The notes below the pieces were generated by a model. It was not told where the DNA came from, made no database searches, and was given only the letters and a program-made list of their open reading frames with translations. Positions 1 through 51,569 of a stretch of DNA of 51,569 nucleotides are shown in pieces; the stretch's first letter is position 1; every line of letters starts with the position of its first letter. The stretch is from a virus. The position numbers and the translations under genes were made by a program. Where the stretch lies: positions 1 to 51,569 of IMG/VR virus record IMGVR_UViG_3300047333_000128; one strand, given 5' to 3'.

Positions 1-8
1 TGCGTTCG

Positions 9-314
9 GTGAATCTCATGTGGGCTGACATCGAAGCGCGCAAGTGGACCGAAGAAGGTCTCGAAGATACGCTCACGGATCACGACAAGCTAGAACGTGT
101 TGCGAAGGTGATCGTATCGCCGCAATGCTTCTCGCAATGGGACGACTATCTCGCCGACCTTATTCTCGCAAAGTACAATCTGCATCCAACAATCGACGAC
201 GTTCGTGTTGGATACATGCAGCGGGATGCACTCTTGCTTGTCGATTACGTCGAGCACGTATTCGCTCGTAAGTTTGAAACGTTACTACTAGAGCGCAATG
301 TTCCAACTGCCTAG
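9..314 (+). CDS. hypothetical phage protein, 101 aa
   Basis: I do not recognise a family. The frame opens with GTG at the very left edge of the window, with an ATG three codons later, so the true start could lie outside. The product is acidic to neutral and alpha-helical in character, with several tryptophans (W5, W13, W44) and no membrane segment. It overlaps the start of the next gene by 17 bases, which suggests translational coupling in a rightward chain of small genes. Codon use matches the surrounding phage genes. Confidence 0.6.
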   Translation: MNLMWADIEARKWTEEGLEDTLTDHDKLERVAKVIVSPQCFSQWDDYLADLILAKYNLHPTIDDVRVGYMQRDALLLVDYVEHVFARKFETLLLERNVPTA

Positions 315-528
315 TGCGGTTGGACGTAAGTGCGTAATCGATAACAAGGATGCGCTACTAACGGTTCATCGCCAAGCATTCTGTCGCGGGTGTGCAGAAC
401 ACTTGCGGCAGATGTGGGGTGATCGACCTGGGCCTATCACGAGTGCATTCGTAACGAAGTACATCGATGGCTATCGTAAGCTACTGCGCGAAGTTTTTAG
501 CGACGAGGAACCAACTCAAATTGGGTGA
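298..528 (+). CDS. small hypothetical protein, 76 aa
   Basis: No family recognised. The ATG lies inside the last codons of the preceding gene. The protein has a short Cys-containing stretch (FCRGCAEHL, residues 28-36) of CxxC type, but only one such pair, so metal binding would need a partner pair from another chain. A helical C-terminal half follows. Its stop overlaps the likely TTG start of the next gene, so the four genes from 9 to 1124 appear coupled. Confidence 0.6.
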   Translation: MFQLPSAVGRKCVIDNKDALLTVHRQAFCRGCAEHLRQMWGDRPGPITSAFVTKYIDGYRKLLREVFSDEEPTQIG

Positions 529-775
529 CTTCAAAGAACGTTGCGAAGCCGTTCTTGCACACATGCACCGCGTAACTGAATTTGCAAAGACCCTCGATCA
601 ACGCAAGGGGTTGCCGGTCGTTGACTTCATCAAACTCGTCACGTCGTTCGCTGACGATCTTGAAGCTGCAATTGATGGGCAACCCCTTGTTCACGCAACT
701 GATCCTGTGCTACGGTGGCAAGAGCTACAGCACAAAGACCCGCACGACAACAGCAGCACGCACGGGAGTAATTGA
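521..775 (+). CDS. small hypothetical helical protein, 84 aa
   Basis: I place the start at the TTG overlapping the previous stop, because a purine-rich GAGGAA stands about ten bases upstream; a longer frame back to 467 would overlap the previous gene by 62 bases. The product is helical with a polar, Asp/His/Ser-rich C-terminal tail. No domain is recognised. Function unknown. Confidence 0.5.
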   Translation: MGDFKERCEAVLAHMHRVTEFAKTLDQRKGLPVVDFIKLVTSFADDLEAAIDGQPLVHATDPVLRWQELQHKDPHDNSSTHGSN

Positions 776-776
776 A

Positions 777-1124
777 TTGGACGTCAACGCGTATCACGAA
801 GAAGCGGAGCGCACGATGAATGGCGACTTCGCAATCACGCTAACGCAGAACGAGGGCATGCTGATGTGCGGTGCTCTTGGTCTCGCCGGTGAGTCCGGTG
901 AGTTTGTTGATCTCGTGAAGAAGTTCTTTTTCCATCAACACAAAATCAGTGAAGACAAACTCATCAAAGAGGCTGGCGATATTATGTGGTACATCGCACT
1001 TGTTTGTACAGCACTTAACGTTGATCTCGAAACGGTTGCGCAGATAAACATTGCGAAGCTGCGCGAACGCTATCCCGAAGGCTTCACAGCGGAACGCTCG
1101 ATCAACCGTAAAGTTGAAGTATGA
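777..1124 (+). CDS. MazG-like nucleotide pyrophosphohydrolase
   Basis: An all-alpha NTP pyrophosphohydrolase of the MazG-like superfamily, 115 aa, a usual size for single-domain phage members. The metal-binding motif is clear: GESGE (residues about 38-42) supplies the E-x-x-E half and EAGD (about 62-65) the E-x-x-D half on the next helix. Known members hydrolyse NTPs or dNTPs to NMP and PPi in the cytoplasm; phage copies are proposed to cleanse nucleotide pools or blunt (p)ppGpp-linked host responses. The TTG start is chosen because it follows the previous stop and has GGGAG about eight bases upstream. The upstream extension of the frame to 582 is a shadow of the neighbouring gene. Confidence 0.8.
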   Translation: MDVNAYHEEAERTMNGDFAITLTQNEGMLMCGALGLAGESGEFVDLVKKFFFHQHKISEDKLIKEAGDIMWYIALVCTALNVDLETVAQINIAKLRERYPEGFTAERSINRKVEV

Positions 1125-1198
1125 TTGGTAAGTTCTTCAAACGCGTCAAAGCGGTGTGTGATCGAGTGCGCGGCATCTTTACGAATCGACCTTGGTGA
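1121..1198 (+). CDS. tiny cationic peptide, 25 aa
   Basis: The ATG overlaps the TGA of the MazG-like gene (ATGA), the arrangement used throughout this phage. The 25-residue product is strongly basic (K4, K7, R8, K10, R15, R17, R23) with hydrophobic residues spaced like an amphipathic helix and a terminal Pro-Trp. It overlaps the next tiny frame by four bases (GTGA). Too short for homology arguments; the support is the coupling pattern and composition. Confidence 0.4.
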   Translation: MIGKFFKRVKAVCDRVRGIFTNRPW

Positions 1199-1269
1199 AG
1201 CTGAACGATTGGCTTCTGTTGATTGCCATCTATCTCTGGGTGTTCGTGATCTGTCTGTACGCCACGTAA
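1195..1269 (+). CDS. tiny single-pass membrane peptide, 24 aa
   Basis: The GTG start overlaps the previous stop (GTGA). After a short polar N-terminus (MKLNDW) the rest is one hydrophobic segment of about 17 residues ending in TAA. It would be a minimal inner-membrane peptide. Together with the preceding basic peptide it could form a two-peptide unit, but that is inference. It is the last rightward frame before the convergent gene at 1285-1458. Confidence 0.4.
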   Translation: MKLNDWLLLIAIYLWVFVICLYAT

Positions 1270-1280
1270 AATAAAGAAGA

Positions 1281-1297
1281 CCCCTCACTTGGAGGGG
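1281..1297 (-). terminator. intrinsic terminator overlapping a stop codon
   Basis: A perfect 6-bp stem (CCCCTC / GAGGGG) with a 5-base loop. Read leftward it is followed by a T-rich tract (TCTTCTTTATTTT); rightward there is no T tract. The stop codon of the leftward gene at 1285-1458 lies inside the stem. Confidence 0.6.
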
Positions 1298-1458
1298 CCG
1301 TGGATGTTTGCGACCGTCTTTCCTTTTTGCGCTAGTTCGAGTCCGAGGAGTAGCATTGTCACGTAGGCTTTTTGATCGATGCAGTGGACTTCGCTTTGAC
1401 TCGTGAGCAGCTTCGTTAATCTGCGTTTGGCTTGTGCGTGCGTTTCTGTTTGCTTCAT
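1285..1458 (-). CDS. small hypothetical protein from a leaderless transcript, 57 aa
   Basis: A 57-aa basic, soluble frame on the minus strand. No domain recognised. It is credible because its ATG sits exactly where the transcript of a near-consensus sigma70 promoter (1465-1492) would begin, and because its stop lies in an intrinsic terminator. It therefore looks like a self-contained single-gene unit, expressed without a Shine-Dalgarno sequence. Genes of this layout in phages are often early, host-directed proteins, but nothing in the sequence proves that here. Confidence 0.6.
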   Translation of the reverse strand: MKQTETHAQAKRRLTKLLTSQSEVHCIDQKAYVTMLLLGLELAQKGKTVANIHGPSK

Positions 1459-1464
1459 GAGTTA

Positions 1465-1492
1465 AGTATACTCATAAGCAAACAGTTGTCAA
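1465..1492 (-). promoter_or_regulatory. sigma70-type promoter giving a leaderless mRNA
   Basis: On the minus strand, TTGACA (1487-1492), a 16-base spacer and TATACT (1465-1470). Six bases separate the -10 box from the ATG at 1458, so the predicted +1 is the A of the start codon. A GTTGTCAAC motif covers the -35 box and recurs in the promoter region at 37232-37240. Confidence 0.75.
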
Positions 1493-1524
1493 CGCAATTA
1501 GCAATCGTGTGAGCTAACGCACGT

Positions 1525-1779
1525 TCAACGCGGACGCAGGGTTCCTAATTCGCTAATAACGTCTTCGACAAACTCTTTGCACCAATCTTTCAGTTCTTGG
1601 TTGTCGTACGTCAACAATTCATTATTGCGATGAGCATCCTGCGATGCTTCAATAATCTTATCGAGCAGCATGTTCGCAGCAAGCTCGCGCCCCGTAGGTT
1701 GCGGCAGCGGTGTAAAACGTGGCAAAAGACTCTTCCTCCCGGTTGCAAAGATGCGTTGACCGCCCGTTAGCTTTGGCAT
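1525..1779 (-). CDS. hypothetical protein, 84 aa
   Basis: No family recognised. The N-terminal third is basic and proline-rich (residues 1-30); the rest is an acidic helical region with a possible coiled coil (about 36-78). It lies 10 bases downstream of the gene at 1790-2056 in a leftward chain (2881 to 1525) whose members overlap or nearly touch, so it is likely the last gene of that operon. Confidence 0.55.
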   Translation of the reverse strand: MPKLTGGQRIFATGRKSLLPRFTPLPQPTGRELAANMLLDKIIEASQDAHRNNELLTYDNQELKDWCKEFVEDVISELGTLRPR

Positions 1780-1789
1780 CGGATTGTTG

Positions 1790-2056
1790 CTAATCGAGAT
1801 ACCCCTTCTCGCGTAACGATTCAGCTATCCATGTCGTTTGCCAAACGCGAAACGCATTGACTTCATCGGGGAATGCGTCTTCGAGTTTGCGCAGATTGTG
1901 CTCGTCGGCGGCAACGATAGCTGCCCAGAGTGCAGTGAAGAATTGACCATGATCCTGCCACTGCCAGCGAAGGATGATGGCTTCTACGCCAACGACCTCG
2001 CCGGTCGCAACCGCAACGAGCGCACGCTGACGTGTGGGATTCTCTGAACTAGTCAT
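1790..2056 (-). CDS. hypothetical protein, 88 aa
   Basis: Start set at the ATG that overlaps the stop of the upstream gene by 8 bases; the open frame extends further upstream, but that part is the shadow of the 2049-2480 gene. The product is an alpha-helical, tryptophan-rich protein (W30, W32, W42, W76, W80) with no membrane segment. Function unknown. Confidence 0.55.
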   Translation of the reverse strand: MTSSENPTRQRALVAVATGEVVGVEAIILRWQWQDHGQFFTALWAAIVAADEHNLRKLEDAFPDEVNAFRVWQTTWIAESLREKGYLD

Positions 2057-2480
2057 TCGGATCGACCGACGTAATGCGCAGGTTATCCAACTGATTGAAC
2101 GCGTTCTCAAACTTCGTCCAATCAGACGGGTTCTGATGAAGCAAGATGTCGGCGTGTTCCATCTTCGTTGTGATCGAGCGCAACGCAGCTTCTTCTTGCG
2201 CACCGTCTTCGTCGATACCGGCGAGGAAGTATGCGGAGTGCATACGATACGTTGCTTCCGAAAGGAAGTTCTCGATCATGTGCTCCGGTGCGCGCAAGAA
2301 GTTAGCGTGCAGGTTGGTGAGATACATGACGCTATCCGTACACAGCAAAGCAATTGATTTGCAATAGCGTGCATGGTCGCTTCGATCACCTTCGTTGAAG
2401 CGGGCGAACGTGTAGAGTAGGTCACGTGTCTCGTTGACGATTGTCTCGACGTGATCCATGAATGCGTCGTTGCGCTTCAT
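2049..2480 (-). CDS. hypothetical all-helical protein, 143 aa
   Basis: A soluble, predicted all-alpha protein rich in His, Asp and Glu, with no recognised domain. The ATG overlaps the TGA of the upstream gene (ATGA). The helical, acidic pattern with HxxxxxxH and D/E clusters could suit a four-helix-bundle metal protein, but no canonical motif is present. Middle gene of the leftward 2881-1525 operon. Confidence 0.6.
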   Translation of the reverse strand: MKRNDAFMDHVETIVNETRDLLYTFARFNEGDRSDHARYCKSIALLCTDSVMYLTNLHANFLRAPEHMIENFLSEATYRMHSAYFLAGIDEDGAQEEAALRSITTKMEHADILLHQNPSDWTKFENAFNQLDNLRITSVDPND

Positions 2481-2881
2481 CCTTCAAACTCCAATTGAAC
2501 GTTCTCGCTGATTGGCTGTTCGGAGTAATTGAATTCATCCGAATCAAGTTCATCAGGGAGCGAAAGTTCGATGGGTTCAAGGTCAAGTTGTTCCCATTCG
2601 TCTTTCCAACTAACGTAGTTTTGACCGCGTTCGCCTTCTTGCCACTTCTCGCTGCGGTCGGCAATGTAATCGTCCATTTCGGAAACGATACCATCGCGGA
2701 AGTCGCGCAGCTTTTCTAACTCGTCGTTGTACTTCTGTTGATCTTCTTCGAGTTTTTCTTTTGCTGCGCCAAGTGTTTGATTGAACGTTGCGATTGCGGT
2801 CTCTAAGTTTGATGCTTCAAGATAGCAATTGCTTTCGAGTTCAGCTAGTTCGCTTTGCTGTTTCTTTGATAGTCGTAGCAC
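2477..2881 (-). CDS. coiled-coil hypothetical protein, 134 aa
   Basis: Residues about 5-75 form a long heptad-rich coiled coil full of Glu, Lys and Gln; the C-terminal 50 residues are very acidic. No family recognised. GTG start with GGGAG on the minus strand about eleven bases upstream, separated by the block TCATCTCACC. The same SD-plus-block arrangement precedes the gene at 8400-9425, so the two operons share their leader design. First gene of the leftward operon. Confidence 0.65.
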   Translation of the reverse strand: MLRLSKKQQSELAELESNCYLEASNLETAIATFNQTLGAAKEKLEEDQQKYNDELEKLRDFRDGIVSEMDDYIADRSEKWQEGERGQNYVSWKDEWEQLDLEPIELSLPDELDSDEFNYSEQPISENVQLEFEG

Positions 2882-2882
2882 G

Positions 2883-2946
2883 GGTGAGATGACTCCCTTA
2901 TAGTTAGCTGCACCGTTAGTAGATGGTTGCGGTGTTCTGCTACTAT
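2883..2946. promoter_or_regulatory. repeated control cassette, copy A
   Basis: Contains GGTGAGATGACTCC (2883-2896), a 16-base motif GTTAGTAGATGGTTGC (2915-2930) and, ten bases further, TGC plus TACTAT (2938-2946), an extended -10-like box. Both longer blocks recur in the same order at 9430-9523. The TAGATGGTTGC, 10-base gap and TAC(A/T)AT order is also found directly before the helicase gene on the minus strand at 36579-36605. Read leftward, the -10-like core also gives TATAGT, so the cassette may promote in both directions. Confidence 0.55.
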
Positions 2947-3188
2947 AACTTCCCTTCGCGCTTCAGGGTTTCCAACCATGCTGGCGCGAGCAGCGCAGCG
3001 GCATGATCCTCGCAGACGATCCGGCCGTCGCGGAGCATCAAGAGTCGGTCGAATCCCCCGCACGTGGCGCACGACCATCGCGCGATGATCGACCGGCAGA
3101 GGGCGATGAATCGGACATGCGGGCAGCGGCCTGTCGCCGGTCTTCGATCTCGCGCGATACATTCGTCGCAACAGCTTGCGTCATCCAA
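2943..3188 (-). CDS. putative zinc-ribbon protein, 81 aa
   Basis: The frame contains several cysteine pairs: CCDEC near the N-terminus, a single Cys at about residue 22, CATC at about 40-43 and CEDH at about 58-61, as in a small zinc ribbon. The TTG at 3188 gives a 151-base overlap with the upstream membrane-protein gene. A later start would keep only the CATC...CEDH half. The overlap segment is GC-richer than its surroundings. Either this is a genuine dual-coding stretch or the start is internal; the downstream half is the more secure. Confidence 0.45.
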   Translation of the reverse strand: MDDASCCDECIARDRRPATGRCPHVRFIALCRSIIARWSCATCGGFDRLLMLRDGRIVCEDHAAALLAPAWLETLKREGKL

Positions 3189-3448
3189 ACTACTATCCCC
3201 GCAGCGAGCAATCCACTGTAGCCGAAGTGCTTATAGACGATTGCGCAGCCTGCAATCATGACGACCATTGGTCCCCAAGGAATGCGGAGCGTTGTGAACG
3301 AGTAGTTGCGGCGCATGCGAAGACCTGCGTATTTCCAATCGGTCGGGATCATGTCGCCGGTGCGAAAGACGCCAATCTTCGACATGTCGGGGGCGATGAA
3401 CGTCGCCTCTAAGTAATCGGGTATCGTGCATGGATAGTGCGATGCCAT
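3038..3448 (-). CDS. two-pass membrane protein, 136 aa
   Basis: Residues about 1-55 are soluble. Two hydrophobic segments follow at about 58-74 (WGPMVVMIAGCAIVYKH) and 78-97, then a basic, Ser/Arg-rich hydrophilic tail. No family recognised. The N-terminal half reads like a small globular domain facing the cytoplasm. The ATG lies 6 bases after a TGA-TATAGT extended -10 box, so the mRNA should be leaderless; no Shine-Dalgarno is possible. It is divergent from the gene at 3467. Confidence 0.65.
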   Translation of the reverse strand: MASHYPCTIPDYLEATFIAPDMSKIGVFRTGDMIPTDWKYAGLRMRRNYSFTTLRIPWGPMVVMIAGCAIVYKHFGYSGLLAAGIVVWMTQAVATNVSREIEDRRQAAARMSDSSPSAGRSSRDGRAPRAGDSTDS

Positions 3449-3466
3449 TGTGCTACTATATCACCC
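3449..3466. promoter_or_regulatory. symmetrical divergent promoter, both transcripts leaderless
   Basis: Only 18 bp separate two start codons facing away from each other. Rightward: TGC + TACTAT (3451-3459), then 7 bases, then ATG (3467). Leftward: TGA + TATAGT (3463-3455), then 6 bases, then ATG (3448). Both are extended -10 elements sharing the same base pairs, with no clear -35 boxes, and neither gene can have a Shine-Dalgarno sequence. Confidence 0.75.
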
Positions 3467-4060
3467 ATGTCGAGTCTAAGCCGCCTTGAGATTCGAGAGA
3501 TACTTCGTTGTCTCTCGCGCGATTGCGAACCTGAAGTTGTTGCAAAACTTCAATCGATGCTCGGAACAACTACGCCGACTTTTGAAATCGTCGTTGATTC
3601 GCGCATGCCTGAAAATACGTTTGCATTTGTTGACAAGCAAAAACCAAAGCCGACCTTTGAATTCGACATGCCGCGTCAAGCCTACGGTCATCTAAACGAT
3701 GAAGAGTTTGAAGGGCTCTACATGTTACGCCGCGCGGAAGCGGAGCGTCAATTCAAACGTTTGCAAGGTGAATCGTTCGAGTCACTTGCACCATTACGTT
3801 TGCCTGTAGAATACAAAATCGAACGCACTGCGAAGGGAGAGAAAAACAGCGTAGGCGACACTTGTGTCGATCTGACGCCGGAAGGCTTTTCCATTTTTCA
3901 GTGCAGCAATGGGCACGGGTACGTTGCTAACAATCCTGCTGTTCGCGGTTGCACGACATGTGCGGTCGCGGGCAACAACGGAGCAAACAGAGAAGAAGCG
4001 GTTGCTGCAAGAACTTCCGTTGATCGAGGAGCTATTCCCGGTCACGATTCCAATTGGTGA
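3467..4060 (+). CDS. hypothetical protein with C-terminal Cys motif, 197 aa
   Basis: No family recognised. The N-terminal 40 residues look like a helical oligomerisation segment. The centre is charged and helical (residues about 75-115). Near the C-terminus are CSNGHGY (about 152) and CTTC (about 168-171), which could bind one metal ion. The ATG at 3467 is preferred over the in-frame GTG at 3437 because the promoter lies between them. The gene leads a tightly packed rightward operon to 5518. Confidence 0.65.
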   Translation: MSSLSRLEIREILRCLSRDCEPEVVAKLQSMLGTTTPTFEIVVDSRMPENTFAFVDKQKPKPTFEFDMPRQAYGHLNDEEFEGLYMLRRAEAERQFKRLQGESFESLAPLRLPVEYKIERTAKGEKNSVGDTCVDLTPEGFSIFQCSNGHGYVANNPAVRGCTTCAVAGNNGANREEAVAARTSVDRGAIPGHDSNW

Positions 4061-4071
4061 AAGGAACTTTA

Positions 4072-4632
4072 GTGAAAGCCACCACTGAAATGGTCAATGA
4101 AATGCTGCGCGATGACGGCACTAAAATCATCGATACACTCATCTCAAAGAACACGCATTACGACAATTCAGCTATGAACCCGTTCAACGTATTTGCAAAG
4201 GGCAATGCGTTCGACAAAATCAAAGTGCGCATCGACGACAAACTCGCGCGACTATCAAACGCATTCCAGGCTGACGTTCAACCGAATGACATCAGCGCAA
4301 TCTTCGGGAACGAAGATACGATTCAAGACCTCATCGGCTATCTGCTATTGCTGCGATGTGCTGCACGACTCGCATCGCAAGCACGATACGCCGAAGAGGA
4401 AGAACGCGAGAACACGTACTTGGTTGCAAAGTCGGTCGATCCATACGGCGAACGCATTGCCAACATCGAAGAGGCAGTTGAACGCTTAACCAAAGTGGTC
4501 TTACTGCAATCGGAATTCAAGCCGACCATCGGCGTCGAATCTGCCCAGGTTGTCGTGGATCGAAAAACGAAACAACCGAGGCCGCGTCGAAAGCCTGGAC
4601 CGGCGAAGAAACTCTCTCGCCGCAAAAAGTAA
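4072..4632 (+). CDS. DUF1599/Nmad1-like nucleotide-modification-associated protein
   Basis: The central region carries the pattern I associate with phage proteins of the Nmad1 (DUF1599) family: a KNTHYDNSAMNP-type segment (about residues 26-37), RIDDKLARL (about 54-62) and EDTIQDLIGYLLLLR (about 83-97). The family is all-alpha and related to NTP-pyrophosphohydrolases; it is linked by gene neighbourhood to modified nucleotides. A C-terminal basic tail rich in Arg, Lys and Pro is added here. GTG at 4072 has AAAGGA just upstream; TTG at 4054 or GTG at 4057 are alternatives. Assignment is by motif memory, not by search. Confidence 0.6.
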   Translation: MKATTEMVNEMLRDDGTKIIDTLISKNTHYDNSAMNPFNVFAKGNAFDKIKVRIDDKLARLSNAFQADVQPNDISAIFGNEDTIQDLIGYLLLLRCAARLASQARYAEEEERENTYLVAKSVDPYGERIANIEEAVERLTKVVLLQSEFKPTIGVESAQVVVDRKTKQPRPRRKPGPAKKLSRRKK

Positions 4633-4643
4633 AGGAGCGAACG

Positions 4644-4865
4644 ATGGCTGTTGCCGCACTTGGCGCAACGCATCCGACCGACGTCAGCTTATCGGCAGTA
4701 ACGCCGTACTCTGTCAATCACTACGTCGCCGGAACGATCCACCACACCGCAACCGAAGTTGGCAACATCTCCGGTCAAGGTGAAACGGAAGTTGAAATCG
4801 ATGCAATGGGCGATCCGATTATTGCACCGGCAGAAAACTCGACCACGTACGACGAGGATGGCTAA
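4644..4865 (+). CDS. small acidic hypothetical protein, 73 aa
   Basis: ATG with a strong AAAGGAG seven bases upstream. The product is Thr/Val-rich and acidic at the C-terminus, with a beta-strand-like pattern, as in small phage decoration or tail-accessory proteins. It ends four codons after a Tyr-Asp-Glu-Asp stretch. No family recognised; well-formed ribosome binding site is the main support. Confidence 0.55.
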   Translation: MAVAALGATHPTDVSLSAVTPYSVNHYVAGTIHHTATEVGNISGQGETEVEIDAMGDPIIAPAENSTTYDEDG

Positions 4866-4892
4866 CACATAACACGCGGGGGTGCTGCAGTA

Positions 4893-5198
4893 ATGCAGCA
4901 TCCCCACTTCAATCAGAAAGCCACAATGATTGATCCACAAGGGCGTACGGTTCAAACCCTTACGCTGAAAGACCCAGAAGAAATCAAAAAGGCGATTCGC
5001 GAATCGCACGATTCGGAAACGCCAACTGACGATCTACTGCGCTTGTGCGTCATCCCGCTATTGATGGACGTGCGCAACATTCTCTTCGCCGCGTTTCAAG
5101 TGTTCTTGCCGTTCCAAGGTGTCGGCAATACCGTCGTTGCGCTACTTGCGCAGGTACGTGACAACACCGGCAGCAACAAGATTCACATACCGCGATGA
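4893..5198 (+). CDS. hypothetical protein with hydrophobic C-terminal half, 101 aa
   Basis: Residues about 1-45 are polar. Residues about 46-85 carry two hydrophobic stretches, including LLMDVRNILFAAFQVFLPF, which may be membrane-associated or an oligomerisation helix pair. An internal ATG at 4926 is an alternative start. The stop overlaps the ATG of the next gene. Function unknown. Confidence 0.55.
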   Translation: MQHPHFNQKATMIDPQGRTVQTLTLKDPEEIKKAIRESHDSETPTDDLLRLCVIPLLMDVRNILFAAFQVFLPFQGVGNTVVALLAQVRDNTGSNKIHIPR

Positions 5199-5518
5199 AC
5201 GCAGTTGCGTATCACGAACACGTCGCAGCACTCTTCGAAGCAAGGGTGCCGAAGTCGCACGTCTTGCAAGAGAATGCAAACTGCGGAAAGAGTTTCACGC
5301 ATGACTACGTGCGCTCGCGCTTCCGCTACTTCCGGCAAGATGGGGTTAAACGAGCTATCGTCGTGTTTACTAATCGCCATGACAATATCACAGCTACGCC
5401 GGAAGACGGATTTAAAGCCATCATGTACGCGCTCACTGATCTATGGCAACCGCAAGAACACGAGGGGTGGAACGAATACGACCTCCAAGTTCTCTTAGAG
5501 GCCGTATCGAATCGTTAA
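5195..5518 (+). CDS. hypothetical protein, 107 aa
   Basis: Starts by ATGA overlap with the preceding gene and ends 4 bases into the convergent gene at 5515. Soluble, mixed alpha/beta, with a basic middle (residues about 38-62). No family recognised. Last gene of the 3467-5518 operon; no intrinsic terminator is visible at its end. Confidence 0.6.
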   Translation: MNAVAYHEHVAALFEARVPKSHVLQENANCGKSFTHDYVRSRFRYFRQDGVKRAIVVFTNRHDNITATPEDGFKAIMYALTDLWQPQEHEGWNEYDLQVLLEAVSNR

Positions 5519-5703
5519 ACACCTTCACCGTTTGTGTAGTATTCTAAGTGCGCATCGTCGTAGTAGTTCTGGGCGTTATCAGCTTCTAGCTGCGCCTTTA
5601 GCATCTCGACAACGATGCTGTTGTACCGCTCGCGCGTTGCTTTCAATTGCTCTAGTGCTGCATCAAGTCGCTTCGTAGCGTTGTCGAGTTTGTCGCGTGT
5701 CAT
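5515..5703 (-). CDS. small coiled-coil protein, 62 aa
   Basis: Almost the whole chain is one amphipathic helix with heptad spacing of Leu, Val and Ala. Its ATG overlaps the stop of the upstream gene (ATGA). Proteins of this shape in phages are often small oligomeric scaffolds or inhibitors, but no specific role can be stated. Confidence 0.55.
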   Translation of the reverse strand: MTRDKLDNATKRLDAALEQLKATRERYNSIVVEMLKAQLEADNAQNYYDDAHLEYYTNGEGV

Positions 5704-6041
5704 TGAACCGCCTTTGCATCGTCGGCCGTGATCTGACGAAGTTGTGCGTTCACTTCATCAGCGGTCGGCGGATTGGGAGGATTCGCCATCGCGTCGAGTA
5801 TCGGCGCAACGTCTTCGGGATTGACGTCTGAACAATCGGTAATGAATGCACCGTCGTCAGCGTAATCGTGATCCGTTGCAGCGGTCGTAGACCAAACGAT
5901 GCGAATGTACTTTGCGTGTCCGCACACCGTCGTAGCGGCGTGCATCTCGTGCTCCTGAAGAAGCATCTTCTCGCCCAGGCCCGCACCGGCGAGGAACATC
6001 ATTCCCCACAGTGCGAGACGCTGGACGCTATAGGTAGTCAT
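5700..6041 (-). CDS. exported or membrane-anchored hypothetical protein, 113 aa
   Basis: The N-terminus has a hydrophobic segment (residues about 8-23, LALWGMMFLAGAGLG) that could be a signal anchor. A polar domain with Cys at about 38 and 68 follows, so one disulfide is possible if exported. ATG at 6041 is chosen because TAGGAGGT stands about ten bases upstream; the open frame extends further but without such a site. The C-terminal third is acidic and helical. Confidence 0.6.
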   Translation of the reverse strand: MTTYSVQRLALWGMMFLAGAGLGEKMLLQEHEMHAATTVCGHAKYIRIVWSTTAATDHDYADDGAFITDCSDVNPEDVAPILDAMANPPNPPTADEVNAQLRQITADDAKAVQ

Positions 6042-6159
6042 TGCTGAAGTACCTCCTAACAGGTACGGGATGAATGATCGAGAGTGAAAGCGCGTGCAAC
6101 TTGAAAATTGCAAACGCCGGGATCGACAGTATGATTGACGTTGCAATGAATGTTTCCAT
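6028..6159 (-). CDS. possible small membrane protein, 43 aa
   Basis: A short frame whose residues about 4-30 are hydrophobic (TSIILSIPAFAIFKLHAL), followed by a basic tail. It overlaps the 5' end of the next gene by 14 bases. No Shine-Dalgarno is visible and no clear promoter fits a leaderless start, so support is only composition and coupling. Confidence 0.3.
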   Translation of the reverse strand: METFIATSIILSIPAFAIFKLHALSLSIIHPVPVRRYFSNDYL

Positions 6160-6183
6160 GTAACTAACAACTTGTGCAGCTAC

Positions 6184-6243
6184 CAAACGTTTGCAAACGA
6201 TCCGACAGTGTGACGCAGCACACAGCCCGTCAAACACGTTTGA
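6184..6243. promoter_or_regulatory. cluster of operator-like palindromes
   Basis: CAAACGTTTG (6184-6193) and CGTTTGCAAACG (6188-6199) are perfect overlapping palindromes; TCAAACACGTTTGA (6230-6243) is a third, imperfect copy 42 bases away. GTGTG / CACAC inverted arms (6209-6224) lie between. The cluster is upstream of the leftward genes at 6159 and 6041 and next to the structured region that follows. Confidence 0.45.
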
Positions 6244-6284
6244 AAATGCAACCTAATTCAATAGCTTTGGGTTGGTAATTGCAG

Positions 6285-6560
6285 TAGATAACTAAGGTGA
6301 AATCCGGGGAAACTAGACGCGTAGGCCCGTAACAGTTTCAAGTAGCGAGTACAAAGCCTCTGATCCGGCCAAGCGCCATTGCATCAGAGTCCGTTGCGAA
6401 AGACGGAGTAGCAAACGAAACTTAGATTAGCGGGATAACGGGGTGCCTACCGCCGCGTAGCGGCATGGGGAGGTTCGACGGACTAGACAACGAACGGGCT
6501 GACCGGATACTGCGGGAAGGCAAAGGGACATCGTTTGAACGGTGTCTCTCTTCTTTTGAT
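6285..6560 (+). ncRNA. candidate highly structured non-coding RNA
   Basis: No credible coding frame, but dense pairing. Local hairpins: GAAACT/AGTTTC (6309-6339), CTCTGAT/ATCAGAG (6358-6389), TCCGT/ACGGA (6390-6406), GCCGC/GCGGC (6452-6464), GTTCG/CGAAC (6473-6495) and a strong 10-bp hairpin at about 6525-6548. Two nested long-range helices can close the domain: ATCCGG (6302-6307) with CCGGAT (6503-6508), and GCCCGT (6325-6330) with ACGGGC (6494-6499). Some pairings compete. A terminator follows at 6576-6604, so a plus-strand RNA of about 320 bases is likely. I found no match by eye to tmRNA, RNase P, SRP or tRNA. Exact ends and strand are uncertain. Confidence 0.5.
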
Positions 6561-6575
6561 CGAGCGCAAAAGAAA

Positions 6576-6604
6576 GAAGCCTGTGTCATCTCTGCACAGG
6601 CTTC
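6576..6604. terminator. bidirectional intrinsic terminator
   Basis: A perfect 10-bp stem GAAGCCTGTG / CACAGGCTTC with a 9-base loop, followed by TTCTTTG rightward and TTCTTTCTTTTG leftward. It would end both the candidate RNA to its left and the leftward operon 9425-6762. Confidence 0.75.
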
Positions 6605-6761
6605 TTCTTTGCTACGACCGGCACGCATCGAATCGGTCGTTGCTATGTGTCGCTACTAATCACGTGCCGTGCGACGTCGGCAGTGCCTACCATGTGGCTC
6701 GCTTCCGCACGATTGCTCCCCACACCGGAGGTGATTAGTCGAGGTTCCCATTTCGGCGGAG
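6605..6761. other. gene-free spacer
   Basis: Between the terminator and the end of the gene at 6762 I see no convincing frame, promoter or stable hairpin. Together with 6160-6604 this makes about 600 bases without protein genes. Confidence 0.5.
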
Positions 6762-7058
6762 CTAGGACTGATTTCCTACCGTACCGCCGGACTCCATCGA
6801 ACCGCCACCGGACGAGGGAGCAGGAACTTCATCGAATGCCGGTGACGCGTTTGCGTCATGATCCGACTTCGGCACGTCGGTCTCGATCACCGGATCGACG
6901 TCGCTTGCGCGGTCATCCGTCACCGGCCCGCCAAACGAAGTTGCGTGGCTAACATCGTCCACCGGTTCGTCCGTTGCAAGCGGTTCGAAGTCGGTTTGCT
7001 CGATCACGTCTTCGTCAGGTGCGACTTCTTCGCTGGGTTCTTCGTACTCGTCGGACAT
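6762..7058 (-). CDS. highly acidic, low-complexity protein, 98 aa
   Basis: Dominated by Asp, Glu, Pro, Val and Ser, with a Gly/Ser-rich C-terminus; probably disordered. AAGGAT lies 8 bases before the ATG. Very acidic small phage proteins can mimic DNA and bind host DNA-handling enzymes, but nothing here is specific enough to claim that. It is the last gene of the leftward 9425-6762 group and has its own upstream hairpin (7086-7109). Confidence 0.55.
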   Translation of the reverse strand: MSDEYEEPSEEVAPDEDVIEQTDFEPLATDEPVDDVSHATSFGGPVTDDRASDVDPVIETDVPKSDHDANASPAFDEVPAPSSGGGSMESGGTVGNQS

Positions 7059-7085
7059 GCGTTTGATCCTTCATTGGAAATGCAA

Positions 7086-7109
7086 GTACGTGGCCTAGAG
7101 ACCACGTAC
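7086..7109. promoter_or_regulatory. perfect 8-bp hairpin between genes
   Basis: GTACGTGG / CCACGTAC with an 8-base loop, in the gap between the genes at 7127 and 7058. No T tract follows on either strand, so it is more likely an RNA-processing, pausing or stability element than a full terminator. Confidence 0.45.
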
Positions 7110-7126
7110 CCGCATTCGCCGCTAAC

Positions 7127-7330
7127 TTACCAAAGACCGCCGAGATTCGAGGCTTTGAAATCGTCTTCTGGGACGATGAAGAACGAATCGGATTGCCGGT
7201 GCGGTGGATACGCTAACTGCAATGCAGCTTGCGTGAATAGTTCTTTGCGACCATCGTCGTGCAGAACATAGAAGCGCGGCATGATAGGCGGAGCTACGTT
7301 GACGTGTGCGTTAATGGTTTGCGTTTGCAC
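7127..7330 (-). CDS. small hypothetical protein, 67 aa
   Basis: GTG at 7330 is chosen because GGAG stands seven bases upstream; ATG at 7378 would overlap the previous gene by 68 bases and ATG at 7282 lacks a site. The conserved-looking part is the last 50 residues, with a short aromatic beta pattern (RFYVLHDDGR, then SFFIVPEDDF). No family recognised. Confidence 0.45.
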   Translation of the reverse strand: MQTQTINAHVNVAPPIMPRFYVLHDDGRKELFTQAALQLAYPPHRQSDSFFIVPEDDFKASNLGGLW

Positions 7331-7757
7331 CAATCCACTCCGATGTGTAGGTGTTGTCACGCGCAGCTTGTTTGGCACGTAGTTCTTCCACCGTCGATGC
7401 GATGATCGTGTCGGGGAACGTATGCTCGAAGCTGCCCAGGGATTTCCATTTCGAGACTTCGTTCTGAACGAACGCTATCTCTTCAGCGGTAAGGTCGCGC
7501 GATTCGCCATCCTCGTCAACACCGGCGAAGACGAGCGTGCCGTACAAGGGCACGCCGGTCTGCGTCATGCGATTGGGAGTGAGGCCAATCAAGAGACCTT
7601 CATCATGATAGTACACGCCGATATCGTGCGTCAGTTGCGAGACGCTGAACCCGCCACCGACGAGCGCACGAAACGATTGGAAGTCATCCGAGATGACGAG
7701 CGGTAAGGCATCGCAACCGGGATGCAGCACGAGCACGCGTTGCGTCTTAGTTGCCAT
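7311..7757 (-). CDS. DUF3846-like protein, 148 aa
   Basis: The N-terminal 95 residues follow the DUF3846 pattern as I know it: a beta strand VLVLHPG, a 'GG' turn (ALVGGGFSV, about residues 31-39), an NR-type turn (LTPNRM, about 60-65), a GTLVFAG strand and an acidic LTAEE helix. Members occur in phages and plasmids; the biochemical role is unknown. ATG at 7757 lies inside the end of the upstream gene; the longer open frame to 8180 is a shadow. A 50-residue helical tail follows the domain. Confidence 0.6.
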   Translation of the reverse strand: MATKTQRVLVLHPGCDALPLVISDDFQSFRALVGGGFSVSQLTHDIGVYYHDEGLLIGLTPNRMTQTGVPLYGTLVFAGVDEDGESRDLTAEEIAFVQNEVSKWKSLGSFEHTFPDTIIASTVEELRAKQAARDNTYTSEWIGANANH

Positions 7758-8319
7758 TCTGCGAACCCTCCAACCACGTCGGGTACTGATCGATCGTCTT
7801 GATTTCCATTGAAGCTGCGGCATCGCGTTCCGCGATTTCCTCTTCGAGTTTTTTCTTGGCGTCGTCGAAGTTTCGTTGTGCAACTCGCACGTCGCGCTCG
7901 TACTGATTGAGAATTGCACTTTTCGCAGCTTCAGCCGTTCCGAAGTACGCGTGCGCGAGATAGTGATCTTTGGGTTGTGCCGGTAGCATGTGCGAACGCG
8001 CTTCTTCGCTGAATCCGATTTCGCTTCCATCGGCACTGATCTTACGAATGACGCTCGATGAAACGCGCGCAGGCTTTTTGATCGACTTGCCTTGTTCGTA
8101 GCTGTACTCGTGTTCCGGCATCCAGCCACGCCACACTTTGCTTCCGACCGTAACGACCGTACCGTCTTGCAGCGTTGCACGACGACCGGACTTCGCGATG
8201 ATCTTCTTGTTGATCGTCGCTAGTTGCGCTTCGAGCGCATCGCGTACCGTGCGTGTGAGATTGGGTTCGCGTAGCGCGCGTTCGATGTCTTGCTTCTGAT
8301 CTGATAGTAATGCGGGCAT
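7747..8319 (-). CDS. hypothetical protein with C-terminal coiled coil, 190 aa
   Basis: Residues about 1-40 are helical, about 45-75 contain a small beta region (ATLQDGTVVTVGSKVWRGW), and about 135-175 form a strong coiled coil rich in Lys, Glu and Ala. No family recognised. AAGGAA lies about ten bases before the ATG. It overlaps the DUF3846-like gene by 11 bases. Confidence 0.55.
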   Translation of the reverse strand: MPALLSDQKQDIERALREPNLTRTVRDALEAQLATINKKIIAKSGRRATLQDGTVVTVGSKVWRGWMPEHEYSYEQGKSIKKPARVSSSVIRKISADGSEIGFSEEARSHMLPAQPKDHYLAHAYFGTAEAAKSAILNQYERDVRVAQRNFDDAKKKLEEEIAERDAAASMEIKTIDQYPTWLEGSQNGN

Positions 8320-8359
8320 TGAAACGATTCCTTATGGATTGAGATGATGAAAGGTGTTA

Positions 8360-8391
8360 GGTGCGACCGGTAGAGATGATCCGGTCGCACC
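8360..8391. promoter_or_regulatory. perfect 11-bp intergenic hairpin
   Basis: GGTGCGACCGG / CCGGTCGCACC with a 10-base loop, between the end of the DUF932-like gene and the next gene. No T run follows leftward, so a partial terminator or processing site that sets relative expression is more likely than full termination. Confidence 0.5.
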
Positions 8392-8399
8392 TAGCGGAG

Positions 8400-9425
8400 T
8401 TACTTAGCGAGGATCAACTCCATAGCTTTGTCTTTGAGAACCGTGTCTTCAAAGCTGCGGATGAAGGCGTTCGCCTCTTTGTTCTCGCCGCGCGATGCGC
8501 GCATGTGGTCCGAGAAGTCTGCGACTGCGTTGTACGCACCCCAACCCGTGTTGCGGATGTTGTTGAGGTTTTCGACGTTGAACGCGTCGAGCAGCGCCAT
8601 GCGCGTGTTCTCGTTGACCGTCTTCGCGCGACTGCACGCGTCGTCGGCCGGGGTCGGGTAAAGCTGATCCATCAGCTTCTCGAAGTCTTTCTCGCTGAAC
8701 TTGATTGCGAGAAGTTCATTCGCTTTCGCTTCGAAGTTCTTGTAGTAGAGCGACGTCAAGTTCATTGCCTTGACCGCTTCCGCAATACGCTCTTCGTAGT
8801 TGACCGTATGCTTGATCGACGAGAAGCGAATGTCGCCCTTGCCGCTCGCACCGGCGAGTGCCGCGTTCAGCGTGTTTTGGCAAACCACGCGAATCGGCGT
8901 GCGTGCAAGCTGGATTGCACCGCGACCATCGTGCGCACTCGTGAGCACGAAGAACTTGGTGATCTCTTCACCGGCGATGAGAAGGTTCTCGGGAAGACGC
9001 GCGTTGATGAACACCTTGCGTCCGTCGAAGAGGCAACCGGCAGTGTCGTACACCGCTCCGCCATCTTGCGCAACAATCGAATCCATGATGTCGAGCAATT
9101 CGCGATTGCGAACGAGCGGATACTTTTCGCCGACGACTCCGTACGAGTAACCGTCGCTTGCACGCGACACGTGACGGAAGCCAGGAATTTCTTTCATGTC
9201 GGCATCGAAGAGTTTGCCAATCTGCGGTTCGAACTGATCGAATCCGCTTTGCGCATACACTTCGTCGCTCGTCATGCATTGCGCAACCGACGTGCCGAGA
9301 CCATGCCACGGGGTAGACGGTTCGTTCTCGTTTTGAACGTACACGAACGCAGCATCAGCTTTGCCGTGGATGCCGTTGCCGTCGATTTCTTGACCGGTTT
9401 TACGTGAGGCTAAACGATGTGCCAT
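8400..9425 (-). CDS. DUF932/TIGR03299-like phage-plasmid protein, 341 aa
   Basis: Matches the layout of the DUF932 (phage/plasmid-like TIGR03299) family: an N-terminal PWHGLG motif (residues about 39-44), a VVGEKYPLVRN stretch (about 97-107) and a core with RVVCQNTL (about 178-185), then a helical C-terminal half. Length is typical. The biochemical activity of the family is not known; members lie in phages, plasmids and integrative elements, often near replication or anti-defence genes. Here it heads a leftward operon. AAGGAG is 14 bases before the ATG, an unusually long spacing filled by the same TCATCTCACC block seen before the 2881 gene. Confidence 0.75.
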   Translation of the reverse strand: MAHRLASRKTGQEIDGNGIHGKADAAFVYVQNENEPSTPWHGLGTSVAQCMTSDEVYAQSGFDQFEPQIGKLFDADMKEIPGFRHVSRASDGYSYGVVGEKYPLVRNRELLDIMDSIVAQDGGAVYDTAGCLFDGRKVFINARLPENLLIAGEEITKFFVLTSAHDGRGAIQLARTPIRVVCQNTLNAALAGASGKGDIRFSSIKHTVNYEERIAEAVKAMNLTSLYYKNFEAKANELLAIKFSEKDFEKLMDQLYPTPADDACSRAKTVNENTRMALLDAFNVENLNNIRNTGWGAYNAVADFSDHMRASRGENKEANAFIRSFEDTVLKDKAMELILAK

Positions 9426-9429
9426 ATAA

Positions 9430-9523
9430 GGTGAGATGACTCCTTAGTGTGCCCAGGTGGGCGGTGCTGTATGAACCTACTAACCTGTTTCGTTAGTAGA
9501 TGGTTGCCGTCCTGCGCTACAAT
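9430..9523. promoter_or_regulatory. repeated control cassette, copy B
   Basis: GGTGAGATGACTCC (9430-9443), an inverted repeat CTACTAAC/GTTAGTAG (about 9475-9499), GTTAGTAGATGGTTGC (9492-9507) and TACAAT (9518-9523), with the same 10-base gap as in copy A. GCCCAGGTGGGC lies between. Rightward it would start the late structural transcript at about 9530; leftward it faces the DUF932-like gene. ATCTACTAAC recurs inverted at 9627-9636. Confidence 0.55.
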
Positions 9524-9529
9524 CTGCGT

Positions 9530-9740
9530 CTTTTAGGCGGTTGTGACGTGGCGCACAGGCCGGATCGAGAACCCCCATACCTCGCATTCTCAACCCGCCG
9601 TTCCCCGGCGGATGGGACCTCCTGCATCTACTAACCACGCAGATAGCTATATGGTTGCACCGGCCGGGTACGATCTTCCTGTTCTCTGTCCGGTCCTATC
9701 CCTCCATGCTAGTTGTTCCGCTTGGAGTGATGGAGGGCCG
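9530..9740 (+). ncRNA. structured 5' leader of the late operon
   Basis: A gene-free stretch of over 300 bases precedes the first structural gene. Helices: GAGAA/TTCTC (about 9567-9590), CCGCCG/CGGCGG (9595-9611), ATGGGACC/GGTCCTAT (9612-9699, one G-U pair) and a perfect CCCTCCAT/ATGGAGGG (9700-9737). The 120 bases after it hold an open frame in phase with the 9857 gene but without a usual start codon. The segment could be a cis-regulatory leader or a separate RNA. Confidence 0.45.
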
Positions 9741-9856
9741 CGCACATTCGCGTTCGTGCAGCTAACAGTCAGACCACCGTAGGGCAGCTTAATCGCAACC
9801 GCCCTATTCGTGTTGTCTCGCTGCCGCGCAAGACGATCAAGATTCGCAAGGATCGT

Positions 9857-11518
9857 ATGAACGAAGCCGACCGTGCAGCGACCGGCAAGTTTGCCGCCGA
9901 CAAGCACACGGCGCAAGCGCGCGAGCACGTACTCGCTGCGTCGATTGCAACGAACTCGAATGACATGGATGAAGCTGGGCGTCGCATTGATAGCGCGATG
10001 ATCCACACGTCGCATTCGCAGAACGCAAACGCACCGAAGGCTATGGCATCATTGCAGCAAGCAAAAGATGCACACGGCACCGGCAATGCGCACGACATTC
10101 AACGCAATCTCGACACGGCGTATCAACATCTTCAGGGATTACCAAACACGCTTCTGAAGATGAAGAAAGTCCGCGAATCTGATCCGAACAAACCGTTGAT
10201 CGAAACGCTGACGTTCTTTCCGAAGTTTATCGAAGGTTCGTACGATCCGGCCGCGCGTACATTCAGCGTCGATATCATCAACGAAGGTTTGGGCAATCGG
10301 CGCGACAAGCATTTCTACACGCCGGAAGCATTACGCGACGCTGTTAAGAACGGCGTCTTCGATGGTGCGCAAGCATACGCAGACCATCCTTCAAAGTTTG
10401 ACGATCAGAACCGGCCGGAACGTTCGGTACGTGATCTGATTGGCTATTACTTCGATGACCAAATCATCGAATCGCAAAATGGCGTCACGATCCGCGCGAA
10501 ACTCAAAATTCAAGAGGGTTGTGATTGGGCGCTTGGCCTCATCAAAGAGGCTATCGACTACAACAAAAAATTTCCCGAGAAGACGTATGTCGGCATTTCC
10601 ATTAACGCCGATGGTGACACCGCACCTAACGAACGGAATGGTCAACAAGTAAACGACGTAACCAAGATAACCGAAGCGTTCAGTGCAGACATGGTGACGA
10701 AGCCTGCGCGCGGCGGCAAATTCCTCCAACTCGTAGAGAACCGTAGCGGTTCTCACAAAGGAGCAACAGTGGGACTAAAGCTAGTCGATGCCGCTACGCA
10801 AATCGAAAAGCTGGCGGAAGGCGAAGAAGTTGATCCGGCAGTCTTGAAGTCGATTGCGAAAGAAATTCGCGAATCGGAAGCGGCGAAAAAAGAAGCACAA
10901 GGCGACGTTGATGACATGTCCAAGAAGGGCTCGTCAAACAACAAAGTCGGTCTCGATCAGATGTCCGAGGGACAGAAGACGAAGTGGAACGCGCAATTCG
11001 GTGAAGCAAAGAAATCGAATTGGGAATCGATGGATGAATCTGCAAAGTCGAAGTGGATGACGGACAATGCAGACCCCGCCGGTTCCGATGGCGATCAGAC
11101 TGAATCGAAGAAGCGCGAAGCAGCGGCAGCAGACGCCCAGAATCGTTTGCTTGAAGCTGCGAAACAGAAAGCACTCGCCGAAGCTGCAGGCGGTGGCGAA
11201 GACGAACTCGCGCGCTTGCGTCGCGAGAACGCGCAGCTTCAGGCCGAGAAGACGATGCGTGAAAGCGTCGCGCTTGCAACGGCCAAGTTGCGCGAATCGA
11301 AGATTCCGCCGGGTGCATTCAAACGCACTCTGTCGGATATGGTCGGTAAGTCGGCAACTGAAATGGATGACATCATTCGGGGAACCGAGGAATTCATCGA
11401 ATCGGTTGGCGGCGCAAACAGCAAAGCGTCAGGTGCGGGCGGCGGTTCGATTCCATTGCGTGAATCGGAGAAGTCGGAAAACACTTCGCTTATTCTCTTG
11501 GGCTTGGTGGAGGACTAA
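9857..11518 (+). CDS. head maturation protease fused to scaffold, 553 aa
   Basis: Residues about 1-105 are helical and of unknown role. Residues about 110-300 resemble phage capsid proteases: a strand-rich core with AYADHP (His about 178), a VRDLIGYYFDDQ segment, VGISINADG (candidate catalytic Ser about 249) and a closing VTKPARGGKFLQLVE. Residues about 305-553 are charged, coiled-coil scaffold-like sequence. The order protease then scaffold in one frame, followed by decoration and capsid genes, is the lambda C/Nu3 plan. The site before ATG 9857 is weak (AAGGAT, 3 bases away), and the frame stays open upstream to 9731, so the N-terminus is uncertain. Confidence 0.7.
   Translation: MNEADRAATGKFAADKHTAQAREHVLAASIATNSNDMDEAGRRIDSAMIHTSHSQNANAPKAMASLQQAKDAHGTGNAHDIQRNLDTAYQHLQGLPNTLLKMKKVRESDPNKPLIETLTFFPKFIEGSYDPAARTFSVDIINEGLGNRRDKHFYTPEALRDAVKNGVFDGAQAYADHPSKFDDQNRPERSVRDLIGYYFDDQIIESQNGVTIRAKLKIQEGCDWALGLIKEAIDYNKKFPEKTYVGISINADGDTAPNERNGQQVNDVTKITEAFSADMVTKPARGGKFLQLVENRSGSHKGATVGLKLVDAATQIEKLAEGEEVDPAVLKSIAKEIRESEAAKKEAQGDVDDMSKKGSSNNKVGLDQMSEGQKTKWNAQFGEAKKSNWESMDESAKSKWMTDNADPAGSDGDQTESKKREAAAADAQNRLLEAAKQKALAEAAGGGEDELARLRRENAQLQAEKTMRESVALATAKLRESKIPPGAFKRTLSDMVGKSATEMDDIIRGTEEFIESVGGANSKASGAGGGSIPLRESEKSENTSLILLGLVED
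10736..10763 (+). promoter_or_regulatory. hairpin plus internal ribosome binding site
   Basis: GAGAACCG-TAG-CGGTTCTC (10736-10754) is a perfect 8-bp hairpin inside the protease-scaffold frame. AAAGGAG (10757-10763) follows 2 bases later, and an in-frame GTG lies 5 bases beyond. The hairpin would keep the site free of upstream pairing or mark a processing point. Confidence 0.6.
10769..11518 (+). CDS. nested scaffold protein, internal in-frame start, 249 aa
   Basis: Translation from GTG 10769, codon 305 of the larger frame, would give a 249-aa protein containing only the scaffold part. The sequence is Lys/Glu/Ala/Gln-rich, with a coiled coil at about residues 125-165 and a Gly/Ser-rich stretch before the C-terminal helix. 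Its own strong AAAGGAG site at 5-base spacing supports it. In lambda, Nu3 scaffold is made this way from gene C, giving many scaffold copies per protease; I infer the same role. It would guide capsid assembly and be cleaved by the full-length protease. Confidence 0.65.
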   Translation: MGLKLVDAATQIEKLAEGEEVDPAVLKSIAKEIRESEAAKKEAQGDVDDMSKKGSSNNKVGLDQMSEGQKTKWNAQFGEAKKSNWESMDESAKSKWMTDNADPAGSDGDQTESKKREAAAADAQNRLLEAAKQKALAEAAGGGEDELARLRRENAQLQAEKTMRESVALATAKLRESKIPPGAFKRTLSDMVGKSATEMDDIIRGTEEFIESVGGANSKASGAGGGSIPLRESEKSENTSLILLGLVED

Positions 11519-11521
11519 CCG

Positions 11522-12037
11522 ATGCCGTTAACTGCAACCACGTCGCGCAATCCGTGCGCGATTGACACCTATGATGGTTCGCTTGCCGGTATTCCAATCG
11601 GCGCGGGCGAGGCTATCAACCAAGGCGATATCGTCGTTTGGGACCCGGCACTGAATTCGGGTAACGGCGGACTTCGCACACCGGCGGTTCTCGCTGACAT
11701 GGCGATTTCCGGCGGTGGATTCATCGGTATCGCGGGACAAATGAATCCCGTTGCATCGTTGAATGACGCACTCAACACGTTGCAAATCTTCAACAAGAAC
11801 ATCGTTCGATTGAAGACGACTTCCGGTGAGACGTACAAAATGTTCACCGAAGTCTATTGGAACGATCAGGTGGACGTTCAAACGATCACGACTGCGGCAA
11901 CCGGTGGGCGTACGCGCGTCGGTTACGCAATTCTTCCCGCATACCAAACGATGAACGGTGTGCAGTCGATCACCGGCACCACCAACGGAGAAATCCAAGT
12001 GTGGCTCGTGCCTGCATTCCCGCTCGCTTCGATCTAG
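11522..12037 (+). CDS. probable head decoration protein, 171 aa
   Basis: A Gly/Thr/Val-rich, beta-type protein lying between the protease-scaffold and the major capsid genes, the place of lambda gpD-like decoration proteins. Features include a strand-turn AGIPIGAGEAINQGDIVVWD (residues about 22-41), typical of proteins of the head-stabilising class, and a C-terminal hydrophobic end. The identity rests mostly on position and fold-like composition. Confidence 0.55.
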   Translation: MPLTATTSRNPCAIDTYDGSLAGIPIGAGEAINQGDIVVWDPALNSGNGGLRTPAVLADMAISGGGFIGIAGQMNPVASLNDALNTLQIFNKNIVRLKTTSGETYKMFTEVYWNDQVDVQTITTAATGGRTRVGYAILPAYQTMNGVQSITGTTNGEIQVWLVPAFPLASI

Positions 12038-12064
12038 TCGCTGAAAGCAGAAAGGGCTAAAAAA

Positions 12065-13180
12065 GTGGCGAAAACCAATTTACTCGAACGGCAGACAGCG
12101 GCTATCGAAAAGGTTCAAGGTAAGCTCGCTGAATCGATCAGCAAGTACGGCGTCGATGCAAAGAAGATTCCGTATGACGCTGACGGTTTCTCGTTCAAGA
12201 AACTGTCCGAGAACGCGGAGAAAGTCGCGAACAAGTTTCGCGAAGCAAACTCCGAAACCGTTTTCGGCGCACTGCTACGCTACGGCGTGCAGAATTTCAT
12301 GTTCGATGCGTACAAATCGGTGGACGATTTCGTTTACACCGATTACGTCAACGTGCGCACGTCGAAGAACCGTCAAGAATGGTATGCACCACTCTACGGC
12401 GTCGAGATTCCCCAGGACGTGCCGCTCGGCGGTAAGTTTGAGGACTCGCGCCTCGCCGGTCTCGACGTTGAAGTCGTCAACAAGAAAGTCGGTCGCATCC
12501 TCTCGTTCGAACGCGAACTTGTCGATGACGATCAAACGGGGCAGATTTCGCAGAAGGCGACCGAACTCGGTTCGCGCATGCGTTACAAGGAAGAAGCAGA
12601 CGTCAATGGCGTCGATGTCTTCACGAACGCTCCGCTCGGTCGCGGTCTCACCGGCGTAGCTGGGCAATCGTATACGAATACGATTGGAAATGCTCCGGCC
12701 GCAGGTAACGTGCTGTTGTCGCAAACGGCACTCGAAGCTGCCGACATCGCAATGCATCAAATGGTCGATCCGCTTGGCAACCGTATCATGGTCAAGCCGT
12801 CGATCCTTGTTGTATCGCCCGCCGACAAGTTCAATGCTGCAAAGCTATTGAACTCGACGCTGCAGCCGTCTGTTCCGGGTGCTGCCGGTCAAACCGCTTC
12901 AAGCGCAGCCGCAGGGCTCACCGGTTGGACGATGACCATGAACCCGTTGCAAGGGTTGTACAAACTCAAGGTTTCGCGGTTCCTTCCGACGTCGTATTGG
13001 TTCCTGATCGATCCGACGAGCATCGTGTTCCAGGATCGTGATCCGCTTGAACTGATGCAGGAAGCACGCGATGCGGGCGAGTCGTTTGCTCGGGATGAGT
13101 ATCGGTACCGTGTGCGTCGTCGCTATCAGACGGCAGTGCTCGAATACCGCTACATCTATTGCGGCTACGGCAACTCGTAA
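12065..13180 (+). CDS. major capsid protein, HK97-fold type
   Basis: 371 aa, the usual size for an HK97-type capsid subunit. Helical N-terminal arm (residues about 1-65), then a mixed domain; an LSFERELVDDDQTGQI segment (about 145-160) fits the start of the peripheral domain and spine helix, and the C-terminal half has LDPTS/DRDPLE and a final YRYRVRRRYQTAVLEYRYIY strand that resembles Mu-type capsid C-termini. AAAGGG lies upstream of the GTG. Position after protease, scaffold and decoration genes and before connectors makes the call secure in kind, not in family. Confidence 0.8.
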   Translation: MAKTNLLERQTAAIEKVQGKLAESISKYGVDAKKIPYDADGFSFKKLSENAEKVANKFREANSETVFGALLRYGVQNFMFDAYKSVDDFVYTDYVNVRTSKNRQEWYAPLYGVEIPQDVPLGGKFEDSRLAGLDVEVVNKKVGRILSFERELVDDDQTGQISQKATELGSRMRYKEEADVNGVDVFTNAPLGRGLTGVAGQSYTNTIGNAPAAGNVLLSQTALEAADIAMHQMVDPLGNRIMVKPSILVVSPADKFNAAKLLNSTLQPSVPGAAGQTASSAAAGLTGWTMTMNPLQGLYKLKVSRFLPTSYWFLIDPTSIVFQDRDPLELMQEARDAGESFARDEYRYRVRRRYQTAVLEYRYIYCGYGNS

Positions 13181-13222
13181 AAACGCACAAGCCACTATCG
13201 ATAGTGCGTAATTCAAAGGTAG

Positions 13223-13252
13223 GCGTCGCAGTGTGTGGCTTCACTGCGGCGC
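13223..13252 (+). terminator. hairpin after the capsid gene, probable partial terminator
   Basis: GCGTCGCAGT / ACTGCGGCGC, a 10-bp stem with one G-U pair and a 10-base loop, 43 bases after the capsid stop. There is no long T run, so readthrough to later genes is expected. A near-copy of the stem occurs at 16896-16926. CACTATCGATAGTG, a perfect 14-base palindrome, lies just before it. Confidence 0.5.
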
Positions 13253-13273
13253 TTACCGCCTAAAGGAAGCCAC

Positions 13274-13369
13274 ATGTCAGAACCAACGCTACACACAATC
13301 CTCGTCATCGTCGGAATTGCAGTCGGTTACTTCGGACGGTTGTTGATCGAACGCAATGTCAAAGCATAA
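13274..13369 (+). CDS. 31-aa single-pass membrane protein
   Basis: ATG with AAAGGAAG five bases upstream. After seven polar residues comes a hydrophobic stretch (TILVIVGIAVGYF, residues about 8-20) and a basic end. The stop overlaps the next ATG by 14 bases, so it is coupled to it. A membrane peptide in the head module is unexpected; it could act in the host membrane or as an internal virion peptide. Confidence 0.55.
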   Translation: MSEPTLHTILVIVGIAVGYFGRLLIERNVKA

Positions 13370-13811
13370 CGGCGGAATGGGAACGTTCGGCGGAATGAAT
13401 CAAAGCACCGAACGAACGACCGAAGAGAACGAACCGAATCTGCACCGTTCGCCCGACACGCTGCAAGACGCACTCGAAACGTTTTGCGGATTTCCATTCG
13501 GTCCTCACATCATCAACATGACGTTCCGCGTAGACATTCCGCTTACGCGCGGCATGGACATGACGTACGACCGGTTCTACCCCAAAGAGCGTTTGCTCGT
13601 GCATTCGTTTGCACGCCGACGCAAGTACACTGATCTTGTTGATGAAGTGATCGACAAAGAGATTGACGAGAAGCGCGAGTTTGCAGCTACGGCAGTTTAC
13701 CAAAACAAGGTCGGATGTTCGTTCCTCGCTATCGTCGATGGCGAACTCGAACGCGACGATCTTCTTCGTTTGCGTCAAGAACTAACAGCAATGGTGGAGA
13801 CTGTAGCGTAA
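13356..13811 (+). CDS. hypothetical head-tail region protein, 151 aa
   Basis: Gly/Met/Asn-rich N-terminus (residues 1-30), then a mixed domain with DIPLTRGMDMTYDRFYPKER and a Lys/Glu-rich helix, ending in a beta-alpha unit with an LRLRQELTAM helix. No family recognised. Position between capsid and connector genes suggests a virion or assembly role. Confidence 0.55.
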   Translation: MSKHNGGMGTFGGMNQSTERTTEENEPNLHRSPDTLQDALETFCGFPFGPHIINMTFRVDIPLTRGMDMTYDRFYPKERLLVHSFARRRKYTDLVDEVIDKEIDEKREFAATAVYQNKVGCSFLAIVDGELERDDLLRLRQELTAMVETVA

Positions 13812-13813
13812 CG

Positions 13814-14482
13814 ATGGCACTTGCCGACGTGATTCTAAGCGCACGGTTATCTGTAGGAGACGGTCCTACGGATAACTTGGCGCGTAATGAATCACTCGAC
13901 AACAACGACATCGGCAACGACATCAACGGCACGAATCAGGTCTTCGCAGTCGTCAACTACCCAATCGTTCCCGGCGGAACGCAAAGTGTGATTGCAGACG
14001 GAACCGTACTTGCAACACCGGCGGGCTACACAGTGAACGAACCAATTGGGGAACTAACGATTGTCGATCCACCGGCAGCGACGTTGTACGTCACGTACTA
14101 TTACTATCTACTGCCGGATTCGACGTGGCAAGAGTTTGTCGTCAGCGGTCTCTCGAAGCTAAACCTCTCGACCGGCGCAGCAAACGTCGAGACTGATCTA
14201 ACGACGTTCCCGCAGGGATTGATACCAGCGTTGAAAGCATACGCGTGTGCAGGCTTCTGCATGCGCTTATCGACGCAAACAGGTTTGTGGTACAACCAAC
14301 GTTTGCAAGAGCGAGATGAACAGCGTGATTCGATTGCACGCAAGTTCATGACGTTGGCCCAGGAATTCATGAAGCAAGGCGACGCGGAGCGCAATAGCTA
14401 TTACTCCGGTGCTGGGACGCAGCTTGTGCCGTCGTTCCGCATACGTGAGATGTCGCCACGTCCGATTACGCCGAGACGATAG
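13814..14482 (+). CDS. head-tail connector-like protein, 222 aa
   Basis: The N-terminal helix carries ILSARLSVGD, followed by a strand-rich insertion ending in LYVTYYYYLLPDS, then a helical half (LIPALKAYACAGFCMRLST..., REMSPRP). In tailed phages the first gene after the capsid is normally an adaptor that binds the portal; length and helical content fit, but the beta insertion is unusual. ATG 13814 is 2 bases after the previous stop; the longer upstream frame is a shadow. Confidence 0.5.
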   Translation: MALADVILSARLSVGDGPTDNLARNESLDNNDIGNDINGTNQVFAVVNYPIVPGGTQSVIADGTVLATPAGYTVNEPIGELTIVDPPAATLYVTYYYYLLPDSTWQEFVVSGLSKLNLSTGAANVETDLTTFPQGLIPALKAYACAGFCMRLSTQTGLWYNQRLQERDEQRDSIARKFMTLAQEFMKQGDAERNSYYSGAGTQLVPSFRIREMSPRPITPRR

Positions 14483-14484
14483 CC

Positions 14485-14898
14485 ATGCCTGTGAATGCTG
14501 GAACAATGAATGCGAAGCCACGAATGGAGCTAACGTTCCGCGTGCAGCTTGCGGAGATGACGTTAACGCCACCGACCGGCAAGAACACGTCATCCACCAA
14601 AGCGTGGACGATGACGAACAAAGTCTATCCTTGCGACATCGCACCACTCAAAGACGACATCTACTTCTTGCAGACCGGCGTTGAAAATCTCATTACGCAT
14701 GTGATTCATTTCTATGCGAATACCGATATCAACGTGCGCGATGTAGTGAAAGTGCTATCGTCTTTTCGTCTCGCTGGGCCGGTCGGATCGTGGTTTGAAA
14801 TTCGCGAACGCTTGGAACCCACCGAGACGATTGCATTCGTTCGTTGCTATGCAATGATTGTCGATCCACCGCGACCGCTCACGGTGGTAACGCCATGA
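14485..14898 (+). CDS. head-closure/stopper-like protein, 137 aa
   Basis: Beta-rich, with the segment DINVRDVVKVL...GSWFEIRERLEP, which resembles the 'reference value, expected result' strand pair of SPP1 gp16-type head-closure proteins. It lies second after the capsid module and before the tail-terminator-like gene, the place where a stopper is expected. Call is by position and strand pattern. Confidence 0.45.
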   Translation: MPVNAGTMNAKPRMELTFRVQLAEMTLTPPTGKNTSSTKAWTMTNKVYPCDIAPLKDDIYFLQTGVENLITHVIHFYANTDINVRDVVKVLSSFRLAGPVGSWFEIRERLEPTETIAFVRCYAMIVDPPRPLTVVTP

Positions 14899-15365
14899 GT
14901 CAGGTTCTACAAGCATCGTTGATCCAAGAGATACTTGCGACGTCGGCAATCACGTCGTTGCTCGGTGAGGATTCGTCAGGCATTCCGGCGGTATTTCCAT
15001 ACCACTACCGCGACAAAGACGAACGCGTTCCGTATCCTCATGTGACTGTTGCGCGATTCGGTGACATAACCGAACGCGGTATCTTTCAAGAGCACGAGAT
15101 ATTCGCAACGACAATGGATTGTCCGCGAATTGCCGTGTGCGTGTGGAGTACAAACTCGACAGACGAAGCGTACGACATCTACAACATGGTTGACTATTCG
15201 ATCTTGCGCGGGCCAAACGCAAACCTATCGTCGCAATACTTTAGCATTTACAAGGTACGTCGAACGCACTTACGCGACGATCTGTTCGACGAAACTGCTA
15301 AAGCGTACCACATCCATAGCGAATATTCGATATGGATTCAGAACTTCGCACACATTGCGAGTTAG
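14895..15365 (+). CDS. tail terminator/completion protein (DUF3168-like), 156 aa
   Basis: An N-terminal helix (LQASLIQEILATSAITSLLGED) and the PYPHVTVARFGD segment (about residues 45-56) match the pattern of tail-completion proteins, which cap the tail tube and join it to the head. A strand FSIYKVRRTHLRDDLFD and a closing strand complete the fold. ATGA overlap with the preceding gene. Confidence 0.6.
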   Translation: MSQVLQASLIQEILATSAITSLLGEDSSGIPAVFPYHYRDKDERVPYPHVTVARFGDITERGIFQEHEIFATTMDCPRIAVCVWSTNSTDEAYDIYNMVDYSILRGPNANLSSQYFSIYKVRRTHLRDDLFDETAKAYHIHSEYSIWIQNFAHIAS

Positions 15366-15380
15366 GAGAGTGTCCGTTCT

Positions 15381-15773
15381 ATGATGGAAATACTTGCGAA
15401 ACTCATACCTGCCACCGGCAAGTTTGACGTTTACCTGAATGGTGCTCCACCGAACTCGATCTGCGAAGTGCGTTGGCAGAACACGATGTCCGGTGGCGTG
15501 CAGATTGAGACTGTCGATGTCGGAGCCAAAGGTTCGGTCAAACTAAGCATACTGCGCTACGGTCAACATCTTTCGCCTACCGTGCGCGTACTAAGCGACA
15601 CGAACGATATTGATATCGTTTCGTTCGCGTATCAATCGGATGAATCAGACAATCTTCGTTTGGTTCAAACGGGCGAAAGTAAAACACCTATCGTCAAGCC
15701 ACAGCCTCAAGAAGTGACGGAGCAACCGCAAACCGTCGAACACAACACACTCCCTGAAGAATCGAAAGGATAA
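15381..15773 (+). CDS. hypothetical tail-region protein, 130 aa
   Basis: The first 85 residues look like a small beta-sandwich (GKFDVYLNG, then VRWQNTMSGGVQIETVDVGAKGS, then PTVRVLS), similar in feel to Ig-like virion modules. The last 45 residues are a Pro/Glu/Gln-rich disordered tail. No family assigned. It directly precedes the tail tube gene, so it is probably virion or chaperone related. Confidence 0.5.
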   Translation: MMEILAKLIPATGKFDVYLNGAPPNSICEVRWQNTMSGGVQIETVDVGAKGSVKLSILRYGQHLSPTVRVLSDTNDIDIVSFAYQSDESDNLRLVQTGESKTPIVKPQPQEVTEQPQTVEHNTLPEESKG

Positions 15774-15779
15774 ACAACA

Positions 15780-16589
15780 GTGTTCAATTTCGGTGCAGGG
15801 CGCGCTCGTCTCATTCCGGCAGGCGGCGGGCAGCCCGTTGAACTCGGTGTCGTGCAATCGGCATCGGTCGAACTAAAAGTCGATCTCAAAGAACTTCGCG
15901 GTCCCTATCGTTACCCGATTGCCGTTGCTGACGGTAAGGGTACGGCAGACGGCAAAGTTTCGTTCATGCAGCTTTGGCCTACGGTGCTCGGCACGATCCT
16001 TTCGGGGACGATTGCAACCGGCGCACCGCAAGCATCGATTGCAGAACAGCACAGCGTTCCGGCAACGACGACGTACACGATTACGCTATCGAACGGCACC
16101 ACGATGGAAGCCGGTTCGGAAATCGTAACGGTACTGATTCCCGATGGCAGCGTTTCGACGCCGGTGTTCTATCAGCGTGTAGCAGCGGGTTCGGAAGCAT
16201 CGGCAACGCTCGTTGCACCGACTGCAGGCGCGTACTCGATCAACGACACGACCGGCGTGTTGACGTTCGTTGCAGGCGATGCATCGCGCGTCGTACAGGT
16301 CACGTATCTGTACACTCCGTCCGTATCGACCGGCAATGTGAAAATCTCACTCGCCCAGGTCGGTATGAATACCGCACCGACGTTCCAACTAACGCTGATG
16401 GGCCTCGGTAAGAACGTGTACACGAACGAAGTGCAGCAGTTTATCACGCGCTTCAACTCGTGTCTCGCTCCGTCGTTGAAGATGGACTTCAAACTCGACG
16501 ACTTCACCGGTATGGACTTGGATTACCAAGCCTTCATCGATGCGTCGGGCAACCTGGGCAGCTTCTTCCTCGTCAACAGCGACAGCTAG
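15780..16589 (+). CDS. major tail (tube) protein, 269 aa
   Basis: GTG start. The N-terminal strand set (ELGVVQSASVELKVDLKEL, with RGPYRYPIAVADGKG) is typical of tube proteins of the 'phi13 type', and the chain is Thr/Val/Gly-rich beta throughout. An inserted region at about residues 75-185 (TTTYTITLSNGTTM..., GVLTFVAGDASRVVQVTYLY) looks like an extra beta domain displayed on the tube surface. It is placed before the chaperone and tape measure genes, as expected. Confidence 0.75.
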   Translation: MFNFGAGRARLIPAGGGQPVELGVVQSASVELKVDLKELRGPYRYPIAVADGKGTADGKVSFMQLWPTVLGTILSGTIATGAPQASIAEQHSVPATTTYTITLSNGTTMEAGSEIVTVLIPDGSVSTPVFYQRVAAGSEASATLVAPTAGAYSINDTTGVLTFVAGDASRVVQVTYLYTPSVSTGNVKISLAQVGMNTAPTFQLTLMGLGKNVYTNEVQQFITRFNSCLAPSLKMDFKLDDFTGMDLDYQAFIDASGNLGSFFLVNSDS

Positions 16590-16616
16590 GAATCGGCCGA
16601 CCGATAACCAAACAGG

Positions 16617-16648
16617 AGAGGCGCGGGCGCAATGCTCGCGTCTCTTTT
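16617..16648 (+). terminator. intrinsic terminator after the tail tube gene
   Basis: AGAG-GCGCG / CGCGT-CTCT, 9 pairs with one G-U, then TTTT. It would reduce transcription beyond the highly expressed head and tube genes. Confidence 0.6.
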
Positions 16649-16666
16649 CATTGAAAGGCCACACGC

Positions 16667-16864
16667 ATGTCTCTCAACATCGGAACGATCTTTGCGGACT
16701 TCGTTGAAATCGAAGGTGAAGTGCAAATCGACACGGCGGAACTCGAACAGGGTCAAAACGTTGATCTTCCCGCGACGATTACCATTGGATCAGTTGGCGG
16801 CAAACCTATCTATCTCATTGGCGAATTGACGACGACAAAGCCAACTCCGCTAACACCCGCTTAA
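16667..16864 (+). CDS. small hypothetical virion-region protein, 65 aa
   Basis: Acidic, beta-type, with a Gly-Gln-Asn turn and a Thr/Pro-rich end. AAAGGCC stands upstream of the ATG. No family recognised; position suggests a tail accessory protein. Confidence 0.5.
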   Translation: MSLNIGTIFADFVEIEGEVQIDTAELEQGQNVDLPATITIGSVGGKPIYLIGELTTTKPTPLTPA

Positions 16865-16876
16865 AAAATTTTTCGA

Positions 16877-17003
16877 CAACGTGGATAGGGCGATTGCGTC
16901 GCACTTTTGAGCAAAGAGTGCGGCGCTTTCGCTTATTCCATCTATGTCAATACCCCGACGTTTGAAGCAAAACGCAACGTGGATAAAGCGATTGCGACGC
17001 ACT
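16877..17003. repeat. pair of 29-bp direct repeats
   Basis: CAACGTGGAT...CGCACT occurs at 16877-16905 and 16975-17003, 26 of 29 bases identical, spaced 98 bases. The first copy forms one arm of the terminator-like hairpin; the second lacks its partner arm. They bracket the gap before the Cys-rich gene and suggest a local duplication or recombination site. Confidence 0.65.
16896..16926 (+). terminator. intrinsic terminator-like hairpin
   Basis: GCGTCGCACT / AGTGCGGCGC, a 10-bp stem with an 11-base loop, followed by TTTCGCTTATT. The stem is nearly the same as that after the capsid gene (13223-13252). Confidence 0.6.
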
Positions 17004-17038
17004 GATTACCATTCTTTGCATTTTGCTAAAGTGCCATT

Positions 17039-17047
17039 TGATATAAT
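17039..17047 (+). promoter_or_regulatory. extended -10 promoter
   Basis: TGA followed by a perfect TATAAT (17042-17047). No convincing -35. It lies after a terminator and before the Cys-rich gene at 17097, so it probably restarts transcription for 17097-17608. Confidence 0.65.
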
Positions 17048-17096
17048 GAGGTATGGTTCGCAATCACGCAACCTATCATCTCAGGAGAAAAATCAA

Positions 17097-17336
17097 ATGG
17101 CACAACCAATCGGAATTCCAAACTTCATGGGTGAACCGAATTGCTGCAGCAAACCGTGTAAGCACATTGACTGCGCAGCGATCCGTAAGCACCAAGAGAT
17201 TCCGTGCTGCATCTGCAGCAAGAAACTCGAACGTGGTGATCGATACACGTACACGGAGTTTGGCATAACGCATTACCTATGCGCATGGCGTCAGTACATG
17301 CTTGGTCTCGGCGTCGCAGCGGAGGACTTAGTGTAA
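17097..17336 (+). CDS. Cys-rich putative zinc-finger protein, 79 aa
   Basis: Contains CCSKPCKHIDC (residues about 17-27) and CCICSKK (about 38-44), then HYLCAW, giving at least six cysteines and two histidines in about 50 residues, enough for one or two zinc sites. ATG 17097 has CAGGAGA nine bases upstream. A Cys-rich domain of this kind often binds nucleic acid or a protein partner; no target can be named. It is expressed from its own promoter in the middle of the structural genes. Confidence 0.65.
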   Translation: MAQPIGIPNFMGEPNCCSKPCKHIDCAAIRKHQEIPCCICSKKLERGDRYTYTEFGITHYLCAWRQYMLGLGVAAEDLV

Positions 17337-17608
17337 TGCGCTACATCTATCAAGCAAAGCCAATCGACAACGAAGACCCCGGCGTGCTGTACGTGTCAAT
17401 CGATGGGGATCATTGGAACGCCGTCAAAGTCGAGGGCGAGATTGGCCCAGAAGATTACGATCAGGTCGCTGACATCTTTGCCGTCAAGGTGACGGTCGAG
17501 AATGGACGGGAGCGGCGGTTCGTTCCGATGACGTTCGCTCGCCGCTACGTGTTCGCAGCGTGGGGCGGAAACGCGACGGAGCTACCAACGATCACGATCC
17601 CGGACTGA
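17336..17608 (+). CDS. hypothetical protein, 90 aa
   Basis: Start overlaps the previous stop (TAATG). Mixed alpha/beta with a strand-rich N-terminus (GVLYVSIDGDHWNAVKVEGE) and a Trp near the C-terminus. No family recognised. Forms a two-gene unit with the Cys-rich gene, ended by the terminator at 17615. Confidence 0.6.
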   Translation: MRYIYQAKPIDNEDPGVLYVSIDGDHWNAVKVEGEIGPEDYDQVADIFAVKVTVENGRERRFVPMTFARRYVFAAWGGNATELPTITIPD

Positions 17609-17614
17609 AGCCAA

Positions 17615-17652
17615 AGAGAAAGCCACGCAGATTACTCTGACGTGGCTCTCTC
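17615..17652. terminator. bidirectional terminator between convergent genes
   Basis: GCCACG / CGTGGC core with flanking AGAGA/TCTCT pairs (one mismatch); T-rich on both sides (TCTCTCCCTC rightward, TTTCTCTTTGG leftward). Placed between genes ending at 17608 and 17691. Confidence 0.65.
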
Positions 17653-17690
17653 CCTCGGTTTCACTTCACCCTGGCGGGCGTCGCTTTCGA

Positions 17691-17951
17691 TCAGGAAGCG
17701 GCGCTTGCCTTCTGCGTGTAGTTACGGATAGCGGTGCGGGTGAAGACGCGTCCAAGGTCATTCGGACCCCGGTCATCTTCATCAGCCATCTTGACGAGCG
17801 TCGCGTGCTCTTCACTTGGAATCTCGAATGCTACTTTGACGAAACCCTCGCGCGGCTTGCGTGCGCCGCCACGTTTGGATTTCGGTTTGTCATCGCCGGT
17901 TGCGGCAGGCGGGGGAGCGGTTGCCGTCGCGCTCTTCGTTGCGTTGTGCAT
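17691..17951 (-). CDS. ribbon-helix-helix-like DNA-binding protein, 86 aa
   Basis: A basic, Ala/Pro-rich N-terminal tail (residues 1-35) precedes FVKVAFEIPSEEHATLVKMAD, a strand plus helix typical of ribbon-helix-helix repressors, and a second helix ending in RNYTQKA. This is the only leftward gene inside the structural operon, a 'moron'-like layout with its own control region. An upstream GTG at 17978 is an alternative start. The target site is unknown. Confidence 0.55.
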   Translation of the reverse strand: MHNATKSATATAPPPAATGDDKPKSKRGGARKPREGFVKVAFEIPSEEHATLVKMADEDDRGPNDLGRVFTRTAIRNYTQKASAAS

Positions 17952-17978
17952 CGTGGCTTTGGAATTCCTTTCAATCAC

Positions 17979-18160
17979 GTACGTCGCTGCGCACTATCAA
18001 ACGTGCGTAGCATCCGATAACTTTTCAACGTTGCAAACGCGTGCCCTTTCGATTTCTATCACGCGCAAGAAACTGTCATGGACTATCGCAGTTGCCGTCT
18101 TCATCCCACTCGAAACTCCTCTAGCAAGCCACTTTTTCCACAACTGATTGTGAGTAACCC
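17979..18160. other. gene-free control region
   Basis: Separates the leftward RHH-type gene from the tail chaperone gene. Weak promoter-like elements are present rightward (TTGCAA near 18034, TCTATC 18 bases later) but none is near consensus. A 28-codon frame ending at the next start is not convincing. Confidence 0.35.
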
Positions 18161-18742
18161 GTGAGTATGGACGCGATGGAACTTCAGAAGATGCGCGACG
18201 CGCGCAATGGAGTTACCGAACGCAATGGAGTGAAGACCGAGAACGTCGTCAAGATGTTTGCTGATCCTGATAAGGTCGCCGCGATCAAAGCATCGGTCGC
18301 GCTCGTGACGATTGGAAATCCTCCGACGCAAGTCATCATCAAACCTCTCAATCCAAGATTAGGCATCGAAGCCTATCAAGTGTTGCGTAGCACGTTGCTC
18401 CCAATTGTTGATCTGTACCGCAAGCAGCAAAGCGGTACCGTCAACATCGTTGACGTCTTCGATGCATTCGGCGAGAACGTCACCAAGATTCCGCGCTTAC
18501 TCTATCTCATCTTGTCGCGCGGCAACACGCAGATTACTGAAGAATGGGTTGACGAACATCTCGATCTTGTACCCGACACGCTAACGATTCTGCCCCACTT
18601 CATGGAGCAGAATATGTTCAATCTACTCTTCAGCCCAAAAGCTCGCGCGCCGCAGCAGCCGCCGCAGCAGCCGCAAGAAAAAAGCGCAAGCAAAGCGGAG
18701 GACCCGGAGCCAGCGAATACGGAGCCTTCGACGGAGGAATAA
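18161..18742 (+). CDS. tail assembly chaperone, short form
   Basis: 193 aa, helical (residues about 20-150), with a Pro/Gln-rich tail. It sits directly before the tape measure gene, as do lambda G-type chaperones, which bind the tape measure protein and help tail tube polymerisation. The reading frame is followed by an out-of-frame continuation (to 19095) with clear coding character, so a frameshifted long form is also expected. GTG 18161 and ATG 18167 are both possible starts. Confidence 0.7.
   Translation: MSMDAMELQKMRDARNGVTERNGVKTENVVKMFADPDKVAAIKASVALVTIGNPPTQVIIKPLNPRLGIEAYQVLRSTLLPIVDLYRKQQSGTVNIVDVFDAFGENVTKIPRLLYLILSRGNTQITEEWVDEHLDLVPDTLTILPHFMEQNMFNLLFSPKARAPQQPPQQPQEKSASKAEDPEPANTEPSTEE
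18678..18684 (+). promoter_or_regulatory. candidate -1 ribosomal frameshift site
   Basis: A run of six A followed by G (zero-frame codons GAA AAA AGC). Slipping back one base here joins the chaperone frame to the continuation frame. The heptamer is not in the classical X XXY YYZ phase, so slippage would involve mainly the AAA-decoding tRNA. Confidence 0.45.
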
Positions 18743-19095
18743 CAAGCGCAGTTTACGTTCTTGCGCACTTCTACGGTTGGACGCAAACGTACATCTGGGA
18801 AGAGTTAACGTTCCCGCAAATGATGCTCGCAATTGAAGAGATGCAATCTCAAGTGCGGGCAGAGAACGGAATCAAAGAACGGATCATCGGTTACGTCGGT
18901 CGCGATTGGGAACCGGAACCGGAAGAACTCGACGTCGCCGCACTCGCTGAAGCCGGATTCAAAGAAACGAAGTTTGACGATCTACCTGAAGACATTCGGG
19001 ATATTGTACTAGCCGAACATGATCGATTGAAGACCGGCAAAGTGCAAACGGTCGAGTCATGGAAAAAGGAAAGGAGTGAACGAATAAGTGGCTGA
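18682..19095 (+). CDS. -1 frame extension of the tail chaperone (T-type domain)
   Basis: Between 18743 and 18820 the -1 frame reads as protein (AVYVLAHFYGWTQTYIWEEL...) but has no good start codon before ATG 18820, while it is open back through the A run. So it is best explained as the C-terminal domain of a fusion made by -1 frameshifting, as for lambda gpG-T. The WEEL/QMMLAIEEMQ region is typical of such T domains that contact the tape measure protein. It ends inside the start of the tape measure gene. Confidence 0.7.
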   Translation, partial: KRKQSGGPGASEYGAFDGGITSAVYVLAHFYGWTQTYIWEELTFPQMMLAIEEMQSQVRAENGIKERIIGYVGRDWEPEPEELDVAALAEAGFKETKFDDLPEDIRDIVLAEHDRLKTGKVQTVESWKKERSERISG

Positions 19096-22000
19096 TTCTG
19101 CAGACCAAACTATTGTCATTGAACTGCTATCGAAGATTTCCGATGCGGTTCAAGGCATCAATCAGTTTGCGGATCAGTTAGGTAATTCACTCAAAGCCGG
19201 TGCGGATCAGGCTGAAGGTGCGCTCACCGGGATTGAAGAGCGTGCAAAAGAAACCGGCGACAAGCTAGGTGAAGCGGGCGAGTCGGCAGGACGTAGCTTC
19301 GGTCAAGGACTGACGCTTGTCGCTGCCGCGTTCGCAGCACAGTTTCTCGATACGATGCGCGACACGATTGACAAAGCATCAGAGTATGCTTCGAACATCG
19401 GCACGCTATCGTTAATCACCGGCGACGATCCGAAGAAGCTGCAAGAGTTTGAATTCGCAATGCGCGGCGTCGGCGTATCAAGCGAACAATCAACGCAGCA
19501 GCTTGCAATGATGCAAAACCGGATCGTCGAAGCTGCCCAGAAGACCAAGGACACATCTTCGGTCTTCTATCAGCTTGGCATCTCCGCGAAGAGCATGGTT
19601 GGTAACGACGCGATCACCAACTTCCAATTGCTCGCGGATAAGATTTCCAATCTACGCACACAGACGGAGCAGACGCGTGCTGCATCAGAACTATTCGGTG
19701 AACGACTAGGCGCGAAACTCTTACCTATACTCACGCAAGGTAAGACCGGCATTCAAGACCTCATGGGTCAAGCCGACAACATGGGCGCAATCATTCCACC
19801 CGAATTGATTTCGCGATTAGAAGACCTCGATGGTGCGCTAAAGCAATTAGACCAATCGACGCAAGCGTTTTTCATTAACATCGCAGCGCCGCTAATTCCG
19901 GTCATGACGAGTTTGGCAGAAGCGACGATGCGCTTTTATCAAGCTGTTGAAAATCTAAGTAGCGAACAAAAGCTGGCGATTCTTTTTGCTGCGCTATCTG
20001 CGTCGTTTCTTGCATTCGAGCAAGGTCTCGAAACGGTCGGCAGTTTCTTTGCGAAGAATCTCATCAGTCGAGAACTTCTTGACTTCCTTGAAGATTGGAA
20101 TGTAATCCTCAAGGCTTTGGTCGTCACGGTCGGCGTCTTTGCCGTTGCGTATCAGACAAACTTCGCGGGCGTTCGTACTGCCGTTCAAGGATTCGGTAAC
20201 GCATTCTCGGATGCATTCGAACGCGCAAGCGAAGTCATGGCAGCGGCACGCGACATCGTGCTTAACGATCTTGCACCGGCATTCGAACATCTCTCTGCCG
20301 TGCTCGGTCCACTCGTTGCTGAAGCGTTTGGAAATCTCTCGAACGGAATCGAAAGCATTCCGTGGGATGACATCCTAGCGGGGATCGACAATACCGCAAA
20401 AGCGTTTGCTGCCCTGATCGACGATATTGCCAATATCATCGATTGGATGAACCGCAATCGTTCGACCGTCGAAGCGTACGTGCAAACGCTCTTGTCGCTT
20501 GCTGCCGCAGTTGGCACCGGCGGTGCCGTCTTCGTTGGCTTACTCGCACTCAAGCAGCTTATTGCAGACGTCTCGCTTGGCTTTGCGCTCGCGGGCGTTA
20601 ACTCTGTACGCGCACTCGCTGAAGCACTCACAACGTATCTCGTCGAAGGTGCGAATGCTGCAATCGTTGCGCTCACCGGCGTTAGTGTTGCGGAAGCTGC
20701 AGCAACGTTTGGCATCTCCGCACTCGTTGCCGGTCTTGTCTATCTCTTACTGAATTTCGACAACGTTGCAAACTTTATTCAAGACACGTGGATTACGGCA
20801 TGGAACCATCTCAAAGATGGATTCAGCGAACTCCTCGATAGCATTGCAAACGACGTCGATGCTATTGGCACGTTCCTCGATACGTTACATGATCTGTCGC
20901 TCGGGTTGATACAAAGCGGCGACGACGCCCATACTGCAGCCCAGGGAATGCGCGATTACGCAGACTCGATCAACTCCGCAGCAAGTGAAGCACGACGTCT
21001 CGCGCTTGAGAAAAAGAATCTCGCAGACGGCAATGAAGGCGGTGGCTTTGGCGGTGGACCGGATACAACTTCCAAACCGCTTAACTACGGTCTTAGCGGT
21101 ATCTCCCTCGATCCACAAGCTGCAATCGATGCGATGTTCCCTAACGGCAAACCGAAAGACGATGGTGGAACACACGGAGCACCGAGTAGCCTAAACGCAC
21201 CGCAAAAAGCAAGTGGCGATGCGGAGCGCAGCAAACTTGACGCGATTAAGGATGCTGTTGACGCGGCGAAACTTGCGTTTGCGCAAATGGAAAATGCCGT
21301 CAAGATGGCGGACCTCGCTATTGCTGCCCTGGGCAAGAACGCATCGCCCGCGCAGATTGCAGCAGCGTATGCGGAGAAGTTGCGCGCAGCAAACGCAGAA
21401 CTCGTTGCGCAGGCACGTCTTGTCGGTGCGCTTGGTGCTGCACGTAATGCAGCAAACGCCCTCGGTGCATCAGCGGGTACCGCAAAAGACGCACGTGCGG
21501 ATCACGATGCGGCACGCGGCTATGCGCAAGAGCAACAGCAAGCGGTTATCAAAGAGACCGAACTTAATCAAGAACTAAACAAGGTTCGTGCTGCCGGTCT
21601 CGAAGCGCAGCGTGCGTACTACGCCGACAAAGAAAAGACGGCCGGATCGTACGGCGCGGAAATCAAAGCACTCGAACAAGAGCTATCGATCACTGAAAAG
21701 CTACGTTCGCTTGGTCAAGCAACGAATGCTGACGTCTTAGCTGCACGTGAAAAGATTCTCAAGACGTATACGGACGCAGCAGAGGCAGCACAGAAAGAGC
21801 ATGACCTCGCGACAAGCATTGCTATCGCACGGATCAAGACGCAAGAGCAGATTGATACGCAAGATGCAGCGGTTGCGGGTCCAAAGAAAGGCAGCGACGA
21901 CGGCGCAGATAAGGAAGCCGGTCAACTCGCCCAAGATATTGACGCGATTACCATTGCGACGATGCAGAATGTCGATGCGCAGAATGCACAGGCGCAAGCA

Positions 22001-24289
22001 CTTCGCGAGCTAAACGCGCAGAAGCAAGTCGGCGATATCGAAGCAATCACAGCCGCACAAGCAAAGTACGATCAGGCGGTTGAAGCTGCAACGAGTGCGC
22101 AAAACGCGCTAACGGTTGCGCAGAATGCATACAAAGACGATCAAGTTCAAACCTCGCAGAAGGTTACGCAAACGCGAGATGCCTTTGCGAAGCTGATCGA
22201 ATCGGGAATCGGCGGCACACTCGATTCACTTTTCCAAGGCTTGCAAGGTTCGACCGTCAACCTGACGCAAGGTTTCATTTCGCTATTCGAGCAGTCGCGT
22301 AGCTTCCATGACATTCAGCAAGCATTCGAAGAGATAACGTCTCGTTTGGCCCAGGTATTCGATGCACTGCGGCCGGTTGTCGATTTCTTGCTCGGGATTC
22401 TCATTGGAATTACCGACGTCTTTCTTGAAATGTTCAACATCATCGCGGAAGTTTTGAACGTTCTCGGTTTGCACATCCAAAAAATTCAGCTTCTAAACGA
22501 TACGCTGAACGGTCTCAACAACGATACCAAACCGCTTCTGCAAATTACGCACGATCTTCCCACAATGAACGAGTACAATTCGGGCAAGTGGGCGAGTCTC
22601 GAAGGGCAGCAAAACCCTAACGATGAGGTAATGCAAGGCTTCGATCAGATGTCAACCGGCATCGGTCAAATTGTCGGCATTCTCATCGGCATTAAACTTT
22701 TGATGGGCCTCATGATGGGGCAATCACTTGCGCAGCAAACGGCCGGTCCTGTCGGATGGATCAAAGGTCTGTTTGGTCTTGGCGGAAAGAAAGCTGATCC
22801 AAGTACCGACAAAAACAATCAGCTACTTCAGCAAAACAATGAGAACACGCAGCAGAATTCGCAAGCGAATCAGACGACTGCAAGCGGTCTTACGACTGTT
22901 AACAGTGCGCTTGATTCAAACAATTCTGCCGTCGCGGGTAACAACACAGTTGTCGGCCAACTCATTACTGCAATTCAAAATCTCACGGCGCAAATGCAGC
23001 AAGCTGCGTCGAGTGCTGCGCAGGGTGGCGGAAACGCACTAACCAAGTTTGCACAATCGATTGGCATGTCGTCGAGCGACGACGATGCAATGGCGAATGC
23101 GGAGCTAGATACCCCAGCGTCCGACGTTGGCGCAGATGCGGTTGCGGATCAAGCGGGCAATCCTGGCGGTGTCGCATCGACGCAGGATTACTCCGCGTTC
23201 ACGAACCTCGATACGACGACGAAAACAGCCTCTACAGCGACGACGCAGCTAAACGGGACCATGATGACCCTGACGTCGCTTATCCCGAACCTGACGTCGA
23301 TCCTGGGGTCAAAGATTGGCGGTGTGGGCGGTTCGCTCGTGAGCGCAGCCGGGTCCATTGCTGGCATCTTCGGCACGATGGCGAAAATGAAGGCGGGTGC
23401 GTCAACCGGGTCGCTCGATACCGGCAACTACATCAGCGGTGGACTCGAACTGTTCCAAGGTCTAAGCCAAGGCGGCACTGCATCGCAAACGCTTGGCGGC
23501 ATTGGCGACATTGCCGGTACGATCTTCGGTGGTCCGATTGGTGGTGCAATTGGTAATGCGCTCGGCACCGTCATCGGATCATTCTTTGGTCCGCATCTAA
23601 GTGCATACAAAAATCCTGACATCGACGATACGCAAAACTACGGTCAAGACGTCGCAAACATTGAAGGCACCGCCGGAGCAAACGGACAGTCATTCACCGA
23701 GAGTAGCGGACTTTCGCAAGTCTTCGGTGGTCAAACCGGCGAATCGGCGATTGAAGAAGAACTAAGCAAAGGTATGGCGACGTTCATGAAAGACACGGGT
23801 CTTTCAGCCGCCGACTATAACCAAGACTTGCAAGATTTCGGTGCGAGTGCAACCGGATCAGGTACAGCCGTACACGGCAAGAACATCGGCGATATCAGCT
23901 TCAGCGGTGTCGAAGGACAAAGCGGAACGCATCGTTACGATGCATTGAACGCTGCACTTGAACAGTTTGCACAAGGTCTCGAAACAGCAACCGGCAATCT
24001 CGCAAATGCTTTTGGAAATGAGAACGTCAACCTTGCTTCGCTTTACGGTAACGGTCAAGTCGTCACTACCGGTGGTGGATACAGTGTTGGCGGTGCTTCG
24101 CCAACTTCGGGCAATCCAACGGCGGGTGTATCGTCGAGCGTTACGATTACCATTGCCCCTGGAACGGGATTAAGCCAAGAAGATGCAACGGCAGCATTGC
24201 AGCCTGTGCTAACACAACATGCATCAGACCTCGCACGCATTGCGGCGCAAACATCTCGCAATAGCGGCAACATTCAAGGACGGACGTAA
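19088..24289 (+). CDS. tape measure protein, 1733 aa
   Basis: By far the longest gene. It sets tail length and is ejected ahead of the DNA. At about 0.15 nm per residue it would give a tail near 260 nm. Visible parts: helical N-terminus with coiled coils; hydrophobic segments around residues 400-560 (AVGTGGAVFVGLLALKQLI, SALVAGLVYLLLN), a long Ala/Glu/Gln coiled coil at about 690-1010, hydrophobic stretches near 1100 and 1195, an Asn/Gln-rich linker at about 1240-1290 and a Gly/Ile-rich region at about 1400-1500 (GGPIGGAIGNALGTVIGSFFG). GTG start overlaps the chaperone end by 8 bases. Confidence 0.9.
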   Translation: MADSADQTIVIELLSKISDAVQGINQFADQLGNSLKAGADQAEGALTGIEERAKETGDKLGEAGESAGRSFGQGLTLVAAAFAAQFLDTMRDTIDKASEYASNIGTLSLITGDDPKKLQEFEFAMRGVGVSSEQSTQQLAMMQNRIVEAAQKTKDTSSVFYQLGISAKSMVGNDAITNFQLLADKISNLRTQTEQTRAASELFGERLGAKLLPILTQGKTGIQDLMGQADNMGAIIPPELISRLEDLDGALKQLDQSTQAFFINIAAPLIPVMTSLAEATMRFYQAVENLSSEQKLAILFAALSASFLAFEQGLETVGSFFAKNLISRELLDFLEDWNVILKALVVTVGVFAVAYQTNFAGVRTAVQGFGNAFSDAFERASEVMAAARDIVLNDLAPAFEHLSAVLGPLVAEAFGNLSNGIESIPWDDILAGIDNTAKAFAALIDDIANIIDWMNRNRSTVEAYVQTLLSLAAAVGTGGAVFVGLLALKQLIADVSLGFALAGVNSVRALAEALTTYLVEGANAAIVALTGVSVAEAAATFGISALVAGLVYLLLNFDNVANFIQDTWITAWNHLKDGFSELLDSIANDVDAIGTFLDTLHDLSLGLIQSGDDAHTAAQGMRDYADSINSAASEARRLALEKKNLADGNEGGGFGGGPDTTSKPLNYGLSGISLDPQAAIDAMFPNGKPKDDGGTHGAPSSLNAPQKASGDAERSKLDAIKDAVDAAKLAFAQMENAVKMADLAIAALGKNASPAQIAAAYAEKLRAANAELVAQARLVGALGAARNAANALGASAGTAKDARADHDAARGYAQEQQQAVIKETELNQELNKVRAAGLEAQRAYYADKEKTAGSYGAEIKALEQELSITEKLRSLGQATNADVLAAREKILKTYTDAAEAAQKEHDLATSIAIARIKTQEQIDTQDAAVAGPKKGSDDGADKEAGQLAQDIDAITIATMQNVDAQNAQAQALRELNAQKQVGDIEAITAAQAKYDQAVEAATSAQNALTVAQNAYKDDQVQTSQKVTQTRDAFAKLIESGIGGTLDSLFQGLQGSTVNLTQGFISLFEQSRSFHDIQQAFEEITSRLAQVFDALRPVVDFLLGILIGITDVFLEMFNIIAEVLNVLGLHIQKIQLLNDTLNGLNNDTKPLLQITHDLPTMNEYNSGKWASLEGQQNPNDEVMQGFDQMSTGIGQIVGILIGIKLLMGLMMGQSLAQQTAGPVGWIKGLFGLGGKKADPSTDKNNQLLQQNNENTQQNSQANQTTASGLTTVNSALDSNNSAVAGNNTVVGQLITAIQNLTAQMQQAASSAAQGGGNALTKFAQSIGMSSSDDDAMANAELDTPASDVGADAVADQAGNPGGVASTQDYSAFTNLDTTTKTASTATTQLNGTMMTLTSLIPNLTSILGSKIGGVGGSLVSAAGSIAGIFGTMAKMKAGASTGSLDTGNYISGGLELFQGLSQGGTASQTLGGIGDIAGTIFGGPIGGAIGNALGTVIGSFFGPHLSAYKNPDIDDTQNYGQDVANIEGTAGANGQSFTESSGLSQVFGGQTGESAIEEELSKGMATFMKDTGLSAADYNQDLQDFGASATGSGTAVHGKNIGDISFSGVEGQSGTHRYDALNAALEQFAQGLETATGNLANAFGNENVNLASLYGNGQVVTTGGGYSVGGASPTSGNPTAGVSSSVTITIAPGTGLSQEDATAALQPVLTQHASDLARIAAQTSRNSGNIQGRT

Positions 24290-25230
24290 TGCCTGCGCCC
24301 AATGATCTAAGCACATATACTCCTGGCGACCCGCTAATCAATACGGCCCAATTCAGTTTTGGGTCGTATCGATTTCCATTAACGGCGCAGAAGAAGTCCG
24401 ACAATCTCAAAATGGTTTCGGATCGTAAGCACGTGCCGTTCAATTACGGCGATCACATACCGCCAAACGGTAGCGTCGGCGGACGAGACATCGAACTTAC
24501 GGTTGATGTCGGATCGATGCTTATTGGTGCAAGCAATACACCGCTTGTGACTGCACACGATCTTGAGACCGAACGTACGCAGTTATCATTCTTGCAGCGT
24601 GCTGGGCGACAACCGCTTTGGTGTACGAATGATCGATACTGCCTTGCGTATCTAAGCGAATTCGATAACGCTCCGTTTCAAGACGGCGGACTGATGCGTT
24701 ACTCGACGTGGGACCTAAAGTTCATTGCCGACGATCCTCGTTACTACAGCACGAATCCGAACACGTATTCAATCGACCCCATTACCGACAATGCGAATCA
24801 CGCATTCACCATTTCGCATGCGGGCAACATTCGCGCGTATCCCAAAATCATCATTACGTGTCACGGCACCGACAACACCGTGGCGAATGGCGGCATCCCA
24901 CAAATCGGTATGTCAAGCAGTCTCGGTTCGCTTAACATCAAATTCTCATTGCTCGCGATGTACGATACGGATCAACTCATCATCGACTGCGATCCTCGCC
25001 CAGAACATCGGTCGCAAGCAGCAATCTATTACCACACGGGACAGTCGATCAACGCACTGAAGTACATTCAGCCGACGACGGACCTATACAACGACGTCGA
25101 TTTCAGCGAAGTTTTTCCGTACGTTGAAGCTGCCGTTAACGATCCTGGAACCCAGACGTTTGCTGTTCGCATGCAAACGGGAACGCCAAATTACTCATTC
25201 GCTATTAGCTGGAACGATACGTGGCTTTGA
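24289..25230 (+). CDS. distal tail (Dit-like) protein, 313 aa
   Basis: First gene after the tape measure, the usual place of the distal tail hub. The N-terminal half is beta-rich with GDHIPPNGSVGGRDIELTVDVGS and a motif YSTWDLKFIADDPRYYST (about residues 143-160), which resembles the 'W...FxxxDPxxY' step found in Dit-type proteins before their C-terminal domain. The C-terminal half is another beta domain. It would form the ring that joins tube and fibres. Confidence 0.65.
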   Translation: MPAPNDLSTYTPGDPLINTAQFSFGSYRFPLTAQKKSDNLKMVSDRKHVPFNYGDHIPPNGSVGGRDIELTVDVGSMLIGASNTPLVTAHDLETERTQLSFLQRAGRQPLWCTNDRYCLAYLSEFDNAPFQDGGLMRYSTWDLKFIADDPRYYSTNPNTYSIDPITDNANHAFTISHAGNIRAYPKIIITCHGTDNTVANGGIPQIGMSSSLGSLNIKFSLLAMYDTDQLIIDCDPRPEHRSQAAIYYHTGQSINALKYIQPTTDLYNDVDFSEVFPYVEAAVNDPGTQTFAVRMQTGTPNYSFAISWNDTWL

Positions 25231-25231
25231 T

Positions 25232-26167
25232 ATGAGTGTACTTGCAACAAACGTTAAGTGGTGGCAGGTCGCAAAGCAAAATGGTGACGGAACCGTTGAC
25301 ATTACGCGTCTCCAATCTCTTCAGAATATACACTCTGGAATCACCGGATGTGGAATTACAGCAGCAGGATCAACGACGCCCGACACGGCGGCAACTGCGT
25401 CAGGTGCTTATTACACGGAGCACGGTTCGGAAGGCGGCTTTGTTTCTGCACCGTCAATAACATATTCGTTTGCTGATACGCTTCAATCAACCGTACCGAT
25501 TAGTTTTACACTGCAGTATGCAAGTGGCGACTTCAACTTTAATCCATCTGCGTATGTTCTTCAAGTAACATGCGGATCAAACATTAGTCCGTCTGTTCAA
25601 ATGCGTCCTGGCGGCGGCAACGGTACGATTCCGGCCGGTAATCTGTATGATGGATCAGAGAACGTTTTTATTAGCGGCGATACGAATCGCATTGCTGTTG
25701 CAATTGGTGAAGGTCCTGATCTGTACGGCAATCTCTTTTTCAATATCGAGCGCACAAAAAATTCTGACGGAACTGATTCGAATGAAGGGTGCATCTTTCA
25801 ATGGATGTACAGCGGCGGCGGTGGTGAATCTCCGGTTAATCCTAATCCGATTGGCAATATGGTTATTCCGGCTTCGGGAACGATTGCCGGATTTAACCCG
25901 TATTATATCGCGCCACTGAACCAAGCATCAGCGACGCTTTCTCATTCGGAAGCTATTGGTGCATTGCCGGTGACGCCATTCAACTTCCGTCCGTACTTTT
26001 ATGGTATGGGATTACAGCTTTACTATTCAAGCGATGTTGCAATGTACACGCCGATTTCCATTCCGATTTACGGCGCAGACCACACGTATCTTCCGCTTAA
26101 TCAGGGGCAGTTTATGCAGCACACGAATCCGCGTCGCCCAACAGCATTGCTGATGAGGTACGAGTAA
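25232..26167 (+). CDS. tail protein, paralogue 1 of a tandem pair, 311 aa
   Basis: A beta-rich virion protein. The core FFNIERTKNSDGTDSNEG (near residue 170) and the end YxxTYLPLN...LLMRYE recur in the next gene (FFSLERTKNSSGTDTNEG; HTYLALN...VLMRFE), so the two are tandem paralogues. Codon choice is more T-rich than in neighbouring genes. No family is recognised; placed between Dit-like and hub-like proteins, so probably a tail-tip subunit. ATG 25232 follows the previous stop closely; the longer upstream frame is a shadow. Confidence 0.65.
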   Translation: MSVLATNVKWWQVAKQNGDGTVDITRLQSLQNIHSGITGCGITAAGSTTPDTAATASGAYYTEHGSEGGFVSAPSITYSFADTLQSTVPISFTLQYASGDFNFNPSAYVLQVTCGSNISPSVQMRPGGGNGTIPAGNLYDGSENVFISGDTNRIAVAIGEGPDLYGNLFFNIERTKNSDGTDSNEGCIFQWMYSGGGGESPVNPNPIGNMVIPASGTIAGFNPYYIAPLNQASATLSHSEAIGALPVTPFNFRPYFYGMGLQLYYSSDVAMYTPISIPIYGADHTYLPLNQGQFMQHTNPRRPTALLMRYE

Positions 26168-27024
26168 TGTCGGTTGCTGCAAAACTTGCATTACCACTCG
26201 ACGCTGGAATCGGTGCATGGGCGATCAATCAGCAATTGCTGGCAGCCGGATGGACACAGACGAGTGATACCGGGCAGCAGACGTTCACAAGCACAAAGCC
26301 TGCAGTTGGTGCGCTTACGTCCGGTTACAACATGTATGCGTTTGGCGACACGTTGCAAGCTACGGTTCCGTTCTTTTTACGTGTTGCGTTTTATGCAGTA
26401 GAAGGTCACGGACCCTCGCCCGGTATTGTCGTTCAAGTCGGGCAGACAACTGATGGAGCAGGTAACTTTACCGGATCGATTGCAACGGATAGCTACCTTC
26501 TTGCAAGTAACGTCAGTACCGGAACTGTTGGCATTTCTCTTTTGAATTGTTGGATCAGTGCTGATACCGCTCGCTGCACGATTGCACTTTGGAACGGTTC
26601 ATTATTTTCTGCATCGATCTTTTTCAGCCTCGAACGTACAAAAAATTCAAGCGGAACGGATACAAATGAAGGCGTTCTCTTCATGGGCTACTGCGCCGAA
26701 GAGAACTTGTCGTGGTGCCAAGCACTTATCGCTGGCGATGATGTCTATGAAGCGAATACGTGTTGGCCCGCCGCATTCAATCAAGCACAAGATACGATGG
26801 CGAGCGGCAACAACCTGGGCTATGCGTATCCTATCTGCTATAACATTCGTCCGTATCCGTACGGTCTCAATACGTTGATCTATCAAGAGACTGACTTTAC
26901 GATCTACAAGACATTTCCAATCACTGTGTACGGCGAATCGCACACGTACCTTGCACTGAACAATGAAGATTACTCGCCAACAATTCCACAAGCAAATACC
27001 CATGTACTGATGCGCTTTGAATGA
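26167..27024 (+). CDS. tail protein, paralogue 2 of a tandem pair, 285 aa
   Basis: Shares with the preceding gene the 'ERTKNSxGTDxNEG' core (near residue 158), the FGDTLQATVP motif (compare FADTLQSTVP) and the C-terminal 40 residues. It differs in the N-terminal third and has extra cysteines (about 117-202). Start overlaps the previous stop (TAATG). Divergence after duplication suggests a heteromeric or adaptable tip. Confidence 0.65.
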   Translation: MSVAAKLALPLDAGIGAWAINQQLLAAGWTQTSDTGQQTFTSTKPAVGALTSGYNMYAFGDTLQATVPFFLRVAFYAVEGHGPSPGIVVQVGQTTDGAGNFTGSIATDSYLLASNVSTGTVGISLLNCWISADTARCTIALWNGSLFSASIFFSLERTKNSSGTDTNEGVLFMGYCAEENLSWCQALIAGDDVYEANTCWPAAFNQAQDTMASGNNLGYAYPICYNIRPYPYGLNTLIYQETDFTIYKTFPITVYGESHTYLALNNEDYSPTIPQANTHVLMRFE

Positions 27025-28493
27025 GTTTTCTTCCGAACGTTCGCAGCAATGACTTAACCGACCGCGACGAAGCTGCATTCGTCGATCTTATTTCCAATGC
27101 CGACAACTTCACGCCGCGACTCGATTCGTACATCTCAACCGAAGCGAATATCGGCATCTATATGCTGCCGTACACGCCCGCGATTGTTACCGACGCAACG
27201 AAGTATCGCATCTACGTCTTCAACACGGCAAACGAGCTAACGGCAATCGTCACGTACTGCATCGCGTTCAACTTCGCAGATGTAGTAAACGGCGGATCAG
27301 GTCGGGGATCGTTCCAAGTTGCAAAGCGGTTCGTTGACGTCAATTGGTTCAACTACGATTACCGCGTCGATGTCTATCTCGAAGATAGCGTTGACCCGTG
27401 GTACACCGGATGCATCAGCGAATTCGATCCTGAATCGCAAGACCCGGATCAGGAAGACATTACCATTTATTGTGACGGCTATCAGACCGTCATGAATCGC
27501 GCAATCGTGAGTGAGATACTTAGCCCAGGTGTGCAGCCGAACGGCGTAGATAACGGCGACTATTACGCCGATGCGTATTTGCTCCATTTGATAACGACGT
27601 ACATGGACTCATCGATCTTCGATGCTGCCTATGTCTGTTCGATGCCGGTGTATCTCGATCAGTTGAATTTTACGGGTGAAGGTCTCGCGGACTGCATCAA
27701 CGATATCGTGACGCAAGTTTCGGATAACACGGGCCACATTTTCGAATGGTGGATTCGCGGTCAAGCCGGTGGCAAGCCGAAGCTCGTGATCCAACCGCAA
27801 GCTGATCCGAATACGCTTGACGGTGCGCTAACGTACGTCACGCCAAGACTGCAGATACCTGCGCAGTTTCAAACAGAAATTAAAGATGAGACGATCTATA
27901 CGTACACCGTGCAGAACAGCGTTGCTGACGTCTACAATCAGATTGCACTCTACGGCGGTAACGATCCAATTACGCAGCAGCAGATGTACTCGCCCTACCA
28001 AGATTCGACATCAATCAGTCTCTACGGCGTGCGTCAGCAACGTGTGACGAACGACGTGCTTCTTTCGCAAGCGTCGCTCGACAATTATGGCACGGTGTAT
28101 TTACTCGACAACGCGTATCCGCAACCAAAGGCGCAGTTTTACAAATTCGTGCCGACTGACTTCGCACGCGCGGGCGCATACTTCTCCGTCATCAACAAGG
28201 GCGTTGATGGAACCGGCGAGCAGTACGTGCAGGCGGATGGAACGAGTATCGCGCCGACGCTGCCGCAAGTCTACGATCAGTATCGCGCGGTAGAAGTCGA
28301 TCTTGTACTCGAAGGCACCGGCGACCGGATCGAGCAAGAAGTGCAGCTACAAGCACCGCGTCCGTATGCAGATGGTGCAGCGTATAATGCAATCGTGCAA
28401 TCGAAGAATCAGCAATCTGCACTTGCGAATCGGCAAGCAAACGCACAAGTCAAATCGTATTTCGTACGCGAAGGCGGAGAATGGGTAAGCTAG
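27021..28493 (+). CDS. tail hub/baseplate-like protein, 490 aa
   Basis: Follows the tip proteins and precedes the fibre. The central segment (residues about 110-260) has YDYRVDVYLEDSVDPWYTGCISEFDP and ITIYCDGYQTVMNRA, in keeping with gp27/Tal-like hub domains that wrap the end of the tube, and a long Gln/Ala-rich helical C-terminus (about 455-485). I do not recognise an endopeptidase motif. Function by position and fold-like pattern. Confidence 0.55.
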   Translation: MSFLPNVRSNDLTDRDEAAFVDLISNADNFTPRLDSYISTEANIGIYMLPYTPAIVTDATKYRIYVFNTANELTAIVTYCIAFNFADVVNGGSGRGSFQVAKRFVDVNWFNYDYRVDVYLEDSVDPWYTGCISEFDPESQDPDQEDITIYCDGYQTVMNRAIVSEILSPGVQPNGVDNGDYYADAYLLHLITTYMDSSIFDAAYVCSMPVYLDQLNFTGEGLADCINDIVTQVSDNTGHIFEWWIRGQAGGKPKLVIQPQADPNTLDGALTYVTPRLQIPAQFQTEIKDETIYTYTVQNSVADVYNQIALYGGNDPITQQQMYSPYQDSTSISLYGVRQQRVTNDVLLSQASLDNYGTVYLLDNAYPQPKAQFYKFVPTDFARAGAYFSVINKGVDGTGEQYVQADGTSIAPTLPQVYDQYRAVEVDLVLEGTGDRIEQEVQLQAPRPYADGAAYNAIVQSKNQQSALANRQANAQVKSYFVREGGEWVS

Positions 28494-31400
28494 ATGGCGA
28501 ACGGTAATGTCACGATATCTCCGCCGAAGGCATTCTTCGCAAACGACACACTCGTTTCGCATCCTAGCGGATCGAACATCGCAGTTGAACTCGTCGATGG
28601 CGTCACGGGTGAAGGCGGTGCAGGATCGTATGAGATTGGATTCTGTCAGAACGAGCTAACGACGTTTGGCGTTGGTACTGATGGACCGGCACTGCACGTT
28701 ATCAAAGGCACGCTGCCGACTGATCGAACGGTGCATCGTCTGTGGCAATTCAGCGTGAATGCATCCGGTCAAATTATTGGTAATCGCGACATCCGCACGT
28801 ATGGCGGCATCAGCAGCGGTGCATTGCAAGAAGGCGTCGGCGGAGCAGAATCACTGTCTGGGCTAGACGACATTGACTTTGCAACATCTGCATTAGGCTA
28901 TGCCCTCGTTGCTACGCCCAGCGCCGGGAAGGCTTATTCATTTGCAGCTATATCCGGCGGCGGTGGCGGCACAGCGACCATGTGGTACGTTGCAGCCGGT
29001 GCGCCGACGACACTGCATAACAATGGTGATCTTTACCTTAACAGCACAACGGGCGACGTGTACGAGCAAACGTCAGGCGCATGGGGTTCGCCAATTGCGA
29101 ACATCAAAGGTCCCGCAGGTACCGATGGAACGAACGGATCGAATGGAACGAACGGCACCAACGGACTAAATGGTTCGATGTGGTACGTCGGATCGAGCAC
29201 ACCGACGACGTTGCACAATGATGGCGATCTTTATCTTGATTCGACAACCGGCGAAATCTATCAGCAAGAATCGAGTGCATGGACTGCCGTTGCAAACATT
29301 ACCGGGCCCGCCGGTGGTGGCGCATCAACGCTTGGCGACTTAACCGATATTGATTTCGGCACTGCAGGCACCGGCAAAGTGCTTGCTGATGTCTCAAGCG
29401 GTGGTAAACCGTATTCATTCATTACGCCATCCGGCGGAGGTGGTGGTGGCGGCGGCGGAGGTACGGGTGGTGCGCTTCCTGCGACGTACGATGATATGGT
29501 TCTCGCTGAAGCGGGATTGCTTTACTATTGGCCGTTTTCGGATACATCAGGATCACCGCACGATCTTGTTTTTGATCGTGGTTTAACTGTTAGCGGTTCA
29601 CCTGGGTACCACGCAGCAAGTTTGCTCGCGAACGGTGATCCGGCAATTAGCTTTGCGGATAACACATCGCATCTTAGCTTTGATTCAGCAATGGCAACGA
29701 GACTATCGTCGCCGTGGACTGTTGAATTCTTTTTCAGTGTGCCGTCGATTCCGACAGCAAACGTTACGCTGTTCAACCAAGAAAGTGGTGGAACGACAAA
29801 CTTCGCGCTTGTCTTGCTAACGAGTGGTGAACTCGTCATCGATATTCCAGACGTTAGTGATACCAATGTGCTTTCGGTTACGCCGGGCACCGCCTATCAC
29901 TTCGCTCTGATCTACGATGGTACGAGCCTCTACACTTGGGTCAACGGTACGCTGACCTACATCGGTAACTTCAGCTTCACCGCCAACAGCGGAGCCGCAC
30001 CTGCGTTGATTGCTGGTGGCCCTTTGACAATGCAGAAGCTCGCGCTCTATTCGCTTGCGGTCTCCAAAGCACGACTCGAAGCACACTACGGCGCGATTGC
30101 TGCATCGTCATGGTCGTGGCCGTTTCCCGCCGCAAGCGGATCGAGCGACAGTACGATTGATCCAACAGGGCTTTCACTTACAACGATTTTCGGTGGTGGA
30201 ACGAGTGCTGTTGTCCCGCTTCCGGCGTTTACCATTCCGACAAATCCTGGGCGATTGCAGTTTGCCGCAGTTGTAAAATCAAATGCCTCAAGTGCAATCG
30301 GTATTGCAGTTGACGACGGAACAAACGCGTATGTTATTGTGGTTCAAACTGACGGCAACGCTGTATGCTATCGCGGAGCAAACACAAGTTTTCCTGGTAC
30401 GATTGTCGGTGCGCCATACGGATCAGGTGGCTTTAATTCGAATGTAGGTGCAGCGCACCGTATTGCAATCATCATTGATGTTTCAACCGTACCGGGTAGC
30501 TGTACGACGACTCTATCAACGTTCGTTGATGGTGCGCCGATTTCGACATCGGTCAATGCGGTACTTGAATCGTATCTTCCGTTAAAAATTTCCATTCTTT
30601 GTGCAGCTACAACAGACGTTGAAAAAATCTATTACGACGATCAGAACATTTTGCCCGAAGGCAGCATTGGTCAAGGTGGCACCGGCGGTGGCGGCGGTGG
30701 GGGCGATACAGAGCTTGCCGAACTAAGCGACGTCGCAATTTCTTCGCCGACAAACGGTGAAGTGCTCACGTATGATTCGACAACCGGAAAATGGCAGAAT
30801 GAAGCCGGTGGCGGTGGTGGCGGCGGAGTAACGTCACTCGAAGCACTTACCGGCGCACTTACGTTTGACTCGTCGGACGGATCAGTTGCAATTAGCGCAG
30901 CCGGTTCGGTCATTGACCTGACTGCAACAGGTGGTGGCGGCGGCGGTGGAACAGCCTACGATTCTGTTGTCTTAGCGCAATCGCCAACACACTATTGGCC
31001 GCTCAGTGATACGGCGGGATCGACAACTGCCGCAGATGTGGTTGGGAGTCAACCGATGACGAACGGCAGTACGGTTACGTTTGGAGCACCGGGATTAGCT
31101 CAAGATGGTGCAACATCGTGCTTTAGTGCTGGATCGGGCGGGGTGTTATACATCCCCTCCGCTTGTCAACCGACAGGTAATTTCAGCGTATCGTATCTGA
31201 TGGCGATGGCTCCGAATGGGCCCTTTGCTAACTTTGCGTTCGGTACGACTTCTGCAGCGTTTTGCATTGGTGCCTATTCGGGTGGATCAGGTATCAACTT
31301 CGCGCTCCTTTCGCAGCTTGTTGCATGGTACCAAACCGTCATTCCATTCAATCCGGGTAAAGTTCACATAGCAGTAACCAACAACGGCGGTAACTGCAGT

Positions 31401-31571
31401 CTTTACATAAACGGGGCGGAGGCTTTGAACGTCGGTATCAGTATCACACCTCAAACTGTGAACGGGCAAATCCTAAACGCACAAGGTAGAATGGCAAAGG
31501 TCGGGCTTTGGAACGGCACCGTCCTGACTCAAGCGCAAATCCTAGCTCAAGTCGCAGCCGCAGGTCTTTAA
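28494..31571 (+). CDS. tail fibre / receptor-binding protein with LamG-like domains
   Basis: 1025 aa. Residues about 1-150 attach to the tail. Two repeats of an MWYV...TTLHN(N/D)GDLYL(N/D)STTG module (about 163 and 229) flank a collagen-like Gly-X-Asn run (about 205-227). Gly-rich linkers (about 315-327, 730, 775, 815) separate C-terminal beta domains: a LamG/concanavalin-type domain at about 331-545 (YYWPFSDTSGS), another beta domain at about 546-720 and a second LamG-type domain at about 820-1025 (HYWPLSDTAGS). Such domains bind sugars, so this is the best candidate for host recognition. Confidence 0.8.
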   Translation: MANGNVTISPPKAFFANDTLVSHPSGSNIAVELVDGVTGEGGAGSYEIGFCQNELTTFGVGTDGPALHVIKGTLPTDRTVHRLWQFSVNASGQIIGNRDIRTYGGISSGALQEGVGGAESLSGLDDIDFATSALGYALVATPSAGKAYSFAAISGGGGGTATMWYVAAGAPTTLHNNGDLYLNSTTGDVYEQTSGAWGSPIANIKGPAGTDGTNGSNGTNGTNGLNGSMWYVGSSTPTTLHNDGDLYLDSTTGEIYQQESSAWTAVANITGPAGGGASTLGDLTDIDFGTAGTGKVLADVSSGGKPYSFITPSGGGGGGGGGGTGGALPATYDDMVLAEAGLLYYWPFSDTSGSPHDLVFDRGLTVSGSPGYHAASLLANGDPAISFADNTSHLSFDSAMATRLSSPWTVEFFFSVPSIPTANVTLFNQESGGTTNFALVLLTSGELVIDIPDVSDTNVLSVTPGTAYHFALIYDGTSLYTWVNGTLTYIGNFSFTANSGAAPALIAGGPLTMQKLALYSLAVSKARLEAHYGAIAASSWSWPFPAASGSSDSTIDPTGLSLTTIFGGGTSAVVPLPAFTIPTNPGRLQFAAVVKSNASSAIGIAVDDGTNAYVIVVQTDGNAVCYRGANTSFPGTIVGAPYGSGGFNSNVGAAHRIAIIIDVSTVPGSCTTTLSTFVDGAPISTSVNAVLESYLPLKISILCAATTDVEKIYYDDQNILPEGSIGQGGTGGGGGGGDTELAELSDVAISSPTNGEVLTYDSTTGKWQNEAGGGGGGGVTSLEALTGALTFDSSDGSVAISAAGSVIDLTATGGGGGGGTAYDSVVLAQSPTHYWPLSDTAGSTTAADVVGSQPMTNGSTVTFGAPGLAQDGATSCFSAGSGGVLYIPSACQPTGNFSVSYLMAMAPNGPFANFAFGTTSAAFCIGAYSGGSGINFALLSQLVAWYQTVIPFNPGKVHIAVTNNGGNCSLYINGAEALNVGISITPQTVNGQILNAQGRMAKVGLWNGTVLTQAQILAQVAAAGL

Positions 31572-31580
31572 GGAGCCACA

Positions 31581-31931
31581 ATGCCAATTGATTCAAACGT
31601 TTTTCGTCGCCGCTATACGATTGTCGATCACGAAAACAAGAATACACGAGAAGTAGGTTTGATGTGGGTGTTGAATCCCGCAAAGAATCCGGCTGATCTA
31701 GCTGCAATGATCGAACTTGCAAAGAACGTTCCGCCCGAGATGGCGGCGAAGCTGCAAGCGCACATTGATCTAATCAACGAATCACCGGAAGGCAAAGCAC
31801 GCAAGCTCGGCAGCTATGGCACCGAATGCTTGCCTCACATTACTCATCCCGACGTTGTGGAATTCGCTAGAGGGCGTCTCTCCCAGACGGGTAAGAAACT
31901 TCTGATCGACGAAAAGCCGAAAACGAGTTAG
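31581..31931 (+). CDS. hypothetical protein after the fibre gene, 116 aa
   Basis: AAGGAG stands before the ATG. Soluble, with a small N-terminal basic region, a helical middle rich in Ala, Lys and Pro, and a polar end. No family recognised. Its place directly after a receptor-binding protein is that of fibre chaperones, which is only a possibility. Confidence 0.5.
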   Translation: MPIDSNVFRRRYTIVDHENKNTREVGLMWVLNPAKNPADLAAMIELAKNVPPEMAAKLQAHIDLINESPEGKARKLGSYGTECLPHITHPDVVEFARGRLSQTGKKLLIDEKPKTS

Positions 31932-31983
31932 GGAGTTTCAACGTTATGATGATAGAGCCACGGCCACGCAGGGAAGGCAACGC

Positions 31984-32400
31984 GTGCATATTACGGAGGT
32001 ATTGCGCCGGTGGCTAATCGTCGCAGCACAGATAGTCGGGTTCGCAGGTACACTCTACGAAGCGTTTTGGAACGGTGGGCACAACCCGTATCTGTTGAAA
32101 ATTTTCATCGAATTGCTCCTCGGAGCGGGTTCGGCGTCCATCCCTTGGCGTTCGCTCTTGCAGGGGTTTCACTTTCGTTTCGAGATACGCGAACCGAAGA
32201 CAATCACGCCAACGTTATTGATCGACATTTCAAATCTCAACAAAGTGATCCCGCCATCTCAACCGTTGGAATCGTCATCGATGGAAGGGAGCGGTTCATT
32301 CAAAGTTCCGACGGAGCCCCGCCAACAGTCCTTGCCGTTGCAGCCTCCACTATCGAGGTTAGACGAAACTTTACCGGAGTCACAAGAGCCGTGGCTATAA
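31984..32400 (+). CDS. two-pass membrane protein, possible holin, 138 aa
   Basis: GTG start with GGGAAGG eight bases upstream. Two hydrophobic helices at about residues 10-29 (RWLIVAAQIVGFAGTLYEAF) and 36-53, then a long polar, Pro/Ser-rich tail. First gene of the lysis region. The second reading frame over the same bases is much less convincing before 32391. Could be a holin or another lysis-membrane protein. Confidence 0.5.
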   Translation: MHITEVLRRWLIVAAQIVGFAGTLYEAFWNGGHNPYLLKIFIELLLGAGSASIPWRSLLQGFHFRFEIREPKTITPTLLIDISNLNKVIPPSQPLESSSMEGSGSFKVPTEPRQQSLPLQPPLSRLDETLPESQEPWL

Positions 32401-32582
32401 TCACATTGCAGATTCTTCTTATTGGAGTTTGCTTTGCTGAAGCACTACACTATCACATCGACGCACAAACGTACGTGATCCTGGGTGGCGTCGTCGCGTT
32501 CGCATATATCAGCGGCGGTTTTCTTGGTTTGCTATTCAACAAGACAACTATTGAAGTTGAGACGGTTGGACACGAAGACTGA
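32391..32582 (+). CDS. small two-pass membrane protein, holin candidate, 63 aa
   Basis: GTG overlaps the previous stop by 10 bases. Two hydrophobic helices (AIITLQILLIGVCFAEAL, about residues 2-19; VILGGVVAFAYISGGFLGLLF, split by Gly, about 29-49) and a charged end. Size and topology suit a class II holin. GGAG lies 12 bases before the start, which is far, so coupling is likely. Confidence 0.5.
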   Translation: MAIITLQILLIGVCFAEALHYHIDAQTYVILGGVVAFAYISGGFLGLLFNKTTIEVETVGHED

Positions 32583-32616
32583 TAACAACACACCTGAAAC
32601 GCAAGCAAGGATCATA

Positions 32617-33078
32617 ATGCGACCTCCTCCTACAGCGAGGCTACTTAACATTATTGTCCTGGGCGTTGCAGTTGCTACTTTCACGATTCTCATTCAGTTT
32701 CGCGATCAGTTTGAACGCGGACAAACTGATCTGTCTTCGGTTGAAGCTCATCTCGCAGCTTTGAATGCAGCAGACTTGCGCGAACAGAAAACACTTGCGG
32801 AAAATTGTACGCTACGGCAAGTGCGAGCAATCAGTACGGTCAAACATTTGCACGACCTGATTCAAATCGATACGGATAAAGAGACGGCAGAGTTTGCGCT
32901 TGCAGATTTAGAGTCGCATCTAAAGCACGCTGATATTGCGCGTGAAGATATGGTTATCGCCGCACGCGACCTCGAACTTCAGCAGGATGATCGAGACTCA
33001 CTCGCAACGTTCCTGAAAGACTCCAAGATACCGACTACCTGCAAGATAGCAACGAAGGACACCGCAACCGGGGGTTAG
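32617..33078 (+). CDS. inner-membrane spanin-like protein (Rz-type), 153 aa
   Basis: One N-terminal membrane helix (LLNIIVLGVAVATFTILIQF, about residues 9-28) followed by about 110 residues of charged helix with coiled-coil spacing, and a short tail with two Cys. This is the shape of an i-spanin, which links inner and outer membranes and disrupts the outer membrane after endolysin action. No embedded lipoprotein (o-spanin) frame with a lipobox was found, so the pairing is unproven. AAGGA precedes ATG 32617; the longer upstream frame is a shadow. Confidence 0.5.
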   Translation: MRPPPTARLLNIIVLGVAVATFTILIQFRDQFERGQTDLSSVEAHLAALNAADLREQKTLAENCTLRQVRAISTVKHLHDLIQIDTDKETAEFALADLESHLKHADIAREDMVIAARDLELQQDDRDSLATFLKDSKIPTTCKIATKDTATGG

Positions 33079-33081
33079 ACA

Positions 33082-33519
33082 ATGCCACAAGACAACGCAG
33101 CGGGAATCTCCCTCACTGAACAGTTTGAAGGGTGCGAACTTACCGCGTATTGGGATGCGTACGGTAAAGTTTGGACGATAGGCTACGGCCACACCGGCCC
33201 TGACGTTCACGAAGGCATGACGATCACGCAAGAGCAAGCGACGGCGCTACTCAAAGCTGATCTTGCAACCGCCGAAGCGGGTGTGCAAAGTCTTACAGCA
33301 GTGAACCTTACACCGAATCAGTTTGCTGCACTCGTTGATTTCGCGTACAACGAAGGTGTCGGACAACTTGCTGGATCGACGCTAATGCGGTTAGTGAACG
33401 CGGGCAACTTCAAAGAAGCAGCGGAGCAGTTTGGTCATTGGGTGTACGCCGGTGGTCAAGTGCTTAGTGATCTTGTTCGCCGAAGAGCGGCGGAGAAAGC
33501 ACTGTTTCTAACGCCATGA
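33082..33519 (+). CDS. endolysin, GH24 lysozyme family
   Basis: 145 aa, the usual length of T4/P22/lambdoid lysozyme-type endolysins, which cut the beta-1,4 bond between N-acetylmuramic acid and N-acetylglucosamine. The active-site region is clear: E16 in EQFEGCEL, D25 in YWDAYG, T32 and the TIGYGHT turn. No signal or SAR segment, so release through a holin is needed. The C-terminal half has the usual LVDFAYNEGVGQLAGST helices. Confidence 0.9.
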   Translation: MPQDNAAGISLTEQFEGCELTAYWDAYGKVWTIGYGHTGPDVHEGMTITQEQATALLKADLATAEAGVQSLTAVNLTPNQFAALVDFAYNEGVGQLAGSTLMRLVNAGNFKEAAEQFGHWVYAGGQVLSDLVRRRAAEKALFLTP

Positions 33520-33857
33520 TCGACCGTCTTCTAAAAGAATGGACGTCGATTCCCGAACCTGCACGTGCCCAGATTCAGTCGTTCGTTGTGTCGGCAGGAT
33601 GGGGCGCACTCACGGCAACCGGTACGCTGTACGGAGCGTATCAAGTCATACCTGGGCACGGTAATCTTTGGGCGTTCGTTACAAACTTCTTATTCACGCC
33701 CGCATCAATCGGTTCGATCACTGCAACTGCAGCGGCGTACTATCGTGCAGCACAAGCAAAGAAGCGGATCGAGAATACAGTTACGCTCCCGGATGGTCGG
33801 CGCGCAATCATCGTATCCGGCAGCGGATCAGAAGCACCGCCAACGCCAACGACGTGA
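33516..33857 (+). CDS. membrane protein, holin-like, 113 aa
   Basis: ATG overlaps the endolysin stop. Two hydrophobic stretches, at about residues 22-44 (SFVVSAGWGALTATGTLYGAY) and 52-73, then a basic and Pro/Thr-rich tail. The lysis region thus holds three small membrane proteins; which is the true holin and which an antiholin cannot be decided from sequence. Confidence 0.5.
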   Translation: MIDRLLKEWTSIPEPARAQIQSFVVSAGWGALTATGTLYGAYQVIPGHGNLWAFVTNFLFTPASIGSITATAAAYYRAAQAKKRIENTVTLPDGRRAIIVSGSGSEAPPTPTT

Positions 33858-34063
33858 GAGACAATACGGTGCAACTCTGTCGTCACTGCAAAGGCGACGG
33901 CGGTTGGTACAACGTGGTCTTCATTCCCAAACAGTGGATATGGTGCATTCGATGCCACGGTATGGGATGGACGAGTCAAGCGTTCGACGATTGGTGGGCA
34001 GCGAACCATACCGAAGAAGTGCGCGGCACGCAAAGCGAATTGGTACCGGCAAAGAAGCGTTAG
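33854..34063 (+). CDS. zinc-ribbon protein, DnaJ-type Cys repeats, 69 aa
   Basis: GTG overlaps the previous stop (GTGA). CRHCKGDGGW (residues about 9-18) and CIRCHGMGW (about 31-39) are two CxxCxGxG-like knuckles as in the DnaJ zinc domain, spaced to bind one zinc ion; the rest is Trp-rich. Small proteins of this type are common in phages and may act as stand-alone zinc ribbons. It ends in a four-base overlap with the convergent gene. Confidence 0.65.
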   Translation: MRDNTVQLCRHCKGDGGWYNVVFIPKQWIWCIRCHGMGWTSQAFDDWWAANHTEEVRGTQSELVPAKKR

Positions 34064-34239
34064 TTTTCTTTGTTTTCGAGTGCTTTGCGCAAATCACTCA
34101 AGGTGTTACGCACTTTCGATACACGATCTAAGATGCGTCGCGTGTAATCGTCTGCGTGCTCGTGCCGAACGTAATCGGTAATGAGATGAAGTGTTTGGGT
34201 GATAACGTCAATGTAGGCTTGAATGACGCGCTTTTCCAT
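34060..34239 (-). CDS. small helical protein, 59 aa
   Basis: ATG overlaps the stop of the upstream gene. The whole chain looks like two helices with HLITDYVRHEHADDY between them. No family recognised. Last gene of the leftward group from 36571. Upstream extension of the frame is a shadow. Confidence 0.55.
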   Translation of the reverse strand: MEKRVIQAYIDVITQTLHLITDYVRHEHADDYTRRILDRVSKVRNTLSDLRKALENKEN

Positions 34240-34667
34240 TACTTCTTCGGTTCCCACTTTACAAGCGGGTAGACCGGCATCGTTCCCGTCAAGCATTCGG
34301 TGATTTCTTCTTTGCTGATGCGACCGGCTTCGACAAGCTGCAAAACTTTCTCGTGGTCGGGTGTCGTCTTGCACGCACCAACGTAGAGGTTCTTCGATAG
34401 CAGCAGCATCGTCAGCTTGTCGTCATCGAACGTGCGACGATCTTGCTCGATTCGTTTGACAATATATGCGCCGGGTTTACCTTGGCGAAACGCCGCAAAA
34501 ACTTCCTCTTCTTGCTTAGGTGGAACGAGCGAAAGCATACGTGCCTTCAAACTCTCTTTTGCTTTTTTCGCTTCTTTCTCTTGGCGGTCATAATCGATGT
34601 AGGTAGACAAATCGATGAGAGGATCACCGATTGGTACCGGGGTGCTTTTCGCTAATGATTTCGGCAA
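34239..34667 (-). CDS. hypothetical protein, 142 aa
   Basis: TTG start chosen because GGAGAG stands about six bases upstream; a longer frame to 34730 exists. A Lys/Glu-rich coiled coil (about residues 28-45) precedes a compact region with GAYIVKRIEQDRRTFDDDKL, a basic-acidic turn seen in small phage nucleic-acid-associated proteins, though no named domain is recognised. Lies between a MerR-like gene and a small helical gene in the helicase operon. Confidence 0.5.
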   Translation of the reverse strand: MPKSLAKSTPVPIGDPLIDLSTYIDYDRQEKEAKKAKESLKARMLSLVPPKQEEEVFAAFRQGKPGAYIVKRIEQDRRTFDDDKLTMLLLSKNLYVGACKTTPDHEKVLQLVEAGRISKEEITECLTGTMPVYPLVKWEPKK

Positions 34668-34977
34668 GTTCTTCTCTCCGTTTTTTGTAGGTGCGTGCTT
34701 TTGAAATTGAACCGTAACCGATGCGGGCAAAGAACGACTTCAGCATTTTCATTTCATCGAGCGTGAATTTGCGCGTGGTTTTCTTTATGCCTTTGATCGA
34801 ATGCTTTGGTTCGGGGAGCAACTTCTGTCCGTAGTACACGCGGAGCAGTTGCGTTGTGCGTCCAACATAGCTTGCCACTTCCGCAAGGTCGTACAGATGC
34901 CCAGGGTCGGGATGCTCGACAAAGATGCGTGCGCGTCTAGTCGATTTCCGGTTCGTCTTCGTCTTCAAATTCATCAT
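34624..34977 (-). CDS. MerR-like DNA-binding protein, 117 aa
   Basis: Basic N-terminus, then DLAEVASYVGRTTQLLRVYYGQKLLPEPKH (split: helix-turn-helix about residues 26-40 and a wing-like VYYGQKLLPEP), with a following helix TLDEMKMLKSFFARIGYGS, the usual MerR/excisionase winged-helix order. The ligand-binding C-terminal domain is short, so it may be an excisionase-type architectural protein. Start at ATG 34977 or 34974 inside the end of the helicase gene. It could control the promoters of this region. Confidence 0.6.
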   Translation of the reverse strand: MMNLKTKTNRKSTRRARIFVEHPDPGHLYDLAEVASYVGRTTQLLRVYYGQKLLPEPKHSIKGIKKTTRKFTLDEMKMLKSFFARIGYGSISKARTYKKRREELAEIISEKHPGTNR

Positions 34978-36571
34978 CTTTAAGTAGCGCGACCATCTCT
35001 TTGTCGGAGAACGATGAAGTAGTAACCACACCGCTAAGAATATCCGCTTTGTTCTCCAATCGACGCTGTATCTGTCGTTCGATGGTGCGCTTAATTTTGC
35101 TTCCTGCCGGGATCACCGCTTCGAGTCGGATCACGAGCACCGGCTTCGTCTGTCCGATACGATGTGCCCGTTTCATTAGCTGACGCACGTACGTCGGCGT
35201 GAATTCCTCATCCATCAGGATCACGAGCGTTGCAGCGGTGAGCGTCAAACCGACCCGGCATGCCTGGGCTGTGCCGATGAGGACTTTGCAATCTGCGTCG
35301 TTTTGAAAGCGATGTACCGCGATGCCTCGCTCGCTTTGCTCCCCGGCGTTTGCATCGGTCGATACGCCACCGTGGATGTATACGAACGTTTGCTTCTTCT
35401 TTTCGAGTGCGCGGTACAGCATGCGCAGCGTTTCGAGATGCTTCGTGAAGATGAGAACTTTTTGGCCTGCGCCGGTAGCTTCTTCCATCAGCGTCATGGC
35501 GTAATCGACTTTGCTTTGGATCGAACTCGTTAGCTGTTCCATGCGCATGAGTGCGACTTGCGGATTGATTGCGGGTTCGTCACCTGCAGCGAGTTTCTTC
35601 ACCGCGTCTTCGTGCTGTTTCTTCATGTCGTTGTACTTGGCAACTTCGCGCGATTCCATTCTCACTTTGCGTGTGATCTTGCGCAACGTGGGGAAGTTGG
35701 AGAGAACGTCTTCGGTCTCGCGGCGTAACATGCACCGCTCGATCATTGCTTTGATAACGTTATCTGCACCGGGTACAATACCGACGATCTTGTTCTGCCG
35801 CACGTAGCGCGAAACTTGAATGGAGATGATGACGAGCGTTTCTTTCGCGAACTGTTTCCATTCGCGCTCTTCAACGTGCAGCCATCGACCGATGTTCCAC
35901 CAATCGGCAAGCGTGCTAATGACAGGCGTACCGCTAAGAATGTGCCGACGATACGCTTTCAATTCATGAATGCGACGTCCAAGCTGCGACTGCGACTTCT
36001 CACCGTTAAGCCAACTACCGCGAATGACGTGACCTTCATCGAGAATCGCCCATGTAGTATTCCAATTTTTGATGAAATCAACATCTGTGCGAAACACAGC
36101 ATACGACATGACGACGTATGAGTTAAGCGTCGGATGCAAATACGTGTCTAATTGCCATTTTGTGTATTGCTCTCGCCGTTTTGTTCCGCGATAAGCAAAC
36201 CTCAATTGTTCGGGATACCACCGCTTAAGCTCATCCATCCATGTATCGATGTTTGATGCTTCGCAAAGAATCACAACTTCTTGCGGCACTTCATGACGAC
36301 CGACGTGCATCGTTGCATCAAGCGTCTGTTTGCATTTGCCCAGACCCATGTCGTCGCCAAGGATGCCGGTGCGGTTCTCGATCAGCCACGACGATCCGAC
36401 CGCCTGGAAGTCTTCCGGCCCGTATGCCTTCGCCGGATCATGAAGGGCGGCATAGGTCGGGAAAGACGGCTGAAATCCGGGCACCACGCGCTTCGGCCAC
36501 TGAAACGTGGGTTTCCATCCGGCGAACGGGCTAGGACGCGTCCTGGGGCGTTTCTCGGCCTGTTTTGGCAT
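34937..36571 (-). CDS. SNF2-type DNA helicase/translocase, 544 aa
   Basis: Superfamily 2, SNF2-like ATPase. Motif I GDDMGLGKCKQT (about residues 73-84), motif II DEGH (about 177-180), motif III LSGTPV (about 213-218), and in the second RecA domain the end of motif VI QLMKRAHRIGQTKP (about 468-481) are all visible. An N-terminal PFAGW/ALHD region and a C-terminal very acidic tail flank the core. Phage members are thought to remodel or translocate on DNA in replication or recombination. The ATG is 7 bases after a TACAAT box, so the mRNA is leaderless. Confidence 0.85.
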   Translation of the reverse strand: MPKQAEKRPRTRPSPFAGWKPTFQWPKRVVPGFQPSFPTYAALHDPAKAYGPEDFQAVGSSWLIENRTGILGDDMGLGKCKQTLDATMHVGRHEVPQEVVILCEASNIDTWMDELKRWYPEQLRFAYRGTKRREQYTKWQLDTYLHPTLNSYVVMSYAVFRTDVDFIKNWNTTWAILDEGHVIRGSWLNGEKSQSQLGRRIHELKAYRRHILSGTPVISTLADWWNIGRWLHVEEREWKQFAKETLVIISIQVSRYVRQNKIVGIVPGADNVIKAMIERCMLRRETEDVLSNFPTLRKITRKVRMESREVAKYNDMKKQHEDAVKKLAAGDEPAINPQVALMRMEQLTSSIQSKVDYAMTLMEEATGAGQKVLIFTKHLETLRMLYRALEKKKQTFVYIHGGVSTDANAGEQSERGIAVHRFQNDADCKVLIGTAQACRVGLTLTAATLVILMDEEFTPTYVRQLMKRAHRIGQTKPVLVIRLEAVIPAGSKIKRTIERQIQRRLENKADILSGVVTTSSFSDKEMVALLKDDEFEDEDEPEID

Positions 36572-36578
36572 GGTCTAC

Positions 36579-36605
36579 ATTGTAGCAGAGGACTGCAACC
36601 ATCTA
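36579..36605 (-). promoter_or_regulatory. repeated promoter module, copy C, leaderless
   Basis: On the minus strand TAGATGGTTGC (36605-36595), a 10-base spacer ending in TGC, and TACAAT (36584-36579), then 7 bases to the ATG at 36571. Same motif and spacing as copies A and B. There is no consensus -35, so TAGATGGTTGC may be the recognition element of an activator or a special sigma factor. Confidence 0.65.
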
Positions 36606-36719
36606 CCGCGAAGGAATGGCTCGCTCGCCGTCCCGCCCTACTAGACGCGGGGTGCCGTCTCAAGGGGAGCGGTACGAGTTTGTTTGGGGATCACTGAACG
36701 CACTCGCGGTGAGCAACAA

Positions 36720-36755
36720 AAAGACCCTACGCATGCTCAACATGGTAGGGTCTTT
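36720..36755 (-). terminator. intrinsic terminator
   Basis: AAAGACCCTAC / GTAGGGTCTTT, 11-bp perfect stem with a 14-base loop; leftward it is followed by TTTTTGTTGC. It ends the gene at 36761-37063 and separates it from the helicase promoter. Confidence 0.75.
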
Positions 36756-36760
36756 CTTTG

Positions 36761-37063
36761 CTATCGTTTGGCCGCGCGTTCTTCTCGTCGTTTTGCTTTT
36801 GCTTCATACATTTCGACGATTGCTTTTCGGAAATCTGATATCTGACTGAATGCAACGGACTGCGCGTGATCCATTGCTTCGTTGACAAGTTCTTTTGCGC
36901 GTTCGAGATTCGCTTTGTTTACCGTCGTATCGTCGTTCGCATCAAATTCGACCGTGCATGATGCCATCGGTTTCATGTTCGCGTACTCGTCCGCCTTATC
37001 TCCCGAGAGGGGAAAGAGCGGCATCGTACGCTCGATAGAGAAGGTCACGGAACTAATTTTCAA
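36761..37063 (-). CDS. hypothetical protein, 100 aa
   Basis: TTG start with GGGAGGAAG about nine bases upstream. A strand-rich N-terminal part (MKISSVTFSIER, then TVEFDANDD) and a helical C-terminal half ending in an Arg/Lys/Glu run. The N-terminal pattern resembles small 'DUF'-type phage proteins next to replication genes, but I do not assign one. Single-gene unit between a terminator and the control region at 37100-37270. Confidence 0.6.
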   Translation of the reverse strand: MKISSVTFSIERTMPLFPLSGDKADEYANMKPMASCTVEFDANDDTTVNKANLERAKELVNEAMDHAQSVAFSQISDFRKAIVEMYEAKAKRREERAAKR

Positions 37064-37123
37064 GAGGGTGGCTTCCTCCCTTGACTTTCGGTGGTTATCG
37101 CCCTACGCTTTGTGCCTCAAACA

Positions 37124-37204
37124 AAAAACTCCCGGTCGCAACACCGAGAGTCTTCTGCACACTTTCCACATTTGCGTGTGGAGAAAGCGTAGTCACTTGT
37201 TACA
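37124..37204 (-). ncRNA. candidate small RNA, about 80 nt
   Basis: A strong minus-strand promoter (37211-37239) is followed after about 75 bases by an intrinsic terminator: ACTCTCGGT / ACCGGGAGT (37151-37128, one G-U pair) and six T. Between them is a further hairpin with CCACA/TGTGG. This is the layout of a small regulatory RNA or a tightly attenuated transcript. A 32-codon Cys-rich frame (37117-37215, with KCGKC and RCC) covers the same bases, but its ATG lies in the -10 box and its stop falls after the terminator, so coding is less likely. Confidence 0.5.
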
Positions 37205-38186
37205 GGCACAACCATACCCGCAATTCGCGGGGTTGTCAACATATTCTGCACCTGTTCATAACGTAATCCCACTTCGCAATCGTCAAGCGCGTGCAACGAA
37301 CGTTCCGCTCTTTTGGATTCAGCAGCTTTCAAACAGAGAACTGCGCGTTATGATTGCACTGCAATCGCACGACAATGCAGGTCGTGGATGCTATCCAAGC
37401 ATCGAGACCATTTCAAACGAATCCGGCATTGCGGATCGAGCGAGAATCTACGCCACGTTGAAGCTCTTAGAGCAGCGTGGTTTTTTGTTACGTCAGCCTG
37501 GGCGAAGAACGAGCTACTTCCTCACGTACGAGATGCCGAAACGGCACCAAGAAGCGTGTCAAATCGGCACCACTATGAGTGCCGAAACGGCACCTGCGTA
37601 TAAGGAACGTGAACTACCCAATGAACTCCCCAATAGAACTACGGCGCAAGCACCGTCCTCTGCCCAGGTTGATGACGTGAGTAGATTCGATAAGTCTACC
37701 CTCAAGCGCATACCGCCAGGGAACGAAGAAACGGCGGCGACGCCCCGGCGCGCTCGATCACTTTCGCCGCGCGAGCAGACGATTCGTGATCTTGCTGCGT
37801 GGTTTGAATCAGTGTGCTTTGCTCCGCGCGATACAACGAAGCGCGCATTCAACATGTGGGGAACGATTCTTGACCGCTATAACGGAGATGTCGGTTTAGT
37901 TCAAACAGTTTGCAAAGAAGCGTACAGTAAACGTGAGCAGCTTTGTACTGATGAGTATCCCGTATGGGGTTTGCATACCGTTTGGTTCTACATTAAGTAC
38001 AAGCGTAAAGACGTCGTTGTCGATCACGCAAAAGAACTTAGCCGCTATATCTTTGGAGACAAGGTAATTCGTGTCAACGACGTCAGAGATTACATCAAGC
38101 TGCATAGCGTGTCTGAACAAACCGTGCGTGGAGTCTTCAATACTTCCATTCTCTATCGACAAGTGTTCCCGGAAAATGGCGATTGA
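37197..38186 (+). CDS. winged-helix replication initiator-like protein
   Basis: Residues about 40-110 form an HTH_36-type domain: FWIQQLSNRELRVMIALQ, then GCYPSIETIS...RARIYATLKLLEQRGFL, as in phage replication initiators of the lambda O / DnaD-related type. A Pro/Ser/Thr-rich linker follows (about 125-195) and a C-terminal helical domain (about 200-330). Lying first in the replication operon, directly before a loader-like gene and DnaB, it probably recognises the origin. The start is uncertain: TTG 37197 and GTG 37176 are upstream of a possible promoter (TTGTCA at 37233), yet the domain clearly begins before the first ATG (37350). Confidence 0.65.
   Translation: MLQAQPYPQFAGLSTYSAPVHNVIPLRNRQARATNVPLFWIQQLSNRELRVMIALQSHDNAGRGCYPSIETISNESGIADRARIYATLKLLEQRGFLLRQPGRRTSYFLTYEMPKRHQEACQIGTTMSAETAPAYKERELPNELPNRTTAQAPSSAQVDDVSRFDKSTLKRIPPGNEETAATPRRARSLSPREQTIRDLAAWFESVCFAPRDTTKRAFNMWGTILDRYNGDVGLVQTVCKEAYSKREQLCTDEYPVWGLHTVWFYIKYKRKDVVVDHAKELSRYIFGDKVIRVNDVRDYIKLHSVSEQTVRGVFNTSILYRQVFPENGD
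37211..37239 (-). promoter_or_regulatory. sigma70-type promoter with operator-like spacer
   Basis: Minus strand: TTGACA (37239-37234), 17 bases, TATGGT (37216-37211). The spacer contains the inverted repeat CCCGC-GAATT-GCGGG, and GTTGTCAAC overlaps the -35 box as at 1485-1493. Confidence 0.65.
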
Positions 38187-38691
38187 GAGGACTATGCACT
38201 ATTCGGACTTGCCTAGCACGCATGCAGGTGCGTGGTCTTATCTTGACATCGGCAAGTTAGCTGCACATGTTCCATTTCAACCGTCTGCAGATTTCGTACG
38301 CTTTATGCAAAGCCAACCGTTCATCGTCATCAACTTCGGCACACGATCAGAACGTGAAGACCTTGCAATCGCAATCTTGAAGCGAACGTTCTCGTTCAAC
38401 ATTCGTGGCTATGGCGCTTCGCGCGCACGCTATGCAAATGCGTATCGTGATCTTACGATGACGCGCGGCGTGGACGGGCCGGTTGTGCTCGACGAGCTAT
38501 GCGATTACAAGACGCTTCTGTTGACCGAAGTTGATGGCATCGATTCGAAAGACTATAACGCATTCAACACGATCCTTTGGACGCGACGTAGCAAAGGCGG
38601 CTACACAATCATGACGATGCGTGGCTTGCCGGAATTCAACGATTCGATCAACGAAGCGTTCAAGAATTACTCGACGGTGATATCTCTGTGA
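38176..38691 (+). CDS. degenerate helicase-loader-like protein, 171 aa
   Basis: Reads like a DnaC-type loader ATPase without its P-loop: strand PFIVINFGTRSERED (where GxxGxGKT is expected), a mid region GPVVLDELCDY, and a sensor-like FNTILWTRRSKGGYTIMTMRGLPEF, with DxxxFNxIL as the usual box between Walker B and sensor. Position between the initiator-like protein and DnaB supports a loader. Loss of the Walker A Lys means ATP hydrolysis is unlikely. Start overlaps the previous gene by 11 bases. Confidence 0.5.
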   Translation: MAIERTMHYSDLPSTHAGAWSYLDIGKLAAHVPFQPSADFVRFMQSQPFIVINFGTRSEREDLAIAILKRTFSFNIRGYGASRARYANAYRDLTMTRGVDGPVVLDELCDYKTLLLTEVDGIDSKDYNAFNTILWTRRSKGGYTIMTMRGLPEFNDSINEAFKNYSTVISL

Positions 38692-40046
38692 TCGAGCACG
38701 AGAACGCAATTCTTGTGCGCATGGTTGTCATGGGCAGCGTGCGCAAATACGATCATCTTCTTCGGCCGGATTACTTCAACGGGTTCAACGTCGATATCTA
38801 CGAAGCGTTGCGCACGTACGAAGCACAGTACGGCCGATGCATGGATGAGGCGACGTTCCGACATCAGTTTCCCGAATTCAATTGGGACGATACGGGCGTT
38901 CAAGTCGAATGGTACGCGGACGAACTTGCGCAAGATTACGTCAAAGCGAAAGTTCAAAAGCTACTAAACGAAACGGTCGAGTCGCTTGACGAGAACCCAA
39001 AAGCCGTCACCAAAGACTTGCAAGCAAAGCTAGTTGAACTGTCGCCATTCATGGGCGACGCATTAAGCGGACGCGTTGGCTTGGTCGATCAATCGACTGA
39101 ACGTTTGAAGTTTCTTCAGCAACGACGCACCGATGACGATAAACTCTCCGGGATCACAACGGGACTGCCGGTACTCGATACGCTTACCAACGGTACACAA
39201 CCGGGGGAAATCGAATTCTACGTTGCTCGCCCAGGTAACGGTAAAAGTCTGATGCTCTTGTACAGTTGCTATCGTGCGTGGACCGAACAAGGCAAACGCA
39301 TTAGCTTCATCTCGCCGGAAATGTCGCATTCGGAAATGGGATTGCGATTCGATTCGATGCATACGCACATGTCGTCGATGCGCATGCAATCCGGTCGGAT
39401 GCAGGATCACGAACTTGAAGCCTACAGCGACGCGATGGAAGAACTGCGTACGATCATGCCGCACGACATCATGTTCCATGATTCGCTTGGCTTAGGTCGC
39501 AAATTTACGACCGGTGACGTGCGCCGGATCATCGAAGACGACAAACCGGACATCCTCGCGCTCGACGGCATTCTACTAATTGAACCGATAGGAAAGTACC
39601 GCGACACGCGTGGCCGGGTCACGAACATCTGCGAGGAGCTAAAGGCTATCGTCGTGCAGACGGGCGTTCCCATGCGCCTCGCTCACCAAGCGAATCGTGA
39701 AGCGGAGCAACGCGTCTCGCGCTCGACGACAAAGAAGACGCAGCAGCGCAGCCCGCTTGACGGCATTCCGCACTTGCATGAACTTGCTGAAAGCGGATCG
39801 ACGGAGCAGTACGCCAACCGCGTTATCTGCATGCGTCTCGACGGCGGCAGGTTATGGACGGCTATACGCAAGAATCGTAACGGTCCTGAAAATAAGTACG
39901 TCAGCGTCCGCGTCGATATCGATAACGGAGTTTTTGCTGATGACATACTCGAAGATATTGACTCCCCAACAGACGTACATGCCAAGTCGGAACCGCAACA
40001 AGAATCGTTCATCGGTGACGATGATGAATTCGACAAGGTGTTCTAA
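38688..40046 (+). CDS. dnaB: replicative DNA helicase, DnaB family
   Basis: 452 aa. N-terminal helical domain (about residues 1-100), linker, then the RecA-fold: GLPVLDTLTNGTQPGEIEFYVARPGNGKS with Walker A at about 180-187, SFISPEMSHSEMG (about 205), a Walker B-like ILALDGILLIEP (about 286-297), and HQANREAEQR near 330 in the usual H4 place. It unwinds DNA ahead of the polymerase at the fork. The order initiator, loader, helicase, primase, SSB, polymerase is a complete replisome set. GTG start overlaps the previous stop. Confidence 0.85.
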   Translation: MIEHENAILVRMVVMGSVRKYDHLLRPDYFNGFNVDIYEALRTYEAQYGRCMDEATFRHQFPEFNWDDTGVQVEWYADELAQDYVKAKVQKLLNETVESLDENPKAVTKDLQAKLVELSPFMGDALSGRVGLVDQSTERLKFLQQRRTDDDKLSGITTGLPVLDTLTNGTQPGEIEFYVARPGNGKSLMLLYSCYRAWTEQGKRISFISPEMSHSEMGLRFDSMHTHMSSMRMQSGRMQDHELEAYSDAMEELRTIMPHDIMFHDSLGLGRKFTTGDVRRIIEDDKPDILALDGILLIEPIGKYRDTRGRVTNICEELKAIVVQTGVPMRLAHQANREAEQRVSRSTTKKTQQRSPLDGIPHLHELAESGSTEQYANRVICMRLDGGRLWTAIRKNRNGPENKYVSVRVDIDNGVFADDILEDIDSPTDVHAKSEPQQESFIGDDDEFDKVF

Positions 40047-41053
40047 TGAAGCTGCCACCGGCAACGCAGGATCAAGCAAACGCTTTTGTGTTCAATCGCC
40101 AATCCATATTGAACGCAATTCGTGAATTGCAGCTTGACTTTCACGAAGGTCCAAAAGAAGCAGTCATGCAGTGCTTCATTACGCCGGATTGCGCATCGGG
40201 TAAAGTGTCGCTCTATCTCAACATACTCGATAAGCCGGGTGTGTTCCATTGCTTCAAGTGCAATCAGCGTGGCTACTTCGCGGATTTCGTCAAACTCAAA
40301 ACGAATTGGGGCGAATTCAAACTCGTTTCGTTCTTACGCAAGCATCGACCGACGACGTTCGAAGTTGAAGTTGGCGCACCGCAGCCGAAGCAATACTTCA
40401 CCGAGACCGACGTCACCGAGGGCAAGTACGCGTATCGTCACGCATACTGCTATGATCGTAAGATTAACGAAGAGACGCTTCGACGTTACCGCGTTGGCTA
40501 CGATAAGAAAGAGAACGACATCATCTTTCCGTGGTACAACCGTGTCGGCAGAATGGTCGCGATCAAACGGCGCGCGGTCATGACAAAATACTATCGGTTC
40601 GAATGCAACGAGTCGATCATGCCGTTGCTTTACGGTTTACATCTCGTTCGTCCATGCAGCATTGTTGCGCTTACCGAAGGTGAGTTTGACGCGATGTACA
40701 TGGATCAAGCGATACGCGCGCACAAGATGAGTTTCTTCGGCGCGGTCGCACTCGGCGGAAAGTACCTTCACAAAGCTGCCCAGGATGAGCTAATGCTGAA
40801 GACTCCGCGATTAGTAGTCCTTGCTCTTGATAACGATAAAGATGGAGACAAGGCAGCAAGCACTATTGCAGAACAGCTTGCCGGTATCGTACCAACGTAC
40901 CGATTCTCGTTTGAATCCGGCGTTAAGGACCCAAACGAATCTGCAATTGAGCATATTGCTCACGAACTACAGAACGCAGAAAAACAATACAACACACTAA
41001 TGGCTGTGCAGCAGCAACGCTACACGAGCTATCTTGAAAAGAGACAAGCATGA
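40046..41053 (+). CDS. DNA primase, zinc-finger plus TOPRIM
   Basis: 335 aa, a compact primase. Zinc domain: CFITPDC (about residues 33-39) and FHCFKCNQRGYF (about 69-80). TOPRIM domain: VALTEGEFDAMYM (about 208-220, catalytic Glu) and VVLALDNDKDGDKAA (about 256-270, DxD). A linker between them holds KYAYRHAYCYDRK. It makes RNA primers for lagging-strand synthesis with the helicase encoded just upstream. TAATG overlap at the start. Confidence 0.85.
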   Translation: MKLPPATQDQANAFVFNRQSILNAIRELQLDFHEGPKEAVMQCFITPDCASGKVSLYLNILDKPGVFHCFKCNQRGYFADFVKLKTNWGEFKLVSFLRKHRPTTFEVEVGAPQPKQYFTETDVTEGKYAYRHAYCYDRKINEETLRRYRVGYDKKENDIIFPWYNRVGRMVAIKRRAVMTKYYRFECNESIMPLLYGLHLVRPCSIVALTEGEFDAMYMDQAIRAHKMSFFGAVALGGKYLHKAAQDELMLKTPRLVVLALDNDKDGDKAASTIAEQLAGIVPTYRFSFESGVKDPNESAIEHIAHELQNAEKQYNTLMAVQQQRYTSYLEKRQA

Positions 41054-41733
41054 AAGGCTTAACTGCCACAAAGAAGCACCACGACGAGAACAGCGGTCTG
41101 CCGTACATCGCATTCAAAATCAAAGAAGGCAGCAAACCGCCGGATGATTCGCGCACCGTTCGCGTACTCGCATTGCGTGATTTCGACGAGAATCGTCCTG
41201 ACATTCCGGTCATCGAATCGATCTTCATGCATCAGAAATACAAGACGCTGAATCCGACGCGATGCCCAAGTGATCTTGCAACCGGCGATCCTGCAAACTG
41301 TCCGCTTTGCCGCGTGAAGGCGACACGTTCGTTGCGCACGTTCATCCCCGTCAAAGTGTACAATCAGGACCCGGCGCAAGAAGTTCAAGTGATCGAGTAC
41401 GGTCGCAACAACATTCAAGAAATCCTCGCGTTGCTCGACGAACTCGAAACGGGTGATATCACGTCCGTCGATTTCAAAATAAAACGCGTTGGCAAAGGAA
41501 CGAAGACGCAGTACAAGTGGTACATCGTCTCTCGTTCGGAACGCGAGCTATCCGAAGAAGAACTTGCGCTCGAAGTTCCCGACATGAACGAACTTATCAA
41601 AATCAAAGACGTGAGTGAACTCGAACGTCTTGCGATGGAATGGGACCGTTCGCAGAACGCAAAGAAAACGACCGGTGGCACGAACGACAACGACGATGAA
41701 GAGGACGAACTTGAAGATGAAATTCCGTTCTAA
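41050..41733 (+). CDS. single-stranded DNA-binding protein, T4 gp32/gp2.5-like
   Basis: 227 aa. Central strand-rich OB-like region (about residues 55-175) with a zinc-type cluster CPSDLATGDPANCPLC (about 75-90), as in gp32-like SSBs. The C-terminus is strongly acidic (NDNDDEEDELEDE) and ends in Ile-Pro-Phe, the usual partner-binding tip. It coats unwound DNA and recruits replication and recombination proteins. ATGA-type overlap with primase. Confidence 0.75.
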   Translation: MKGLTATKKHHDENSGLPYIAFKIKEGSKPPDDSRTVRVLALRDFDENRPDIPVIESIFMHQKYKTLNPTRCPSDLATGDPANCPLCRVKATRSLRTFIPVKVYNQDPAQEVQVIEYGRNNIQEILALLDELETGDITSVDFKIKRVGKGTKTQYKWYIVSRSERELSEEELALEVPDMNELIKIKDVSELERLAMEWDRSQNAKKTTGGTNDNDDEEDELEDEIPF

Positions 41734-41748
41734 GGAAGGTTGCGCAAC

Positions 41749-42015
41749 ATGCTCGTAGCGAGTTTACTAACGACTCTTCCGGCATCTCCGGGTGTTGTTA
41801 TCGCAGGTCCAATCACTATCGTCAACATTTCTGTTCAGTCAACGCAGAATCAAATCGACTTCGTAGATTCCAACGGTGGTGGCGGAGCGACGCCGCACGT
41901 TGTTTCGATTCCGGCGGGATTCGTCGGGATCGTACAAGTGAACCGTCGCGTAGCACAAGGTCTCTACGCAGTGAACATCGATGATTCGGTGAACGGTTCG
42001 GTCGGTACGGCATAA
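41749..42015 (+). CDS. small beta protein, paralogue of the 42184 gene, 88 aa
   Basis: AAGGAAGG precedes ATG 41749 by nine bases. Hydrophobic, beta-type chain with a Gly-rich turn and the end GFVGIVQVNRRVAQGLYAVN...GSVGTA. The gene at 42184 ends with a similar 'GxYxIxRxxxxGLYxxNS...GTLGLA' pattern, so these are diverged copies on either side of the structured RNA. Such small beta proteins are usually virion decorations; finding two in the replication module is odd. Function unknown. Confidence 0.6.
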   Translation: MLVASLLTTLPASPGVVIAGPITIVNISVQSTQNQIDFVDSNGGGGATPHVVSIPAGFVGIVQVNRRVAQGLYAVNIDDSVNGSVGTA

Positions 42016-42183
42016 GGTTTGCACGATGACCTAGCGCGGACGTCGAATCGTCATTCGCGCGTTAGGTCTGGAAAGACGGGGCTGAAGAGCCGTAGCGTCT
42101 GCAAAGTTGCAACTCTGCCTAGCCAGCACTGCAACACGAACTACGGGTCTTCACTACTTAATTTGTTTTGAGGTATTACTCTA
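42016..42183 (+). ncRNA. bistable structured RNA element
   Basis: Gene-free, 168 bases. Stem 1: GACCTA.GCGCG with CGCGC.TAGGTC (42028-42068), with inner GACG/CGTC. Stem 2: AGACG-GGCT-GAAG-AGCC-CGTCT (42074-42100). Stem 3: GTTGCA/TGCAAC (42106-42135). The segment GAAGAGCCGTAG (42084-42095) is complementary at 11 of 12 positions to CTACGGGTCTTC (42141-42152), an alternative to stem 2. Two exclusive folds just before a gene (GAGG and ATG at 42184) is the plan of a riboswitch-like or protein-binding leader. It could also be an independent RNA. Confidence 0.55.
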
Positions 42184-42465
42184 ATGCTCGCAGTCAAACT
42201 TGTTGAATTCGCAGGCGATGGCGTTGCAGTGAATTACGCCGGTGGAATTCTCGCAAACGTTTCAATCGAAACCGTAGGTGTCGGCGACTTATCGATCAAC
42301 GATGCAGGTGACGCTGAAAATCTTAACGTGTCGATCTGCAAATTTCCGGTAGCCACGACGACACCGGGCGTCTATCAAATTGAGCGCAAGTTTCTTGCTG
42401 GGCTCTATCTTGACAACAGTGCGGGTTGGCAGGGCACACTTGGACTTGCTGACCAAATCGATTAG
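42184..42465 (+). CDS. small beta protein, paralogue of the 41749 gene, 93 aa
   Basis: GAGG lies about nine bases before the ATG. Acidic, beta-type, with the shared C-terminal pattern GVYQIERKFLAGLYLDNS. The N-terminal half (VKLVEFAGDGVAVNYAGGILANVSIETVGVGD) is Gly/Val-rich. Its expression may be governed by the folded RNA immediately upstream. No family recognised. Confidence 0.6.
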   Translation: MLAVKLVEFAGDGVAVNYAGGILANVSIETVGVGDLSINDAGDAENLNVSICKFPVATTTPGVYQIERKFLAGLYLDNSAGWQGTLGLADQID

Positions 42466-42596
42466 TGGATCAACTTACTTTGAATCGAATGCTGCGGGTT
42501 GCAGTGTGGGAACTCGTTTACGGTTGCGGTGAATTAGCACTTCCTGCAATTGAACGACTTCTTGCGCGTGGAGCGAGATGGCAAAACCTCGCCTAG
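42465..42596 (+). CDS. small helical protein, 43 aa
   Basis: GTG shares its first base with the previous TAG stop and the frame ends 19 bases inside the polymerase gene, so translation is coupled on both sides. The product is a single amphipathic helix pair (MLRVAVWELVYGCGELALPA, then IERLLARGARWQ). The location directly before the polymerase suggests a possible polymerase accessory or regulatory peptide; this is only inference. Confidence 0.5.
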   Translation: MDQLTLNRMLRVAVWELVYGCGELALPAIERLLARGARWQNLA

Positions 42597-44545
42597 CGCC
42601 GAATCAAATTGAGCTAATCAGCGACCTGCCTGAACACAGCAACAAACGCACCAACATTCATGAGATTCGTGCGCGGGATAAAAACACGGCTATCCCGCCG
42701 AATTACGTGTATGTTGAAACACCTGCGCAGTTGCAAGAGTGCGCCGACGCGCTCGCACGATCCGAACGGTTCTCGCTCGATACTGAAACACGTGGGTTGA
42801 AGTGGTGGAGCAAGAAAGCCGTTTCGTTAAACGTGTACGCACCATCGAACGGCAAAGCATACTTCATTCCGAATCGTATGCAGCATTCGTGGCGCAATTT
42901 CACGGACGATGAGATTCAATCAACGTTCGAAGACATTTTTGCATCGGAAGACATCGGCAAGATAGGCCACAACTTCAAGCACGATCTACATTTCGTGCGC
43001 GAGACGTGGAACATGGAGATTGCGCGATTCGATTTCGACACGTTGATTGCGTCCATTGTCTTAAACGAGAACGAAGACCACGATCTCGAAAGCCTCTGCG
43101 CGAAGTACCTCAAAGCACCAAAATGGAAGATAGCACATCAGGCCGCATTTGAACTGTGGCCTATTCGCATAGCAACGCTGTACGCTTGTCGGGATGCAGA
43201 GATGACGTACAAGCTGTATGAGTTTCAGCAGTCAAAGCTAACGAAAGAGAAGCTGAAGAAACTCTACTCGTTGCAGTACGAGATTGAAATGCCCGTCGTG
43301 CGCATTGCCGTGAACATGGAACGTCGCGGCGTTGGTTGGGATGACGAGTATTACGAGACCGTCATGAAGCCAACGATTCACAACGAAGCTGAATCAGCAG
43401 CAAAGCGCGTACTCGCACTAACGGGGCCAATCAATCTCGACGCACCTGCACAGGTTGCTTCGGCGTTCTATGACATGCTCGGTCTGCCCAGGCCGTTCGA
43501 ATCAAACACTGTCAATGAAGAAGCACTAACCACACTCAAGAAGCAGGGCTATGCGGTAGCGGGCGATATGCTTGAATACCGCAAGTACAGCACGATCCGT
43601 AAGATGTTCGTGAACAAGCTGCCGACGTTTGTGGTGAATGGGCGCATTCATTGCACGTTCAATACTATTGGCGCAGATACGGGACGCATGTCGGCAAAAT
43701 CGCCGAATCTCATGCAGCTTCCCAAACGAATCGGACCTGTAATCCGGCGCGGGATCATTCCTTCGCCGGGTTATGTTTTTGTAGCGCAGGACTTCGGTCA
43801 AATGGAATTGCGCATGCTTGCGCACTTCTCTGAAGACCCTGGCTTAATCGAAGCGTTCAAATCCGGCAAAGACATTCACACTGCCGTCATGTGCGGCATG
43901 CTTGGTGTATCGTACGAAGAGTATCAAGCGAATCCCGACAAGCCGGAATTCGTTGCAAAGCGTGTGCTTGCGAAGACGGTCAACTTTGGCGTCCTCTACG
44001 GAATGGGACCGTCGAAACTTGCGTGGAAGACCGGGATCACAATCGAAGCTGCGAAGGCATTCATCAAGCAATACTTCGAAACGTACCCCGGCATCAAACG
44101 CTTCATCGACCGCATGAAGGTCGATGCGTATCGCAATGGCTACGTTGAAACGCTGATGGGGCGCAAGCGTCGTCTGCCGGATATCCGTAGCACCGACAAG
44201 ATGATTGCAGCAATGGCGGAACGTCTCGCTGTTAATGCACCAATTCAAGGCAGCGTCGCTGATCTTGCAAAGATGACGATGCTCGAACACGACCGCATCA
44301 TTACTGAAGAACGTTGGCCGTACGAATTGCTGTTGCAGATACACGACGAGGTGATTTATGAAGTTCCACTCGATTGGTTACAGCATCATCAATCATCACT
44401 CGACGTACTTAAAACATCTATGGCAAATATCTATCCATTACTTGTCCCAATTGAAGTTTCGCAAGAAATCTTGACGAGATGGGGCGACAAAACAATACTC
44501 GAATCCGACATCGAAGATGAGGAGCTAGAATTAAGTGGCGTTTAA
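42578..44545 (+). CDS. polA: DNA polymerase I, family A with 3'-5' exonuclease
   Basis: 655 aa, no 5' nuclease domain, as in T7-type phage polymerases. Exonuclease: SLDTETRG (Asp about 68, Glu 70), HNFKHDLHF (about 131) and a YACRDAEMTYKLY Exo III motif (about 205). Polymerase: RMSAKSPNLMQLPKR (about 369), motif A VAQDFGQMELRMLAHFS (Asp about 405), motif B AKRVLAKTVNFGVLYGMG (about 461), motif C QIHDEVIYEV (His-Asp about 588). The residue at the position that governs TMP in leucine, typical phage variant not resolved here. It is the replicative polymerase. Confidence 0.95.
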   Translation: MAKPRLAPNQIELISDLPEHSNKRTNIHEIRARDKNTAIPPNYVYVETPAQLQECADALARSERFSLDTETRGLKWWSKKAVSLNVYAPSNGKAYFIPNRMQHSWRNFTDDEIQSTFEDIFASEDIGKIGHNFKHDLHFVRETWNMEIARFDFDTLIASIVLNENEDHDLESLCAKYLKAPKWKIAHQAAFELWPIRIATLYACRDAEMTYKLYEFQQSKLTKEKLKKLYSLQYEIEMPVVRIAVNMERRGVGWDDEYYETVMKPTIHNEAESAAKRVLALTGPINLDAPAQVASAFYDMLGLPRPFESNTVNEEALTTLKKQGYAVAGDMLEYRKYSTIRKMFVNKLPTFVVNGRIHCTFNTIGADTGRMSAKSPNLMQLPKRIGPVIRRGIIPSPGYVFVAQDFGQMELRMLAHFSEDPGLIEAFKSGKDIHTAVMCGMLGVSYEEYQANPDKPEFVAKRVLAKTVNFGVLYGMGPSKLAWKTGITIEAAKAFIKQYFETYPGIKRFIDRMKVDAYRNGYVETLMGRKRRLPDIRSTDKMIAAMAERLAVNAPIQGSVADLAKMTMLEHDRIITEERWPYELLLQIHDEVIYEVPLDWLQHHQSSLDVLKTSMANIYPLLVPIEVSQEILTRWGDKTILESDIEDEELELSGV

Positions 44546-44801
44546 GGTATCCGAACTAATCTCCGCAAAAGAAGTCACCGGCGGAATTGAAATCATTTGC
44601 AATGCCGACACGCGGCACGTGTTCAAGAACGGGTTCATCGTGAGCGCAAAAGGTGCGCACGTGATCGAACTACCGGAAGCCGGTGGATCGACACTTGCGG
44701 AACGACCGCCATTGCTCACGCTGCAGCTTTGTTCGACGTGCTACGTGCAGTGGGTTGGCGAACTCGTGAACACGATGAACAAGTTAGGACCAAAGCGGTA
44801 A
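44535..44801 (+). CDS. hypothetical protein, 88 aa
   Basis: GTG overlaps the polymerase stop by 11 bases. Mixed beta with GGIEIICNADTRHVFKNGFIVSAKGAHV, then a helical end containing CSTCYVQW. A single CxxC and a CNAD Cys could form a metal site. No family recognised. Confidence 0.55.
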   Translation: MAFKVSELISAKEVTGGIEIICNADTRHVFKNGFIVSAKGAHVIELPEAGGSTLAERPPLLTLQLCSTCYVQWVGELVNTMNKLGPKR

Positions 44802-45685
44802 TGCCAAAGCGCAAATCTGCGCTTAGTGAATTCTTGTCCGAACTCAAGAGTGAAACGAAGGCAGAGAAGTCAGCATCAGCAACGCTGAAGAAAATCATCG
44901 ACGACTATTGCTTGTCCGGTGAATTCGACGCGTACTTAGTTGCGCACGCTGATGATCTTGCAAAGTACATTGGCGACAACGCACGTGCGCGACCGCAGAG
45001 GCATCGCGCATCGCAGATAGGCAAATGCGCGCAGCAGCAAGCGTTCAAACTTGCGGGGATTCCAAAGACGCCCATTCGTGCATCTCGCCCAGCTACTCAA
45101 ATGCGAGCACTCTACAACGGCACGTTCGTCCACATCCGATACCACATGATCTTCGATGCTCTTCATGCGAAAGGGAGCGTGCGGACGCTGTACGCAGAAC
45201 ACCTAGCCGTCAACGAAGAGCTATCGTTATCCGGCACGGTGGATCGTGTGATCGAATTTGAGTACCTGGGCAAGACAATTCGCGTTGTTGTAGATTACAA
45301 ATCGATCAAAGCGTTCTACTTCGATCATCTCATCAAACCGCAACCGGATCACGCGAAGCAGCAGCATGCATACGAATTGCTTCGCTGTTTTGATGCTCAC
45401 TTGTGGATGATGCTGTATGAAAACAAAGACACGCACGAACTGAAAATCTACGACATGCCGTACGATGAACTGCAGCTTCACAAGCTGATTCGTACGATGA
45501 AAGATGTTGAGACGTACGCGCAGCAGGCAAAAGAAAAAGTGCCAATGGAAGAACGCATCGACCTACCGTTAACGGTTGCGTGGTGCCGCTACTGTGAATA
45601 TGAACCGTCTTGCGAATTGCAGCATCCGAATCTGATCGAACTGCAACGTGCAGGCGACGCTGACGAAGACGCTGATGATGAGTAA
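44801..45685 (+). CDS. PD-(D/E)XK nuclease, RecB/Cas4-like
   Basis: 294 aa. Helical N-terminus, then a Cys (IGKCAQQ, about residue 74), the nuclease core LSGTVDRVIEF (Asp about 147), VVVDYKSIKAFYF (Asp-x-Lys about 159-161) and QQHAYELL (motif IV Gln about 187), and a C-terminal WCRYCEYEPSC (about 262-272). One N-terminal plus three C-terminal cysteines is the iron-sulphur arrangement of Cas4 and AddB-type exonucleases. It probably resects DNA ends for recombination with the RecA encoded nearby. ATG 44801 overlaps the previous stop. Confidence 0.75.
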   Translation: MPKRKSALSEFLSELKSETKAEKSASATLKKIIDDYCLSGEFDAYLVAHADDLAKYIGDNARARPQRHRASQIGKCAQQQAFKLAGIPKTPIRASRPATQMRALYNGTFVHIRYHMIFDALHAKGSVRTLYAEHLAVNEELSLSGTVDRVIEFEYLGKTIRVVVDYKSIKAFYFDHLIKPQPDHAKQQHAYELLRCFDAHLWMMLYENKDTHELKIYDMPYDELQLHKLIRTMKDVETYAQQAKEKVPMEERIDLPLTVAWCRYCEYEPSCELQHPNLIELQRAGDADEDADDE

Positions 45686-45848
45686 GACAGAAACGATGCT
45701 ATATGAAGTCACGTGCAAACTCCGCGTTCGTGCGGCTGTTGATTCTAAGCGCGATGCGGCAGCGAAGGTTCGAATGCTTTTGGCGACTTCAGCTTCACCA
45801 ATTCGCGATATCGATATCGTTGATATCGCAACCGTAGACGAAGAATGA
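45678..45848 (+). CDS. small hypothetical protein, 56 aa
   Basis: Start at one of two ATGs (45675/45678) overlapping the nuclease end. Reads as a beta-alpha unit, with LYEVTCKLRVRAAVDSKRDAAAKVRMLL, and a closing strand IDIVDIATV. It resembles small phage subdomains of unknown function. Stop overlaps the next ATG. Confidence 0.55.
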   Translation: MSKTETMLYEVTCKLRVRAAVDSKRDAAAKVRMLLATSASPIRDIDIVDIATVDEE

Positions 45849-46459
45849 TCGTCGGTATTGATCCTTCGCTGACGTCAAGCGGACTTAGCGACGGCACGCG
45901 CACGGTATTGCTAACTACGCAGCCAAAAGATGAACTTGCGGCACCGCTTGATATCTTACGTCGCGTCGATGAACAAATGGTCGCGATTGAAGAGTTTCTT
46001 GAAGACGGTGGCGTGTGGCGAGAACACGTAACGTTCTACATTGAAGACGTCAAGAAGTCGATTACGACAATGCAAACCGAAGGCAATACGCGTGCAACGG
46101 TTGGCGTGTCGCATCTCTATGAGATGGGCTATTGGTTTGCAATTTTCTATACGACGTTTAGTGATCCGTTGCGGTTCACGATCCATCTCGTTAACCCCGG
46201 CCAACTCAAAGCATACGTTGGCGGCAAAGCAAACTATCCGAAAGCAAAGATGGCGCTTGCGTCATGGAAGAAATGGGAGATTGAATTCGATGGAGACCCC
46301 GGACTCGACAAACTCCATGCATACTGTCTTGTCAGATACGGACAAGAGCACATTGCAGGAACCATCGAACACGAAGACCCGTCAAGACGTGGCCTCGGCG
46401 ACAAAGCTAGGGCCATTACAAAACGACGCACGAATAGCAGAGTTACGGAGACGCTATGA
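45845..46459 (+). CDS. RuvC-like Holliday junction resolvase
   Basis: RNase H-fold endonuclease, 204 aa. MIVGIDPSLTSSGLS (Asp 6) is the first catalytic strand, FYIEDVKKS (Glu about 68) the second, and GLDKLHAYCL with Asp about 160 the last; the RATVGVSHLYEMGYW helix fits the usual nucleic-acid binding helix. Proteins of this class resolve four-way junctions, so concatemers can be debranched before packaging. The basic C-terminal 35 residues overlap the next gene. Confidence 0.75.
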   Translation: MIVGIDPSLTSSGLSDGTRTVLLTTQPKDELAAPLDILRRVDEQMVAIEEFLEDGGVWREHVTFYIEDVKKSITTMQTEGNTRATVGVSHLYEMGYWFAIFYTTFSDPLRFTIHLVNPGQLKAYVGGKANYPKAKMALASWKKWEIEFDGDPGLDKLHAYCLVRYGQEHIAGTIEHEDPSRRGLGDKARAITKRRTNSRVTETL

Positions 46460-46940
46460 AGCAGTCCGCGCACTCTCAAAACGCGCATCGTACATCGTCG
46501 ATAGCGTCGCAAACCCATATACAGAACAGCTTGATACGTTCGTCGATTCAGTTGAAAAATTGCTCGACAACATACGCGATGGCGCACGAAAAGAATTCTC
46601 TGATGCTGAACTTCATCGACTGATCCTTCGACTTCCGATTCTGTTATATCGAGCGGCCGAAGTGCTCGACGTCGCAGCAATCGAATCATCAATCGCAAAA
46701 GCTGCAAGCAAGGCGGTATATGCGGAATTCTATCTTGATAGCACCGGTACCATTCCTGAACGTGAAGCGTTTGCAACTCTCAAAGCGGCGGAAGAATCTG
46801 TCATCGTCGATCTTGCGAGACACGTTCATAGCCGCGTCAAGACGAAAATGGAAACGGCAGAAGCGTTGCTAGATGCCGTAAAAAAAGTTCTCACTTCAAA
46901 GGATGCTGATAAGCAAGTGTTTGGACGTAGCAATGTTTGA
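46290..46940 (+). CDS. helical hypothetical protein, 216 aa, start uncertain
   Basis: The secure part begins near 46390. ATG 46290 has GGGAG ten bases upstream but creates a 170-base overlap with the RuvC-like gene; GTG 46389 would reduce it to 71 bases. The product is a nearly all-alpha protein with long amphipathic helices (YIVDSVANPYTEQLDTF..., LRLPILLYRAAEVLDVAAIE, a C-terminal helix rich in Lys). No family recognised. It lies between resolvase and RecA, so a recombination accessory role is possible. Confidence 0.55.
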   Translation: METPDSTNSMHTVLSDTDKSTLQEPSNTKTRQDVASATKLGPLQNDARIAELRRRYEAVRALSKRASYIVDSVANPYTEQLDTFVDSVEKLLDNIRDGARKEFSDAELHRLILRLPILLYRAAEVLDVAAIESSIAKAASKAVYAEFYLDSTGTIPEREAFATLKAAEESVIVDLARHVHSRVKTKMETAEALLDAVKKVLTSKDADKQVFGRSNV

Positions 46941-48081
46941 TCTAAGTGACATACTCACGTCGCTGAACAAAGAGTTTGGCGATGGCTCGATCACGATTGC
47001 CTCAAAGCTGAAGCCACGCGAATACAGGTCATCCGGCAGCATAGCGGTTGATCTTGCACTTGGCGGAGGCTACGGCAAATCGACTATTGTTGACGTCATC
47101 GGCAAGCAGTCGGCGGGCAAGACATTGCTCTTCGAACTAGCTGCGGTGACTGCCCAGAAGGTCGAGAATAAGCCGTCGTGCATCTTCGACTTCGAAGGTA
47201 CGTTCGATCCGTCGCGATTCATCTTGCTGGGCGGTGATCTAAGCGGCCTCACTCTTATTCGCGCAGAGAATTTCTCTGACAAAGTTGGTCCGCTCTTTAT
47301 GGATTGGGCAGCGGACATGATGAAAGCAATTCTAACCACCGGTCGATTTGCATGTATTGCAAACGATTCAACTGCAGCAATGGTAAGCAAAGCAGAGTAC
47401 AACATCAAAGAAGAAAAAGGCGAAGAAGCAGCGACGATGGCGTACACCGCGCGCGGTATGTCATCGATCCTACGGCAGATTGTCGGCACCGGTATCCTCG
47501 CTCGATCAGGAACGACCGTGTTCTATATGTCGCAGATGCGCGACAACATCGGCGGGCGCAGCTTCGGTGGACGACCGATTCCCGACAAACGTACCGGCGG
47601 AAGAGCGTTACCGTTTTACGCAGCCACGCAGTTAGAAATCTCGCGTGGCGATACGTTCACGGCCGACGTCGATGTCTCGGGCGTCATGGCGAAGGATGCT
47701 GAAGTCGGCCACGAGACGAAGGTCCGCGTGCGCAAGAATAAGCTGAACGGCAAGCAGGGTCGCGTTGCGTCGTTCGATCTGTACAGCGAAGGCGAGGTGC
47801 GAGGGCTCGACGCTGTAGGCGAACTCGCGCGCCTGTGCGTGCTGACGGGCGTTGTCGAGAAGGGTGGCACGTGGTACTCTTTTCCGAACGGTGAACGCGT
47901 ACAGGGCAAGGATGCCGTCGAAGAGCAGCTTGCCAATCCTGACGTCTTCGAGTCGATCTACGCGTTGACGCGGGCACGGTTGGAACTGTCGATGCAGGAG
48001 CATGCGTTGCCGGAAGAAGTGATCGAAGGCGAAGAACCGGACTTCGATCCTGATATCGCATTGATGAGTAAGTACGGGTGA
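46933..48081 (+). CDS. RecA/UvsX-type recombinase
   Basis: 382 aa. N-terminal LTSLNKEFGDGSI, Walker A GKQSAGKT (about residues 54-61), IFDFEGTFDPSRF (about 83) where RecA has its 'DAE' strand, Walker B-like FACIANDST (about 137), FYMSQMRDNIG (about 197) corresponding to RecA 'INQ.R..IG', and a variable C-terminus with acidic end. It makes filaments on single-stranded DNA and catalyses strand exchange; with the nuclease, resolvases and SSB it gives a complete phage recombination system. ATG 46933 overlaps the previous stop; a longer frame starts at 46903. Confidence 0.85.
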   Translation: MFDLSDILTSLNKEFGDGSITIASKLKPREYRSSGSIAVDLALGGGYGKSTIVDVIGKQSAGKTLLFELAAVTAQKVENKPSCIFDFEGTFDPSRFILLGGDLSGLTLIRAENFSDKVGPLFMDWAADMMKAILTTGRFACIANDSTAAMVSKAEYNIKEEKGEEAATMAYTARGMSSILRQIVGTGILARSGTTVFYMSQMRDNIGGRSFGGRPIPDKRTGGRALPFYAATQLEISRGDTFTADVDVSGVMAKDAEVGHETKVRVRKNKLNGKQGRVASFDLYSEGEVRGLDAVGELARLCVLTGVVEKGGTWYSFPNGERVQGKDAVEEQLANPDVFESIYALTRARLELSMQEHALPEEVIEGEEPDFDPDIALMSKYG

Positions 48082-48557
48082 CGGAAGCACAACGTATCTC
48101 GCGCGACCAAGAAGCGCACATCCGCACACAACTCAAACGAATATATGGAATTGCAAATCTACAACCGGGGAGCGGCAATCAAGCAACAGCACCAAACGAC
48201 GTCGCCGTGCATAATGCGTTTCACGTCGAATGCAAAGCGACATCAGCCAAAGCAATCAACGTTGAATTTGATTGGATTGCAAAAGCGTCTCGACTTGCAT
48301 TGCAGTTTGCAGTACCCGCGTTCGTCGCATTACGCTTTGCAGTGTACAGCAAAAAAGATTACTTCGTCGTTGAAGATAGCACGTTCTACAACTTCTTACG
48401 CATGGAACGTGAAGTTCAAGCACTCATAAACGAGCGCAATCTTTTGCGTGACGAGAACACAAGTCTACGCGAAACAATACGAAAACTAACGACGCCGGAA
48501 CGAACACACAAACGTATTCCATCAGACTTGCCGGATGATCCATACAAAGGTGGCTGA
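48078..48557 (+). CDS. Hjc/RecU-like PD-(D/E)XK resolvase, 159 aa
   Basis: N-terminal half holds the nuclease core GSGNQATAPNDVAVHNAFHVECKAT: Asp about 39, Glu about 49 and Lys 51 form the catalytic D...ExK. The following strands and helix (LALQFAVPAFVALRFAVYSK) fit the junction-resolvase fold of archaeal Hjc type. A coiled-coil helix and a basic, Pro-rich tail follow. The phage thus encodes two unrelated junction nucleases. GTG overlaps the RecA stop. Confidence 0.65.
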   Translation: MTEAQRISRDQEAHIRTQLKRIYGIANLQPGSGNQATAPNDVAVHNAFHVECKATSAKAINVEFDWIAKASRLALQFAVPAFVALRFAVYSKKDYFVVEDSTFYNFLRMEREVQALINERNLLRDENTSLRETIRKLTTPERTHKRIPSDLPDDPYKGG

Positions 48558-48558
48558 C

Positions 48559-48927
48559 ATGCTTGCAATGATTCACGAGTACAAAGGCTACGAATATCGT
48601 CACGACGATTCCGTACCTGAACTGCCGTACGTTTTGTTGTTTGAACGCAAACCACTGATCGAATTCGAATCGTATGAGTCGCTTACGAACTTTGTCGATC
48701 ACGCAATAGACTTACTCGAACAGACACCGCAATTCAAAGATTACAAGCTGCACCTAACGGGTTGCGCGCGGTGCCGCAAGACGGCCAACGGCGGTGAAGT
48801 TAACCCGTGCGAGACGGGGCGTGAAAAGTTCATACACGGCAAGAACGCAGCCGTCATCGTCTCCAACCATCTTGTGGAGGCGATTACGTCGCTGCGCAAG
48901 GGCGAAGATACGCCCAGCGGAGAATAA
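48559..48927 (+). CDS. hypothetical protein with Cys cluster, 122 aa
   Basis: ATG 48559 is preferred because AAAGGTGG is seven bases upstream. Residues about 69-86 hold CARCRKTANGGEVNPC, three cysteines in a short basic loop, possibly a zinc site, before a helical C-terminus. No family recognised. Lies between resolvase and sigma-like genes. Confidence 0.55.
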   Translation: MLAMIHEYKGYEYRHDDSVPELPYVLLFERKPLIEFESYESLTNFVDHAIDLLEQTPQFKDYKLHLTGCARCRKTANGGEVNPCETGREKFIHGKNAAVIVSNHLVEAITSLRKGEDTPSGE

Positions 48928-49437
48928 GTGTCCTACAACGAGTACACGTTCACGACGGTCAAGACGCTGCGCACCGCCCTTCGTCACTATCGCAATCTCG
49001 CACAGTGTACGGATGGCGTCTCGGCTACGATCTACCTTGACCTGAAGCGTGCCCTCGGCGACGATCCAACCCAACCCGTCCATGTGTTAACCGCTCACCA
49101 ACGCAAACTCGTCCAACAGTATCTAATTGAACGCAAGCCGTCCGCAGAGGTAGCAAAGCAAAACAACATTACGCTTCGCGTGCTCCATCTAAACATACAG
49201 CATGCACTCGAAGCGTTATTGGAGTTTCTTGAATCGAACATTGAAAGACGCGCAGATTCGTGGCAGCCGTGGATGCTGGACTTGATGCGTGATCCCTACA
49301 TGTCGGTTGATGAAATTGCTGCAAAGGTCGGCAAGAGCACCAATGCCGTTTACTGTGCAATGACGAGGTACCGAGAGAGTGAAAAACTGCCCTTTAGAGC
49401 AGTACGCAGACGAGTTACTCGCAGCCAATCCAAGTGA
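48928..49437 (+). CDS. sigma region 4-like HTH protein, 169 aa
   Basis: GTG right after the previous stop. Two helix-turn-helix regions can be read: LTAHQRKLVQQYLIERKPSAEVAKQNNITLRVLHL (about residues 54-88, split here by pattern), a layout like sigma70 region 4, and MSVDEIAAKVGKSTNAVYCAM (about 125-145), followed by a basic tail. Phage proteins of this type include late sigma factors or transcription regulators. It could recognise the repeated promoter module. No region 2 is present, so it is not a full sigma factor. Confidence 0.5.
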   Translation: MSYNEYTFTTVKTLRTALRHYRNLAQCTDGVSATIYLDLKRALGDDPTQPVHVLTAHQRKLVQQYLIERKPSAEVAKQNNITLRVLHLNIQHALEALLEFLESNIERRADSWQPWMLDLMRDPYMSVDEIAAKVGKSTNAVYCAMTRYRESEKLPFRAVRRRVTRSQSK

Positions 49438-49660
49438 AGAAATCGTCATACTGTCGAAGTGGCAACTTCAGCGAATCGCAAAAACTGAACTGCTAATCGA
49501 TTCAACACGAATTGAGTTTCATGCTGAAATCATCGATAAACCCTTGGGGGTCGATCACTTACGGGCACGAGACCGTGAACGCAAGCGAGCAAAACGAAAA
49601 GCAGATGCAGCTTCCGGGAATCCCATTGTTCGTCGAGGGAAAGTTAAAGCCATACAATGA
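49379..49660 (+). CDS. hypothetical basic protein, 93 aa
   Basis: GTG start inside the previous gene (59-base overlap); the stop overlaps the ATG of the small terminase (ATGA), the common coupling pattern. Acidic helical N-terminal half, then a very basic C-terminus (ARDRERKRAKRKADAA). A second frame over 49512-49694 is also protein-like, and only one or both may be real. Confidence 0.45.
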   Translation: MKNCPLEQYADELLAANPSEEIVILSKWQLQRIAKTELLIDSTRIEFHAEIIDKPLGVDHLRARDRERKRAKRKADAASGNPIVRRGKVKAIQ

Positions 49661-49694
49661 CAAGTGGAGTGACCCAACGCGAAGCAAAGATTGA
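49512..49694 (+). CDS. alternative overlapping frame, 60 aa
   Basis: TTG/ATG start without a clear ribosome binding site; reads through most of the preceding gene in another frame and into the terminase start. The C-terminal half (MQLPGIPLFVEGKLKPYND...) has good protein character and normal codon choice. Listed because the choice between the two frames cannot be made from sequence alone. Confidence 0.35.
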   Translation: MSFMLKSSINPWGSITYGHETVNASEQNEKQMQLPGIPLFVEGKLKPYNDKWSDPTRSKD

Positions 49695-50226
49695 AGCTGC
49701 ATTCATGGACCCTGCGCAGCAGCGGGTCTTTCAAATGTATGTCGGACTTGGACCGGAACGGTCGATTCTCAAGTTGCTTGCGGTGTGCAAAGAAGCGGGC
49801 ATCGACACAAGCGAAGCAACGTTAAAGAGATGGTCATCGAAGTTCAAGTGGACTGATCTTGTCACACGAACTGAACAACAGATATCGAACCGCATCGCCG
49901 AAGAAGCGATGCCTTTGCATGTTAAGAACACGCAGAAGGACCTCGATATCATTGGTCAACTCAAAGAGAAATTCTACGCGCGTGTTGAAGCGGGCGAGAT
50001 TAAAATCGACCTTGCTGATTACGTTCTGCTGCTGAAGACCGAAGCATTGATCGTCGGTGATCCGACCGAACGCAAAGAGATTGTGAATACCGACAAACAT
50101 ACGGTTGAAGTTCACATGACGAACGAGCAGATGGCTGACTTCATGCGGTTCGATGCAATTCAGAAGCACGGCCTGCCGCCACCGCCGAAGAACGTTACGC
50201 CGGAAGTTGAACATGACGCAGAGTGA
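49657..50226 (+). CDS. terminase small subunit, 189 aa
   Basis: An N-terminal helix-turn-helix-like region with KLLAVCKEAGIDTSEATLKRWSSKFKW (about residues 38-64) fits the DNA-binding domain of small terminases, which recognise the packaging start. A helical oligomerisation region (about 70-145) and a Pro-rich C-terminus for the large subunit follow. It overlaps the large subunit gene by 14 bases. Confidence 0.7.
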   Translation: MTSGVTQREAKIEAAFMDPAQQRVFQMYVGLGPERSILKLLAVCKEAGIDTSEATLKRWSSKFKWTDLVTRTEQQISNRIAEEAMPLHVKNTQKDLDIIGQLKEKFYARVEAGEIKIDLADYVLLLKTEALIVGDPTERKEIVNTDKHTVEVHMTNEQMADFMRFDAIQKHGLPPPPKNVTPEVEHDAE

Positions 50227-51569
50227 AATCGAAGCGGCGGCGCGTCGAGCACTCGCCCAGAACACGAAGTACGGTTACGCGGAAGATAAAATCTACGTTG
50301 ACGGTGCTCCGTTCAGCTTCGAGAATCACAACTATCTCGTAGGGCTGTATCAGGATCACCATCGCAACATTGTGATCGAGAAAAGCGCGCAGATGGGTGC
50401 AAGCGTGTACGCACTCGCGACTGCGTTCTTTGTATGTGACTCGATCAACAAGAACGTGATCTACTTCTTTCCGACTGATACGGACGTTCAAGACTTCTCA
50501 AAGACGCGTGCGAATCCGATGATCGACGATTCGCCACATTTGCGTTCGATCACATCGACTAAAGACTCTCTCGGTTTGCGCCGCGTCAACAAAGCGTGGC
50601 TGTACTTTCGAGGTATGAAGTCGTCGATTGCAATGAAGTCGATTCCCGGTGACTATCTCATCATGGACGAACTTGATGAAGTTAGCGAAGCATCGGAAGC
50701 ACTTGCGGATCAACGTTTGAATCACTCGTCTCTCAAATGGCGTTTGAAGCTATCGACGCCAACGTTTGAAGGTTACGGTATTGATCGAGAATTCAAAGCA
50801 TCGGATCAACGCTATTGGAATCTCGTATGCCGCAAATGCAACACGTACAACATCGTCGAGAAAACTTTTCCTGACTGCGTACGCGAAGTGTCGGATACGG
50901 AAGCGTATCTTATCTGTTCAAACTGCAAAAGCAATCTTGATTCGCAGTACGGTGTTTGGGTACCTGACAATCCCAAAGTCAACCGTGTGCATGGCTACCA
51001 CATGTCCGGTCTATATTCGCATTTCCTTGACCTAAGTGACCTGATGGCAGAGTACCGCACCGGCAGACGTCGTGCGGAATTCATGCGTTCCAAACTTGGC
51101 ATACCGTACACTGCAGCGGATCAACGTATCACGTATGGTATGGTGCAAGCATGTCAAACCGGTGGCGAGATGCACATCGATTCGCGCACGTACATGGGCG
51201 TCGATCAAAAAGGCAACGAACTGCACATCGTCATTCGCAAACCAAACCGCATTACCGGTAAGCATGACATCATTCAAATTTGCAGAGTACGCACGTTTCC
51301 TGAACTCGATCAATTCATGCGCATATACGACGTCAACACGTGCGTCATCGACGGCATGCCGAATCAGCATAGCGCACGAGACTTCGCATCGCGATTTCCT
51401 GGGCGTGTCTTCTTGTGCTACTATCAGGATACGCAGCGAGGCGATTACTCGTGGCAAGAACCTCGCTCGGGCGGTGAAGGCGGCGACCATTGGGAAGTCA
51501 AGGCTAACCGCACGGAAGCACTCGACGCGATGTATGAACAGGTCATACGTCAAGAGATAACGCTTCCGA
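50213..51569 (+). CDS. terminase large subunit, GpA-like, partial
   Basis: Open to the window edge: 452 codons, lacking the C-terminal part. ATPase: a deviant Walker A EKSAQMGAS (about residues 56-64) as in lambda gpA, Walker B YLIMDELDEV (about 147-156). Two zinc-type pairs CRKC (about 207) and CSNC (about 241) as in GpA-family proteins. Nuclease: MGVDQKGNELHIV (about 323-335) gives the first catalytic Asp, and CVIDGMPN (about 379) the second; the final motif is off the window. It cuts concatemers and packages DNA into the prohead. Confidence 0.9.
   Translation, partial: MTQSEIEAAARRALAQNTKYGYAEDKIYVDGAPFSFENHNYLVGLYQDHHRNIVIEKSAQMGASVYALATAFFVCDSINKNVIYFFPTDTDVQDFSKTRANPMIDDSPHLRSITSTKDSLGLRRVNKAWLYFRGMKSSIAMKSIPGDYLIMDELDEVSEASEALADQRLNHSSLKWRLKLSTPTFEGYGIDREFKASDQRYWNLVCRKCNTYNIVEKTFPDCVREVSDTEAYLICSNCKSNLDSQYGVWVPDNPKVNRVHGYHMSGLYSHFLDLSDLMAEYRTGRRRAEFMRSKLGIPYTAADQRITYGMVQACQTGGEMHIDSRTYMGVDQKGNELHIVIRKPNRITGKHDIIQICRVRTFPELDQFMRIYDVNTCVIDGMPNQHSARDFASRFPGRVFLCYYQDTQRGDYSWQEPRSGGEGGDHWEVKANRTEALDAMYEQVIRQEITLP

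Follow-up and report, generated by a model that had tools for sequence, protein, structure and literature searches.

Two divergent genes of an uncultured phage begin only 18 bp apart, and this locus raises the question of how so short a segment could serve both of them. The window, namely the whole stretch of DNA analysed, is the 51,569-nt IMG/VR record IMGVR_UViG_3300047333_000128. The start codons face apart, the left ATG at 3448 on the minus strand (CAT at 3446–3448) and the right ATG at 3467–3469 on the plus strand. The features of the locus are as follows.

3038–3448, minus strand: left gene, coding for a small membrane-type protein of 136 aa, first in the leftward cluster
3449–3466, 18 bp: gap between the divergent start codons, putative bidirectional promoter core, letters TGTGCTACTATATCACCC
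3451–3459, plus strand: rightward extended -10 TGC-TACTAT (TGC 3451–3453, TACTAT 3454–3459), 7 nt to ATG 3467
3455–3463, minus strand: leftward extended -10 TGA-TATAGT (TGA 3463–3461, TATAGT 3460–3455), 6 nt to ATG 3448
3460–3466, minus strand: GGGTGAT, complementary to the anti-Shine-Dalgarno (anti-SD) sequence, about 11 nt from the left ATG, overlapping the leftward TGA
3467–4060, plus strand: right gene, 197 aa, CxxC-type C-terminal part, first in the rightward cluster

The initial annotation was exact in its letters, its coordinates and its 18-bp spacing, with TGC-TACTAT and TGA-TATAGT at 7 and 6 nt from their ATG codons. The -10 boxes of both strands share 5 bp within the 7-mer TACTATA (TAnnnTA). 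The promoter had been called symmetrical, which holds for the overlapping -10 boxes in TACTATA; because the non-core remainder of the gap is not palindromic, the term has to be limited to this core. Promoter scoring finds no convincing -35 element for either direction of the gap.

Related IMG/VR contigs were found via the major capsid protein. Among phage records and viral contigs, relatives of the left and right genes were found in none but the contig L003 (record G001), which was reached through this capsid protein. Judged by alignment, the right gene is real, since L003 carries an orthologue with 43% identity in which Met1 is aligned. GTG 3437 was rejected as an alternative right start: it has no SD sequence, it overlaps the left gene, and the orthologue Met aligns to ATG 3467. 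No SD sequence is present for the right gene in this phage or in L003. The right gene is preceded by a -10 box at 7 nt, has no SD sequence and has a start codon backed by an orthologue, as is looked for in a leaderless gene. The left gene looks real, and two membrane helices are predicted in its product; its match to the positional counterpart in L003 is weak (about 21% identity, not significant by BLASTP). A -10 box with a 6-nt spacing is present upstream of its start, an anti-SD match lies 11 nt upstream, and the start has no alignable orthologue. Neither protein has a regulator match in Pfam or PHROG, and the word "switch" in the initial annotation is unsupported at a locus in which neither gene resembles a regulator. 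Structure predictions of the two proteins reached mean pLDDT values of 49 and 61, and a fold search was ruled out because such models are too poor. A same-strand ORF in another frame at 2943–3188 (minus), which encodes 81 aa and is Cys-rich with CxxC pairs, shares about 150 nt with the left gene; the overlap may be genuine or may reflect a frame error in the contig.

Double leaderless initiation from a bidirectional promoter is the most likely reading of these letters, and we hold it with reasonable but not strong confidence. This preference follows from a genome-wide 6–7-nt spacing and from the same habit in relatives. As a sigma70-type promoter, TACTATA with TG upstream on each strand would allow host RNA polymerase to dock in two mutually exclusive orientations, and transcription would begin at about 3466/3467 on the plus strand and at 3448 on the minus strand. 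The predicted +1 positions, 3466 (plus) and 3448 (minus), come from the 7-bp rule and are 18 bp apart. Because the start codons occupy the predicted transcription starts, both mRNAs would be leaderless or carry a 1-nt leader, and for their translation ribosomes would recognise the AUG at the 5' end, with no need of a Shine-Dalgarno sequence. A single minimal element would thus launch two divergent gene clusters. The arrangement itself, its low chance frequency, the recurring spacing in this phage and its relatives and the start of the right gene are shown by the sequence analysis; that the gap acts as a promoter both ways, where precisely transcription begins, that translation is leaderless and what regulatory purpose there may be are what we infer. 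The overlapping symmetrical -10 boxes and leaderless starts of the initial annotation are supported, the predicted +1 being the A of the left ATG (3448) and, on the right, 3466/3467; the same spacing is seen in other genes and in relatives.

The predicted geometry resembles a known one. In the bidirectional promoters described so far, a distance of 18 bp between the two transcription starts is the most frequent, as it brings -7 and -11 into reciprocal pairing (PMC10268837, PMC12825309). With its predicted starts, the gap matches this 18-bp class, the commonest class of bacterial bidirectional promoters. Like the symmetrical -10 promoters described by Warman, Grainger and colleagues (PMC10268837, PMC12825309), it has a TAnnnTA-type core, predicted starts 18 bp apart, a reciprocal -11A/-7T pair in which A3455 and T3459 serve both strands, and a rightward -18 T (T3448). 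Unlike in those promoters, position -18 of the leftward start carries G (plus-strand C3466) and not T, which is frequent but not essential in the 18-bp class. Furthermore, both start codons coincide here with predicted starts, which has not been reported at both starts there, and the phage promoter is a predicted one. The two genes had also been claimed to be strictly co-regulated. At characterised bidirectional promoters, however, one polymerase binding event blocks the other; basal RNAs are mutually unaffected, but when one direction is strongly activated, the RNA of the opposite direction can be repressed (PMC12825309). Because the polymerase orientations exclude each other, the two genes would share an element without being strictly co-regulated.

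One recognised mark of leaderless genes in bacteria is a TANNNT motif some 12 bp upstream of the start codon (PMC3160421). Leaderless mRNAs are spared by kasugamycin (PMC5230787). Like leaderless genes of Actinobacteria, Deinococcus-Thermus and others, the two genes here have a -10 box ending 6–7 nt before the ATG, AUG starts and no well-placed SD sequence. However, one promoter usually serves one gene there, whereas here two divergent genes would depend on one element, and the majority of the genes of this phage retain an SD sequence (PMC3160421 for the comparison). The statement that no such double-leaderless switch is known in a phage was too strong: RACE has placed the 5' ends of both the cI and the cro mRNA, a divergent pair in the telomere phage PY54, at their AUG (PMC4488713), as is predicted for the pair described here. 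In PY54, however, the intergenic region measures 116 bp, the promoters are separate, and there are an operator and repressor genes (PMC4488713), in contrast to the 18-bp gap described here, where a single core would be shared and no gene is recognisable as a regulator. Bidirectionality by -10 symmetry, leaderless genes and a double-leaderless divergent phage pair are already known. Their combination within 18 bp would be unusually compact. A single -10 core used in both directions, with a start codon at each of its predicted transcription starts, would be new; no described case of this fusion was found in the open-access literature searched, a body that leaves out most subscription journals.

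Other genes of the phage should share the 6–7-nt spacing if the two starts of the locus are leaderless, and this spacing is observed. Hexamers with 5/6 matches upstream of gene starts lie at 6 or 7 nt in three cases and at no other distance between 0 and 29. Four promoters reach a full sigma70-like score of 8.5 or more at up to 30 nt from a gene start, and all of them lie at 6–7 nt, namely at 3467 (plus), 3448 (minus), 36571 (minus) and 1458 (minus), against about 0.09 expected by chance from other ATG/GTG codons (Poisson P ~3e-6), with the cut-off set once the 3467 and 3448 sites, two of the four matches, were already known. As these two make up the locus under study and the threshold is post hoc, the independent support consists of the other two.

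1465–1492, minus strand: TTGACA-16-TATACT, 6 nt before ATG 1458 of a 57-aa gene without an SD sequence; top-scoring promoter of the window
36579–36587, minus strand: TGC-TACAAT, 7 nt before ATG 36571 of an SNF2-type helicase gene without an SD sequence; high-scoring promoter

The former belongs to a compact unit at 1279–1492 (minus), in which this promoter, a putative leaderless 57-aa ORF and a terminator-like hairpin with a T run follow one another.

Comparison with related phages, which the initial annotation had suggested, bears out the right gene with its start codon and perhaps also the length of the gap, but not both -10 boxes. The gap of L003 is also 18 bp if its left gene begins at GTG 1426. 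Its rightward box, TAAGTT, is weak and keeps the 7-nt register, and the leftward -10 box is absent in L003, the one relative holding the locus. Elsewhere, TTGAC-N17-TAnnnT-like promoters end 6–7 nt before the GTG at L003:7405 and, in a second record (G002), before the ATG at L007:6741. The helicase orthologue of G001 (L014:3370) has TGG-TACACT 8 nt before its ATG, that of G002 is without a comparable -10 box, and the distances from -10 box to start in a fourth record (G003) form no peak. The phage and its relatives thus repeatedly place -10 boxes 6–8 nt before start codons. A capsid alignment made for host assignment gave one MAG contig with 34% identity and no usable host call.

A different reading, which we consider rather unlikely, is that the right gene alone is leaderless here, while the left gene uses a promoter inside the right gene and the SD-like GGGTGA; the leftward TGATATAGT would then be a by-product of -10 symmetry beside GGGTGA. 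L003 fits this reading in that it keeps the rightward -10 register and not the leftward one, and in that an alternative left start, TTG, has GGGTGA 4 nt upstream, within the right gene. In the phage itself, the pairing of GGTGAT with the anti-SD sequence amounts to -9.7 kcal/mol. However, GGGTGAT is a poor SD sequence for the left ATG because about 11 nt is too far, and no nearer start could use it because the left reading frame is ended upstream by TGA. Within the right gene, two leftward promoter-like sites (d = 273 and 163) score equal to or above the leftward gap site, but high-scoring sites within genes are frequent by chance. Moreover, the left site lies exactly 6 nt from its ATG and ranks 3rd among extended -10 sites, the right site ranking 38th (about 103,000 positions on both strands), by a simple score with a sigma70 matrix built on general knowledge.

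Coincidence offers another account, in which AT-rich letters in a tight gap merely look like promoters and the true promoters lie elsewhere, for example in a phage-specific system tied to a 28-nt element. The weak -35 elements, the weak conservation in L003 and the fact that this dispersed element adjoins other gene starts would agree with it. We nevertheless judge it quite improbable. In shuffled or composition-matched 18-bp gaps, -10-like hexamers with at least 4/6 matches at 6–7 nt on both sides occur in 1.3–1.8% of trials, but the full arrangement (both boxes at least 4/6 at 6–7 nt, one of them 5/6, and a TG on each strand) has a joint chance of only 2e-5 to 4.5e-5 per gap. The genome-wide distance peak at 6–7 nt also speaks against coincidence, as does the lack of any rightward site better than 3451–3459 within 350 bp.

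The 28-nt element ATTGTAGCAGAGGACnGCAACCATCTAC occurs in three near-copies, 86–89% alike, adjoining gene starts, and is possibly a phage-specific promoter or regulator site.

2919–2946, minus strand: copy of the 28-nt element
9496–9523, minus strand: copy of the 28-nt element
36579–36606, plus strand: copy of the 28-nt element

The final letters of the element in the opposite reading are TGCTACaAT, and at 36579 these make up the -10 of the helicase gene. Identical GGAGTCATCTCACC sites at 2883–2896 (minus) and 9430–9443 (minus) lie downstream of element copies and just 5' of the starts of the genes at 2881 (minus) and 9425 (minus, DUF932). The DUF932 gene and its element copy flank a perfect hairpin, CTACTAAC-CTGTTTC-GTTAGTAG, at 9476–9498. 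TGCTACTATA was rejected as a genome-wide repeat: it is exact only at 2938 and 3451, occurs at 51416 with one change in a coding region, and is absent in the relatives.

Double leaderless initiation from one core has a wider implication. Tentatively, and with slightly less than even confidence, we suggest that a lone TAnnnTA core and two start codons would form a complete minimal divergent unit, with two leaderless mRNAs made from one promoter, neither leader nor ribosome-binding site, and an output set only by the direction of polymerase docking, and that this geometry may recur in unrelated phages. If so, promoter bidirectionality and leaderless translation would be united in 18 bp, near the smallest possible two-gene divergent unit, which would provide a clean natural test of polymerase-orientation competition with no confounding leaders. 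Repeated leaderless starts, as predicted in this phage group, would be relevant to start-codon annotation and hint at a leaderless-tolerant host.

A scan of viral contigs for a double extended -10 with a double ATG gave ORFs of at least 40 codons on both sides in 8 of the 120 matches listed (6 distinct), compared with none of the 120 matches listed for a spacing control (Fisher p = 0.003, or 0.014 for the distinct ones). The support for recurrence is weak, since one ORF looks spurious in several of these candidates and no pair passed a stricter start test among the matches listed. An unrelated viral contig (L068) holds what is, among the matches listed, the best other candidate for a double-leaderless bidirectional promoter. 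At L068:1599–1622, CATGCTGGTATAATACCAGATATG is flanked by divergent ORFs that are 63 and 54 codons long, has no SD sequence on either side and contains a palindromic TGGTATAATACCA core.
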